Below are positions 1 to 64,000 of a stretch of DNA of 64,000 nucleotides, in pieces. The translations under genes and the position numbers were made by a program. The DNA lies in assembly GCA_027919835.1 (NCBI GenBank), contig JANVFP010000017.1, positions 868,001-932,000 on the forward strand. The letters run 5' to 3'. The stretch is from Lentinula raphanica. Taxonomy: Eukaryota; Basidiomycota; Agaricomycetes; Agaricales; Omphalotaceae. How positions within the stretch are numbered: position 1 is the stretch's first letter; each line of letters opens with the position of its first letter. Under the pieces are notes generated by a model. It did no database searches. It had not been told where the DNA came from and was given only the letters and a program-made list of their open reading frames with translations.

Positions 1-983
1 CGATGGTTCTTCCGAGTCCAGGCAAGTCCGTTTGAAACGATTATCAAGGCTCATCCTGAACGGGTTATTTTTAGCAATATCGCCTCATCCCCAGTTGCTC
101 TCAATTATGCTACGGCCTCCGCATCTGCAACTGCCGATGACGGCTCTGCCACGACGTCTGCTGATACCAGTAGCTCCACTACAGCATCTTATGGCTCCTC
201 TTCAAGCACTGGTCCAAGCTTGACTACGACGGCCGCCGATGCTAGTCCAACTTCGCCCTCGTTTGGAATGGGCGCTGATGCTATCAGCTCTGCTACCACG
301 TCTGGTTACGCGTCCTCCACAACCAGCTCGGCTTCGACCGATTCCGATTCCGTCTCAGCTACTGCGTCTGCCAATGCCTCTTCGTCTTTGGGTAGTGATG
401 ACAATAGCAGTGGGACTTCCTCTGCTATGGCCTCTGGCAGTACTCCCATGCCCTCTCCCAATGCGGTTGGTTCAAAGACCGCTTCAAGCTCTGCGTTCGC
501 GAATTCCGGCAGTAAATCGCTCTCGAGGTGAGTAAATCTGTTGTCTATCTTCGTGAGCGTTTACAGAAACATTTGCACAGCCCAACTGATGATGATGAGC
601 CGGGTTCGTTGTCCTCGTCGTCCTCTTTGGCGGAACCAACTTCGTCCTCGTCGTCTGCGGTCTCTCCAGCAGAACAGAACCATGACGGTGTCCCTTCTCT
701 TATGAACCCTCTAGCTACAGTCAGCAAACCAGAGAACAATACTATCTCCGACGCTCAACGCTGGCCTTCCGCCGTTGCGGCCGCCACTCTTGACGCGATG
801 GTATACCCTAAGACAAGCAAACACCCCCGAATGCGTGCAGCACACCTCTCCTTGAAGATTGGGCAGAAGTGTAAGGAGATGAAGGGGAAGGGCTATTGGA
901 GCGATTTCGGTGAAGGTTTGAAGAAGAGTATCACCATTGTCCCTTTGATCTTCGAGGCCATGGTCAAAACAGCTAGGAACTGA
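1..983 (+). CDS. Ser/Thr-rich protein of unknown function, 3' part
   Basis: The frame is open from the first base, so the 5' end lies outside the window. Exon 1 runs to 527 and encodes a long low-complexity Ser/Ala/Thr stretch. An intron at 528-580 (GTGAGT ... CACAG, 53 nt) joins in phase to an exon from 581 to the stop at 981-983. The alternative acceptor at 566 would break the frame. The second exon begins with an acidic and Ser-rich stretch and ends in about 70 better-ordered residues with a basic patch (KCKEMKGKGYW) and a hydrophobic tail (ITIVPLIFEAMV). I recognise no domain. The low-complexity part looks like a disordered linker or a wall-type Ser/Thr-rich region, but no signal peptide can be seen because the start is missing. 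It converges on the H3 gene. Confidence 0.6.
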
Positions 984-1283
984 TCATAGAGTAGTTTGAG
1001 CCATCGAGACCTACGAGTAATAGAAGACGTTTGTTGACGAAAGTCGCTTGTTCTCCAATGTCCATACTCTCATGATCATGGATGATGATCATGAATCGTT
1101 ACCAGCCTACTCAGTCCCCATCTTAACTTGAGGGTACTTATGCCGAGTTCGCGAGGAAACGATAATCAATGGTGAGTCATAGAAACATATGTATATACAT
1201 AGTCAAGGCCATAATTTACATTCATGTTACACATATGGAAGGACGAAAATGAGAATAGTAGTGAAAGGACAGATAAGGACACA
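984..1283. other. 3'-3' intergenic spacer
   Basis: This 300-base spacer lies between the stops of the Ser-rich gene and the converging histone H3 gene. I see no ORF or structured element; it presumably carries both 3' UTRs. Confidence 0.4.
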
Positions 1284-1861
1284 TCATGATCGTTCGCCTC
1301 TCAACCTACGGGCCAAAGCAAGATCCTTGGGCTGGATGGTGACACGCTTAGCGTGGATGGCAGCCAAGTTGGTGTCTTCGAAGAGCGAGACAAGATACGC
1401 CTCGGCAGCTTCCTGGAGAGCCATAACAGCAGAAGATTGGAAACGGAGGTCCGTCTACAGCACAATGAACATCAGCAAAAGGAGATCATCCGAAAAAAGT
1501 CATACACACCTTGAAGTCCTGAGCAATCTCACGTACAAGACGTTGGAAAGGAAGCTTGCGGATAAGCAACTCCGTCGACTTTTGGTAACGTCTGATTTCA
1601 CGAAGAGCGACAGTTCCAGGCCTGAACCTGTGAGGCTTCTTGACACCACCAGCGGCGGTCTACATTACAATGAGTACAGGAAGCAATAAAAATCAAGTGG
1701 CACGCACAGCAGTCTTTCTAGCGGCAGATTTGGCGGACTTAGACGCCAGTTGTTTACGAGGAGCCTTTCCTGGAGACAAGAGTTGGAAACAAAGAAAAAT
1801 AGAGGTATCAGAGGCGCGTACCTCCAGTGGATTTACGAGCGGTCTGTTTAGTACGGGCCAT
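1284..1861 (-). CDS. Histone H3 (lone copy)
   Basis: This is a core nucleosome histone. There are four exons on the minus strand: 1861-1822, 1769-1708, 1659-1510 and 1454-1284. The introns (52, 48 and 55 nt) sit at the same codons as in the second H3 gene at 33 kb. The product is 140 aa, four longer than the usual 136, because the N-tail carries an extra SAKS-like block between the KQLA segment and the AARKT motif (K27 region), with Thr where Ser28 normally sits. The histone fold is conventional, with the motifs [24 protein letters not shown] and LRGERS. It is divergent from the GRF gene, with about 630 bp between starts. Its promoter matches that of the other H3. Confidence is very high for identity and high for the exon borders. 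Confidence 0.95.
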
Positions 1862-2494
1862 AGAGGTAGAAATTCAAGTGTTTGTGATGAAAGAAGGGTG
1901 GACTTGGTGGTGGTAGTAGTCGAAGAGTGAGTTGAGGTTTGTTTGCCCCTGAGACCGTTGAATTTATGCAAACGCGACGCGATGGCTCTCACGTGATTGG
2001 AACGCGTTGAACGAATTACCAGCACAGCCACCTCTTGAATCTCGAGATCGACTAGTACAGTACTTCACAGAAGCTCGGAGTTTTCCCCTTCTTTCAACTG
2101 AAATACAAGTCCGCACTAATATTTGTATGCTTGCGTAATCTTCTTCTTGTCATCTTATTGCGCAATCGCTGGCGCTTATGTCTTAAGCGCCCGCGCGCGC
2201 GCCCCTGTCCCGCTTTGTGCGCGTTTCTGTCCTATTTAGGCCTGTTGTACTTTTTGGCATATCTCTGGCTTCTTTTTTATTGAATAAATTTTTTTGCTCT
2301 TCTGTGAATCCAAAATCGATGTGTTGACGCCTCGTGTGTTCCCCAGTCAGCAGGTAAATTTTCATGGACTTCGGCAGGTATCCAGGGTCTTGTTTTCAGT
2401 TAAAAGCTCTGCTCTTTTTCGATTCCCTTTTCCCCCACCTTTTTTCGACCCACCTTTCTGGCCCTGTGAAGATTCGTCTCGTCTCTTAGCCCTC
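1862..2494. promoter_or_regulatory. Divergent H3 / GRF-gene intergenic region with histone promoter module
   Basis: Read toward H3 on the minus strand, 2011-1961 holds TCAACGCG, ATCACGTG, CATCGCGTCG and a TGCATAAAT TATA-like box. The order and spacing match those upstream of the 33-kb H3 gene. Nearer the GRF gene there is an alternating CG run at about 2188-2202 and T/C-rich pyrimidine tracts (2270-2460), as often seen upstream of fungal start codons. Role assignment is inference from the shared motif order. Confidence 0.6.
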
Positions 2495-4103
2495 ATGTCG
2501 TTCATCCACCAGCCCCACTCCGTTGAGATCACCCCGTTCGGTATTCCAACCTATGACTACGGCCTTCAACGTCGGGTCTATCGATACTGGTCAGTGATCC
2601 TTTTATGCACCAAGTTCAGTAAATGTGAAGCTCGTTTGACATTACAGGCCACTTGATCGCACTCAGAGGCCTGTCCCAATCAAACGTCTTTGGGCGATCA
2701 GAAAATACCACCTCGACGAATGGGACATCTTTTGCGACTGCACACCACTCCCGGGTACCTTTGGTATTCCTGCTCGTATCTGGACCGTCAGCCAAACGAC
2801 TTCGCGTTTCTATGGCCGCACCTTCATAGGGTGCGGAAAACATCGGTGCGCCTTCAAAGGTATCGTGGTTCATCCCGTCTACTATCTACAGCCTCTGATC
2901 ATCTCCTTCGATTCCAGCATGCCTTGATGATATTTACACCAGTGTACTTGCTTTGGGGCCGTTTCCCAACCCTAACTACCCTCCTCCTCCCACCCCGCCT
3001 ACCCCTCCTGCCACCAATGTCCCATTACATCCGGAGATCGACCGTTCGTCTCCACTCCCTTCATCCCCACTTCCCTCCGCAGACAACAATGGGGCCTCTA
3101 TCCCCAGTCCGGAACCTGCCTCTCAAGAATCAGTGGACCCTCAAGCAATCCTCGATGAAATCTGGGCCGCTTTCCAGGAATACGACGAAAATCCAGTCCA
3201 GCAAGGTGCCTGTTTGTTTGATTCTTCCTAACATGCATGATCTCTGACTATTGCCTCTGATTCAGAACTCGTTCAGTTGTTTGCTGGACAACGGGATGTC
3301 ATTATCACCCCGGACGGCGCTATCCATTTTGAGCCCGACTTGTTCCCCCAAAACGACGCCTCGACTCTGGACCAAGGAATTCGCAACGGTCCAGCAGTTC
3401 CATCTTCGACCAGCGGTAAGTCTAATCAGTGACTTTCGAGCAGTCTATATTGAATCACATTTTGTTTTTCCAGAAGAAAACATCGATGAATTGTACGACG
3501 GAGTCGACGGCGACATTACGCTTGTAGATATAGACCTCAACGATGTCAAACGCGATGTCGGCAAGGGAAAGCTCAAAGACAAGGGTCTTCACGAGTCCCG
3601 GACGAGTCATACCTGTGACCTGACCTGCAGGTATTTTGCCTCCAACATCCTGACCTGTGACCTGTTGCTGACCTGTGCTCACAGGTACCTGACCTGCGGG
3701 TCCAGGTATACCTGCAAGTAATTTGGCAATACCTGCAGGTTACCTGGACCTGTCCCTATAAAATAATTTCCTGAGTCTGACCTGTGACCTGTCATGACCT
3801 GTGCATACAGGTACCTGGACCTGCGGGTCACAAAACCTGCAGGTATTCCCACGGATCTTACCTGCGAGTACTCACAGGTTACCTGACCTGCTGAAGACCC
3901 TTACTCAAAGATGGTAAGTTTTTGCCGTACCTTCTGATGAACACGAACACAATCCTTACACTGACTTTACAGAATATGTCCTTCCCGGAAATGGAACGAA
4001 AGTCAAGCCTTACGATCTAACAACCCAAAAATTCCTATTCATCGAGCTTTGCGATACTTGCGGCAACGATGTCGAGGATCACGACGCAACAGCGTGTGTG
4101 TAG
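2495..4103 (+). pseudogene. GRF-type zinc-finger protein gene interrupted by a MITE
   Basis: Exons fit 2495-2589, 2648-2859, 2918-3205, 3266-3415, 3474-3579 (then the MITE), a 3912-3913 remnant and 3973-4103. The N-terminal half (about residues 60-105) has a CDC pair, then a YGRTFIGC core and a CAFK end. This fits the GRF zinc finger, a single-stranded nucleic-acid-binding module with a Cys/His pattern around GRxFxxC. A Pro-rich linker and an acidic segment follow. The last exon ends in a short Cys-pair tail (CDTCGND). The 324-bp insertion at 3580-3903 sits inside exon 5. Reading on into it gives a stop at 3719-3721, which removes the C-terminal exon. If the insertion and one target copy are ignored, exon 5 joins the 3914 donor in frame, so the gene was intact before insertion. 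The allele may still yield a truncated protein. The biological role is unknown. Confidence 0.7.
3580..3903. mobile_element. hAT-like MITE, 324 bp, with 8-bp target duplication
   Basis: The element is flanked by CTCAAAGA at 3572-3579 and again at 3904-3911, an 8-bp direct duplication as made by hAT-superfamily transposases. Its ends are inverted repeats: AAGGGTCTTCA at the left and TGAAGACCCTT at the right, with the outermost base mismatched. The interior has no coding capacity and is packed with ACCTG/CAGGT pentamers in both orientations, resembling subterminal transposase-binding repeats. It lies inside an exon of the GRF gene. The non-autonomous nature is clear; assignment to hAT rests on the TSD length and the C/T-A-A-G-G-G terminus. 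Confidence 0.88.
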
Positions 4104-4655
4104 GCATCCCGGGGTTGTTGTGAAAAGTAGTTTACTTGTTATTCTACTCACAATGTTGCTATTTGAATCTTGTTGAATGTATCCTTTTCTTGTCGAGATA
4201 GAAGCACACTTCATATTTGCTGTACGTAGCCTTTTGTAGCTACATAAAACATGAATTCTATCTCTCTTGAAACAATCGCGCGTACTACAGTCAAACAAGA
4301 ACAATATAGCTTCTGAGATCTCCCTTGAATACGTTACCGAGCTTTGCACGACGATAGACGCATATGGCAGGGCTCGAGCGTCGTTGATTACCTTGTGAAC
4401 GCAGCGATTTTTCGTTCGACACGGTTTGAGATGCTTGGTGGTCGACCGGCGTTGATAATTTTCCGCACCGATATTCATTGGTGGCAGGCGCAGTTCTGAT
4501 GCTTGGGAGTTGAGGGAGTGTGAAGAGGGGCTTGGCTTGCACAGGCTTGATCCTGATGTGAGTACGACTGGGAGGCTTGTGGCGATAGACCCAAGATAGA
4601 CCTAGAATACGAGTAGAAGGACTTAAGATTTCATATCGCGTTTAGCGCCGGTATT
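4104..4655. other. Intergenic, no supported gene
   Basis: This lies between the GRF gene and the TET/JBP locus. Minus-strand ORFs here (up to 147 codons) have no recognisable domain and unconvincing composition. The left border of any mobile unit carrying the TET/JBP gene may lie here, but I found no terminal inverted repeat. Confidence 0.3.
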
Positions 4656-5376
4656 TTGTATCACGTGCACGCGTTTGTTTGTTTTTTGATATGTTTTCGA
4701 CAGTGCCACCGCCAAAAGCACTCTTGTCCTCAACCACTGCCTACCACAAAGCCTTCAAACCAGAAATATATTCGCCCCCCTTCCACTTTCTACGACAACG
4801 GGCCTTGGCTGCCGCTCCCACAACCAACACCGTACGCGATTGCAGCTCCATTCCACTTGTACCCAACAAAACCCTTGCAGACCACCCTCGTTTTATTAGG
4901 TGCCTTCACCACCCCCTCCGTCTTCCCCTCGACCTCGCTGCCAATTCCTACGAAGGATCTTTCTCCATCTTTCTCAGAAAGGGTTTGGAACGCCATTAAA
5001 CAAGACCTGTCCGCTTTATCAAAAGCGTCGCGTTATACCGCGTCGAACACGTTGGGTCGGCCTCGAGTATCCAGGCAAGCAGAACACCTATACCCCTTGT
5101 ATGTGTGGAGGGGGCTGTCAGAAACTGGGCAGTGCAGGATCAATGATTCTGCCCAGAAGGATCTAACTGCATTGCCCAGGGGAAGACTGGTTCCAGCATC
5201 CACACTTGGGGGGGCCCTTGACCGTTGGCTTCTGATACAAATACTTGCATTTAGGAAAAATCGGCCGCGTTACTTTCCGATCGCTGGTTTTGCCGGGGGC
5301 ATGGGTTATACTTTGCGCTCCTCGGTGCGGGCTAACGTTTCATCTCTGCTTTATCTACCTCTAACAAATGTTCTAG
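4656..5376 (+). other. Probable 5' exon region of the TET/JBP-like gene
   Basis: One frame is open for over 700 nt (4656-5381), with a Pro-rich stretch followed by a Lys/Ser-rich segment around 4950-5050. A second frame starts with an ATG at 4691 in the sequence MFSTVPPPK. A strong donor, GTATGT, sits at 5099, and candidate acceptors end at 5376 and 5389, before the well-supported exon. I could not join any upstream frame to that exon unambiguously, so the true start codon is unresolved. Confidence 0.35.
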
Positions 5377-6833
5377 TTTAAGCCTACAGGCGTTCAACCA
5401 CTTACACCCCTCTCACCTTTCAACTTTGCCTTGCTCCTCAAAGCCGCTGTCTCCGAAACCCTCTCGGAAAACGAATCCGATACAGAAGATGACGCGGCGG
5501 AGAATTCCACTAACGAAAATGCACCGACAGCTGTCGAAGCTTGTGCAACGGCCTCCCCTGCTCCTGTCGAAGAGGATCTACTGCAGATCGTAGCGCCTAG
5601 TAAACGAAAGACCCAGAACAAGTCCAACGCCAAACGAGCAAAAAAACGGCGCTTGCATGCCACTGTGGGCCCTTCGGCGGGCACGATCTCGCAGGTTCTT
5701 TCCCATGGTACTTGCGTCGAAGTCGAACTGGACGCCAGCCAATTCGACAGCGCCAGAGGAGCCCATACCGGCAAACCTGGGACGGCGGCAAAACTGGGAT
5801 CACAGGCGGAAATACGCAAGGAATATAGCGTCCAGGAACTGCTTGAACTGGGATTTGAGCACATTCAGTGGGATGGGGTGTACGTCAGTTCACAACGCCC
5901 TTGTACTGACCTGACTTTGCTCCATAGAACCCCAATTCCCATAGTCGACAGATCTGGGAGAATTATAGCCGTTCTCGCAGGTCAACCCGGATCGGATTAC
6001 GCCCAAGAATTGCTCGAAGCGTTCCGTCTCTTTGCGGATGCGGGTGAAGAGGCAGGGTTAAGACCAGAACAGGCCGGTGGTCCTCACAAACGGGGTGCAT
6101 TTCCTGCATTCAACCGCGGCGTGACCATGGGGATGGGGAGCGCCACTCCTGTTGCACTCCAGACGGGTTTCATGGGCCCGATTCTTGATCGACTGGTTGG
6201 TCATAAGGCCGTGGCTCGTATGGCGACATATCAGGATGGTGAGTCGTCATCTTGTTTTGCTTGTCACCTGTACTCAAGTGAAGCAACCTTGCAGCAGCAT
6301 TCTCACTCTGGGCCCCCCGGGTTTATGCTGAATACCAACAAACCACTGAGGTCATGCGCCTCAAGCTTCCACATTTACCTACCAACTTTCCCTCGAGTGT
6401 ATTTTCAGCCGCCGCTTTCAACCTTGGTGGCAAAGTTTGGACTTTCAAACACCGGGATTTTCTCAACTGGCCATTCGGATGGTGCGCCATCACTGCACTC
6501 GGAAAGTTCGACCCGCGTCGAAGCGCTTGCCTTGTTCTCTGGGAGTTGAAACTCATCGTAGATTTCCCGCATGCTGCTACAGTCCTCATTCCTTCGTTGG
6601 TTATCACACATTCCAACACGCCTGTCCACCCAAATGACGTCCGCATGTCCTTTACCCAATATACCGCAGGTTCTATCTTTCGTTGGGTCGAGAATGGGTG
6701 TATGACTGAAAGGGAGTTGGAACAGCTGGATCCTGAGCGATTTGCAAAGATGCAAGATAGCAAGGATACGGCTTACTTACAGCGTCTCAGTAACTTTTCG
6801 ACCATTGATGAATTGTTAGATAGAACAAATTGA
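5377..6833 (+). CDS. TET/JBP-like 2-oxoglutarate/Fe(II) dioxygenase (5' end unresolved)
   Basis: Three exons are supported: 5377 (or 5390) to 5879, 5928-6238 and 6295-6833, with introns GTACGT...CCATAG and GTGAGT...TTGCAG. The first part is acidic and then Lys/Arg-rich (KRAKKRR, a likely nuclear signal). The catalytic double-stranded beta-helix is near the C-terminus. It has an H-R-D iron motif in FKHRDFLN, the distal iron ligand in ITHSNTP, and a 2-oxoglutarate-binding Arg in VRMSFTQYTAG followed by FRWVENG. This arrangement matches the fungal TET/JBP expansion, whose members oxidise 5-methylcytosine or thymine in DNA and are linked to transposons in basidiomycetes. All predicted catalytic residues are present and the ORF is uninterrupted. 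It runs tail-to-tail with the MULE gene, 16 bases between stops. Whether it acts on DNA or RNA cannot be told from sequence. Confidence 0.72.
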
Positions 6834-6849
6834 ATTACAGTTACTACTG

Positions 6850-9800
6850 CTATAGATTTCCATGCGAGGCCTTCCGCTTCTGTTTGGCTTCCGGCGATGG
6901 AGCTCTCAGTTGAAGTCGAGATCGTTTGGGTACTTGGCGATCAAAGGAAGATCGAGTCGATTCGACATTCATTGGTGCATGTGCATTATGAGAAACACTG
7001 AGCTGCACGAGCTGTGATGAGATTGAATCGATAACGTTCCGAAACTCATTCAGCTGGTTGGAATCTGGTAAGGATGAGGCCTCTTTCAACAAAAGCTCCA
7101 GACCGTGGAGTTTGGGCTGGAGGGTAACTACTTCCTGAGTTACACGGTGGCTTATCTGCTCGTTGATGGCTGCCTTTTGACCTGCGTAAAATACCTGTGA
7201 ATTTGTGAAACTCAGAACAGTGACCTCGGAGATATTCAAGAAACATACCGTCGGTTGGAGCTGGAACCCACTGGCATTTACCTCCGAGTCATCGCCGTAT
7301 ATATCAGAGTCAACATCGCTGCTTGAATTGGAGGTTGTATTCCAATCACCTACGGAATTGGATGCACCCCCCAAAATGGTGTCATCGTTAGCCAGAGCTT
7401 GTAAGTCCGCCCAATTGTCCAAAGTGGTGTCACTTGGAAGGATAGTTGGAGGGAGAGACTTGGGTGTCGATGTAGTCGAAGTCAATGAGTCAATTTGTGA
7501 ACGGTTGAGATCTTGTGCAATAGCCAGAGTCGGTGGGTAGTTCAATGGAATATAAAGACCCCGACTAACCCAGCCATCTATGAGTAACCGAAACGCCCGG
7601 AGATGTTTGCACGCGCCACCGCGGTTGAAGAAATCTAGACAGGAGCAAGATCCCACCCCATTTCGACAGAGTTTCAAGTCATAGCCGGGAGATTCAGGAT
7701 GGGACGAGGCACAGTTTGCAATGAAGATGTCTGAGTTAGAGTTTTCAAATGTGACGCCCGATATTTTCTGTAGATACAGAATTTCTCGGGCTTGCTGATC
7801 TCGGGTAGTATCTGGAATCCACCAACAGACGCTACGGAGTGCACGGGCGTGTTCGTCTTTTGATGCAGCAAGTGCTTCTTGAAGCTGAAATATATTTCGA
7901 CCGCCAGCATCTTCGAAGAAACGCGAATTGAGCCATTGAGAGTAATCCCGCATTGCTCGACGTCGACTATAGATGTGGGGTAGGATTTGAGTAATCAAAA
8001 GGAATATGAGGAGATCGAAACGAAGGCGATGACCGGAGTGAAGATGCTGGTTAATGAACTTCCGTTTCAGAATGGCATTGAACGATTCGAGATGGTTGGT
8101 CGTCGGGATAATACCTTCAATAGGTATCCGGATTACAGCTGCAGCAGCAAGTCGACCCCATTCCGACCAGCTCTGCCAGAGAGATAAACTCATCCAAAAC
8201 TGATCAAGATATCTGAGGTGTTCTAAACCGGCATCTGCTGCACGTTTCCCTTCGGAATGACTGCTAAGTAGCTTGTTCAGGAATGCGCGGTTTGTTTCGA
8301 TCAGATTCACGGCGCTAGTATGCTCAACACTGGATATAAGTCTAGGAAGTATCAGAGCAGTAGTCTGGGCATAAGAATAAACACAACGTACTGAACTTCA
8401 AGAGTGTATAAGGTGTTTCGAACAAGGTCCTTCCAGTAGTCTGGCCCATTGAACCGGAATAGCTTTTTTCGATTGTTTGTCCAGCATTGTCGAAGGTGAA
8501 ATTTGCAAATGAGGAGGATAATACGAGGCCATACAACTGTGAGTGCGTTCCGCTCTTTGGTATCGGTATCGGTTATGCAGGAATATGGCTCGAAAGACCC
8601 AAACCGGTCTACCAAATGGGCCTTCCAAGCTCCCAAAAGTTTCGTCAAGATACTACTATCATACGAGGCATGTGTTGCCTTAGCATTTGCAGAGGCAGAG
8701 AAAAGCAAGAACGCAATGGGGATACCCTTCCGGTCTGCATCCACAGCAAGGGCGATGAACAGAAGTAGACGGGAGCTGCAAATACCAAAGGTGCCATCAA
8801 GGACTAGCTGAGAGTGGTGGGCGTATTGCTGAGCGGCATCATCCATCTCCGCAGTAGAGATACATATCTCAAAGCGGTCTCCAGCCTCTGCTCGTGCAGA
8901 GTAGTGAAAGACTGCTTTCGAAATCTCTGAGTTGTATCGAGGGCTGTTAGGATTAAGCCACTCATCAACGTTGTATTGTGGAAGCTCCCGAGCATCAACA
9001 CCGAGTTTTCGAGCAGCTTTTCGGTAAAGGGTGCTATGATCGGAGGGAAGAAATAGGTAACGAACATTTGCGGAGGTTGGATCGTAGGTGTTCATATCGT
9101 GATAGAGCTTATTAGCTATCATATCACGATTTTTGTCTTGAATAGCTGTGATGCTAATGATTACAGTGCAAGAACAATACGAATCAGAGAGGGAGAAGTT
9201 GTCTAGCCAGTAATCTATACTATACCTTGATCCGCTTTGGAGTTGCTGCAAGGCAACTTCATACACATGCTCGTGTAAAGGGATGGGTGGACAACGCTCG
9301 AGGAAGGCTGCCTGACAAGCACCATTGTGCTCTAAGACTCCAGCAATCCAGGATACCGATCCGTCGTCCTTTTTGACCACTTCAACGTGGGCATTGCAGC
9401 TGTTAAAGGGATACGGAGTGCGTCGTTTCCAATCTTCTGAGGTTCGCTTCGCTCCTTTGGCTTCATCTCGAAGCTGGCGGGCTTTGGAATCATAACCGCA
9501 TCCACTTTTTCAAGCAAGGTATTAGTTAATGAGGGTCAACTGTTATTAGGGCCTACCATTGGAAAAGAATACGCTGGGTGGATCCCGAACGTGCGGAAGT
9601 ACAAATACTCCAACGATTTTCTAAATCCTTACGGGCAGATCGATCCAAGTTCAGTTCTGCTAATTTCGCAGCAGCAGCTTCTTGGTCCGTCTCTGTGTAC
9701 TCACGCTCGAAGTGCTTTCGGAGCTCATATATGTCTTTTATCTGCAATCGCTGCTCCTCCGAGATGCATAGTTTGTGAAATGCAACCTGTAAGATGTTCA

Positions 9801-10043
9801 ACTCAGGTGTTGGTTCCAGTGATCAGTGACATGTTACCTTTTTCATGCGTTTAGGATTCAGCGGAGGCAGAGATTGGGCAAGGTCCATCCAACGCATAGA
9901 AGGTGTCGGTACATCGATCTGTTGTCCCTATCTCTTTGTTTTGAGGCAGTCAGTTTGCCATTCTTACAGCGACTTACTACGAGAACAGACGGTGCAAATG
10001 GACTCATTTCTCCGAGCCCATCAAGCGAGAAGGCTTTTGACAT
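6850..10043 (-). CDS. MULE-superfamily transposase
   Basis: Exons run 10043-9978, 9927-9838, 9786-9557, 9504-9226, 9153-8392, 8329-7249 and 7194-6850, giving about 950 aa. Two of the introns (9225-9154 and 7248-7195) are multiples of three, so they could also be retained. The N-terminal third has a Cys/His cluster (CGCGYD ... CNAH) like FAR1/MULE DNA-binding fingers. The catalytic region has the MULE hallmark LDGTFG, followed by a second Asp in CITDTD and the CKFHLRQCW block. The C-terminal third has a SWIM zinc finger (CSCLDFFNRGGACKH), then an acidic and Ser-rich tail. It presumably mobilises its own element by a DDE mechanism. No disabling stop or frameshift was found, so it may be active. 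Terminal inverted repeats were not identified. Confidence 0.82.
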
Positions 10044-11336
10044 AAGTATACTGTAGAAGAGAGTGTTCAGAGCAACGCGCCAACCATCTCTCAAAGGGCC
10101 GACTTCGAACTGCTTGTTCTCCTGCCAGACTCTTCTGTCCCGCGGAGTTCTGTTTTGCAAAACCCACTTCCACATGGACGTTCTCATCGAAGATACATCG
10201 GAGTCTCTTCTCTTCGCGATATCTTCCCTGAAAGCTTCTACAGGACCGGAGATCTCGCTTCCCTGATAGGCAGGGGCGCAGGAGGGGCGGGAACGGCGGT
10301 ATCACATGATACCACGTGAGCGTAATTACATAATAATGCTGATACTATTTTGATTATGAGCTCTTACAAATCCTGACTAATTTTGGCGCGGGCTTCGCTT
10401 GCCTTTCAACTATTGGATACGTCGACGTTGGGCTAGAATTTCCTGAACTACATTTGGCCGAGCTCCTGGATATCTCTCAAGTCTCTTGTCACCAGACTCG
10501 TGATGTAGCAAGGGCTTCCGGCGGAAGTGTAGTATATGTATAATGTAATCTACCAGCGCTGAGCGAGTGGACGAAATCGCTCAGACCGTGTACTATGTGG
10601 TCCTGTTGCACAGAGTCAGCTCTCGCCAACTGGATTTAACTGGATACTCTATGTACTCTCGTGTATGTGTTAGTCTGTTGTCTGAGAAAATCCATTTGGA
10701 CTTTCTCGGAAAACATCACACGAGTCATTGGTGACATCTGGTAGGTTTATGTGAGTGTGTTGGTGAAGCACGTCAGACTGAAGTAGGTGTTCAAGAACAG
10801 GCCCCTCAGCTTATGCTGCAGAGAGGAATTGGAAACTGTTGCTTGCAGCTTAATGGTTCTGGTGGACACATATATCGGAAGCCTGAGCTCGTTCACCCAT
10901 ATTCTTTCTGGCTCTGTGCAGATCATATATCGTACCCTGCTACAGAGCGCACAGATAGAAGTCTGACTCTGATACTTCAAATTTGCGTATAGAATCATCG
11001 CAAAACAGCCAAGGTAGGACGAGTCCACTTCGATTATAGACTATTATAGACTCGGAGGACACCAGATCAGGAAGGTTGTTTGGAAAGGCTCTTGATACAA
11101 CTCATAGAGGCGAATGGTGTTATAGAGAAGTCACACAAACAGATAAGATAGAGGACGGGTGTTATGGTCGGTGTAAGTATCGGAAATAGTAAGCTTGGAG
11201 GGAAGATAAAAGACGGTTGACATACTAGTGAGTCAACGTACACAAAGAAGAGGCCCGTGTCGGTTATGTCGTATACTGAGAGGTAATAAGCGAGTTCAGT
11301 AAGGGATGAGTACTGAGTGGTGCCATGTATCTTTGG
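10044..11336. other. Intergenic, possible degraded LTR sequence
   Basis: No gene is supported. The first 300 bp is the presumed MULE promoter, including an imperfect palindrome ggtatcacatgatacc followed by CACGTG at about 10297-10318. Around 10604-10728 a TG...CA-bounded stretch is followed by TTGGTGACATCTGG, which resembles the leader just inside Copia LTRs. This could be a relic LTR but has no partner here. The stretch ends with TTTGG (11332-11336), the left target duplication of the Copia element. Confidence 0.3.
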
Positions 11337-11760
11337 TGTAAGATACTTGTAAGTATGTTATTCTCAGAACACACCGAAGGGGGTGTAAGAACTCGTATTA
11401 AGAAATATCTACCTGTAAGATACTTGTAAGTATGTTATCTAAATTAAAGTTATTAGCGATCCTACAGGCTATAAGTAAGAATAGGTACTCACTCTCAGAA
11501 CACACCGAAGGGGGTGTAAGAACTGAGAGAGTCGTTCAGTCTCTGTAAAGTATTTAAGCAAATCTATCTGTAAGCGATCGAGCGGGCACAGTCAATTACT
11601 AAGGAGAAAACTTGAACACAAGACATGGAAAATTTAAAGGAGTCAATGAGGAGTGGATCGACGGGTGAGACAGAAGTCCAGAACTTGGTCGAGGCGTGAT
11701 GATTTACCGGACGAATACCGAGGACGAGGTATGCGTCTTCTCCAAGCCCTACCTTTCACA
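11337..11760 (-). repeat. 3' LTR of the Copia element
   Basis: 424 bp, bounded by TGTAAG...TTCACA. It carries two internally duplicated blocks: tgtaagatacttgtaagtat at 11337 and 11414, and ctcagaacacaccgaagggg at 11363 and 11494. It matches the other LTR base for base as far as I can read. Confidence 0.95.
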
Positions 11761-11765
11761 CTCCC

Positions 11766-14700
11766 CTAGGCGCATGCATCGCCTCGAATCGAAAGCCCCA
11801 TTCGTCTGACCTGAGTCGCGTGGAGTGTCGCTCCCAAGGGCTTCGTTAGGATGTCTGCCAGGTTTTCCTCGGATGGTACATAATCGATTGAAATCTCCTT
11901 CCTCTCGACAGCATCCCGCAAGAAGTGATATCGTATGTCGATATGTTTAACACGCGCATGAAATTTCGGATTGCGAGAAAGGGTGATCGACCCTTGGTTA
12001 TCGCCCTTGAGTCGGCATGGAAGAGGAACATCGTGCCCGATTTCAGAAAGGAATTGGTGAACCCACTTAGCCTGTTGGGAGCCCTTTGCTAACGCTATGT
12101 ATTCGGCCTCTGTGGTCGAAAGAGCGACAACGTCCTGACGCTTGGACGACCAGAATGTTGGTCCACCGGCCATCACGGTGAGGATTCCGGTGACAGATCG
12201 CCTCGAGTCGACACATGATGCGTAGTCCGAGTCTACGAAGGTTACGGGTTCAAGACCTTCTCTCGAGTCTCGTCGATAGGTGATACCATGAGTCTTGGTA
12301 CCGATTAGGTAGCGTATCAAGTGGATCAAGGCGTTCCAGTGAGGACGTCCGGGATTATGCGTGAAACGGCTAAGTAGATTTGTGGCAAAGGCTATGTCGG
12401 GTCTACAGGCGGCCTGACCAAACTGGATCGCTCCTAAGATCTCGCCGTATGGTTTGTCCTTCATGAAGAGAGTATCGTCTTCATTCTGTGGAGACTGAGC
12501 AGTCGAGAGGGATAGACCAAGCGGGAGAGGAGTCTTCTTCGGCTTCATATCCTGGAGACCATGCTTGAGGAAAAGTCTGTCCCAGTACGCCTCCATGGAG
12601 AGGGTAGCGGTTCCCTCGACCCGGTCATGGGTGAGGTGCATCCCTAGGGCGAACTGAACGCTGTCCGTGTCTTTCGTCCTATATTTCTCACCAATCTCCT
12701 TCTTTGCCCTCAACATCTCTTCCTTCGATGATGATCCACCCAGAGTATCGTCAGTATACGTGCCTGTTATTGTCTCCCCTAACTCTGAAACTTTCCTTCT
12801 AACACACTGGTCCGCCTGTGATCTTTCGTACCCAAGGTCTTTGTATGCTGCGTCGAGGGTGAACCACCAGTTACGTCCGGCTTGCATAGTTCCGTAGATG
12901 GACTTCTTCAACCTCATCACCTTCCCAGTCTTTCTTCCCTCGTATCCCTCTGGAGGCCATACGTAGATTTCCTCGTCGAGTTCGGCATTGAGGTAAGCGG
13001 AAGCGAAGTCAATTTGCCAGATGTGGTAGCCTAGAGTGACCCACAAAGCGATCAGCATACGAAGAGATTCAAACCGCATGACTGCAGCAAACGTCTCATA
13101 ATAATCCTTTCCTGCCTCTTGCTTTCCGCCATTTACAACTAACCGAGCCTTCTCGTCCACGATATCCCCTTTCCCATTGAGCTTGTGAGCGAAGACCCAT
13201 AAGGGAACAAGAATGGTTGCGTTGGGGGGAGGATCTTGAAGGTCACCGAAAACGCCGAATTCCTTCATTCGTTCTATCTCTTTTTGGATCGCGCCTTCCC
13301 ACCTCATAGGATCCTCCATAGCGGCCGAATAACTCTTTGGGATTGGTGGAATTCCCATCGCTACCAAGGCGATATTGAAGCTGCAGTCAACCTCGCCGAA
13401 CTTGTCGATAATCTTGGCTAAGTTCGCAGTATGGGTCGAGATCCCAGCCCATTCCTCCCCTGCTTCTCGAGCTTCTTCCTCTCGTCTCTCCGAGTCCTTC
13501 GAAGCGATTATTGCAGAAGTTTGAGTGCGGTGTCTCGTTGATCGTCGAAGAGGGATTGTGGAAGTACGTGGCGCAACAGTTTCGTCGAAATCTGGGGTTG
13601 GTTGAGGCTCGTGGTGAGAAATTTGATCGGAAGTATTTGGCATTGGATCTCGGACTTTGTCGTCGAATGGCACTCGTACGTCTTCGTTCCCTTCATCATA
13701 CTGCTCCCCTCCATTCGGCTCCAAAGTTCTGTTTCCTCGTCCTTCCTCAAATTCCACGTCGCGGCTCTCTACAATCTCCCCTGACTTCGTGTATAAAAGG
13801 TAAGTTCCTCGTTCCACATACCCAATCATCTTCCCCTCTACCGCTCTAACGTCTGTTTTTCCAGGTTTCCCATCCACAATCGTCGCCCATCCCCTAGCCC
13901 CAAATGGTCGAAGGTGAGAAACGTCTTGTCGTTTCTTCGTCCAGAGTTCAGCCGGAATTTGGAAGTTAGCTCGGGTCGAAGGAAGAAGATTTTCGGTGTA
14001 GGTTGCATAAGCTGCTGCATATAACCACATGGAGGGAGGAAGGCCAGAGTCGTTAAGGAGGGTACGGACTTTATCAAAGGTGGTGCGATGTTTTCGTTCT
14101 GCAACCCCATTCGCCGCTGACGAGTAGGCAGGAATTCGTTCCAACTTGATTCCATGCTTCTTTGCCCACTCTCGCCAAAGCTGGTTATCGAACTCTCCTC
14201 CTCCATCGATTCGGACGCACAAGAGCCTTTCTCCAGTAACATTTTCAGCCATGACTCTGTATTCCTCCATCACACCTACTGTCGTTTCAGCTTCCTTGTT
14301 CTTCAGATAGTAATCTTTTGCGAACGCCGATTTCCCATCCACGATCGGCATCGTATACACAAAGCCACCTCGCGCCGGCGTCCTCATCGGTCCAGTAAGA
14401 TCGGTGTGTACTCTTTCCAACAGCCGCGATTCTCGTTCCACCACAGCATCGAAGGGCCTCCTAGTGGCTTTGCCCATGAGACAATCGACGCACTTTCCTG
14501 ACACAGTCGTACTCGTGACGTTAAGCCCATCGACAAGATTCTTCTTCAACATCATCTCTATCCTCGACAGGCCTGCATGTGACAACCTTCGGTGCCAGGT
14601 TTCCATGTCGGTAGGTTTATCTAAAGAACGAGCTAAGGCTGCCACCGAAACTGGATCGTTTTTCTTCTCCATCAACCGATATAGTCTCCCAGATCCGTAC

Positions 14701-16022
14701 CCGGTCAAGAAATGAACTCCCTGTGGTGAAAAGAACCTAGCTTGGCCGTTCCCGAACAGGATATGGTATCCAAGCTGGTCTAATCGTCCAACAGAAACGA
14801 GGTCGGATGTGATGTTTGGAGCATGGAGTGCATTGTCGAAGGTAAGGACTATTTCTTTATTTCCTTCATACAACGTTTTACGCGCCCTCCCTTTTCCGAT
14901 GATTTCGAAGGATGTATTTTGTTCAGATGACTGACCGGTGGACTTATAGGGTTCATAGGAGATGAAGTCGGAGCGGTTACGGAAGAAGTGGTCAGATGCA
15001 GCCGAATCAGCGAATACGGATCCGTTGTCCTGTAGAGAGGTAGCCATCATAGCGTAATGCTGAGGCACGTCGGTAACAGTCAGATTTGCACTCGATGATG
15101 CCGAAGTCTCCTTCTTCCCTCGCCACCAGGATGGATACTGGCCTTCCTTCCCACCTCCTTTCCGATAACAGTCCTCTTTGACATGACCTTTCCGACCACA
15201 GTTAGTACACTCCTTGTCGCTCTTCTGCCCTTTCACCGCTAACTGAGCACTTAATTTCCTCTCCAGTTCCTCGATCTTTGAAGCAAGATGCGCCTGCGAT
15301 GCGATCTGATCTCCTCCTATCGACTTGTTAAAGTCCCGCTCTTCGACTCTCGAGTAGGCGAAAGTGATATGCTGGATCACAGCCGCTGGAGTACTGTTCT
15401 GAGGTAACGAGGAAACGGTTTGGATGATTGTGTCGAATTCACGAGATGGGAAAGCAGCCAGGATGATTTGGCGAAAGGTAGTATCGGTGATCTCGTTCCC
15501 AGCCTCGACGGCTTCTTTTCGTAGAACACGGAGATTTTTGAAGAAACCCTCGATGGATTCTCCTCCTTTGAAGGTATATGATCGAAGCCTTCTTTCTGTA
15601 AGGACTTTCCTCATCTCGTCTTTGGCAGCATATTCCGACTCGAAAGCCTCCATCAACTCGGAGGCCGTCAAGGAATCCGCATTTGAAATAAGCGAGGTCA
15701 GATCATCAACATAGGCCTCGATTACTCCCTTCGCTCAATCGTTTCTGAAGGTCCACTCTTCGAGTGACGGATTCGTAGAATACACCGAGGTAGGTGAGCT
15801 CGATTCGGTAGGTTTCGATGTATCGGAGGGAGAGGAGGAAATCAACGATGTAGCCTTTGGTTTCTTTATGGTGTTATCGATATAACCGGTAAGGCCCTGG
15901 GCTCTAAGCGAGTTTGCGATCTTTCTTTTGACTGGTGCCCAGCTAACTCGGACACCTCCGTCGAACTTTTGGTCCTCAGGAACCTCGGGAATGGGTGGTG
16001 GAATAGCACCGTTGCTCGCCAT
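11766..16022 (-). CDS. Copia Gag-Pol polyprotein with one in-frame stop
   Basis: The frame starts at 16022 (MASNGAIPPP) and meets a single TGA at 15737-15735. The same frame then continues open for about 1,320 codons to the TAG at 11768-11766. Domains in order are a UBN2-type gag, a CCHC knuckle (CTNCGRKGHVKEDC), and a protease with FADSAASDHF. Next comes integrase with its HHCC region (WHRRLSH...CVDC) and catalytic core (HTDLTGP, then DGGGEFDN, then a Glu in NGVAERKHR). RT follows with QIDFASAYLNA and a TYTDD active site, then RNase H (FVDSDYA, STTEAEY, KGDNQGS) ending in ENLADILTKPLG. The stop could be a fresh nonsense mutation or a readthrough signal; a fresh mutation seems more likely because no known readthrough context is evident. 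Confidence 0.93.
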
Positions 16023-16090
16023 CTCGGTTCAGGATTCTTCGGGTGTTTTTCGGGTTCTTTAGTATCGTTCTCTAGGTTTAGCAACAGGCG

Positions 16091-16102
16091 GGGCCCATAA
16101 CC
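16091..16102 (-). other. Primer-binding site matching the initiator tRNA-Met anticodon arm
   Basis: On the minus strand, GGTTATGGGCCC directly follows the 5' LTR. Its complement GGGCCCATAACC is the anticodon stem-loop region of initiator tRNA-Met, with CAT the anticodon. Copia-type elements prime from a half-tRNA cleaved in this loop, so the site fits established biology. Confidence 0.8.
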
Positions 16103-16526
16103 TGTAAGATACTTGTAAGTATGTTATTCTCAGAACACACCGAAGGGGGTGTAAGAACTCGTATTAAGAAATATCTACCTGTAAGATACTTGTAAGTATG
16201 TTATCTAAATTAAAGTTATTAGCGATCCTACAGGCTATAAGTAAGAATAGGTACTCACTCTCAGAACACACCGAAGGGGGTGTAAGAACTGAGAGAGTCG
16301 TTCAGTCTCTGTAAAGTATTTAAGCAAATCTATCTGTAAGCGATCGAGCGGGCACAGTCAATTACTAAGGAGAAAACTTGAACACAAGACATGGAAAATT
16401 TAAAGGAGTCAATGAGGAGTGGATCGACGGGTGAGACAGAAGTCCAGAACTTGGTCGAGGCGTGATGATTTACCGGACGAATACCGAGGACGAGGTATGC
16501 GTCTTCTCCAAGCCCTACCTTTCACA
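16103..16526 (-). repeat. 5' LTR of the Copia element
   Basis: 424 bp, same boundaries and internal duplications as the 3' LTR. It is followed on the plus side by the TTTGG target duplication at 16527-16531. Confidence 0.95.
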
Positions 16527-19500
16527 TTTGGTGACCGTAACAAGTAGCAGAGAGTGATTACTCAAGTACTCAAGACTCAAGTAGACTAAGAAAAGAGAAA
16601 AGCGTGAGATCGTTCATAGAACACTTGAAAAGGAAATTTCCGCGGGCGCTTACTAGAGGTTACTCTTAACTTCCAAGCAAGCAAGAGCAGGCAAGAGCGG
16701 CGATCCAGCGTGATCTGTATAAGCGTGGATACAGCTACACCAGAATTGTCTATCGGCGGGACACGATATGAAAAATGTCGAACACGCACCTCTATACCAC
16801 TCTATCAGGATCACGGCAAGCGAATTCGTTCCAAGTCTTCTATGATACTTAGTACTAGGACATTCAGCGGCACTGTGGGCGCGCGCAATTCGACATCGTT
16901 GAGCACATTATGGGACCAATCGCGTGAACTCCTGGATCATGATATGTGCATGTCTATGTACTGCTCTGCGATCTTCAAGAGCGAGAGTATCATGGGAGAA
17001 GACGAAAAACCCCGGTGAGTCAGAGTAATAGAGACGCCGAGCAAGGGTTTCCGACCAACCTTCATCATTTTGATCTGGGTAAACAGACATGAGTAGAACA
17101 CACAATTCTTCCTGCAGTATGACGATGCTATGCACAGCATCTGCGTACCCAAGGATCAATATTCAACTCGCTGTCAGAAGCGCTCTAAGAATGTTGCATC
17201 CTGTAGCATCTTGATCATGTTTTTCAACTGGTGTACGATGATTGCCATTGTTGCTGATGGATGCATAGTTTAACCGAGCATGATATGTGGTAGGAACACG
17301 CACAGGCGATAATCGAACGCGACAAATCGCTGCAAACATCAATACATCGTTGAGATACAATCAATCGATATCACGATAGTAGACAAAGTTGGTCAGAATC
17401 ACAACCTACGAGCAGTTCCAACGGCTGCACAAACTCTAGTGTCCGATTTGGAGGTCAAAGGGAAGTCTGACTCCGGGTGAAAGATTCGGCTAGGTAAAAC
17501 AGGGTATGACCTGCTAGTTGGACAAAACATGGTAAACCCCTCGCTTGGAAGGTTCTGTCTAATGAGGAAGAGGATACGAATGAATGTATCGTCAAGTCGT
17601 TCAGCTTGAGGCGAGTGCCGATAACGCCTAGGAATTATGAGTTGAGGTGTCAGCGTTCTGGGTCGCTGGCAAAAGCGTGGCATGACTGAGTGTATACAGC
17701 ATACTGACGATGAATAAGCCGCAAAATATATGTGATGAAGGACATAGTAGAGTCACTCAAAAACGAAAGGTCTCCGTTGGAATCCTTCCCAGGATTCAAC
17801 GCTGATAGCTGAGAAAAATTGTGAGTGTCTACTTGACAGAGTGAGAGTGGATGCTCGCATCTACGTGGAAAATTCCATCATAACCCGCCCACCATCCCCA
17901 GACCCCAGCTAAACCCATCAACGTAAATCAGTACTGTCTTCCAGAATTGCCAGATGACAATAAGTGCGTGAACCGAGGATGGGGACTTCAGACGCCCTTC
18001 GTATGTCGAAAACAACCTGGGACGTCCGTCAAGGCATGACACGCTTGTCTAGAATTCGAGGGGCTCTTGTCAAACAGGTGCGAGAAGCTGGGTAGCAATT
18101 CCCGCAAGACGCAACCAGCATGCGGCTGGCCACAGAACGCTAAACACCAACAATCAAAGAGAATTAGTGAGGAAGGGAAAGGGAAATCAGCGAGTCGGAC
18201 TCTTCTGTCGTCTATCAAATACTTCCCATGGGATGAAGTGACATAGGAAAGTGCGTCATTTAGCTCGATTTTTCAATTTTTGCTCAAGACAGAATACGAG
18301 GAGCACAGAAAGCGTTCACACTACATTATTCGTAATGTTCGAACAGATGGCACTTCCAGAGCGTCCGGTATCCCGGATTGATCTCCGGCAAAGTGGTTAT
18401 TTGTGACCCCACGAGGCGTTCCCTTTGGAAATATTCTTGACATTGTTGCCATCCAACAATAACTTCGCTCTTGGGTAGCTTCCTGGTCAATATTTTGTAA
18501 TAGTGAGGTCGCTATGAACACAACAAGTAGACCGACGCATACGACACTTCTCAGTCTGGATACTTTCCGGCGGAAAAGCTCCTGGGTTCCCCTCTATCAG
18601 TGCTATCAATATAACTGGTAGAAATCTCACAATCTGGTACTGTCTTCGGGCAGTCGGACGCCAGTCAAACACTAGGTGTGGGCGCCTTTAGGATTTTTTG
18701 CTCATAAATTCAGATTTAATTCCGGGGTAAAAAAAACTCATGCTCAATCTCGGTGTCTCGTCAGCCCTCTGAGCCCTGCGGTTCACTGAAGGGAATTATG
18801 ATCGCAAACCCGCGCCTACTCGAGCCGGCGTCACGTTTGAGATATACGAACGTGGAAGGCAACCTCAGAAACAAAAAAATATAGTCATTCGTGGCCAGCC
18901 GCTTCAAGTGTTCGCTATCTACTGAGTATCGTCCTCACTAGTATTCTCACATCCATGCCTGTTTGCCTGTGCTTCCTTTTCTGTAGTTTTGGGTCCGAGG
19001 GGATGGAAAATTTAATAGGTGAACCACATGAATATGAATCTCAGATTCTGCGACATTCTCGTTGAAAGCATGACATGAGTATGTACTATATTTTGCAACA
19101 TTTAACTACCGAGTGCTGAGTTTCTTGCAGAAAGTCTACAAATGAACACGCAACCCCGGATGTCCGGAGAACGATCCTGTGCAAAATCTCAGTCGTTCCA
19201 TCAACCGAGCAAGTTCGTTCACCTGCGATCAAGCATTCCTATGTCTAAAGAAGTGAGCAGCGATGTTTCCGTGAGAGGTTAAGAAGGTCGTTCTGATGAT
19301 AGCTCCCATGAGGTTCTAGGGAGATTCACAGCGTGTACAGCGGCTGGTAGGGAAAAGGCTTCACGTAGAGTCGAATTCGGAATTGTTCTTCAACAGTTGA
19401 GAGGTGAATTCATTTGAACGAAACGATTGAACGCTGCTACCTAGAGGCACAACTGTGGAATTTCATCCGATCACGTCGACGAGGGCACCGAGTCATTAGT

Positions 19501-21125
19501 GGATACGATACTTCGAAACTTTCTTTGGCTTCGGTGGCCTTTGTGAGAAGATAGATTGGTTTTTTTTTTCAACAGAAGTCTCCGGGGTAAGGTATTGCCT
19601 TAGAATCCCAGAGGTAGGATTCGAGATTTCGAAATGGGGTCCAAGGGAAGGGGGGCTAACGTTGGCGAACTATGATCTATAAGGGAAGCCTCAGGCATCT
19701 GCCATCAACGAATCAGAATTTTAGAGAAAAGCGGAGCTATTGAAATTTTTTCCATGTGCTGTCGATTGTTACTCTGAGGGACCATTCTGCTTGTGGTGTC
19801 GTTTCGCGAACGATTGGGTATCCGGCTGACATATATAATCTGGTGACGCTTCCCTCCCTCCCTCGAGCAAGATGACACTACCTATAGGACGGACCAATGA
19901 ACTCCTCCGCCTATGAGCGAATGAAGAATCTGCAGATTTGCACTGGAAAAGGGATGGCTGAGATATCAAAAGCAGTAGTAGTTAAGGAAATACACAGACT
20001 CGTGTCACAGGCAGTGATTTGCTTCGAACCTGTCAGTCTGTTTTTGTCCTAGCATCACTGGTCTCTCGTACAATGCTCGATATTACCTGTAGCATACAGT
20101 GTAGACCCTCATGTTCGAGCATGATCAGTTTTTTTCGCGCCTGTTCCGTTCCGTTAGCGCCAACCACAAATGGGAACAATGAGGACAGCCGCAGGAATCC
20201 CGGAGACCTGGAGAGGTTTCCGGAGGTAAAGTCGGGGACTGAATTACATTAACTATGACCTTCAAGTCGAGACCGCCGTCAAATGGAAATTCACGCACCC
20301 TTGAATGAACATGCAACGGGTGATTGCGTGCGCATTGAGATCGTATCTGGCCGTGTATCCTCATGATATGCCCTAACCTAATCATATCAGTTGTGGAATC
20401 AGTCAGATTCAGAGCCACCTCCCAATAAATTTTCACATAGTCGAAAACAGACAATGACGACTATATGACTGAAAGTAGCGAAGGCGGCAGGCGCGACTGC
20501 CGATACACACTTTTTCGCTGTTGAGTGGCGGATGGCGCATGAGTGTGCTGGCTGTCTTTTTTTCTTTGATGGTGAATCGATATTGAGAGATTTCCTCAGG
20601 CTGATCCTCAACAAATCAAATCGAATAAACGATTCGGAAACTCAAGAAATTATGCGAAGGCATCTGTTATCAATGCGAGATCATAACGTGATGAGAACAA
20701 AGGAACAAACCTCAGCAGAAATACTTAGAACATAAGGAAAACAGGATAGGACCTATTATGCCTTGGATAGGAGGTGAAAAGAGGAAGAAAAACGTGGGAA
20801 AAGGGCGGACGGTGTCCTACTTGAACCTAACATCCATGAAATTTTTGAAATTATTCCTGAAAGTCCATGTTTTCGATCAATTACTGAGAATAATATGTGA
20901 CGATTGACTCAACTTTCTATGCTTGACTTTGGAGTTCCTGCTTTCATCTCAGCGACAATTACATTCAACACGTACCCCAAATCTTGCAGAATTGCGGAGT
21001 GCGAGACCAGTCTGCACGCACATAATTGCATTCCGTAGTTGACTCGCCATATATAAGGAAGCTCTTCTCTTCCAAAGTATGCCACTCTACTACACGAACA
21101 GTAACATCCATACAACGTTACAGCT
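16527..21125. other. 4.6-kb gene-poor stretch
   Basis: ORFs here are short (at most 109 codons) and none shows a domain, a plausible splice chain or coding-like composition. I see no LTR, TIR or tRNA. It is AT-richer in places, with a T-run near 19559-19568. It may be decayed repeat sequence or a long regulatory spacer. A TATA-like box at about 21049-21055 belongs to the next gene. Confidence 0.4.
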
Positions 21126-21464
21126 ATGTGCTACGTATTACGCATCAACAACGAATTCAGTTGCGGTCATCAAGTCACCTTCAGGCGTGAAAGGGTCACC
21201 CTTCTCTTTCCTCCGTCTCCTCGTTCTTGTCGACTGATTGTGCTCTTCCAGATTGACTGCAACTCGGCAAATTGTGTTCTCAGTGCTTCCCATCAACTGG
21301 ATTGTCGTGAATGTTATTCCACTTGTAGACAAAGGTAATACTTTGCTCCCCTGCAGATAATTCGTCCGGAATACTCATTATTCGTCGCAAGTTTGATGGA
21401 AGAACAAGCTTGGACGTCGGGGAGGGTGCACCGCCCTTGTGAATCTTGCCTTGCTGGCAAGTGA
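21126..21464 (+). CDS. Small Cys/His-rich 'MCY...CGH' protein, copy A
   Basis: Three exons, 21126-21194, 21252-21334 and 21392-21464, encode 74 aa. The model is supported by exact intron-position agreement with copies B (26760) and C (63771). The protein starts MCYVLRI, has SCGHQVTFRRER, then IDCNSANCVLS, HQLDCRECYSTCRQ and a C-terminal PCESCLAGK. The Cys/His spacing suggests one or two zinc sites. No signal peptide or membrane segment is seen. The first donor, GTCACC, is weak, and that 57-nt intron is in frame, so retention would add 19 residues. A TATA-like tatataa lies about 75 bp upstream. Short fungal proteins with an MC...CGH start are common, but I know of no assigned function. Confidence 0.72.
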
Positions 21465-21706
21465 GCACCGGGGATCGTGAGATCCACGAAATTTTAGCTA
21501 TCAAAGCTTAGCTTGAACTTTGTGCCCTAGTAATTCTTGTCTCTCATAGTACATGGTATTGGTGTTAGTCTGTGTTAGTGCTCTTGAATATTTATACATA
21601 GTCATGTGGAATTTTTGTGATTGATTTTGATGTTGCGTGGGAAATTTTGAAAAAGCCTGCCTTTCGAGCGCGTAGCGCTGAACAGTAACTCCTTAATTTT
21701 GAGTTC

Positions 21707-24287
21707 ATGGCTTCCAAACACCTTGAACTCGTTCCTCCACTCGTCGAAGCTGGTAACGTCTCCGAGCTAGTGCACTCGGGGCGCATTGTCGCCTCATCCT
21801 TCTCTCCTTCCCGCAACTCTCTCGCAGTGTATATCGCTCCTTTGGCGTTCTCTGAACCGCAAAATTCTATCGCGAATGAGGCAGTTTATCTTGCCAGCTA
21901 TGATGTTATTCCTTCATCAGAAAGGCGTCTGGTATGCTGCTCTTACTCCTCGTGCTCGGACACGTTATTCACAGTCGAAAATCTATCAGTTTATTGCTGA
22001 CACCCTGGTCATCTTTTCCATGTTTGAAAGCATGTTAAAAGACTCGAAGCTAAGGGATCCATCTTGGTTCGTCATCGTTGCATCTTGAGACTGCTACTTA
22101 CTTTCAGAACATAGGCTCCAGACACCTCAAGCTTTGGAAATCATCCGAAAATTGAGCGTTGACTATGTCAATTTCATCAAAGAGTGTTGGATCCATGCCT
22201 CTGTATGTTCGCAGCTTCTCGGTCGAGCATTGTCTCTTGACTTCGAATACAGCAAACGATATCTCGTTCGGAGCCTCTTCAGCTCAGCTCAGAACACTAC
22301 CGAAGTCTTTATGCGATTTTCTCATTGTTCGTGGTCCTTCTTGTCCCAGAACCCGGTTACGAGGATGCGCCTGTAGGAGAAGAATTAATGGAATGGCTGA
22401 ATATCCATTTTATCGAGCCATCCACAGAAGAGGGTGATCAGCTCAGCTCCCTAGATCGTCCATGGGAAGACGATAACTTCTGGCCGTATCTCACTAGGTA
22501 AATCTCTCACATCCGAGTGTAATCTCGAGGCTCAATCGATCCAGGTCTACCCTTCGAGGACTTTCCAAAGCCTCTCTGTTTTTCCTGAACAGTTTGCTGA
22601 ACCACCCATCTGAGTCCCTGCGGCAATTTTTAAAGATGCTCATCCCTGTGGTAGAATCGCATCCACGTCTTCCGCAGTTCTCCACCGAACGAGATTTTGC
22701 ATACGCTTCCCGGAAATGGAAGGATCAAGTCAAAGGTTTGCGTGTGGAAATGGACCGGATCCCAGAAGAATCGCGTTTTGACGAATTCTCCAATTGGTGG
22801 GACTCATTGAGCGATATAGTCGCTATCTTCGAAGGTCGGGGAGAGGTGATACAAAGGATTTGTGAGGAATTGGGTGCGGATTGGAAGGAAGTCTGCGCCG
22901 CTTGGGGAATTTTCGTAGACGCTAGGATGAGAAGACAAGATCTTCCGTACGTATGTTCTGAAATCGCTTCCCATGAGATCTACTCACTGTAACCAGAGAC
23001 GTCACGGCAGATATATTGGATTCGATGCCTACGGACCCCACGAACATAGAGGACATGCTGTTCGCCTCTCTCCTTTCTGGGAATGCAGAGCAGGCACTGC
23101 AGCATGCCTCGAATTTTGACTTGTGGCTTTCAGCTCACTTGGCGGACATTATGGAACCGCTGGGATTGTTAACCAATGATATCGATCCAGAGTAACCTTC
23201 GCCTTTCATCCCTCTCGATTTCACGTCTGATTTGGATTTGGATCAGGTCAGGAATGTCTAGACGCGACGAGTGCGTACTGGCATATGCCGACTACTTGAA
23301 CTCAGACCCAACCTTATGGCGCATCACCGTTGCTTATCTATATTCCTGTGGTAAAGTAGGTGAAGAACAAGGAGACCAGGTCTTGACACGGGTTCCTTTG
23401 CAAGTGATTGATTCCGACTCAGCTGATCCTGATTATTTGGCTGAGGTCGTGAAAGATATTAGCGAAGTATGCCGGGAGTACAGTCGAGAATCCGTAAGGC
23501 GAGAGGTTTGCAGAGTGGGTTTTCCTTGTATTCTAACCACCCAGATATGAAGGCTGATAGCCAACTCTTTCCAGATCGCATCGAGGACATTATCGCGTTC
23601 TCAGTACTATGGATTGGCCATATCGTATTCACTGTCTGCTGAAGACTGGACCGGACTTGGTCGTACGATTGATACAGTCCTGAACGAATACATTCAAAAT
23701 GGTTTGATGAAATTATCGACATCAGACACGACACCACAATGACTCCCATTTGTTAGGTTCGGCCGTATTTGTCTCCCATGCGTCTAAAATCGCTCCAGCA
23801 ATGGATCAAATACAGTCCACCTCGCGCGCTGAAGAAATATTCGTCCAACGTCTAACTTTCACCGTTAGATATTCACAAATACACAAAATGCGCTTGACCG
23901 AGGATTATTCTAACGCTGCATCGGATCTTGTAGCTCTTCTCCGCAATGAGATCGCGCCTAGATCGTGGTGGCCAGTACTCTTGTGTGACTCTATTGAGCT
24001 CCTTCAATACAGTACGTCGAGAGTTATTTTAACCTCTGATAATGACGGCCTTGCTCAAACTTGGACCAGGCCCAAGACTCCTTTTCTCCCTCAGCGATGC
24101 CATTGAACTTTTGCGGAAACTAGAAGAAATTTGTACTCGCAGTTCCCAGGGTTCAGGAGATGATTATCTTGCGGTCCTCATCCGAATCGTCAAAGGTGGC
24201 AGTGAGAAAGAGGCACTTGAACAACTCAAGACAGTGCGGCTTGCTATCGCCAGATATCTTGCTCGATGTACCGTTAGCCAAGGATGA
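21707..24287 (+). CDS. NUP85: Nucleoporin Nup85 (Y-complex scaffold)
   Basis: Nup85 is a helical ACE1-type scaffold subunit of the nuclear-pore Y complex. Ten exons fit: 21707-21931, 21975-22066, 22115-22202, 22253-22497, 22545-22946, 22997-23191, 23262-23505, 23575-23701, 23757-24011 and 24070-24287, giving 696 aa. Recognition rests on the fungal Nup85 pattern: WEDDNFWPYLTR, RKWKDQVKGLRVEMDRIPEE, CEELGADWKEVC, DLWLSAHLADIMEPLGL, LAYADYLNSDP and the C-terminal AIELLRKLEEI segment. The first junction is doubtful. A 43-nt intron (GTATGC...TTCACAG) keeps the frame, yet the bypassed sequence in another frame reads like protein (WYAALTPRARTRYSQ), so a small indel is possible. The gene lies 240 bp downstream of small-protein copy A, same strand. 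Confidence 0.85.
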
Positions 24288-26759
24288 TTTGGCACTGTCT
24301 AAGGCCGAATCGTCCTCCAAGTTTTCGGCTCTAAAATGCGGACCAGTTTCTAAATTGGTATTCTATACTATCTTGGGCAAGATCTGCGTGGAAAACCTGC
24401 GATAAGAGCTGCGTCATCGCGAGGCCAACGTACAAACCTGTGATCATACACCCACCTAGGTATGGGGTACAGAATAGTACAAAACCAGTGAAATTTTTCA
24501 AATACTACGAGTACAACAACTCCAACCATCTGTGGGAGGCTTTATTCCATTGCACATGCCTCGACTCTGACCCAAGACTATTCCGAAGAGCGCGAGTATA
24601 CTGATAAGATGTAAGTAATTTCTTGATGGGATGAGATAGAGACTTTCCGCTATGTTTGCATGCGTTTCTTGGGTTGTCTGATGCTGGACATTCAAGTTGG
24701 GCTTATAATACTCGGCTTGTGGAAATTACAAGGGAATGCTCTTTGTCTCAACCTCTGCATTCTCTCAACGCAATCTTCCTGCTCAAGTTGCGTTCGGTGT
24801 GAATGATAAAGGGAGAACATCAACATCATTGATGTGGTATTACGGTGAGTGTCCAAAACCTTTAAGAGGGAGATTGAGTATTCGGCGATGGACTAGTACT
24901 ACTTTGGAGGCTAGAGCCGACAGACGTTGAAATTCACGAGCCGGCTTCAACTCTACTCAGCTCTCGGAGTCATTGGCTTTTTGCCATTCAAGTTCCTCCA
25001 GACTGCGACAGGACTGATTCGCTGTGCCGGGGCCTGTAGGCTAGCGCCGTAACGCCAATGACGGTAGCTTTAAATTGGAAGTGCGAGTAAGTATAAGAGT
25101 ATGATTGAGCAAAGATACATAGAACTACTACACCTTACTGTTCACTGAGGTCCAGACTTTACTCAAAATGTACTAGACAAACCGTCTGTCCCCCTCTTCT
25201 CGTAGCAGTCTACTTCTTGTAAGACGGGGCGATGGTGCACTTCAAAAGGCAGTAGGGCCCTTGCGGGAACCCACTGTTTGGTGGGGCCGTCTAGCTTCTT
25301 CCTTATTCTTTGATCTTCCTGTGACCATATTTGGTAGACTATGGAAGTACAATCTTGGAAGACAACTTGAAATGGGATGGACGGCATCATGGCAAGTTGG
25401 ATCATACATGACGAATTTTCAAAGATAGCTTCACAGTACAAGGAGCCTCCGGGCTCTGTATTTTGATATCCTATCTGCTGACTTGCGATATCCCAGATCC
25501 ATCCGAAGCCTCGATTCTTTCTGCTTTGACTTTTTCAATGATCGGCTGTTGCCGTATTATTTGTGCCAGCACGGTGGAAATGGAAAACCAAATTGATGAC
25601 ACCGACGAGTCAGTGTTCACAGCGAAAGCCCTCTTGAACATGAATCTCTATACTCCAGAGCCTGCTAAGTTTGATCTCCCACACTGCACGGTCACTGGTA
25701 CTAAGATCATGGTTCTATCGCTCTCCCAGAATTCACACTGGCAGGCTGAGGGCTGAGGGCTAGGTATGACATCTACTATGAGCGTGGCCCGTGTTGAGAA
25801 ATTCAGTTTTCTACGACATATGGGATGTCATCGATACCATGATAATTATAAGTACCAGACTCCATTAGGATTCGCTAATATTAGTAGTCACTGACATACA
25901 CTGGGTAATAACTTTACCCCTCACTACCTGCCGTCTTGGGTTTCAGCACTAATGTCACGCTGGTTATCGTTGCGTCCCCAAGGCCAGCTATGTTGCCCTT
26001 CATCTTCATGAGCCTCAGAGCATGCTCCTGTGAATGCTAGTACAATCAAATAAATCTGAAGGCCTTAGGCGTAGTAGCTGGGGACACCGTAGATATGATC
26101 ATTGCTGCTTGACAGCTATCCTCAATGGGGCTTCCCCGGGCTCATTGAACGCAGATACGTGACGCTAATTCGGAGGTAAATTCTTCCAAGAGCAAATTCG
26201 ATGATAGAACTCTAGAAGGCGATAGCCCATAGAATTAGCTTTGAATCCTGGTGGCGAAGACTCAGGAAGACTCAGATTCACCTATTACTCTTGCCATTTC
26301 TTTCAATGGAGTTATTCGATCGAGCTCTCCGAATTGGTCCGCGCAACTCTGCAAGGTAGTCTCACAGCATACCAAGGTCCCATACAAGCATGCTTCTAAA
26401 CTCACACTGGATAGTGGTTTCTTGAACTGGCTCGAGTTCCCGGTTTATGGCGCGTCCAGACTCGGGGATTCAGACCTCTCTATAACGGGGCTGATTGAAC
26501 AGGCTGAAAGGGAACTTGGTACTTACTTTCAACTCACTCTGAATATTTGAAGGTTCTGCCCTGTCAATTACTGATCATGAGTCTCACTAGCCTCCTGCCT
26601 TGTAACAAAGCGACTCATCGATGACGAATTCATGCAGCAAAGTTTCCAGGAAGTTGAAGTTATAGCGTCCGCGGTTCCTTGAACAGTATATAAACCTTTG
26701 TAAAGACGCATCCTACTTCATTGTGGTACAACCAGACTTGCGCCCACCATCGAGAAACC
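24288..26759. other. Gene-poor stretch with unassigned short ORFs
   Basis: The longest ORFs are 26251-26550 (+, 99 codons, containing FLNWLEFPVYGASRLGDSD), 25463-25756 (+, 97 codons) and 25163-25441 (-, 92 codons). None has a recognisable domain or a convincing splice chain; they could be remnants of a decayed gene. A TATATAA box at 26687-26693 serves the next gene. Confidence 0.35.
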
Positions 26760-27121
26760 ATGTGTTACATCCTGAGAGTTTCCAGAGAACATAGATGTGG
26801 TCACCGTATCGTATACAGACGCGAACGGGTACCAAATTGTTTCCGTTCAGTGCCAGTCAATAGTAGTACTGACTGATATTCCTTATCCAGATTGACTGCG
26901 AGTCCGCTACCTGCGTCCTCAGTGACTCCCATCAACTGGATTGTCGAAATTGCTACAATACCTGTCGCCAAAGGTGACGCTTGCTGCATTGCTAAGCAAT
27001 TCTTCCCCGTACTAAAACATCGGTCGGCTAAAACCATCTATTTGTAGCCTACAAGACGAGATCAGATGGTCGTCGGACAAGGTGAAGACTCCTTGCGAGT
27101 CTTGCCTGGCTGGAAAGTAAT
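26760..27121 (+). CDS. Small Cys/His-rich 'MCY...CGH' protein, copy B
   Basis: Exons 26760-26828, 26891-26973 and 27049-27121 encode 74 aa, the same length as copy A with introns at identical codons. It reads MCYILRVSREHRCGH, then YRRERIDCESATCVLS, HQLDCRNCYNTCRQ and ends TPCESCLAGK. Intron 1 contains in-frame stops, so splicing is required here, which also supports the copy A model. Seven or more Cys and two His residues are shared between the copies, while the linker between the second and third Cys clusters has diverged. That pattern suggests purifying selection on metal ligands. A TATA box lies about 70 bp upstream. It is 375 bp upstream of the F-BAR/RhoGAP gene. Confidence 0.75.
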
Positions 27122-27495
27122 CTACTGTCAGTGTAGGTAGCAGTGCTCATCTTTCAAAGATTGCACTTACGAATATCAAGTGTCGTCGGGTTTCAATGCG
27201 TTCGGATTGTTTTAACTTTTCTGTCCATGAATCTATTTGTAGATTGTTTCTATCATGGAGCCTTCTTGATGATATTTTCCTGGCTCATTCTAGAAGTGAG
27301 CGAGATATTGTGAGCTTCGCTAGAGCAGCTCGACTTGAAGTTTCCTCGACAAACGGAGTCTTCGGAATCGCAGTTGGCAGGCCGCAAGTGTTAGATATTA
27401 GAGCTGACTAAGCAAGCGCATCTGTCGAATCCGACGACCATCACTTGGATTTCAAGAATTAGTGCTCCGTTCTTACTTCCATACTTGCCCGCTCT

Positions 27496-30122
27496 ATGGC
27501 AGAGGACACGCAATCCTCATCTGCTTGGAACAATCCCGAGCATTCCGATCTAGCTTTGACGTCCTCGTATCGTCGGCCTTCGCTTACTTCCCATGGCTCT
27601 GCCGAATCTACTGGTCATATCCATCACCTTCGTTCTGCATCACCTCAGCCCAGATTGAGCTCAGAATCTGGCGGTATATCTTCCGGTCATAAATGGCGAG
27701 ATACCTCGACTATCTTATCGGACTCACAAGAAGTTACACCTCCAAATCCAGAACTTGTAGATACTGCGTTCGATGAGAATGTTCTGAGGGCACTGTGTGA
27801 TATGGACGTATGCGTCACTCGCTAATTCTATTTTGATGATCTGCTGATTCTGCAGTAGTGTGGGGTACCGCTGCTCCTCGACCGTATCAAGCAGAGTATG
27901 GTTTCTTGTAAGGCAAGTGGCGCTTGCTCTTCAAAGGCAATTGGGTCTGTTTTGAAACTTTCATACAGGAAGCCTCGGTATTCTTCAAGAAACGCGCCAT
28001 CATCGAAGAGGAATACGGCAAAACTCTACAGAAATTAGCCCGTACAACCTCAGAAGTCTATGCGATGAATGATGGCAAGGCTGGGTAAAGACCACAAATT
28101 GTTATGCCCTATCTGGTTGACTCAATCGCAGGTTACTACAGGAGCTTTGTAACTGCTTGGCAAACTCCATGAAGATCCACGAAGTCCTAAGCGAAAATCG
28201 TATCAGGTTCTCCCAACATCTGAATGAAATGAGCGAAGAGCTGGCAAATATAGCGAAAGAGGTGGACAAAAATCGAAAATCAGTTGCGTCTCCATCCATG
28301 TATCCACATCTGCAAGTGCTGATTATTTCCCAACGGCTAGACCAAAGACCTCGTCACTCGTTATGAGCGCGCGCTTCAAGAATCTGAATCTAATACAGAA
28401 AAATGCAAAAATCGCTTGGATATCACCACCGAAGAACTTGAACGACTACTCTTACAGAAGGAGGGTGAATCTTTCAAAGACAACACTGTTCAGGCTAGAG
28501 CAGGTACTACGGGCGGGAAACGTGTGATAGGCAAGGCCGTTGCAAAAGGAGGCTTACTACTCAAAGGGAAAAATCCTGGAAACGCAAGTTCCTTGTCCTA
28601 TCTGAACGTGTCGCCTTTGTCACATTTTCTGAAACTCCGCAGATTCAGCGACAGGAGGACGACATACGGACGCGTATGTCTGCTGCATCTGATGCATTTC
28701 GTAAAGCAGTGATCGATACACAAGCAATGCGGCAAGAATACTTCAACTTTCAGCTTCCGCGCCTCCTCCGGGTATGATGAATCGTCTGACTGTGCTGCAT
28801 CCTCTTTATCACACTTGCAGGCATTGAAAGAATGTTCAGACGAGATCGATTTAGGTACCCAATATCATCTTACACGATATGCTTTCCTCTACGAAGGTAT
28901 TCTCCTCAACGATGGATTAGCTCTGGTACCTCCTAAAGACGAAGGTGAACATACCCTATCAATCGCTAGTCTGGAATGTTGAACTTGCTATGCAGGAGGT
29001 CATTCTGTCGGGCTGAAACATACCATGGAAGCCATCGATAACCGCGGAGATTTTAGAACATATATGCAAAACTATGCATACGCTCACTCTGTATCACCCA
29101 ACAGAGGCCCAAGACGTGAAGGACCCTCAGATGAAGGATTTGTCGGTTTCCGCCAGCTGCTTAATTCCGGATTGACACTGATGTGTTGAATAGCTACCCC
29201 CGCTGAGTTCACACAACTCAGACAAACCGCCCACGCCTTTGTCTTCGGGCAACCATGTCAATGGTTATAGTGCAGACAAGAGTCGCCTCACATTCGGTGT
29301 CGATCTCAGCGAACAAATGGCGAGAGACGACACCGAGGTTCCTCCGATCATGAAGAAATGCTGCGAGGCCATCGAAAAGTACGGACTCACACTACAAGGC
29401 ATTTACCGGTTGAGCGGTACAACAAGCAAAGTCGCGAAGTTGAAACAACTTCTCGATAGAGGTATAGTTCTGCAATGTCCGCTCGATGTAAACATGGGTT
29501 TTGGACACCTTCATTTCACTAGATCTGGAAGCTGTTAATCTGGACGCCCAGGAATGGTCTTCGGACATCAACAACGTTACTAGCGTGCTCAAACTCTGGC
29601 TCCGAGAACTGCCAGAACCATTGATGACATTCAACTTGCAACACGGATTCATTGAAGCTGCGAGTAGGTGTTCAGAACTTATTCTCTCCCGATTTCTTGA
29701 CCTACACTCGATTAGAAATCGAAAACGATCGCCTGCGCCACATCCGGCTTCACGAAAGAGTGAACGATTTACCTGATCCCAATTATGCAACACTGAAATA
29801 CCTGCTGGGACATTTGCACCGGTATGATCTTGTCTCCTTCGGTCCTATTCGACTCTAATTATGTCCCTTTATCAGGATCAATCAACACGCTTCCGAAAAT
29901 TCAATGACAAACCAGAATCTAGCGATAGTCTTTGGACCAACTCTATTTGGACAATCCGCTCCCACTGCTGGCCCTTCAAGTAGTATCGCAGACGCTCCGT
30001 ACCAAAATCAAGTGAGTCAAAGTTGTCCCATCAGACGAGCACTATCTTTATTCCTTCCTCAAAAGGCAATCGAAACAATTCTTAATCACTATACCGATAT
30101 TTTTGTCGACGATTCTGAGTGA
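27496..30122 (+). CDS. F-BAR and RhoGAP domain protein (Rgd1-like)
   Basis: This is a GTPase-activating protein for Rho-family GTPases with a membrane-curving F-BAR domain, acting in polarity and cytokinesis. Several short introns interrupt the gene. The N-terminus is a Ser-rich disordered leader. The F-BAR region follows from about 27845, with FFKKRAIIEEEYGKTLQKLA, LANSMKIHEVLSENRI, ALQESESNTEKCKNR and the MEAIDNRGDFRTYMQNY end. The RhoGAP domain begins near 29276 with LTFGVDLSEQMARDD, carries the arginine finger in LQGIYRLSGT, and continues with LWLRELPEPLMTF, LPDPNYATLKYLLGHL and TNQNLAIVFGPTLF. The stop is at 30120-30122. Domain order matches Saccharomyces Rgd1. Exact exon ends were not all fixed. 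Confidence 0.88.
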
Positions 30123-30414
30123 TTCGTTCGTCCTTTCTTTGATACCCATTGCACGCGCTTGTTGACTAGCGCTCTGGACTGTATGATTGTTATCCTTAGC
30201 GGTTATTGGGCTCTTGTAATATGTTTTTGTTTACCTGTACATTTGCACCTCTAATTTGTGTAAGCCTATAGCTACATTGGACCATACAATGACTTTGATA
30301 AAATAGATCTGGAATCGAGTTATCAAGCATAGAGTTTTCCGGAAAAGAAAGCAAACATCAACAATAATGGAACCACAACGAAACAAGAGTTGTTATTAAA
30401 TATTTTGTTTTTCC

Positions 30415-31611
30415 TCATGCTTTGCATATCCATGTCCCGTCAGAGACAAGAAACCAGTCTGAATGAGAAGGAAAAGTGATCCTTTCCAATGACGGGCATG
30501 CGCGATACCATTCATTGCAAAGACTCAACTCCTGCTCAGTATCTCTGCCCGCAACTGAAGTCGGGGATAGGTCTAGATGAACCAATCGCCGATAGATGCT
30601 CAAGACAGTAGACAACATCGTCAAGAGCCTCTTTTATCACCGCCGAGTTCAAATTCAGCGAATGCGATCGACAAAGACACGGGGATCACTTACTATGCCA
30701 GTGAGAGCGTAGTGCAAAGTATGGCGTAATGCAAGCCGGACCTTCAATACCTCAATGGCGGGAAGGTAGGTAGCGAGATTCCGAAGAACAACGGGCCTTA
30801 CTGACATGCCAGAGAGATCCAGGAATCGAAGAGGAACAGTAGTCCTGGCCAACCGTGTCAAGATTTCCTGTGTCACATCATAATCATCCCCAATAAGCGA
30901 AAGATATTGGATGGGTCTGCCCGGAAGAAGCGAGGCTGATGTAGCGGGTGAACCACGGAAGGACGATAGAATAGGAAGCGCGAGAGGAGACAGATTCAAA
31001 GCCGCATGATGGTCATGCAGCTTCAAGTGCCGTAAAAGCTGTAAAGACCCGAGGAAACCGTCCAGGATGGTAGAATAGGACGGTAGACCTTTTGCCCATT
31101 CTGCACCTAGAGAACAGCTGGAGAGTTGTGGGAAATGGGAATTTAGAATCAATCGCTCGATGGTGTGGGGTATTGAGGGTTGGACACGACGGTTGGCCGG
31201 ACCAAGCCAGAGTTCGAGCGACTCGAGAGAGGAGAGGATACCGCTGCGAAGGACCTGCTCGAGTCTTTCGAGAGTCGGACCGAGATTAAACTGGCAAGAA
31301 GAGGACGTATGGACGTCTATCTGCCATCGGATGTGAAATCCACGTATGCTTTTTCCCAAATGCGCGCGCTGGAGGATCGACTCGCAGCAGGTCTTGGTAC
31401 GAGAAGGAAAAGAAGAAGAGGTGGAGAGCACGTCTCTAATCGATATAGAAGAATATAGAATATGCTCCGCCACATCGTTAAACCCATGAGAGACGCATGT
31501 CAGTCTGGCGATATCAGAGATAGGGAGGTTTTCAAATATTTCAAAAAGGACTTCGTTGGGGACTGAGATCTCCAAAGGGTCCGTCGTAAAAGGGTTCTGC
31601 GAAGGCATCAT
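30415..31611 (-). CDS. F-box protein with degenerate leucine-rich region
   Basis: Exon 1 runs from 31611 to about 30713 and begins MMPSQNPFTTDP. It has an N-terminal F-box-like motif (VPNEVLFEIFENLPISDIAR, then LTCVSHGFNDVA), which would bind Skp1 in an SCF ubiquitin ligase. Leucine-rich segments follow, such as LESLELWLGP, LLRHLKLHDH and LRFLDLSGMS. A GTAAGT donor follows the sequence HYALTGI. Exon 2 (about 30651-30415) continues with RRLVHLDLSPTS and CPSLERITFP, ending at the TCA at 30415-30417. Basidiomycete genomes carry large families of such F-box proteins with unknown substrates. It converges on the RhoGAP gene. The intron acceptor (TAAAAG) is atypical. Confidence 0.72.
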
Positions 31612-32221
31612 CGAAGGGTTTGTGCACCAGCCAGTTACTACTCAAGAGGTGGGAGAAGCAGACTTACGGTGTCTAATTTAACCCGAAATAATCTCTTGGA
31701 TATATCAATCGGATAAAATCCGGTAAAACGTTGAAGGCGTATTGTCGGTTTTGGGTGAGAGCGAGGCCGATTAGAGGCTTGAAGTGCCTTGGAATGACCT
31801 TCGATAGCTCAAGCGCATCAGAGTTGATGAGAACATGTTTCTAGCATAATACCATTTCAGATTGATTGTCGGAATATCTCGGCGAGGAGTTGATCTTTAG
31901 ATCCCTGTTGAATGTTCACTAGAAAGTCATCGGGCACACTGAATGAAGAGAAGCAACGTTCAAGCTTTCAATTCCCCTCTATGTGTTTGTTGAGTCATGT
32001 TCTGGTGAGGCTATCTGCAATGTGGCGCACTCAGCTCAAGTCAGATGAATGGCAAGAATTATCCGACTGGACAGATACTCACTGAAACTGAGACGCTGAA
32101 AGATATTGGGACACTCGTGTTCTTGCAGCGATAGACGAGATAGAGATAGTAAATGAGGATAGAATAGGGAAGATAAATTACAGTAATAGTACACCGATAA
32201 TGGAACAGAGTACAATGGAGT
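31612..32221. other. Intergenic spacer
   Basis: Spacer between the F-box gene start and the histone H4 stop, both on the minus strand. No ORF or RNA gene is supported. It should hold the F-box promoter and the H4 3' UTR. Confidence 0.4.
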
Positions 32222-32708
32222 TTAAGCACCGAAACCGTATAGTGTACGCCCCGATCGCTTCAAAGCATAGACGACATCGAGAGCAGTGACAGTCTTTCTT
32301 TTTGCGTGTTCAGTGTATGTTACAGAGTCCCGGATGACCTTGAGGACAGAGAATGAATAACGGAAGAGGCGAAATGATTGGAAAAGACTTACATTCTCCA
32401 AGAAGATCTTGAGAACACCACGAGTCTCCTCGTAGATGAGGCCAGAAATACGCTTGACACCTCCACGACGTGCCAAACGACGAATAGCGGGTTTAGTGAT
32501 ACCTAAGGACGGAAGAACTTAAGAAAAAGTCGAAGAGATTGTAAAGGGAACAAACACACCCTGGATGTTGTCACGAAGAATTTTACGGTGACGCTTGGCT
32601 CCTCCCTTTCCAAGACCCTAGAAGATGAGAGAACGGAGTTAGAAAAATTCACAAGTCCATCGAACGATTAAACGACTTTACCTTTCCACCTTTTCCACGG
32701 CCAGACAT
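32222..32708 (-). CDS. Histone H4
   Basis: Core histone. Four exons, 32708-32682, 32617-32560, 32502-32393 and 32338-32222, give exactly 103 aa. The tail begins MSGRGKGGK and continues [12 protein letters not shown]. The fold has [20 protein letters not shown] and ends RTLYGFGA, where animals and plants have FGG. Introns are 64, 57 and 54 nt. It is divergent from the H3 gene, 302 bp between start codons, with its own TATATAAG at 32813-32820. Confidence 0.97.
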
Positions 32709-33010
32709 TGTGAGTTATTAAGAGGGTTTGTTGGGTGAGAGTGAGTTTGAGTTTGAAGTTGAGCGATGCAAGTGGGGGCAATCGAGTTGGGGGAGAAAGA
32801 AATCCGAAGTGGCTTATATAGGTCCGACGCGGTGGCTGTGTAGGCCCAATTTGTTGAAGGTGATCAACGCGCTTTTCGATCACGTGCAGTCACCGCGTCG
32901 CGTTGGTATAAAGCTAAGGGGTTTCAAACTTTTCTTCATCTTCAACCCCCACTACCAACACCACCGCCTCTCTAACACTTCCAAGTCTTCTTCTTCGCCT
33001 TCATCTACCA
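32709..33010. promoter_or_regulatory. Bidirectional H4-H3 histone promoter
   Basis: On the H3 side, in order, are TCAACGCG (32863), ATCACGTG (32879), CACCGCGTCG (32891-32900) and GTATAAAG (32906). On the H4 side, read on the minus strand, CACCGCGTCG (32834-32825) precedes TATATAAG (32820-32813). The same module stands before the lone H3 gene at 1.9 kb. CGCG-type boxes suggest S-phase control, which is inference. Confidence 0.7.
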
Positions 33011-33598
<588 letters not shown>

Positions 33599-34454
33599 AG
33601 GGTGTTTCGTGTCTTCTTTTTCTATTATTATTGTCATGTACATAACTTGTATTCTTTTATCATCTCGTCTCTGTATAATCAGGCAATCCTACTCGATTTG
33701 TCGCCTCTCTTTTCACGGGTTTGCCTTCGCGGCCGTCCGTTAATGTTCGGAGAGTTTGTCACGGGAACGTTTTGCTCGCTGTTTTTGGCAACTCAACAGG
33801 AATCTGCACAGACATGTTGGACCGTGGAGGGAGATTGTGAGTAACCCGCAGCACTGAGTATGGGAAGTACCAAGAAGTACCCATGAGTACTGAATTGAGA
33901 TGTGTATGTACCGTCTCCTTGTGAACATCTCATGGTACCGATACCCATATAGGCTTATATTCGTTGGATCCGGCTCATGAATCGGAAGGATGATGAACAA
34001 TCGTTGAATTCGGATGGCCTCATCGGAGACCTGTCTCGGAACCGTTACTGCGCTTTGCTGTGAAGTAAGCCTTGTGCCGAGAGCCATTTGGGCCACTTAT
34101 GTGTGAGGACAGTGTATAAAAAAGATATTATTCTCGTTCAGGACCAGGAAACCTCGAGATGTATGTATAAAAATCAAATTTAGGACCTTTCCTTCGAGAA
34201 GAGAATACGTTTTTGGGACTTGGTTCAAGGTTGCAAAACAAAGCCCGGCGCTTATTACATAATATCATCATTAAGCTGCGCAGTTGCCGATGGTCGTTTT
34301 TATTTTTCCATCTTATACCTCATTGTCCTCTCGCTGGACGAGCATAGCCCGCTCTTCCTTTCTCCTTCTTTCCTTATAACCTTAACCTTTACTTTATTGC
34401 CTTGCCTTGCTCTCGCATACCCCCCGCGCCCATTTCTATATCCTCACACACACA
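33599..34454. other. Intergenic spacer between H3 and the aspartic protease gene
   Basis: No gene is supported. A TC-rich stretch at about 34340-34450 immediately precedes the protease start, typical of strongly expressed fungal promoters. The 118-codon minus ORF at 33740-34096 has no recognisable domain. Confidence 0.4.
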
Positions 34455-36405
34455 ATGGTTCTCTCCTCATCACTATCTCACTTGGCACTGCTGGTCTCGC
34501 TGTCTGCTAATAATGTTCTCGCCGCCCCACGTCCTTCTTCTCCAATGTCGTTATCGATGAACCTCAAGAGGAGAGTCCCAGAGGCCCGGTCCGCTGACGA
34601 TATCTTTGCTTGGGCAGCAAACAACAAGTTAGCACTGGAGGCAAAGTATGGAAACACAAAGTCAATAGCCAAACGAAGCTCTGGTCAGAATTTGTTCGTA
34701 TCTTCTCGCCGTTTTCTTTCTGCTGTTGTGGACGACTAATGGTTTCTTTCTGTAGGATTGTCAATCAAAAGGCTGATTCTAGGTTAGTGGCTCCAGGAGC
34801 TGTTGTGGGCGCTGACTAACGTCGCACTGTCTAGCTTCTTTGGCTCTCTCGCTGTTGGTACACCGCCGGTGGCGTACGATGTCATCCTGGACACTGGTTC
34901 TGCGTACGTTCCTCCACAGTGATTATCTTATGTCGGACCTAACAGCGTATTTTCTCCGACTACAGTGACCTGTGGTTAGCCAGTTCCGACTGTGCAGATT
35001 CAGCATGCGACGGGGTCCCCACTTTCAAAGCCTCAGATTCATCTACTTTCCAGAACAAATCGACAGAGTTCTCAATTACTTACGGTAGCGGTGCTGCTGC
35101 GGGCTCTCTTGGCGAAGACGTTGTTCAAATGGCCGGGTTTTCTGTATCGAATCAAATATTCGGTGTTTGCGACCAAGTTACGGATAACCTGTTGAATAGT
35201 CCCGTCTCTGGGCTGCTCGGTCTTGCTTTCCAAACTATCGCTTCTTCTGGGGCATCGCCCCTTTGGCAGACGTTGGCGTCGAGCAACGCATGGGATCAAC
35301 CGCTTATGGCGTTTCAGCTGACAAGGTACCGTCTGTTTGATTCTTTGTTGTGTTTCGCTCATATCATGTTTGACTGACGTCTTGACAATCAGATATAACA
35401 ATGACTCGAAGGCTACGGACCTCGAACCTGGAGGGACATTCACTATGGGTATGAATCATTCTGAAAATTCCACTGCAAGCTGTGTGTTGATACCTTGGTT
35501 CGATGGCATAGGTGCTACCAATACCAGTCTTTACACTGGTGATATTGATTACAACGATATTCCTGACAACGACGAATCGTATTGGTTGCAAACTGTCTCT
35601 TGTGAGTCCCATCATCACGATTGTGTTCGCTATACAGTTTGCTTACCGCCATCAGCTATAACTTCTCAAGGAAGCTCGATCTCAATTTCCTCTGGATCCT
35701 CTGCACTTGCTGCCATAGACACCGGGACTACTCTCATCGGTGGACCCGCCGATGCTGTCGCAGAGATCTATTCCAACATCCCCGATGCTGAAGCAGGAAC
35801 TGGCCAACTAGAGGGTTATTACATCTATCGTAAGCGGTTTTTCGTTCCTTCCGGTCTATCATCCGTGATTTTGATTGTTCTATTTCCGTATGAATCAGCT
35901 TGCTCGACAACTGTCAATGTAACGATGGCGTTTGGAGGAAAAAGCTGGGCTATCAGTAACGCCGATTTCCAAGCCGAACAGTTGAACTCAAACACCTGCA
36001 TGGGTGCGTTCTTTTCGTTGGAAACTGGAAGCAATGCTCCTGCTTGGATTGTTGGAGATACATTCCTGGTTCGTACAGTCCGTTGCTATACCCTGGAATT
36101 TGTATTCATTTTCTTTATCTTTCTGTCCTCTGCAGAAGAACGTCTACTCCGTGTTCCGGTACAACCCAGCCTCTGTCGGGTTCGCTCAGTTATCTTCGGA
36201 AGCGCTTGCCATGAATGGTGTCAACGGTGCGAGCACCCCGAGCGCCACCATCGGTTCTGCGGCTGCGACTGTATCTGCCACGGCCGGAACGCGCGACGCC
36301 AACAGTGCCGTGGCACTCTTTCATTCATCACCATCAACAACAGGTCCTATCATATCTCTGCTCGCTATCACCATGACCATGTTCATTTCATTACGCCTAG
36401 TCTAA
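34455..36405 (+). CDS. Pepsin-like aspartic protease (family A1), GPI-anchored
   Basis: This is a secreted acid endopeptidase. Nine exons: 34455-34693, 34756-34782, 34835-34903, 34966-35325, 35393-35448, 35512-35601, 35656-35829, 35899-36068 and 36136-36405, giving 484 aa. It has a signal peptide (VLSSSLSHLALLVSL) and a propeptide. The mature part starts near VNQKADSSFFGSLAVGTPP. The first catalytic motif is ILDTGSADLW and the second is AIDTGTTLIGGP; the flap region is TYGSGAAAGS. The end has WIVGDTFLKNVYSVF. After the fold comes a Ser/Ala/Thr-rich stretch and a hydrophobic C-terminal segment (IISLLAITMTMFISLRLV) typical of a GPI-attachment signal, so it is likely wall or membrane bound. Both catalytic Asp residues are present. 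Confidence 0.92.
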
Positions 36406-37141
36406 TTTTGGAGCGCAGTTCTTAGAGGGAGCCTGGAGGAAACTGCGGTTTGGCAGGAGAATGGAGATATTGGGGATGCGCAGCTGAATTGTTTGAACAA
36501 ACGAACGAACGGTTTTATCGGGTCTCCTTGTCGAGTCCTTCCCCCTTCCCCCCCTCTTCCCCCCTCTCTGATATACCTGGACTTTCGTTCTATATTGTGG
36601 CTTGGGTGCAGTTAGTTATGTGTAATTCTAAGAGCATTGATTTATGATTCTGTTGATGTTGCAGATCAGCATATGGGACTTGGATATCATCGGACAGTCA
36701 TCAGTAGACAGACACTATAATATAACGTTCATTTTCGATGTATCATAACATCTCATGGCCTCTTGCATCAGGTGCATTACTACTGCTACAGCTATACATA
36801 GTCGATAGGTCCTAGGATATTGGGATTCAATGGACAGATTTGCATCTATCAGTGGATGTTCGTGCATAGCCTGGCTAGCATCAGTACAAGCGCAGATGCA
36901 TTTCAGAAACAAAAATCAGCGTAGATAGCTTGACCAGAACAAACTTTAAATCTGAGCATATCGAGCGACGAGCCCAGACATCCATATCGTGATACACCGG
37001 TGCGCAAGATTCGACGGAGATTCTAGGCAGCTGAGCATTATGGTTTAGTTGCTACAACATTTGTGAGTGGTGATGTTAGGCTACAGTTCCATACCAAAAA
37101 AGATGCAAACGCGACAGTCCTCTACATACACTCCCATGGTC
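36406..37141. other. Convergent 3' spacer
   Basis: Spacer between the protease stop and the stop of the minus-strand rhomboid gene. It includes a pyrimidine tract (36536-36565). Nothing gene-like is supported. Confidence 0.4.
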
Positions 37142-38665
37142 TCACAGGACAGCGCGAGTATGACTCCACAGCGAAGGACCATAATAATAATAAAAAGCCC
37201 CAAAGGCCGCACCACCCAGATGAGCCCAGTGGTCCAATAACTTCCATTTTCGATAGACTCCAAACATATCAAGGGTGACCATACCCAACACCGCGGTCTG
37301 GATGCTTATCGGTGTGACGGGAGGGAAAATCAAGGAGACCTGAGCCTCTGGGTAGGCTAGTGCTACTAGGGTCACGCAAGAGTATACGGCTCCAGAGGCG
37401 CCTAGGCTGCCTTTGATACTCGCTGCAGCGGTGGTACTGGCAGCGGCGGCTGTAACAGTAGACTTTGCCGCTGTCGTGGAAGCAGCGGCAGCGACTGCTG
37501 AAGCCCAGGTGTCTGTCACTTGGGGTTTACTCGTCGGAGAGGCAAGTTGGGCGATGAGTTTGGGGTATTGGAACCGGACGGTTGCGACGTGTGATACGAG
37601 GCTGGCGAATACACCAGCTGTGAGGAAAGATGATCAGATGAGATGAGAAGTTGGGTTGTGAGATCATGACTGACCTGATACGAAGAATGTTAGGAAATGG
37701 TAGGAGGTAGTCGACTCTAGTTGACCCGGTGTCTTGTCTTGTGCTTGCCGGAGATAGGTAGCGGCAGCAGATCCTGCGTGTAGTGTTAGCGTGTTTGTAC
37801 ATACTTTATTCATTACGCAAACGAACCGAAGCCTTCTAGAGCCAAGCAGTTGAAAGCAAGATGTAGGAAATGCGAGTGACTACAGAAAATGACTTTCAGT
37901 AATTGTCGACACGAGAAAAGTAGAATAATGAGCACCTGAATACACTCGATAGCAGAGTGTAACTAAGACCGGAAAGCGGGTGATGCACAAATGCGCGATT
38001 CATCATGGGCTTCATCCTTTGAAACTGCCAGAGAAACCAGACGCCTGCATTGAGCATGCATATTTTCCAGCAGAGACGACGACCCTCGGTAGCATCTGCG
38101 TATGGCTGTAGCATAGCGACATATGCTGCGTTGATATAGGATCGAACAAGTTGAGGAACTTCGGATGCTTGAGTGTTCAAGTACTTGTAGGTAGAACGTA
38201 GTTCCTATATTCTCGATTGGAAACGCGTCAAGAAAGATTGGGAATATTGCACACTTTGACTAGTTCCATTTGCTGGAACCTTCGAAGATCCAGGTTCGTG
38301 ATGCTCTGGACTTGCCATACACTTGATTGAGACTTTAGTTTTTCGAGAACAGACGCTGTTTCGATATTTGTGGCCCAAGCCGAGTACAAGAAGAAAGACG
38401 TTGATCCAACGAGGACAAACTAGATATGACGAGTTCACTTTCGGATATTCAAGCGAACCAACGTGTTCGTACTCACAAGCACTTGGTTGCGGATGGTTGG
38501 ACGGACAGAATCTGCGAAAGTTTCCGTTGATTTTTCAATAGCATTGGGCTTCAGCTGACTGGGGATTCGTGGAAAAGACAAGAATCTTGTCGATGAGAGG
38601 TTTCGATAGGGCTGACGATGAGGAAAGGCATTTGTTCGAAAAGTTCTGGTACAAAGACGAAGCAT
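37142..38665 (-). CDS. PCP1: Mitochondrial rhomboid protease (Pcp1/Rbd1-like)
   Basis: An intramembrane serine protease of the inner mitochondrial membrane; the yeast homologue processes Mgm1 and Ccp1. Exon 1 (38665-38477) begins MLRLCTRTFRTNAF and is Arg/Ser-rich without acidic residues near the start, as in a mitochondrial presequence. Later exons give membrane segments (FVLVGSTSFFLYSAWATN, then NAGVWFLWQFQR). The family block SHSHFLHLAFNCLALEGFG lies near 37810-37880. The nucleophile motif GASGAVYS and the catalytic His in DHWAHLGGAAFG are in the last exon (37519-37142). A low-complexity Ala/Thr insertion precedes GASG, which is odd for the family. The start is 114 bp from that of the divergent methyltransferase gene, so they probably share a promoter. 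Confidence 0.85.
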
Positions 38666-38779
38666 CAGCTCAGAGTTTCACGCTGAACGAGTTCCTTGCC
38701 TGAGTCTAACCCTAATATAACCCTAGAACGGCCAAAAACGCGTAACGCATCCGGCATCGACACTTTTCTTCTAACTCTC
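38666..38779. promoter_or_regulatory. Short bidirectional promoter, rhomboid / methyltransferase
   Basis: Only 114 bp separate the two start codons. It contains an ACGCGT-like stretch (aacgcgtaacgc). Shared regulation is inferred from distance alone. Confidence 0.45.
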
Positions 38780-39973
38780 ATGTCCTCACTAAAGCCTCTG
38801 CAGAAAGGCTTATGCATTCTACCAGAAGATTCCGAACAGATCGTCGACGCTGATGAAGAGGTACAATGTTAACCTTCGCAGCAGTTCGCTGCTCAATCAC
38901 GATAAATATCAGGTCTTCATTCTCTACACTGAACTGCAAGCGAAGGATTATCAATCACCTTCATCTAACGAGAAGACCTCTTTCCGCGGCTTGGGCCATG
39001 TTGACTCTCATCAAGATATCCTCTCTGTCCACTTCACCTTGACAGATCCTGTAGCGGAGCTTTCTCATACTTCTACTGTCCCAGAATCATCTCTCAAATC
39101 AAGATCTCGCAGGCGAACCCGGAAAGGACGAGATAGCCATCGTCCAGATGCGATTGAGCTCGATATACAGATTGCACAAGACACAACCTCTTTACGCAGT
39201 CGTAAAGGAGACACGGGTAGCGTTGTTTGGAAAGCGAGGTGATCATTTCATACTTCTATGACGCCTCATCCATCAGTAATGACTTTAACTGACTCTTACC
39301 GGTAGTGTAGATTTTGCATCTGCAATTCTGCAAGCTGCCCATTTTCCCTCAGATGATCATCCTTCCTTCCTGGACCTATCGAGATTGCGGGAATCCCATG
39401 TTTTAGAGCTGGGGTTCGTGTCTGGCACTCAGCATACATGCAGTTCACTGACACAGCATCTTCAGCTCCGGAACTGGAATACTAGGTGTTGCACTTTCGC
39501 CGGTTGTTCGTCACTACACATGCACAGATATCCACGATCTAATGCCCCTCATCCACAAAAATCTTGCCTTGAACTTTCCCGAATGGCCTCATGGGTGTAA
39601 CGTATCTCTAACGCCCTTGGATTGGATTGAACTAGCGAAGACTCCTTCAAACACTCGTTCAAGACTCTTCAAGTTCGACCCTATAGATCTGCTCCTGATT
39701 GTCGACTGTATATATCATCCATCTTTGATATCTCGTCTTCTCACAACGATTGACTTCTTGACTACCCCGGATGTGACTACAGTACTTGTTGTCGTTGAGC
39801 TGCGAGCGGAGGATGTCGTTCGAGAATTCTTGTCTGGTTGGTTAAATCTACCAGGATGGGAAATATGGAGGATAGGAAATGGCAATGATGCGATTACGAG
39901 AAGACCGTATGCGATGTGGGTTGGGTTGAAGCATCCTGTGGGTAATGAACGAAGTCAAAATGCTACATTATGA
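38780..39973 (+). CDS. METTL21-type protein-lysine methyltransferase
   Basis: A seven-beta-strand SAM-dependent methyltransferase (Methyltransf_16). Exon 1 is 38780-38860 and exon 2 starts at 38913 after a 53-nt intron; two further introns follow. The N-terminal part holds VFILYTELQAKDY and a basic linker. The SAM-binding motif I, LELGSGTGILGVAL, is assembled across the third intron. Motif II-like CTDIHDLMPLIHKNLALN follows. The post-II motif LLLIVDCIYHPSLI occupies the position of the DxxY motif seen in Rkm5/Efm-like enzymes. Substrate is probably a translation factor or ribosomal protein by family precedent; which one cannot be read from sequence. Confidence 0.78.
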
Positions 39974-40030
39974 GATATTGCTACACAGAAATCATGGTAC
40001 AGATAATATTCATAAGAGAAGGAGAATAAA

Positions 40031-40852
40031 TTAACCATGAACGGGAGGTTCAGAGCTTTCCGCGTTCGTGACGGTCCACGGTTCGATATCTGGCGAGACT
40101 TCCTGCCATTCTTCCAGAGCCTGAGAGCAAGAGAATCAAAGACTACGGAGTGGCCAGTAACATCATGCCCTACTTTATGTAGATCTTGAAATAGCATCAG
40201 ACAACGCTCATCGGCATCGTCTGCGGCTTCAACGTTCGCCTTGATCTCAGTTTCGAGTTGGGTATTCGAATCCTTCAGCTAGGATCCCGGCCATGAGGAC
40301 AGAGGTTCATCGAGGCAACAATAGAAACTCACGGAAGCCAATGTTTCCCGTAGTCTCTTCGCCTCTTGTTCCAGCACTGGAACAGTCCTCGCAGCCATCG
40401 CACTACGCGCATCGAGATCTTCTCTCCAAGTATCTTTGCCAGGAGGTGTGCCAGCTTTCTTACGTTCCTTTGCTTCAGTGACAAGCGCGTGTAGAGTGTC
40501 GATATTCTCTCGAAGTTTATAAGTCTCGAAAATCTTCTCCATATCTCGCTACAAGCAATAAAGATGTATAGAAGTCAGCTATTGAAAACATAAGAGTAAG
40601 CAAGCATTGTACCAGAGCTTGTGTCTCTATGTAGTCACTAATCATGTTGAACGTAGTCGAAGCCCCGTTCTTGTCTTCTTCCGCATACAGAGGGAAACAT
40701 TGCGTGAAATCTTCGTATCTAGAAAGGTCAGACGCGACTTTGTAGGTAAGAAGACGATGAGCTTACGACCACTTTCGAGCTGTCCTTTGTACCGCGAGTT
40801 GTAGAGCAGATTGGAAATGCTCCCAACGACGACTACCACTTTGGTTGAACAT
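40031..40852 (-). CDS. NNF1: Kinetochore MIND complex subunit Nnf1
   Basis: Nnf1 pairs with Mtw1 in the MIND complex that links inner kinetochore to Ndc80. Exon 1 is 40852-40767, followed by exons near 40727-40614, 40553-40335, 40281-40180 and 40122-40031. The protein starts with a basic, helical block (RRWEHFQSALQLAVQRTARK). It then shows YEDFTQCFPLY and the family's central DMEKIFETYKLRENIDTLH, followed by VTEAKERKK and DTWREDLDARSAMAARTVPV, with predicted coiled coil to the C-terminus. This order is typical of fungal Nnf1. It is divergent from the TUL1 gene with 150 bp between start codons. Confidence 0.8.
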
Positions 40853-41002
40853 GGTGGTTTGGTGAGAAGGCGATAGGGCGCTAATAACAATGGGCGCTTA
40901 GAGCTTGCGCAATCACCGCCAACACCGACGACCGTGGCCTGGCCAGTGATTGCTTTCTTCAAAACTTCCACCATTGCTTGTACTATATAATTTTTGTCTG
41001 TA

Positions 41003-44000
41003 ATGGACAATGTCGCTCGAGAACAGGAATCCGGACTTTTTGGAAGACCTCCACAACAGCGTGGACCTCTACCCTCAATCCTCTTCATCATGTTGATGCT
41101 CCTGTTGTTCACCAGTCACAACGGAGAAGAATTCCTGGCGAGACATCAATATCAGGAAGCTCTTCAGAAATTGACCTACCAAAAATCCAACTTTACGGCG
41201 TGGCTGAACGGAAGCGAGACGAACTTCACTCTTGTGCGTGTTCCTTTGGATCTGTCAGATATGTCTATCGCGCATGTAACGTCCATTCCCACTAGCCAGA
41301 ACAAAATGTGTCCGTCGTACCTCTGCTCGATGCCCTTCTACCATCCAATGGTTCCGTGGATCCTACACAGTCCTCCTACTATCCCAATATCACCGGTTTC
41401 ATCCATGGTGACCTCCACCTCTACAACATAACGCCTTCTTACCTAGCCAATACGACGGAAGACACTTACCCTTGGAAGCATATAATACAGGACTACGTGA
41501 AGGATGTCAACGAGAATATAACTGAAACTTCGGAGAAAATGGGAGCATGGAATTGGTCGGCTCCTCAGAAAGTGGCGTTTAGTGTTGTCGAGAAGATACC
41601 CCTATTGTCCGCTAATTCAAGTGCGAATACGACAGAGAACATTGCGTTGATACATGTAGGTGGAAGTTCTGATTATCGTGTATCGAGACGGAATCTCAAA
41701 CCCGAGGTCGTAGGGGAGGATCGAGTTCTCGGATGCAAGTATCAGCGAGGATTTGCGATTGGAGTTCGAAGGAGTTCATTTTCTGAAAAATGGGACAATA
41801 TATGGTTTAGCAGAACTTTCAAAGTGAGTTGATTGTTTAACATAACCTTGGTCGTTGTGATAGCTTTCTCATTGCTTGTGCTAGTCGAGCTGTTGATATA
41901 CGCCTCCTTCCCTCTATTGTTCCGGAAGACATGAAGAACGAAACCGCTCTACTTATCGAGCCCGAATTATCCTCCCGCATAGACAGGTTCAAGAATCTGA
42001 TTGATGCAGGTATCATCGAGGATTCACTAGAAGGTACATAACCTGGTTTGAAAATTCCTCGCCAGCATCTCATCTTGAATGCTAGATCTGCCTCCAAAGA
42101 CAGCTTGCCCGTTTACTCTGTATGCTCAGATCAATTCTGTGGATGTGCCAGCCCATGTCATGAAAGAACACGAGGCAGAGATACAACGGCCGACTGGCAT
42201 TGACACTCATTTACCGACTAGACTCGCGATGAAATCCATACTCATCAGCAAGGAGTGCGGGATATTATATGAAGTTTCCAACATGGAAGGATTACGCTCT
42301 AGGACTTTCTTTCGCAAGGTCACAACCTGTAAGGATTTACCCTCATTCGATGTAGCAGTCCATTCACTCAACGACTTTATGCTAGACGCCGGGACTGCTA
42401 CGATAGCGTATCTCACAATTTTGATACTGTTTACGCGTCAAATGGCAAGGAGTTCCACCCCTTCGGGGATTTCTCGAGTTTCTCGATATACTTTCCTTGT
42501 ACAATCCACCATCGATTCGGTTTCTTTTGCTGGACATGTAACTTTTGCAGTTCTTGCCGAAGGTCGTCCATCACTTTCTCTCATCGCCCCTTCCTTTTTG
42601 GCGTGTGTTGTTTTTCTCTACGAAGCGGTCAGATTTTTCTCTTTTTGATTCATTTTCGGCCGTACTCAATTTTTATCATCACAGCAATTCTCAATGAGTA
42701 TATACCAGATACAACTACCCGAGGACGCACCACCTCCGCGACCACTGGCTGTTCCTTCTCCTCCCCCTCCTCCTCCCGCTGCTGTTGACACCGATTCTCC
42801 CGTGAACACTTCGAATGAACCTTCCTCCAGTCCTTCCGCCTCTCCTGTCACTCCTACCCCAGTGGCAACACCACCTACAACTCCTGCACCGACTGCAACC
42901 CAGAATATCACCTTCTGGGCCTTCTTTTGGCAGCAGATTCGAACAGACCCTCAGGCCAGGTTATGTAAGAGTTTCTTCCATTTTGCTCAGTCATCGCGCC
43001 GGTTCATGCTACATGCTAGATGTCATTCTCTTCGTCTTCCTCTCAACCATTGTTCGCATAATTCTATCGCCCACGCTGACGCTCCTTTTCGTCGCGATCA
43101 CATATTCGTGTATATGGTTGCCTCAAATCTGGCGATCGATCCGACGAGGAAGGAATAGTGGTTTGACGATGGAATATCTCGTCGGTGTCACGGTTTGTAG
43201 GTTGTATCTCATGTTATGTGAGTTATGTCCGAATATGTTTTAGATTCTGTCGTCGACGTAACTCCATCTAGACTTTTTGGCCTGCCCAAGAAATGTTCTG
43301 GATGTCGAAGCACGAGGTACTCAGCTTCTTTTTTTGTGACTTATTCCTGAAACATATTGAACCCCATCTCTCGCAGATTGGTCGTATCATCTCGCCGCAT
43401 TTGTTTGCTTCCAAGCGTTAATATTGATGCTCCAAGAATATTTCGGGCCAGCCTTTTTCTTACCAAAGAAGGTATCTAATATCACCCACTTTCATTCGAT
43501 GTTCTGTTATTCATGATACCTTTCAAACCGTAGTTCTCGACCGTTAACACGTATAACTACCATCCACCACTCCCTTTGCCGGATGAAGAATCACCTGAAA
43601 AAAGTCTAGGAGATTGTGCCATTTGTATGGATGCCATCCTGCTTGATCCTTCTATTCGTCAGATCCACGACACTTCATCGCTGCCGTCCTCTGATGACTG
43701 GGATGCCAAAGCTTCCGGTGCGGAAGGAACGAGGAAATCTGCTAGTGTTAGAGGAAGTGGTGGGGTTATAGACCCTGTGGGACTGTTTGGTGCGGTTCAG
43801 AGAGGGGTCGGTAGTGCTGTCACGAGGAAGAGCTACAGCTTAGCTCCGTGTCACCACCTTTTCGTAAGTTGAACATATCAAGTTCGAAATAGCTTCTTGC
43901 TAAGCCCTCTTTTTTGTTCCCAGCACACTGAATGCCTTGAACGAGTAAGTTTTTTTCTTCTGAACAATAGGTACGTACTGAGAATTTCTCTTCATCGATC

Positions 44001-44113
44001 CAGTGGCTAGCTATCAAGGTTCGCACTGTTCGTACGATAGTGAACGCTCGATATACTGACCGACGTTGTAGAATATTTGTCCTCAATGTCGTCGACCACT
44101 CCCTCCATTGTAA
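41003..44113 (+). CDS. TUL1: DSC/Tul1 transmembrane RING E3 ubiquitin ligase
   Basis: This is the catalytic subunit of the Golgi/endosome DSC ligase, which ubiquitinates membrane proteins and, in fission yeast, activates SREBP. The N-terminus has a signal-anchor (LPSILFIMLMLLLF), then a long lumenal region with many N-x-S/T sites (NITGFIHGDLHLYNITP, ENIALIHGRIEF, LRLEFEGVHFLKNGTIYGLAE). Next is the Tul1 block SKECGILYEVSNMEGLRSRTF. Multiple membrane helices follow, and a cytosolic Pro-rich loop (about 42720-42890) lies between helices. The C-terminus is a RING-H2: CAICMDAI ... CHHLFHTECLERWLAIK ... CPQCRRPLPPL, with a Ser/Gly-rich insertion between the second and third ligand pairs. At least ten introns; the intron starting at 41655 restores the frame. 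Stop at 44111-44113. Confidence 0.87.
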
Positions 44114-44352
44114 ACCAAGCATATATCGAACTTTCTACTACTAATATGATATCTAATCTCTTGCATGGAATTTCCAATGTGTTGTATGCATAGTTGTACT
44201 GTTTAAGACCTGGAATGAAGGATTTTCAAGCAGATTCTATTTGGGAACAAGCATTTGACGGTTGACCGGGACCAGTGGTTCGATGGATTAACTAATCATA
44301 CTGTAACTCGCCTCTCTTCTTCTGACCTCCACCATCGCAGGTGTCGATCCAA

Positions 44353-46161
44353 ATGGACAGTCTCCCGTCATCTAGTGCTGGTACTATCGCCTCGGTGGAG
44401 GCCTCTCAAAGGAGTTCTCAACAAAAGCTTTCTCAAAAAACCTACGATTCTCAAAGGCCCTCTGGTTCTTCCGTGCTTTGGGCACATCTACTGCGGAAAG
44501 ACGTCCTACCTAGTCCGGCCAACGCCGATCTTCCTCTACCTCCTCTTGCTCCTGTAGACAAGTCTGCAACATCCACACGAATTCTGCTACTCGATACACA
44601 AGCTCAATTACAGAAATTTGGTCAAGCTGTGGATGGTCTGACATCGAGAGTGGATAGCGCCAAACATGAGATCAACCTGGTGAAGACACTCTTTAAGCAA
44701 GATCGCGAAGTTCTTATGAACGATATCGTCGATAGAGGTGCGTGCATCAATAACTTCTTATACGCATGTATGCGTCGAATTCGCTAACGTTGCAGTCGTC
44801 GTATCTTACAGTGAACAGAAGTCAGTCAGAGATTCAAAAGAGTATCGGGAAACCAGCACAAGCTAGCAAACTAGAAGACATAGAGAAGAACCTGGATTTG
44901 CGACTAGACAATATGAACCAGCGATTGGATGCGATGCAGATGGTAAATCACCAAAACAGTATTTGCCTTGACACCTTCCAAGTTTACACCCCAATAGCTT
45001 TATCAGACATATATGCAAACGTTACAGAACCAGAATCAAGTCTTACAATCCTTGCAAGAACAGCAAAGCACTATCATCGGCGCTCTCACTCCTTTGCTCC
45101 CTCTTTTACAGACTATACCTCCGCAGATTGAGTCGGCACGCAACGATCTCAGTGAATCATTAGCAACTAGACTATCACAATTCCACCGGCTCGACAGATC
45201 CTCAAATCACTCTCTCCCGCCTGTCTCAACGACGTATCCGTCAAAAAAACGTTCGAGTTGCACCTCTACTACGGAGTGCAAGAGGAGGCGAGTGGATGAG
45301 AATCTGATCGAAGGTCCATCTTCCACTATCACACATACCTCCTTCTCCACGCGAACCAAAGATGGTTTTGGCTCTACTTCGACTCGGAAGATCATGGTTT
45401 CCATAGGTCCAAACCAGTTAAAGGGCCAAACTATTCACCGTCGACCTCTTGCCGACTTACCCTTGACAAAGTTTGCAGCAAAACCATCCTTCAACACAGA
45501 TCCTTTTCGACCGGTAGACATCCCAAAACACAGGCCATGCCCCGAAACGCCAGTTATTGTGCCTCAAACCCCTATGACCGACATAGATGATTCTATCGCG
45601 AGGTTTCGACCAGGCTATATACAACAGCCTCCAAGACAACTTGTAGAACGCTCTCCAACTGCCTCTATTGCAGATGGTAGCTCTTTATACCAGCCGTCTT
45701 CGCCTTATTCATCGACTGCATTTGCTTCAAGGGCTCCTGGAATCCCAATACCTCGTACGATCGAGACTAAGTCCAGGTTTAAACCTGTTGGTCACAAAGC
45801 CATAGCTCGTGCTGTCCCTACTACTGCTCGAGGTTCCTTCCACTTACAGAATGCTACGAATCCCAATCTGACGCCAGCACGCCTTCCAACGACCCCTGCG
45901 ATGGCTTCAGCAGCTACAGTGCCCGTTTCGAGGTCGTTCGCGACTGCGACGAACATCGACGACGTCGATCCTACACCAACGGATTTCAGCCTAGTCACCA
46001 ACTTGGCGCCATCAACTTTGCGACAACGACGTTCCCCTTTCGTGAGTTGATTGTTGTATTCATTCAGCTGTCTTACTGATGGCCTCATGTAGAGAGAAGG
46101 CCGACGCTTCATACCTTTGGATGATTCTGATACATCTGACGATGAACAACGCAAGACATGA
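44353..46161 (+). CDS. Coiled-coil protein with long disordered tail, function unknown
   Basis: Starts at 44353 (MDSLPSSSAG). The first exon has a compact block (SVLWAHLLRKDVLPSPANAD) followed by heptad-rich sequence (LLLDTQAQLQKFGQAVDGL, VDSAKHEINLVKTLFKQDR). The next exon continues the coiled coil (LDLRLDNMNQRLDAMQM), and 45013 onward has QTLQNQNQVLQSLQEQQ before a long Ser/Thr/Pro-rich and basic disordered region. A final intron at 46042 (GTGAGT...TGTAG) joins the acidic end DDSDTSDDEQRKT. The layout, a short N-terminal motif plus coiled coil plus disordered basic tail, is reminiscent of meiotic chromosome-axis factors such as Mer2, but I cannot show homology. Confidence 0.6.
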
Positions 46162-46294
46162 TTGTATACTTCCCTCCTTACTTACAATAAATCCTCTATG
46201 TCCCAATTTTATTCGCACATTGGAATGCTTGCTATACACCGAGATTTTCTAGGTACATTGCTTGCCGCTGTAGAAAGACAAATAATGTTTACTC

Positions 46295-47714
46295 TTATGC
46301 CTTGACCTGTCCAATCCAGACTTCGACCGGAGCACCTCCTGCTCCCAGTCTCTCTCCGACGTTCTCAAAATGTATGTTGATCTCTTCCGCCATCATCCAC
46401 AGCGATCGCTCGGTGACATCTCGCTCCTTGTACGCCAACAAAATTAAAGGCGGTTTGGCAACGGGGTTAAGATTGATGAGATTGGATAGTGTTCGGATTA
46501 GAGCTGGGAAGGACGCAGTGTTGTAAGTCACGTCAGCCATGCTGTGATTATGAGCGGCAAGTTCAGTTCTAACGCTTTTCAGGTGGTGTTGGATGGAAAA
46601 AAACATACACTATCGCATTGAGAGTTCCGCGTAGAGCGTGTGTAGAAGATGGAAGCTCTGCGTCCCAATCAAGAACTTCTGCCTTCGGAAGATCGGCCGG
46701 TCGCGCGAATAGATGAGAATTCAGAGAAATGTTGTGTTCCAATAATGGCATAGCGGAAGCTGTAAGAGAGGAGGTTATATGTTGTAAGTGTGACTATATA
46801 AGTCGATGGACAGCTCACGCAAATCAGTAGTGAGTAAACAGCCATCGCCTTCTTCTTCTCCTTCTCCCTCGTCGGTGGCCAACACAGATCGAAGGACTCC
46901 TAGAGTCAAACTGACTATTCCCGTCCCTGCCCCTGCCAGCCGATGTTTACATGAGTGTGAAATTGTTGTGTAAATTCATCGGTACTAACCAAGTTCAATT
47001 ATTTTTCCAGTACTAGTTGGGTTAAACAGTGCATCTCGTAATTGTGCGATAAGAGTACGGTTTTCGTGAGTCCCGGGTTCAGTGTTATTGGCAAGAGAAA
47101 CAATCCATGAGCTGAGCCCGATGCCACTATCCCAGATCTTCTACAAGCCCTTGAGCATGGTCAACAAGTGTATGTTCGATGAGGAGCAAGTGCCTCACCT
47201 TGTCTAAATCAAAAGAAGTTTGCTCAATGATCTTGAGTGTATGATCGGCTTCAGAACTGCGCTGAACATCCCGCGCAAATGTCAAGCGATAATGACGCTC
47301 AATGCTCTCTTGTTTCTTTGATTCGTTACGAGCATTTCTCGTAAAAGTTATAGGCATAGACATAACCGGAAATGGTAACTCTCCAAGCCGCGATCCAAAC
47401 TTGAAGTCGATTGGAGTGTGAAGTGGCTCCGGTGAGAGCGAAAGCCGCCACGATTGACCATCTCGCACTCCTGGCGGTAAAGGAACAGCAATTTCTTTGT
47501 ATGCATTCGTCTGCCTCCAGGTGGTCAGTCTCGCTGGCTTGGTGGCGTTGATAGAGTTTCCAGAGCTGGCCAAAGACCATGAGTAAAAAATATCCTGCGA
47601 TCCTTCATACAGCTCCGTTCGAAGATCGTTTGCGATTTGGGGTACGATAATAACTGAAGAAGAAGGCAAGACTTGTAAAGGTGGTGGCCGTAGGAAGGAG
47701 ACATAGTAAAACAT
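46295..47714 (-). CDS. METTL21-type protein methyltransferase, second gene
   Basis: A putative SAM-dependent protein-lysine methyltransferase unrelated in detail to the 38.8-kb gene. It starts at 47714 (MFYYVSFLRPPPLQVL). The large first exon covers the N-terminal beta region, ending HTLKIIEQTSFDLDK. Later exons carry KIWDSGIGLSSWIV, then the SAM-binding glycine motif (ELGAGTGIVSLTLG), an acidic loop, DLPSAMPLLEHNISLN, and the post-motif VMADVTYNTASFPALIRTL, whose ADVTYN occupies the DxxY position. The last exon holds PPLILLAYKERD and VEVWIGQVKA before the TAA at 46295-46297. Introns are short, and the one around 46570-46610 crosses a T-rich tract. Substrate unknown. Confidence 0.76.
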
Positions 47715-47867
47715 CGTGGGAATAAAAGAGAAGGCAATTTTTTTTTTGAGAGTCAGACTCAGGACTGCGTGCTGAAAAGGACTTCGATACGAGTAAAAAA
47801 TTCTATGCCATACAGATTCATCAAAGGTACATTTTGTTTGCAGAATATGTGACTAGAGCGTTTTCAT

Positions 47868-49444
47868 TCAGAGATGCCCAACGTTACCCAAGTCTTCGCA
47901 TGCTTCTTTGACACGAGCAGAAAGAGTCTTTTCGCCCTCACGGACCCAGACACGAGGGTCGTAGTACTGAAAATAACACAGGTAAGATAACAAAAAGAAG
48001 ATGATAGAGAGTTATGAAACATGCCTTCTTGTTGGGCTTGTCAGGACCCTCCGGATTGCCGACCTGACTCTGGAGATACCCAGATTTGTTTTGAACGAAA
48101 TTCTGGAAGTATGTGCGCTGAGTTTGTAGAAGAAAGCTGCTTGAGAAACTATTTGCATACCCGGATACCGACGAGGTAAGCCCATTGGGTGTCAGTGTCG
48201 ACATTCATTTTGACTACCCCGCTCACGACAGCAGTCTTGATTTCATCTTTGGTGGAGCCTGAACCACCGTGGAAGACAAGGAACCTAAACGACGAATCAT
48301 ATTCGAACGTGTGCGGACAACTGAAAGTATAGAGACTCGCAAAGGCTTCTCCACCTTTCCTCCCAACTGCTTGCTAGCATACTCCTGGTGTTTGGCCAAC
48401 AAACCGGGCTGGAGCTTGACATTTCCGGGTTTGTAGACTCCATGCACATTTCCGAACGCGGCTGCGATACTGAAATTGGGGCCAATGGCACTTAAGGCGC
48501 TGTAGACCTCCCAAATGTCCTCCGGTTGAGTGTACAAACGAGCGTTGTCGACTCCAGTGTTGTCAACACCGTCTTCTTCACCTCCTGTGATTCCAATTTC
48601 CATCTCGAGCCATATACCCATGGGAGCCATGCGCTTGAAGTATTTGACACAAGTGGCGATATTTTGCTCTTTGGGCTCCTCGGAGAGATCGAGCATGTGA
48701 GATGAGAAGAGGGGTTCTCCGTGTTCTTTGTAGTAGGCTTCGTCGGCCTCGAGCATCCCATCAAACCAAGGAAGGAGCTTCTCGGCACAGTGATCAGAGT
48801 GCATCACTACGGGTCTACAGACAAAATGGTCAGGTAATGTCTCGTTCAGGATAGAGTTTGCCCGATACGTACACACCGTACATGGGTGCCACAGTACGAA
48901 TGTGCAAAGCGGCTGCTTTGGCCCCGGCGATAGATGCTTGTTGCTTGTCATTGGCAAGCCCTTTGCCTGCAAAGTACGCGCTACCTCCTTGAGAAACTTG
49001 GAGAATGATAGGGGATTTGATATCTCTGTGGACACATTGATTATTGTTCTATGTATGATGGATAGGTTACGGACCGTGCAGCTTCAAGACAGGCATTAGC
49101 TGTAGAAGAAGAAGTAACGTTCTGAGATACGGCATTGTTAGTGTTGTAGTTGGGAATTTTTCGAAAACGACTCACGATGGCCTGATCAGAGATATCAAGA
49201 AATCAGTAGCTGTCAACATCCAACGAAGTTATCCACGCACGGGAATGGCAAACTGAATGAAGAAATTGTTAGAACAATAGATAACATAGACAGATCGGGT
49301 TGACTCGCCTTGTGTTCTTTGGCGTAGTTAAATAATTTGACAACGTTTTCGCCAGTTAAAACTCCAGCCTGTGACTCTCATGTCCAGCTCATCGAAGACA
49401 ATCGGAAAGTAATTCCTTACAGGTACAATGTCGAGGATACCCAT
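47868..49444 (-). CDS. FBA1: Class II fructose-bisphosphate aldolase
   Basis: A zinc-dependent aldolase of glycolysis that splits fructose-1,6-bisphosphate. Start at 49444 (MGILDIVP), stop at 47870-47868, with several tiny N-terminal exons typical of highly expressed basidiomycete genes. Signatures: GVLTGENVVKLF, AIPAINVTSSSTANA, the zinc and catalytic HSDHCAEKLLPW, LEMEIGITGGEEDGVDN, AFGNVHGVYKPGNVKL, FHGGSGS, and KMNVDTDTQWAY. The central exon (about 48817-48280) is the longest. All metal and catalytic residues visible in these motifs are intact. The 49.4-kb intergenic side provides its promoter. Confidence 0.95.
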
Positions 49445-51066
49445 CGCAAATAGTGATTAGGATGAGGGTGGATGGATGATAGTGAGAGAGATAAACTTTT
49501 GTGAGAGTTGAACGGATTCCGGAAGACAACGGAAGTCACGTCATAGCGAATGCGCGCCGAGCGACGGCTTGTCTGTCTGCCGCAACCGGCCGGGAATAAC
49601 CTAGGCCTCAAGCCGAGTCTCGGCAACTCCGACTGCCTCAAAAGTCGATTATGGATAAGAAACTGAACCGTCCCGTATGAGGTTGCCTCATGTACTACGG
49701 TATATTTATAATTCTCGGTGAAGGCACATCCCACTACATCGGAAATGAATCAGGTAACCCCAAGGTCAGAATTGAGGAAGCGAACAATTGTAAAGCGTAC
49801 TATAGTATCATCCCCCAGTAAGGACTTAAACCCTTCTCATGTATTAGCGGTTCAGGCCATAAAATATACTGAACGGGTGTAGTTGGAATTCAAATGGCTG
49901 GGAAACCTTTGAGAACTCAGATCTCACCTCACATCGAGGCTGTTTCTACAGTCAATCGGACCTTACAGTCCGCGAAGACGTCGTGGACTTGCTCGAGCGT
50001 GCGATCCTAAGGCTAGGAAGGACACGAATGCCTTCAATTCTGACCCAGGCACACTGGTACAGGGGTGGTACATTTGAGAAAGTCGAAGCTTTGGCATCCC
50101 GCGGAGGGGTTGCTTCGAATTACTGAAGCAACTTGGACATAGGAAATGGGGTTCAACTTCCTGTCAAGTCTTCTACAAAATACAAACATGCTTTCTAGTC
50201 CTATTGCGAGAGATGCCACGCCTGTCCCGGTGTGGTATTCACATCCCGGATACTCGCTCAGTAGTAACATACGAATGTTATACGGAAGCGGCGCCGCCGC
50301 TGAACCTCAAGGTCGCCAATCGGGGGTCATGAGGACGTTGACAACACTATCAATAATGTTATTCTCTACTTAAATAAGAACTTATGTTCAAGTGCCATCT
50401 GTATGGAATTACATACAGCGAGGTCTATCAGGGCCTAACCAAAGCGATGCAGGAAAATTAAATTTAGTTAGAAGCTGGGAGCCGTGTAACAATCACGGGA
50501 GGATTGCAGGAAGCTGCAAAACCGCTCAACATTTAGTCTGTCCCAAGCAGACAGCTATCGTAAATGATATTATGACTGCAAATCATATCATCAACGACAT
50601 AACAACCAGTAGGAATTCCCGAATCAGACTGCTCACGCCGTGCGTGGGGATGACTTGAACTGCTTTTGTTCATGACAACTTGGTATTCTCTGTCCTTCCT
50701 GCGTTCCACGGGAGCATTGACACAGGATTGACAAGTATCATGGATGATATTCAATGTTCACCGTAGGCGACATGAGAATAGTTGGTAAGCTTACACGTCG
50801 AGAGACGTGATTGCCTGGTAGCACACCCTCGATCGTTTTTCTAACAACTCCCCTCGATATCAGCAAGCGTTTGTTCGTACCCTAGTCACGAATGCGTCGA
50901 TATCGTCCCCAAAACCTAGTACGTGTTTTGATTCCAGATGGATTCGATGGCATTTAAAAATGTCGCTGGAGGATGAAATCATTTTACTGGTACATAGACG
51001 TTCATATTGGACTTACATACCGAAATGAATACTATTAGTAGTAGAGTCCACCATTCTATCCCATAT
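49445..51066. other. Intergenic, 1.6 kb
   Basis: The first part is the aldolase promoter. The rest has only short ORFs with no recognisable domains. No repeat or RNA gene seen. Confidence 0.35.
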
Positions 51067-52225
51067 TCAATATATCTCATCGTCTATCTGACATCGGTCA
51101 TTGCCGTCTTTTCTTTTCTTGTTTCTGCGCTCTGAGTTCCTGATATTCAATGCCACTCCGTGCGCCGAGATTCGCTGATTCGAATACAAGGAGAGAGATG
51201 AGAAAGGGGAGCCAACTCCCTTTGCCGTAGACACACCTTCGTCAGATCAGTAGATATCTGCAGGCCAGGAAAGTGTTTCGTCGAAAAGATACGGAAGCTC
51301 CCACCGATACATTCAGCTTGGATGTTCGTGTGCCTATTACCTGGAGGAGATGAAAACAAATCGAAAAATTTGTATCGAAGTCTGAACGTGCCCAGATTTC
51401 TGACGGCCAGGTCCTATCCGCCGACCATTGTATGAGTAACATGCAGTCCAACAATGAAGCCAAGTAAGCGCTTACTGGGAACACGAACAGTAGATTCTTA
51501 CGGCCACTGCCAAGATCTATAGGATGGGGTTGGACAACTTTGGATCCAATCAGAACCTTCGAAGTCAGTCGAGCGACTTCTGACTCAGGTACTGGAACAT
51601 GTACGTGCTGTTGCGTGAAAGAAGAGTCGTATTCTGAGTTGCCAGACATGTGATGATCATGTTCATAGGAAGTTGAATTGCAAGTCGAATGTAGCTGACC
51701 ACTGGATTCTGTGACCGGGATCAGTTCCGCACTACACAATAGACCAATCGATTCGATATCTCTATGAATTGATATTAGTCCGGCAGAGGAAGTGCTAAAC
51801 TTGAGCCACCCACTCATAATTGGTTATCTCGGTGTCCTGATATCTGTAATGGCCTATCTGAATACGTTCATAGAGACGAAGGGCTACCACTGGAGGTGGG
51901 TCAAGTGATCGCCTATCTACTTCAGCATATCTGAAATAAGAATGGGAATCAGGGTAAGAACGGAAGATACATCAAAGCAAACTGACTTTCGGCCCATGTC
52001 AGCATGCTGCAATTCATGGAGCTCTGCACGTATAATCTTTCTCCTCCACTGCCCGTATTCAAAATATATGAATTTCCCTTTCTGATCATCACCCATAGGG
52101 TAGACCTGATTGTCCCATCCGGGTATTGGCATGGTCATCCCATCGATATAAGGCGACTCGCAGTGATGATAGAGATTTGAAGTTGAAAAGGGCATTGCAA
52201 TCTGAGGGTGACTGTAGCTGGACAT
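51067..52225 (-). CDS. Velvet-domain transcription regulator
   Basis: Velvet proteins are fungal DNA-binding regulators with an NF-kB-like fold that couple development, light and secondary metabolism. Five exons fit with frame kept throughout: 52225-51987, 51930-51814, 51761-51476, 51413-51237 and 51174-51067, giving 229 aa. The N-terminal velvet motif has RKYAEVDRRSLDPPPVVALRLYE. A His/Ser-rich insertion of about 60 residues follows, as in VelB-type members. The second half has LLFVFPDLAVRNLGTFRLRY, KFFDLFSS, GSFRIFSTKHFPGLQISTDL and HGVALNIRNSERRNKKRK, a basic end that may be a nuclear signal. The start at 52225 is the first ATG of the open frame; upstream exons are possible. It stands alone between two empty stretches. 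VelB or VosA subtype cannot be settled. Confidence 0.82.
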
Positions 52226-54113
52226 TGTGCTGAAGATCTCTGCGGGAGGGAAAACCTACAAAGCTTGCGGTATTTATGAGGAGACAGCTTGTACTGACTA
52301 AAAGCGAGTAAACTTTCACAAGTGAATAGTCTTTGCCGAGGGTGATTGTTCGCAAAGTTAGCAAAGTAGTATCAATTCCCGTCCGATCGATCAGCGAAGA
52401 TTTCAAAAAGTCCTCGACGCCACGACTTTGTAGAAGGTCCCCGTGCGGTCAAAATTGACATTCGGGATATGTCGAAATTTTCTGATTTCCCCCGATGCTG
52501 GACATACAAAATTCGGGAAATCGCATACGAAGGTTTGAACACGAACCTTTTCCGGGTTATGCTCCTTGAAGAAGGGTTAGGTTCAGTGAACAACGTACAC
52601 GTGTATACAAGATGGGTCGAGTGTAGGCCCATTCTCTATCCAAGAACTTCGTTTCGCCTTCCATAGAAGATATAATTTCAGTCATATCTTCAGCTTCTTG
52701 TCAGATTAGCTCTGAATCGCACATTAGCCCCACAACAAGAAGAACCACAGAGTGCCTTGAAGGAGTTCTTGAGAACATTACGCAGAGTGCCTTGGTTAGA
52801 GTTCGAGACCTCTGCCATCGGATGACTTGCTAGGAATGAGGTTTTCGGCGTTAACCTGGGTGGAATGGTTGATGGTGTGCGTGGTCACAGGAAGCTCTGG
52901 ATTGGCCCGAGAACCTATAGAACATGACCGAATAAGCATGTACCTCCGGTGCTTCAGGACTTACAATTGGGCTTCTCCAATGAAAAGCCAGCAGGGGACT
53001 CTAGCTCAGACTGTTGAAGGCTATGCGTGATAAAGATACAAAACATGAAATGTGTTCACATTGACGTTAACACCTTACACAAGCCCTGTTAGATTCTTTT
53101 TCAAGGAATTGGGTTGCCTCTTTCTTGAGTCTCCACATTCTAGTTCTCCCGCAAAGTTGTTCCAGAACGAATCGTCGACGTGTACGACCATGCGTGTGAC
53201 GACGAACGGTATTGAGTCAGGTGCTGTCAATGGTCATTGTTATCCATTGTGCTTAAATCTCTCTCTCTAACAGTGATTCCTTTGTGTGGCGTCTTCATAG
53301 TAGGCCAGATGAGAATGGAATTTAATTAGGACTAACCTTTTGAGCGAACCCGGGGCTAGATGAGCTCTTCTCGTCTGCGACTTATGAGATGTCAGTATGC
53401 ATGTCACCTGTGATAACTTTGAATCCTACATAATAAGGAGTTCAAGCAGGCCATAGGGTTCCCAGGGTATGGGTTAAAACATCCTATCTGGGAACCTTAC
53501 TAAGTTAAAGTTGCGCGCGTTCGCCGAAAGCAGTTCGAAGCATGGAGATGACGCGGAAGGATAACAGAAAAATGCGAGGTATGTAGCAGAATCATAATGG
53601 GGTCAGCTAAAAGTGAGCACAGGATCACGTTTGCAGGAGCTTGCGATGACCACGATGCGAAAGTTAAAGCGACATGAGAAGACCTGAAGTATGTTCAATT
53701 TTATCATATAAATGAGGTTTATGACCTTACCTCCACCGGCCCAGAGCACGCGCAGAAAACAAAGTTATTGGAGACGTTCGAGGATATCACAGGACCTTCT
53801 AGTCTAGACGCATGCCTGCAGCATGACCATCGACGGTGTTGTTGAAGTCTCCAGCTTTTGAGAGCCTCCCGGATCCGTAGAAAAAAGGCTTTCCAACCGT
53901 TTTATCCGGCTGCAAAGCGATTCGTGGAATTGGACTGGCAAATCACAGCATGTAATACGAGGGGGAAGGTCAAGAGTGGTGATTGGAGGCAATTTGGAGT
54001 TGGCCGCGGCGCAGTTCAAGCTCAAGCTCAAGCTTTGGGCGCCAAATTATCCACTCACTCTCTTTGCACCTTATTCAACACCTATTCAACACTCTCCTCC
54101 CAAACCTAACCGG
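52226..54113. other. Intergenic, 1.9 kb
   Basis: No supported gene. It probably holds the velvet promoter, whose long upstream regions are typical of developmental regulators. CT-rich leader sequence at 54050-54110 precedes the next gene. Confidence 0.35.
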
Positions 54114-55832
54114 ATGTCTCTAGATCAGAACCTCTTTACTCTCGTCCTAACTTCAAACACAAACGATCCAAATGTCATAGATTTGGTAGATCCAACTGGC
54201 CGAATACATTACCGGAAGCAGCGTGTCCCTGGACCGATATACAAAGTCGAATTGTACGGTGCGTCTTGCATGCTTCCAATCGCCAGGGTTCTGATGATTC
54301 TTCCGAAGATTTCATGTCGGAATCATTGCTTGCTACTGCTAGTGCGCCGACAGCCACCAGCAAAGTCAAAACTCTGGAACTATGTAACCCGACAATTGCT
54401 GTAGAGCTCAAATACACAGGAACTTTGTCGTTCAAATGGTCTTTCCAATGGGAAACGTGCATACTATCTATACCTAATCACCTTCCAATTGCGATCTAAT
54501 CCTTCGTTTCTGACAGTCACGAATTCGAATGGAAGCGGGAAGAGTGTTATCTCATTCGAAAACCAGATCCTCCAGTCCTAGTTGCTATCACAAAAGAACC
54601 CGCCGGACGGCTGAAGAGCAGCTCCGTACAAGTCCTTGATTACAATCTGAACCGGTGTGTCCTCATCCAGCGCGAAAATAGCACAAGATTCTACTCTGAC
54701 ACCATCCGAGGTTCGAGATCGAAGACCGCAAAGGCCTCGAAATTGTCATGTTGACCGCACTGTTGACATTCCACGACTCGAATGATAGTTATCATTCTCC
54801 AAAGGCTACTCCTGCACCGCCAACAACGACGCCTTCTCCGAGTGCGCCTGTCATCCTCGAGCCTCCAACACCTCCTCCGAGACCTGAACCCAAGACGGGC
54901 GTGGATCGTATCGCGGAACTGCATGCAATCAGAGGAGAATTCAACGAAGTCACGGTCGAAGCTGAAGGAAGCGTAGATGATTATGCGCAATATTGCTGGA
55001 ACCTTCTTCAGGTTCGTCCTTGGGTCCGTTACAAAGGCATTTCAGAAACTCAATCGATAACCATCTAGGACGATGCAATATTGTTTGTCATGATCAAATC
55101 ACATACGAGTCTAGAGGTACAAAAGGTCGTTCAAGTCGCTGAAGAAACCAAGCGGATCAGACACAGAACTGGTAAATTCTTTTTCTCTTTTCGTTTCGAC
55201 TTGTCTGTCACGACTACAGGGTAGGCTTAGAGGACGATCTCAATCAATACGTGATTTACGACGCCGAGGCCAAGAAAGGCCCGAAGATAATCAAGCTAGA
55301 CGATGACAACAAAGGGAAGAAGGCGAATGCGTATGTCCCGCCGAGCAGTCTGTGCATACATCTAAGCAAGATACCCATGCCGGAGCTGCAACCCATCAAA
55401 CCTGGGAGTTCGCAGAATACCAACGAGTCATCTCTTAGGAAGAAAGACAGTCTGTATTTTCTGTTGTCGTCTCCAAACTTCTTCTGATCGCACATACTCA
55501 TCTCAGCCTCGCCATCGGTATCCCCAGCAAGACCCAGATCCAGACTATTCCATCGAAAGTCTCCTTCCCGCTCTCAATCACCTCCGAGCCATACACATAT
55601 CCAATCGCATCAAATACATCCCAATCAACCCTCACCGTCACCTTCTCAGTTGAATAACCCATTGATCTATGTCGCGCCTCCTCCACCTCGTAATCATCCC
55701 AATACACAGCCTGCGCGTCCACCGTCGACGAATCCGCCAACTCCAAACTACTCCAGTCATCCGTCGTCTGCGCAGGCGACCGCGCCGACGAGCTCGCTCA
55801 GCGGTTTGCTGGAGCGATTTCATCTACATTGA
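54114..55832 (+). CDS. Basidiomycete conserved-type hypothetical protein
   Basis: Starts at 54114 (MSLDQNLFTLVLTSN). Successive exons read LVDPTGRIHYRKQRVPGPIY, LELCNPTIAVELKYTGTLSF, HEFEWKREECYLIRKPDPP and KGLEIVMLTALLTFHDSND. This looks like a beta-rich domain of about 200 residues, similar in feel to tubby/LURP-like fungal proteins of unknown function. A Pro-rich linker (TPAPPTTTPSPSAP) follows, then a helical segment (RIAELHAIRGEFNEVTVEAE) and Lys-rich sequence. The last intron (about 55452-55506) joins a Pro/Ser/His-rich tail ending LSGLLERFHLH. I do not recognise a named family with confidence. No signal peptide or membrane helix. Confidence 0.6.
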
Positions 55833-56198
55833 GCATTCTGTCGGTGCATTCCACTCGCGAGGACTACATTCATGATTTCATCTATCTACTGTTATCTTTT
55901 CTGCTTGATTCAATCGATCTATTGGACGTTATTGCTACAAATCTACAGACTATCGTCGCACAAACTTGTCTCTGTAAATAGGATCCCATGTACATAGAGC
56001 ATTGATTGGCGTTGGTGCTTGGAAACTTTCAAATCGGCCATGGCCGAGAGATTTTGCCCAAAATAGCAATAAGCTTAGCTAAATTCGCACGCGTCGTCTT
56101 TCTTCCTGTTTATCGCGAACGCGATCCTCTCTGCGAACGACGCGATAGTGAAATCGATATCACCTGGGAAGTAGCACCAATCACTCCATTCTTTTACG
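55833..56198. other. Intergenic spacer
   Basis: 366 bases between same-strand genes; 3' UTR of the hypothetical gene and promoter of HSK3. Nothing else seen. Confidence 0.4.
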
Positions 56199-56566
56199 AT
56201 GCAGAGCTCCGGGCAACCGGCGACAGGTGCTATTCAAGCCAAAGAACGCCTCTATACTCAACTCGCAGGCAGTTTTGGACGAATGAACCGAGCCCTCGTG
56301 CAGACTTCCAACCTCTGCGAGCTACTCCAGATGGATCTCCACGCTATGCGGACTTTTGTCGGACTCGATGCAGCTATGTGGGTTAAACCAGCAAACTGTT
56401 CATCTTTTGAGGTCGTAGGGGTTGATACCCAAGGGTCCTTTGATGTGTTTACAGGCTGATGACGGTCGCGGCTTCACTCAATAATGATCCCGAGGAAGAA
56501 GAGGAAGCAGGAGAAGGGTCTGAGGCGCGTGTATCAACCGAACCAGGAAGGGATTCGAGGGGATAA
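56199..56566 (+). CDS. HSK3: DASH complex subunit Hsk3-like
   Basis: Hsk3 is a small helical subunit of the DASH/Dam1 ring that couples kinetochores to microtubules in fungi. Two exons, 56199-56377 and 56455-56566, joined in phase across a 77-nt intron (GTGGGT...TTACAG), give 96 aa. The core is a single amphipathic helix region (KERLYTQLAGSFGRMNRAL, then LCELLQMDLHAMRTF) followed by GLDAAMLMTVAASLNN, matching the family's conserved end where a small-residue and Met-rich helix follows a Gly. An acidic tail (PEEEEEAGEGSE) completes the protein. The short length fits the family. Identity rests on these short motifs, so moderate confidence. Confidence 0.66.
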
Positions 56567-57016
56567 TAAGAAGAGCGAAGCTTGACAGACAGCGAATCTG
56601 GGGCTGAGTCATGGGCATGGTGAGTCCGGGCCTATACTTTATCGCTGCGTGCATTTAATATCACATCTATGATAGCTATTAGCATTGCTTGCAACTTTCA
56701 ACTTTCCACTTTTAAAATCCTAAATAATAACCACCGATGTACATGTCCCAAAGCCTACGAATGACCGACATCACATTCTCCAGAGTCACTATTTGTATCT
56801 AGACTCTAGAGAGCTGCTTCGGACCAGGCTCCCTATCAACTATCATTTGAAGATCTAATTCAGGGTGCCGCGTTCACTCATATCCGCCTCATCTACGACA
56901 TATGCTGCACATCCTGTCCATGAACTCCTGCCTCTCTAAGGGAGTTCTCTTTTCCGTCGTTGTCCATCCAAAGCTTTTTTTTGATTCTGATTGTCACAGG
57001 GCACCTGTGCTTTATT
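56567..57016. other. Intergenic spacer before tRNA
   Basis: 450 bases with no gene; a T-run (about 56976-56983) lies shortly before the tRNA. Confidence 0.4.
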
Positions 57017-57108
57017 GCCTTCTTAGCTCAGCGGTAGAGCGTTCCACTCGTACCGACTGTACCGACTGTGAGATGGAAAGGTCGCTAGTTCAAGTCTGGC
57101 AGGAGGCA
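57017..57108 (+). tRNA. tRNA-Thr (anticodon CGU) with 20-nt intron
   Basis: Acceptor stem GCCTTCT pairs with AGGAGGC, D arm GCTC...GAGC, anticodon stem TTCCA pairs with TGGAA, and T arm GCTAG-TTCAAGT-CTGGC with one G-T pair. The anticodon CGT is at 57049-57051. A 20-nt intron occupies 57053-57072, at the canonical site one base 3' of the anticodon. After removal the RNA is 72 nt. The A-box (TAGCTCAGCGG) and B-box (TAGTTCAAGTC) are intact. The intron holds most of a perfect 9-bp tandem duplication. Confidence 0.93.
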
Positions 57109-58184
57109 TGTTCAGGTGGAATGAATGAATGAATGAATATCTTTTTTCCTTCTTACTTTGACTAGAACGGCCGCCTCGAGGCGGCTGAGCCCTTGCTTGA
57201 GCTCTGAGAGACGACAAGGACTTGATACCGATGGATAGAGCCTTTCAGAAGGCAGTTGACTCCAGAGCTCGAGCTTGAGTGCTCTTAGCCTCTTACTATT
57301 AGTGCACAGTGCACACTGCATGAGGATACTTATCTTATCTCTAGATCATTCAGCGCTTGTCGACTCCTTATCGTGATTACACATTTGTTTGTTCCCGATG
57401 TTTACGGAAAACAACCGGCGCCTATGAATTATACACCCCCAAGAGCCCTTGACAAGCAAGGGAACAAGCAAGGGAAAAGTGAAGCATAAACTGTGTTTCC
57501 ACGATCAAGTCGAATCGAATCTTAAAAGGATGCGGCGGAAACTTGCAACTATGGCAAGTGGATTGTATTCCCGTATGCACCAACATGATTGAAGCTGATT
57601 GTTGTAGAGATCTTTGAAAAAAACTTGTATTAGGATGTCTGATATGTCGCAAGTAGGCAAACAAGTAAATGATTCCAAAGTAAGATTCAGATAATTGTAT
57701 GATGATAAGGTAAAGATTTGTCTCGAGACTGCATTTGACACAAAATAGGATTAATCGACCTGCATTGCACGTTACGCTCACTGCTCTAAGCCCAAGTACA
57801 TCATCGAGATGTTTTTGACGCAGACTCGTCGATTGTATGTCATGCCAGCTACTCTACTAATAGAATTTTGTGCTCCATCTGTTGTCCCAGTCCAACTTCC
57901 AAGAACCTCAAGATCCTGCCACAATGCTCGAAGTGGAGAGAAAAAGAACAAGAATAGGCACTGGAAAGCCACAGCTTGTCGACGAACTCGTTTCAAGTCG
58001 ACGTCGAAAAACCAAAGACGGAATGACGCCTGCTGACACGCTCTCCTCAAGGCTCAGAAGAGAGCGAAAAATACGGGTTTGCTCAGTCGTTCAGTGCCAG
58101 TGGTATCTTCGCGAATAGATCTTCATTAGCATCACTGTTTTGATTGAAGCCTGTCAAATCGATTATGTCCTTGTCACTGTGTCG
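57109..58184. other. Intergenic with short tetranucleotide repeat
   Basis: A (GAAT)n-type microsatellite of four to five units is at 57119-57137. Short ORFs, such as a Lys/Arg-rich frame at 57924-58118 with LVSSRRRKTKDG, lack convincing gene structure. Confidence 0.35.
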
Positions 58185-58763
58185 TTAGGTGTCGTTGTGG
58201 TACTCTTTACAGCGCTTGGGTGGTGGTGATAGAGGGGAGTTTTGCCCCGCTACCGATGCCGTCGAAATTCGGGACATGCCAGTTGCTTCTGTGTAATGCA
58301 TAGAACTCCGATCCTTGGCTTCGAACCTTGGTCGACGTACGGCCCCGAGATTAAGAAGGATTGAGGCGTGACAGAGATGCGCTCGTCGATTGGAAAATTC
58401 GTAACGTTGACGTTGAGAGCTCGTTCTTGAACGCGGTGTCGTGACCATACGATCCCGAGCGAAAATAGGTAAAATTTCACTCGTGGAGACGGTCAGTGTC
58501 ACAGTAACTCTGAGACGTGATCTTGATATTAATTCGTGCACACCTAAAATGACCGTTGAGCTATGATATATGATCGTGAAGGTATAATCGAAATTCTGGA
58601 TTCGAGACTCGAACGTGACACTCCCGACGGGTACCGCGTCAGGAATGTCTATCGAGGTCCCCTGTGTACCGTGTTTGAAGGATGCCCGAACGGCGAAGAG
58701 TTCATCGGTATGAGGATATGTATCCGATGGTAGGCGTCCATCACAAGTTATAACGAGTGACAT
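58185..58763 (-). CDS. Hypothetical ORF in tandem-duplicated unit, copy 1
   Basis: An uninterrupted 192-codon frame starting MSLVITCDGRLPSD. Its first half (FAVRASFKHG, IDIPDAVPVGSVTFESRI, TFTIIYHSSTVILGVHEL, LRVTVTLTVSTSE) looks beta-rich and protein-like. The second half is basic and Ser-rich (RDRMVTTPRSRTSSQRQR). The first half is duplicated about 458 bp away in copy 2. No known domain is recognised. It may be one exon of a longer minus-strand gene that also includes coding-like exons near 59350-59620. Boundaries are uncertain. Confidence 0.4.
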   Translation of the reverse strand: MSLVITCDGRLPSDTYPHTDELFAVRASFKHGTQGTSIDIPDAVPVGSVTFESRIQNFDYTFTIIYHSSTVILGVHELISRSRLRVTVTLTVSTSEILPIFARDRMVTTPRSRTSSQRQRYEFSNRRAHLCHASILLNLGAVRRPRFEAKDRSSMHYTEATGMSRISTASVAGQNSPLSPPPKRCKEYHNDT

Positions 58764-59275
58764 ATCTGGATTGGAGCAGTGAATTTGGCACCGGATTTAA
58801 CCATGTGCATCGTACCGACATGGAAATACCGTGCTGGATGGGATAAATGAGAAGTTGTATCATTGACTCTGAGATGCATTTCGAACTCACTACTGAAGGA
58901 TCAGATGGTCACGACACCGCGTTGAGGGTCCACTACTTCTCGTGGAGACAGTGAGTGCGACTCGAGTTTCCCGCTTGAGATGATAACCTTTGCGTCGATA
59001 CCTGAGTACGACCCAAGCCCAATCAAAATGATGGCCAAGCTATCGTGAAGGTACATCACCGGCGTAGAGTCGAGTAGTCTGTTCGAGGGGAATGTCTGTC
59101 GAGATTGCTTGCGGCGTACCGCCGCACCGCGTTTCAAGGATGCCCGAACGGCGAAGGGATTATCGGGTATCCGATTGTATGCGTTCATCATAACAACATA
59201 TCTGGATTGGGGCAGTAAGTAAGATTGGCAGACTTACCATATGCATCGTACCGACACGGAAATACCGGAGGCATA
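58480..59275. repeat. Diverged tandem duplication, period about 458 bp
   Basis: The marker gatgcccgaacggcgaa occurs at 58681 and 59139. Many shared blocks keep the same order in both copies, including catatctggattgg, gcatcgtaccgaca and ggaaatacc. Between blocks the copies differ a lot, so the duplication is old. Confidence 0.75.
58901..59191 (-). CDS. Hypothetical ORF in tandem-duplicated unit, copy 2
   Basis: A 96-codon frame (MMNAYNRIPDNPFAVRASLK...) aligned in the same frame with the FAVRAS core of copy 1. The remainder, including STPVMYLHDSLAIILIGLG, has diverged, and the end differs. It may be an exon or a decayed paralogous segment. Function unknown. Confidence 0.35.
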   Translation of the reverse strand: MMNAYNRIPDNPFAVRASLKRGAAVRRKQSRQTFPSNRLLDSTPVMYLHDSLAIILIGLGSYSGIDAKVIISSGKLESHSLSPREVVDPQRGVVTI

Positions 59276-59349
59276 GAATGTGGACAGGATGAATGAGTTG
59301 TCACTGACACTCGGTCGAACGATGAACTCACCTCACTGGGTAAATAAGA

Positions 59350-59650
59350 ACAGTGTACACTTTGTGTTTTGGTGACAGAAAATGGCAGGAAGGACCCACA
59401 GTGGGTTGTAGCTTGTCGAGTCTCGGAGATGTGTAGATTTCCACAAACTGAATGTTGTACACACTTTGGAAGACGGTACCGTACACCAGCTGTAATACCT
59501 ACTCGTTGGGGTTGTCGGATAAACGGGTCTGTTCAGTGTTGATGGAAGGTGGGATGATCAACTTGGTTGTGAAAAATACCGCCTTGAACTCCAGCGACAC
59601 CCCAATATGCTGACTCTCCTGGAGACGAGAGCTACAGCGGACTGAATTCC
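59350..59650 (-). other. Coding-like exons without a full gene model
   Basis: On the minus strand, after a CTCCAG acceptor, the frame ESQHIGVSLEFKAVFFTTKL continues through IIPPSINTEQTRLSDNPNE. It meets a GTAGGT...TTCAG intron of 55 nt, and goes on DLWKSTHLRDSTSYNPLW. It may belong with the 58.2-59.2 kb ORFs in one gene. I could not connect it to a start or a stop with confidence. Confidence 0.35.
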
Positions 59651-61395
59651 AAGGGGGAACTTGGCAAAAGGCGGTACTAACCTGTACTCACTGGCAAGGT
59701 GCAAGGACCGACAAAGCTCCTTTACTGCCCCCGAGTCAATCCTGATTAAAAATCACTGATCGATGATCAGCTTTCACTATAGAGACATGTTCTACAGTCA
59801 TCACGGGGAAATATCTTATCAGCCCTCGCCTGCGCCAAAGAAAAAGATATGGTTGAAAACACTTACTGTATACCTCTGTATACATACAGCTTCCTATTCA
59901 GCACAAGTAACTCAGTCTAAAGGTTAACGGTCACTGATGAATCATGAAACAGGCGCACCGAATGCAAACATCGATGCGAACAGATGCGAACCAATGTACA
60001 TATGAGGAAAGACTAAAGTTCCCTGTGGCGGCGGGGCGGGAGCTGGCGGGAGGCTTGCTGGCAAGAAATGTATGTGAGCCGTATGTTCTGAATGTCGCAT
60101 TGAAGTTCCGCAAATCCACAAATCCACTTTAGGGGTGTCAAAGCAGGTGGTACACTGGTACTTATCAGCCTCATCATTGGGAACAATGGCAAGTACCGAA
60201 CCCAATAGAGTTTATACGTTTTGATAACCCTGAGGAGGTTGCTTTGAACTCCTCCCCGCCAATGACCGCCAAATGACGCATTCCGCGTATATCGTACCCG
60301 ATACGTGGTTATCCAGAGTTGCATCTTCGAAGACTGTGGGCTGAGATGTTGATGGTACGGAGAGGAGTCATAGTAGAGCTTACCTTACCCACGCAAAGGA
60401 ATCCTGAGCTAAATTGTGATGAGCATTGAGCAAGATGACTCTTTCAAAATTCGTACGAACGTACCTCTTGGAGGTAGTTGGAGGTTCGGGACGAGTTCCG
60501 TAAGATGTGAAAAATGCAAGCGAGAGTGATTAGAACAAATGGGCAATTTTGCATACCGCGTTCACTGCCTCGAGTCACAAACGGAGACGCGGAAAAAATA
60601 GGTGCCGACGTGACCACTGACAACGATATTTGGTTCTGAATAATTCTGAATGTTCTGAAAGGGCTTTGAATGCTGTTCGAATCAGTTTGAACAACTCTGA
60701 AGAGGCGAAACTCACGCTGGAAATGTATGTGCGCTTGATGCGCAGGCTGCGAGTCCGTGGGGTATTTTGCCGTATGTACTTGGTACAAAGTTGGTAGGAA
60801 CGTATTGGAGTCAGTGAATACAGTGAATTCTGTGAACTTTCGGCAGTGACCCACGCATTGGCATTCAGGAGCGTGGTCACAATGTGGAAACGCAATGGCC
60901 TTTGTTTCGACAAAGAGAACAATGACTCTTTTTTCGCGGGAAGATCTGGGAAGAAAGAATCAAAGATATCAACTTCGAGATCATCGTTTCCGTTTCCCTC
61001 AACTGCGCTGTGATGGCGACAGAGTAGTACAAGTACAGCTTCGCCAAATTCTCCTCTGGGATGGCCTCCACCGTCTCCTTGACGAATTGCGAGCGCGTCG
61101 GGTACGGGCTGGTGAAGGATTCGCATTGAGAACGCGACCGAAATCCGAATCACACTGTGACAGGCACCTCTAAAAAAAGGAAGCGTGACTCAGATGGTCG
61201 CCTAGAGAAAGTTCCCACGCTAATATTAAAAAAGCCCGATTTAATCTTGACAATTGACTTGACTTTTTCTTGTGGCTTTGAAGTGAACCTCGTGTATAGA
61301 TTTCCTTTGTGGCGCGACTCTAACCAAACGGGATTTGGTTCAATACTTATAACTGGGCCTCCTACTCCCATTCCTCCTCTCTCTCTTTGAACACA
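59651..61395. other. Intergenic or unresolved, 1.7 kb
   Basis: The minus strand at 60575-61153 has a 192-codon ORF, and another frame there reads ETVEAIPEENLAKLYLYYSV, which looks helical. Two overlapping plausible frames and no splice chain prevent a call. The last 200 bp is a CT-rich promoter for the next gene. Confidence 0.3.
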
Positions 61396-62595
61396 ATGTT
61401 TCGTACTGGCTCTCCTTACTCCCAGTTCTTCATGTCAGGCTTGTTGCCTTCAGCCGACCCCAATGCAAGCGAGGACGGTCAGGATGGCTTTCTGTACGAA
61501 GTCGACTTTCGTCGACGAGGTAGTCTACCTGATACCTTGTCTCCTACCGCTAATCTTGCCCAATTCCACAAAGAACGTTCGTTTCTGTCTTTGGATCTAG
61601 CTGGCGCGGGTTCGTTACGGTACGTTCATTTGACCTTGTTTCCCGATGAGAACGTTTTTTCTCAACAACGATCATCACCTAGTGCTCCATCTCTTCACAC
61701 CCTTCATTCTCGTCCATCCTTGCAAAGCCTACCCACTCAGAAACCGATGCCCAACTACGCCTACGTGTTGCCAGCGCTACCAGCGCCGAACGTACACAGT
61801 CGCGCTTCATCTACTCTTCTCCCTACTACCCAACAATCCCATCCAGTCGCTGGTCCCTCAAAACCAGTCGCTGCTTCCAATCTCACTCGTAACATGTCCG
61901 TCAAGACTGCGACTTCTACCGTTTCTACGAACTATCGCCGTACCAAGCGCTCTGATGCCTTAGCCCGTCTCGAGGGCCGCTCACCAGCCGCGGCTGCGCT
62001 CAAACCATTCAGATTCGGCGGTATCAAAGAAGAGTCCACAAGTAACTTCATGTCCTTGTCTGATGATGAGGACTCTTCCGAAGACGAGTGGGATATGTCT
62101 GACGAGGATACGGACTTTGTCGATCTCGAAATCGACTTTAGTTCAAACCGTCATTCGTACTCTGCTCCTTCTCAGCGAGACGACGAGGAAGACATCTTCT
62201 TGCCTTTCAGTCCGACCCAATCTCACACCTATCCCCGTTCACTTTCTCTTTCGACATCTTCTCATTCGGCTCCTAGCCGGATGCAACGTCGTAGGTCAAG
62301 AACTCATTCCAACTCTGGCTACGGCCTCGGTGCTTCATCGGTCAAGTCCGAGCCTCGTCGAATGCGAAGCAAGACGGTATCGATGTTTCCTTCGAACGGG
62401 CCTCGGAAGGAATATACCAGTTTCATGGACTTTGACAACTCGACCCACCGTGACGCGTCTTCGTCTTCGATGTCCAGACGATTTTCTTGGTCATCGTCGA
62501 AGAATGTCGCGTCGCCTTTACCTAGTCCTACGCCCAGGAAAACCGATGAGTGGCTCCAATGGAGTAGCTTCATCGAAATCTCTTCTGCTGCATAA
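61396..62595 (+). CDS. Ser-rich acidic/basic disordered protein, function unknown
   Basis: Starts at 61396 (MFRTGSPYSQFF), stop 62593-62595. A canonical GTACGT donor at 61620 and a CACCTAG acceptor at 61682 define a 63-nt intron that is a multiple of three, so both spliced (about 378 aa) and unspliced forms are open. Features in order: short ordered N-terminus (GFLYEVDFRRRGSLPD), Ser/Pro/His-rich stretch, NYRRTKRSDALARLEGRSP, an acidic block (SDDEDSSEDEWDMSDEDTD), RS-rich sequence (RMQRRRSRTHSNSG) and a C-terminal conserved-looking KTDEWLQWSSFIEI. Probably a nuclear, regulated protein. No known domain. Confidence 0.7.
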   Translation: MFRTGSPYSQFFMSGLLPSADPNASEDGQDGFLYEVDFRRRGSLPDTLSPTANLAQFHKERSFLSLDLAGAGSLRYVHLTLFPDENVFSQQRSSPSAPSLHTLHSRPSLQSLPTQKPMPNYAYVLPALPAPNVHSRASSTLLPTTQQSHPVAGPSKPVAASNLTRNMSVKTATSTVSTNYRRTKRSDALARLEGRSPAAAALKPFRFGGIKEESTSNFMSLSDDEDSSEDEWDMSDEDTDFVDLEIDFSSNRHSYSAPSQRDDEEDIFLPFSPTQSHTYPRSLSLSTSSHSAPSRMQRRRSRTHSNSGYGLGASSVKSEPRRMRSKTVSMFPSNGPRKEYTSFMDFDNSTHRDASSSSMSRRFSWSSSKNVASPLPSPTPRKTDEWLQWSSFIEISSAA

Positions 62596-63770
62596 CTTCT
62601 TAACTCCTCCCCACTCCCCGCCTCCGAATTGCCAACCGACATCATTTGAACTGTGCTTGCTATACAATACATAATCGTTCGTTTCATATGCTCGTCCGTT
62701 AATCGCTTACATCGTGTTCGACTTAATACACTCTTTTCTTTTCCCCTAGCTACCAATTGTCTTTTCAGTCTTTTATACTGAACATTTTTCGCATCCCCAG
62801 ATCCATCATTCAACAACCAATTGTTCACCTAAACCATTTCTTCGTGTATTTCTTGTATCATCCCACATCCGATCCATCTGCGTTCCCAAACCCCATGCTT
62901 TACCGTTGCTTGCTGTTTTCATCTTGCCAACAGTACCTCATACGTAGTAGCCTTTCGTCATTTCTCCAACTCAACTTGTAACATTCATATCAGATTATTT
63001 TCTGTACCACCAAAAGGCTTTATTGCCTCGCTCAGCGCTGTCTTTCCTTCCGTTTTTGTAACGTATCAACCTCGTATCAACCCACTGTTTTGTCCGAATA
63101 CAAATACCTTGAGCCTGATGAGCAGATGATATGTAGACCAACAAATGTCGGTGTTGGGGAAGCTGCGAGAGCGTGTTTTGATGTATGTATGACATTCACT
63201 AAAAAGATAATGAAATCTTACTATCTGACATGACATATCACTAAGACTATTTCCTCGAATATTCGAGAATTCAAGAATTCAAGAAAGGGCATACATATCG
63301 TCCTTCAGCTCGCCATCGATCACAACTCCGAGATTTGTTATCATGATAATCTTCACCTCTTTTCACTTCCAGTGCCGGCCACTGATTTCGATCAGAACAC
63401 TACCTTGGACGTCGAACTCACATTCGTTGTTCACTGTGATACACAACGCTCGAATTAGACTTAGGTTTTCCATCATCTCATGAGTTATAGTTTGAACTTT
63501 CTCAGCTGTTTTGGCTTTCATCTCAGCGACTGACCCCCCGCCGTACTATTTACTCTACCACAGTCACGGTAAAGCACTCCCCCAAAAATTTTTCATAGCA
63601 TAGCTCAAGGTTACACTAACCAGCGTAGGAAGGAGAACGGTTTGCATGCTGCACACCGCATGGAAGGATTCATAATCCCTGGTTGGGGAGAGGTATAATA
63701 GACCCAAGAGGTTCCTCGTCAACATCCAAAGACCTTTCAGTTCTTCAATCGAGCTTCAACGTCTTCAGAT
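62596..63770. other. Intergenic, 1.2 kb
   Basis: 3' UTR of the preceding gene and promoter of copy C, with a tataata box at 63694-63700. A short ATTCGAGAATTCAAGAATTC stretch near 63260 is palindromic but nothing more. Confidence 0.4.
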
Positions 63771-64000
63771 ATGTGTTACATACTGCACATCGCCAACGAG
63801 TTTACTGCATGTGGCCACCAGGTCGTATTCAGACGCCAACGGGTAAATCTTTTTTGACTCTCTTCTCCTCTGAACGTCACTGTTGAGTCTTGACTCCATG
63901 AAACTGATATCATGTCCTCAATGCACAGATCGACTGCAACTCCAATGCATGCGTCCTGAGCAATCAACATCGGATAGGACATCACGATTGCCACTCTACC
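63771..64000 (+). CDS. Small Cys/His-rich 'MCY...CGH' protein, copy C (cut by window end)
   Basis: Exon 1, 63771-63842, encodes MCYILHIANEFTACGHQVVF and RRQR, then a GTAAAT donor at the same codon as in copies A and B. Exon 2 starts at 63929 with IDCNSNACVLSNQHR and runs off the window. One extra residue precedes CGH. The TATA-to-ATG distance (about 70-75 bp) is the same as in the other two. The third exon with the expected PCESC motif lies outside. Confidence 0.7.

What the first reader, a model, noticed from the sequence alone, without database searches (positions are those of the whole stretch)
4656..10043. TET/JBP-like dioxygenase tail-to-tail with an intact MULE transposase
A 2OG-Fe(II) dioxygenase with HRD, distal His and Arg all present ends 16 bases from the stop of an apparently intact MULE transposase. 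Fungal TET/JBP expansions are known to ride with KDZ-type DNA transposons; here the partner has MULE hallmarks (LDGTFG, SWIM finger). The two may form one mobile unit in which a base-modifying enzyme affects the element's own methylation or silencing.
Basis: partly seen in the sequence, partly recalled or inferred. Interest (0 to 1): 0.85.

Follow-up and report, generated by a model that had tools for sequence, protein, structure and literature searches.

The report
Mutator-type transposon carrying a TET-like dioxygenase
A mushroom jumping gene of the Mutator type carries, inside one complete mobile unit, an enzyme of the TET family, whose known members oxidise methylated DNA bases; the element may use it against its own silencing, which is not yet tested.

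The parts
2091..2099 (.). Left target-site duplication CTTTCAACT
   Evidence: identical to 10403-10411 and abutting the left end
2100..2139 (+). Left terminal inverted repeat (degenerate; 19 of the first 30 bases match the right end ungapped)
   Evidence: same ends in short relatives
2495..4103 (+). Third gene (gene A), orphan; five exons read before the nested insertion, plus a tail exon about 3973-4103; no Pfam match; cysteine pattern CDC...GCGKHRCAF looks zinc-binding (resemblance to GRF fingers is recalled and not supported by any model)
   Evidence: listed kin only in Lentinula (7 proteins); low-confidence model
3580..3903 (.). Short insertion nested in gene A with 8-bp duplication CTCAAAGA at 3572-3579 and 3904-3911
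5125..5179 (+). Hairpin: covarying 12-pair stem around a nearly invariant 31-base inner part (5137-5167); 121 bases lie between its end and the dioxygenase ATG
   Evidence: 18 copies in the genome at up to 3 mismatches; 6 of 12 pairs with compensatory change, 0 of 500 shuffles as high for the covariation score; z -4.75
5301..6833 (+). TET/JBP-type 2OG-Fe(II) dioxygenase, exons 5301-5336, 5377-5879, 5928-6238, 6295-6833, 462 residues
6850..10187 (-). MULE transposase, 1012 residues, exons 10187-9978, 9918-9838, 9786-9557, 9504-9221, 9145-8392, 8329-6850
10363..10402 (-). Right terminal inverted repeat
   Evidence: shared by copies on C12, C18, C9 and C14
10403..10411 (.). Right target-site duplication CTTTCAACT

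Best explanation
The segment is a complete Mutator-like (MULE/MuDR-type) DNA transposon with three genes: an orphan protein, a TET/JBP-type DNA dioxygenase and a MULE transposase. Shown: one unit with common ends and 9-bp duplications, several copies, the same gene pair in related genera, purifying selection on both genes between two copies, a TET-type predicted fold, and the iron and 2OG ligand residues in place. Inferred: the transposase moves the unit, and the dioxygenase oxidises a methylated base (most likely 5-methylcytosine) on the element or more widely, lifting host silencing so that the element's genes are expressed and its ends can be cut. The orphan protein and the hairpin may help target or regulate this; that is a guess.
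Against: No methylation, expression or enzyme data. No sequence profile reaches a TET directly for the window protein. At the positions of CcTet Gly331 and Asp337 it has Asn341 and Cys347 (by spacing from HxD), and Asp337 is reported essential for 5mC in CcTet (PMC12730594, section 3.4), so the substrate may differ. Of nine MULE places with the window's profile span, three (C2:355620, C20:1034024, C35:17464) have no related dioxygenase within 15 kb and one (C3) seems to have lost it. The C12 transposase alignment has one 1-base insertion, besides indels in multiples of three. The two genes differ in age between the window and C12: dS 1.03 against 0.27, so the halves have not always travelled together. 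In M. tenuissimus the two genes on one contig are about 1,900 tags apart.
Confidence: 0.72

Rival explanations
1. The dioxygenase is a passenger: a gene captured by the MULE, as Pack-MULEs capture host genes, of no use to the element.
For: MULEs capture genes readily (recalled). Three MULE places of similar profile span lack it. Related dioxygenases are abundant in this genome, 86 places.
Against: It keeps start, splice sites, catalytic residues and dN/dS 0.14. The pair recurs in four genera: Lentinula, Rhodocollybia, Marasmius, Paramarasmius. Ten other transposon lineages carry TET/JBP genes (PMC12730594, abstract).
Confidence: 0.1
2. The dioxygenase acts on transposons at large, non-selectively, not on the MULE's own copies in particular.
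For: Work described in PMC12730594 (section 4, first of two parts read) finds oxidised cytosine on many element types in Coprinopsis and Laccaria. The same dioxygenase family sits beside KDZ elements here (21 of 86 places within 5 kb).
Against: The MULE-linked genes in this genome are the closest kin of the window gene and stay beside their own transposase.
Confidence: 0.2
3. The enzyme modifies something other than 5-methylcytosine, for example N6-methyladenine, thymine or RNA.
For: Pocket residues differ from CcTet; CcTet itself acts on 6mA as well as 5mC (PMC12730594, section 3.4); FTO is the first non-TET fold neighbour in the aligned list.
Against: CcTet, NgTET1 and TET2 lead the fold list by a clear margin.
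Confidence: 0.15
4. Chance neighbours: two separate elements that landed side by side.
For: The genome is rich in KDZ elements and also holds MULE and copia elements.
Against: Shared ends, three exact duplications around the whole unit, same order and orientation at C12, C18 and C9, and pairs in other genera.
Confidence: 0.01

Closest known systems
TET+ DNA transposons of fungi (Kyakuja, Zisupton, Dileera, Plavaka, hAT, Harbinger, IS3EU, EnSpm, ESTA, Helitron; PMC12730594)
   Same: A TET/JBP dioxygenase gene inside a complete DNA transposon next to its transposase; some of them with a third gene
   Different: Here the transposase is MULE with 9-bp duplications, a superfamily not in that list. 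The dioxygenase has neither the AG-type residues (Gly331, Asp337) nor the PE-type HxE; the PU type was not compared.
Arabidopsis VANDAL21/VANC (MuDR-type elements; PMC5735166 and PMC10398659, abstracts and outlines seen)
   Same: A Mutator-type element that carries its own anti-silencing gene
   Different: VANC is a sequence-specific binding protein; here the candidate is a DNA-base dioxygenase. Anti-silencing is shown for VANC, not here.
CcTet of Coprinopsis cinerea
   Different: 11% identity; pocket residues differ; CcTet is close to the AG type of Kyakuja elements (PMC12730594, section 3.4)
Agaricomycete SWIM-domain MULE transposases (PF10551, PF04434)
   Same: The window transposase falls among them, 36-67% identity in the 120 listed relatives
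   Different: A dioxygenase partner could be seen only where both proteins were listed on one contig, so its absence elsewhere is not shown

Membership tests
MULE/MuDR transposons | MULE transposase domain | tested here: met
   PF10551 31.8 bits over cut-off 27.6
MULE/MuDR transposons | 8-11 bp target-site duplication (range recalled) | tested here: met
   9 bp, exact at 3 of 3 long copies with both ends read and at 8 of 9 short ones, the ninth 8/9
MULE/MuDR transposons | Terminal inverted repeats | tested here: met
   Degenerate repeats, 19 of 30 in the window; clearer in the short copies
MULE/MuDR transposons | DDE residues and SWIM finger | tested here: inconclusive
   Candidate D (LDGTFG), D (ITDTD), E (NHLESFN) and C-x-C...C-x-H read by eye; SWIM model E 0.49 for this ORF, none for the whole protein at E 1
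TET/JBP dioxygenases | Fold closer to TET than to other 2OG oxygenases | tested here: met
TET/JBP dioxygenases | Iron and 2OG ligands (HxD, distal H, R) | tested here: met
   H336, D338, H389, R400, each 90% or more conserved in 42 sequences; roles assigned by motif
TET/JBP dioxygenases | Tet_JBP sequence profile (PF12851) | tested here: inconclusive
   0 families for the window protein at E 10; 3 of 42 aligned sequences at E 0.01 or better, and 3 of 42 match 2OG-FeII_Oxy_3
TET/JBP dioxygenases | Oxidation of methylated DNA bases | not testable with these tools
   needs an enzyme assay
AG-type TET (Kyakuja, CcTet) | Gly331 and Asp337 of CcTet | tested here: not met
   Asn341 and Cys347 at H+5 and H+11; assumes no gap after HxD. 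Four other frames in this genome do have Gly and Asp there; the one of them searched matches CcTet by sequence, E 4.6e-10
PE-type TET | HxE in place of HxD | tested here: not met
   HRD
PU-type TET | PU-type conserved residues | not tested
   sequences not at hand
KDZ transposons | KDZ transposase within the unit | tested here: not met
   nearest KDZ match on my list for this contig is 484 kb away; the KDZ listing was cut at its weak end
VANC-like anti-silencing systems | Loss of DNA methylation on the element when the gene is present | not testable with these tools
   no methylation data

The most novel reading that the evidence does not exclude
A fungal Mutator lineage has evolved a self-targeted demethylation system: a TET type outside the AG and PE types oxidises a base on the element, guided by the orphan protein or by the conserved hairpin, which is kept even in short copies without the genes as the address tag. 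It would be an enzymatic counterpart of plant VANC, reached independently in the same transposon superfamily.
Probability: 0.17. Interest if true: 0.85.

Novelty: new variant of a known kind. Interest (0 to 1): 0.64.

Why it matters
It adds the Mutator superfamily to the transposons known to carry TET/JBP enzymes, and in plants that superfamily already has a proven anti-silencing gene (VANC). The elements sit in the shiitake genus, with full copies, MULEs without the dioxygenase and short copies sharing the same ends, so whether a transposon-borne TET removes methylation from its own copies becomes directly testable by methylome sequencing. The enzyme family here is large (86 places in one genome), and Pfam's Tet_JBP model misses the window protein and most aligned relatives (3 of 42 match), so counts of fungal TETs based on that model may be too low.

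Tried and rejected
Reading the 4656-5381 ORF as the dioxygenase N-terminus: rejected, because copies share a start at M-x-Y-x-LRS (5301) and the long C12 DNA match begins only at 5113.

An Rfam identity for the hairpin: no family up to E 5 for window 4400-5500. A genome-wide search with its covariance model was not accepted for this genome, so the count of 18 rests on a pattern with at most 3 mismatches.

Structure of gene A: mean pLDDT 45.3, so no fold search was made. Its resemblance to a GRF zinc finger is recalled, and no Pfam model supports it.

Co-divergence: identities of 10 linked pairs correlate (r 0.71, Mantel p 0.0002), but four of the ten come from this genome and two from one other, the C9 dioxygenase is partial, and the between-genus order disagrees: the nearest to Marasmius AFHP31 is Paramarasmius in the dioxygenase but M. 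crinis-equi in the transposase. In the trees linked members need 7 and 6 label changes, so a single capture is not shown; unlinked rows were not checked for partners. Left out: P0066 (length) and the partial C9 copy; only every fourth of P0170-P0222 was used.

Sister dioxygenases at 59-61% identity on C44, C51 and C4 have no listed MULE within 15 kb and no listed KDZ match within 24 kb; in the 9.5 kb fetched around the C44 one the long ORFs looked like no transposase by eye, without a family search.

A fourth full copy on C9: no left end was found in the stretches fetched, up to 1480800.

Literature: searches showed no report of a TET/JBP gene in a MULE; only open-licence papers are held. Of PMC12730594 I saw the abstract, methods, sections 3.2 and 3.4, part 1 of 2 of the discussion, and found passages; it has 'MULE' 0 times and 'MuDR' twice, shown in one introduction passage about other genes. 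Of PMC12477816 and PMC13297926 I saw passages only. Iyer et al. 2014 (PMC3918813) is not held, so its text was not seen; supplementary files of PMC12730594 were not seen.

Slips: the pattern spacing was wrong and corrected in 17 and 18; the left-end pattern was wrong and corrected in 84.

Full report
The place. The window is G000:C17:868001-932000 of a 49-Mb genome. Annotated proteins of Lentinula raphanica lie on contigs whose lengths equal those of this genome for C1, C18, C2 and C20 (P0094, P0101, P0135, P0136; lengths), so the genome is taken to be that mushroom.

The genes. The dioxygenase reads in four exons from 5301 to 6833, 462 residues. The start is supported by conservation: other copies also begin M-x-Y-x-L-R-S after the same hairpin, and several Marasmius relatives begin similarly. 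The transposase reads in six exons from 10187 to 6850, 1012 residues, with PF10551 over its cut-off. Sixteen bases separate the stops. A third gene, 2495-4103, has listed relatives only in Lentinula (7 proteins at E 0.001) and no convincing Pfam family (one of 8 sequences touches CapR at E 0.29). In the window it is interrupted by a 324-bp insertion with its own 8-bp duplication.

The unit. A DNA search of the genome with 4400-10500 found the pair again on C12 (84% over 5113-10403), C18 and C9, and pieces on C2, C3, C14 and C53. Five copies end at the same right end. Short relatives with the same ends, 1.2-1.7 kb long and without a match to the three genes, gave the left end, and the left end then turned up in the window at 2100 beside the same nine bases that follow the right end, CTTTCAACT. 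The C12 copy is flanked by CAAATTGCC on both sides and is 7,994 bp long. The C18 copy is flanked by AGCCAAGGG on both sides and is 7,967 bp long. Of nine short copies with both ends readable, eight have exact 9-bp duplications and one 8 of 9; mismatched pairs average 2.6, at most 7. For C9, C2, C3 and C14 no left end was found in what was fetched. Matches to the third gene's region occur on C12 and C18 in the same order, and in part on C9. On C3 the hairpin and a start codon remain but run into the MULE region about 150 bases on, so the dioxygenase looks deleted there.

How common. The family has 86 places in the genome after I merged exon hits by hand; some are pieces of one gene, and 92 of 119 candidates were scored. 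Twenty-one lie within 5 kb of a KDZ match on my merged list, where about 2.2% of the genome lies; the KDZ listing was cut. Five lie within 5 kb of a MULE, the window's among them, all at 64-96% identity to the window protein. Fourteen MULE places exist. Nine have the window's profile span: five of these have the dioxygenase or a piece of it, C3 a remnant, and three (C2:355620, C20:1034024, C35:17464) none within 15 kb.

Other genera. Among 95 listed dioxygenase relatives and 120 listed of 155 transposase relatives, seven pairs share genome and contig length, read off the two tables. Four have locus tags one or two apart (M. crinis-equi, Paramarasmius, and two in Marasmius sp. AFHP31). Two have tags that tell no distance (L. 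novae-zelandiae, Rhodocollybia). One, in M. tenuissimus, is about 1,900 tags apart and so unlinked. All nine linked dioxygenases in the tree fall in one 46-row clade (SH-aLRT 90), and all ten linked transposases in one 36-row group (95, midpoint root). The association is therefore old or repeated; the trees do not decide.

Selection and recombination. Between the window and C12, dN/dS is 0.14 for the dioxygenase and 0.175 for the transposase, without a stop among the aligned C12 codons; indels are multiples of three except one base in the transposase alignment. But dS is 1.03 for the first and 0.27 for the second, and identity rises along the unit from 0.62-0.66 near 5113 to 0.96 at 9013-9312. 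The halves have probably exchanged sequence among copies even though the unit moves as a whole. C-to-T differences are in excess at CpG, a mild sign that such copies were methylated.

The hairpin. A 31-base sequence, almost unchanged where the rest of the copies differ by a sixth to a third, occurs at 18 places at up to 3 mismatches, none for the reversed control. Six lie in long or decayed copies of the unit and 12 in or near short ones (nine with both ends read). It is closed by a stem whose pairs change together: 6 of 12 pairs (2 of 500 shuffles reach that), covariation 0.345 against 0.189 in shuffles with 0 of 500 as high, and at most 0.145 when slid; 78.8% of cells are paired, four pairs being unpaired in about half of the distinct sequences. 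Five of five copies folded have z from -3.0 to -4.8. Rfam has no match. Short copies without the genes keep it, so it is probably a cis element of the transposon; whether it acts as RNA or DNA is open.

Mechanism. Most likely the unit is an autonomous MULE whose dioxygenase counters host DNA methylation, as proposed for other TET-bearing fungal transposons (PMC12730594, section 4) and as VANC does by another route in plant Mutator-type elements (PMC5735166, PMC10398659, abstracts). Shown are the anatomy, the mobility marks, the predicted fold, the selection and the recurrence. Inferred are activity, substrate and benefit.

Verdict. A real, complete combination, not found in print in the searches named, within a known phenomenon: a TET-type gene in a MULE.

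Noticed in passing
window about 1300-1861 (-): A histone H3 gene ([14 protein letters not shown]..., read by eye; Pfam gave nothing for the 56-residue frame tried) starts at 1861; the transposon's left end is 239 bases upstream of its ATG, so the element sits in or near a histone H3 promoter.
   Followed up: partly
window 5125-5179; 17 other genome places (L049-L066): Covarying hairpin with a nearly invariant 31-base inner part, present in full and short copies of this transposon, no Rfam match.
   Followed up: partly
window 3580-3903: Short insertion with 8-bp duplication and inverted ends, full of ACCTG/CAGGT repeats, nested in gene A.
   Followed up: partly
window 11766-15671 (-): Open 1301-residue copia-type polyprotein (RVT_2, gag; integrase core just under its cut-off) beyond the transposon.
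   Followed up: no
L068 (C44:324500-334000): Sister dioxygenase at 59% identity with no listed MULE or KDZ on its contig; possibly a host-resident or differently borne TET.
   Followed up: partly
whole genome: 86 places of this dioxygenase family, few of them in the Pfam Tet_JBP listing, plus four frames with AG-type residues.
   Followed up: partly
window 4571-4883: Stretch 84-86% identical to the C9 copy with no BLAST match in C12, a sign of mosaic copies.
   Followed up: no
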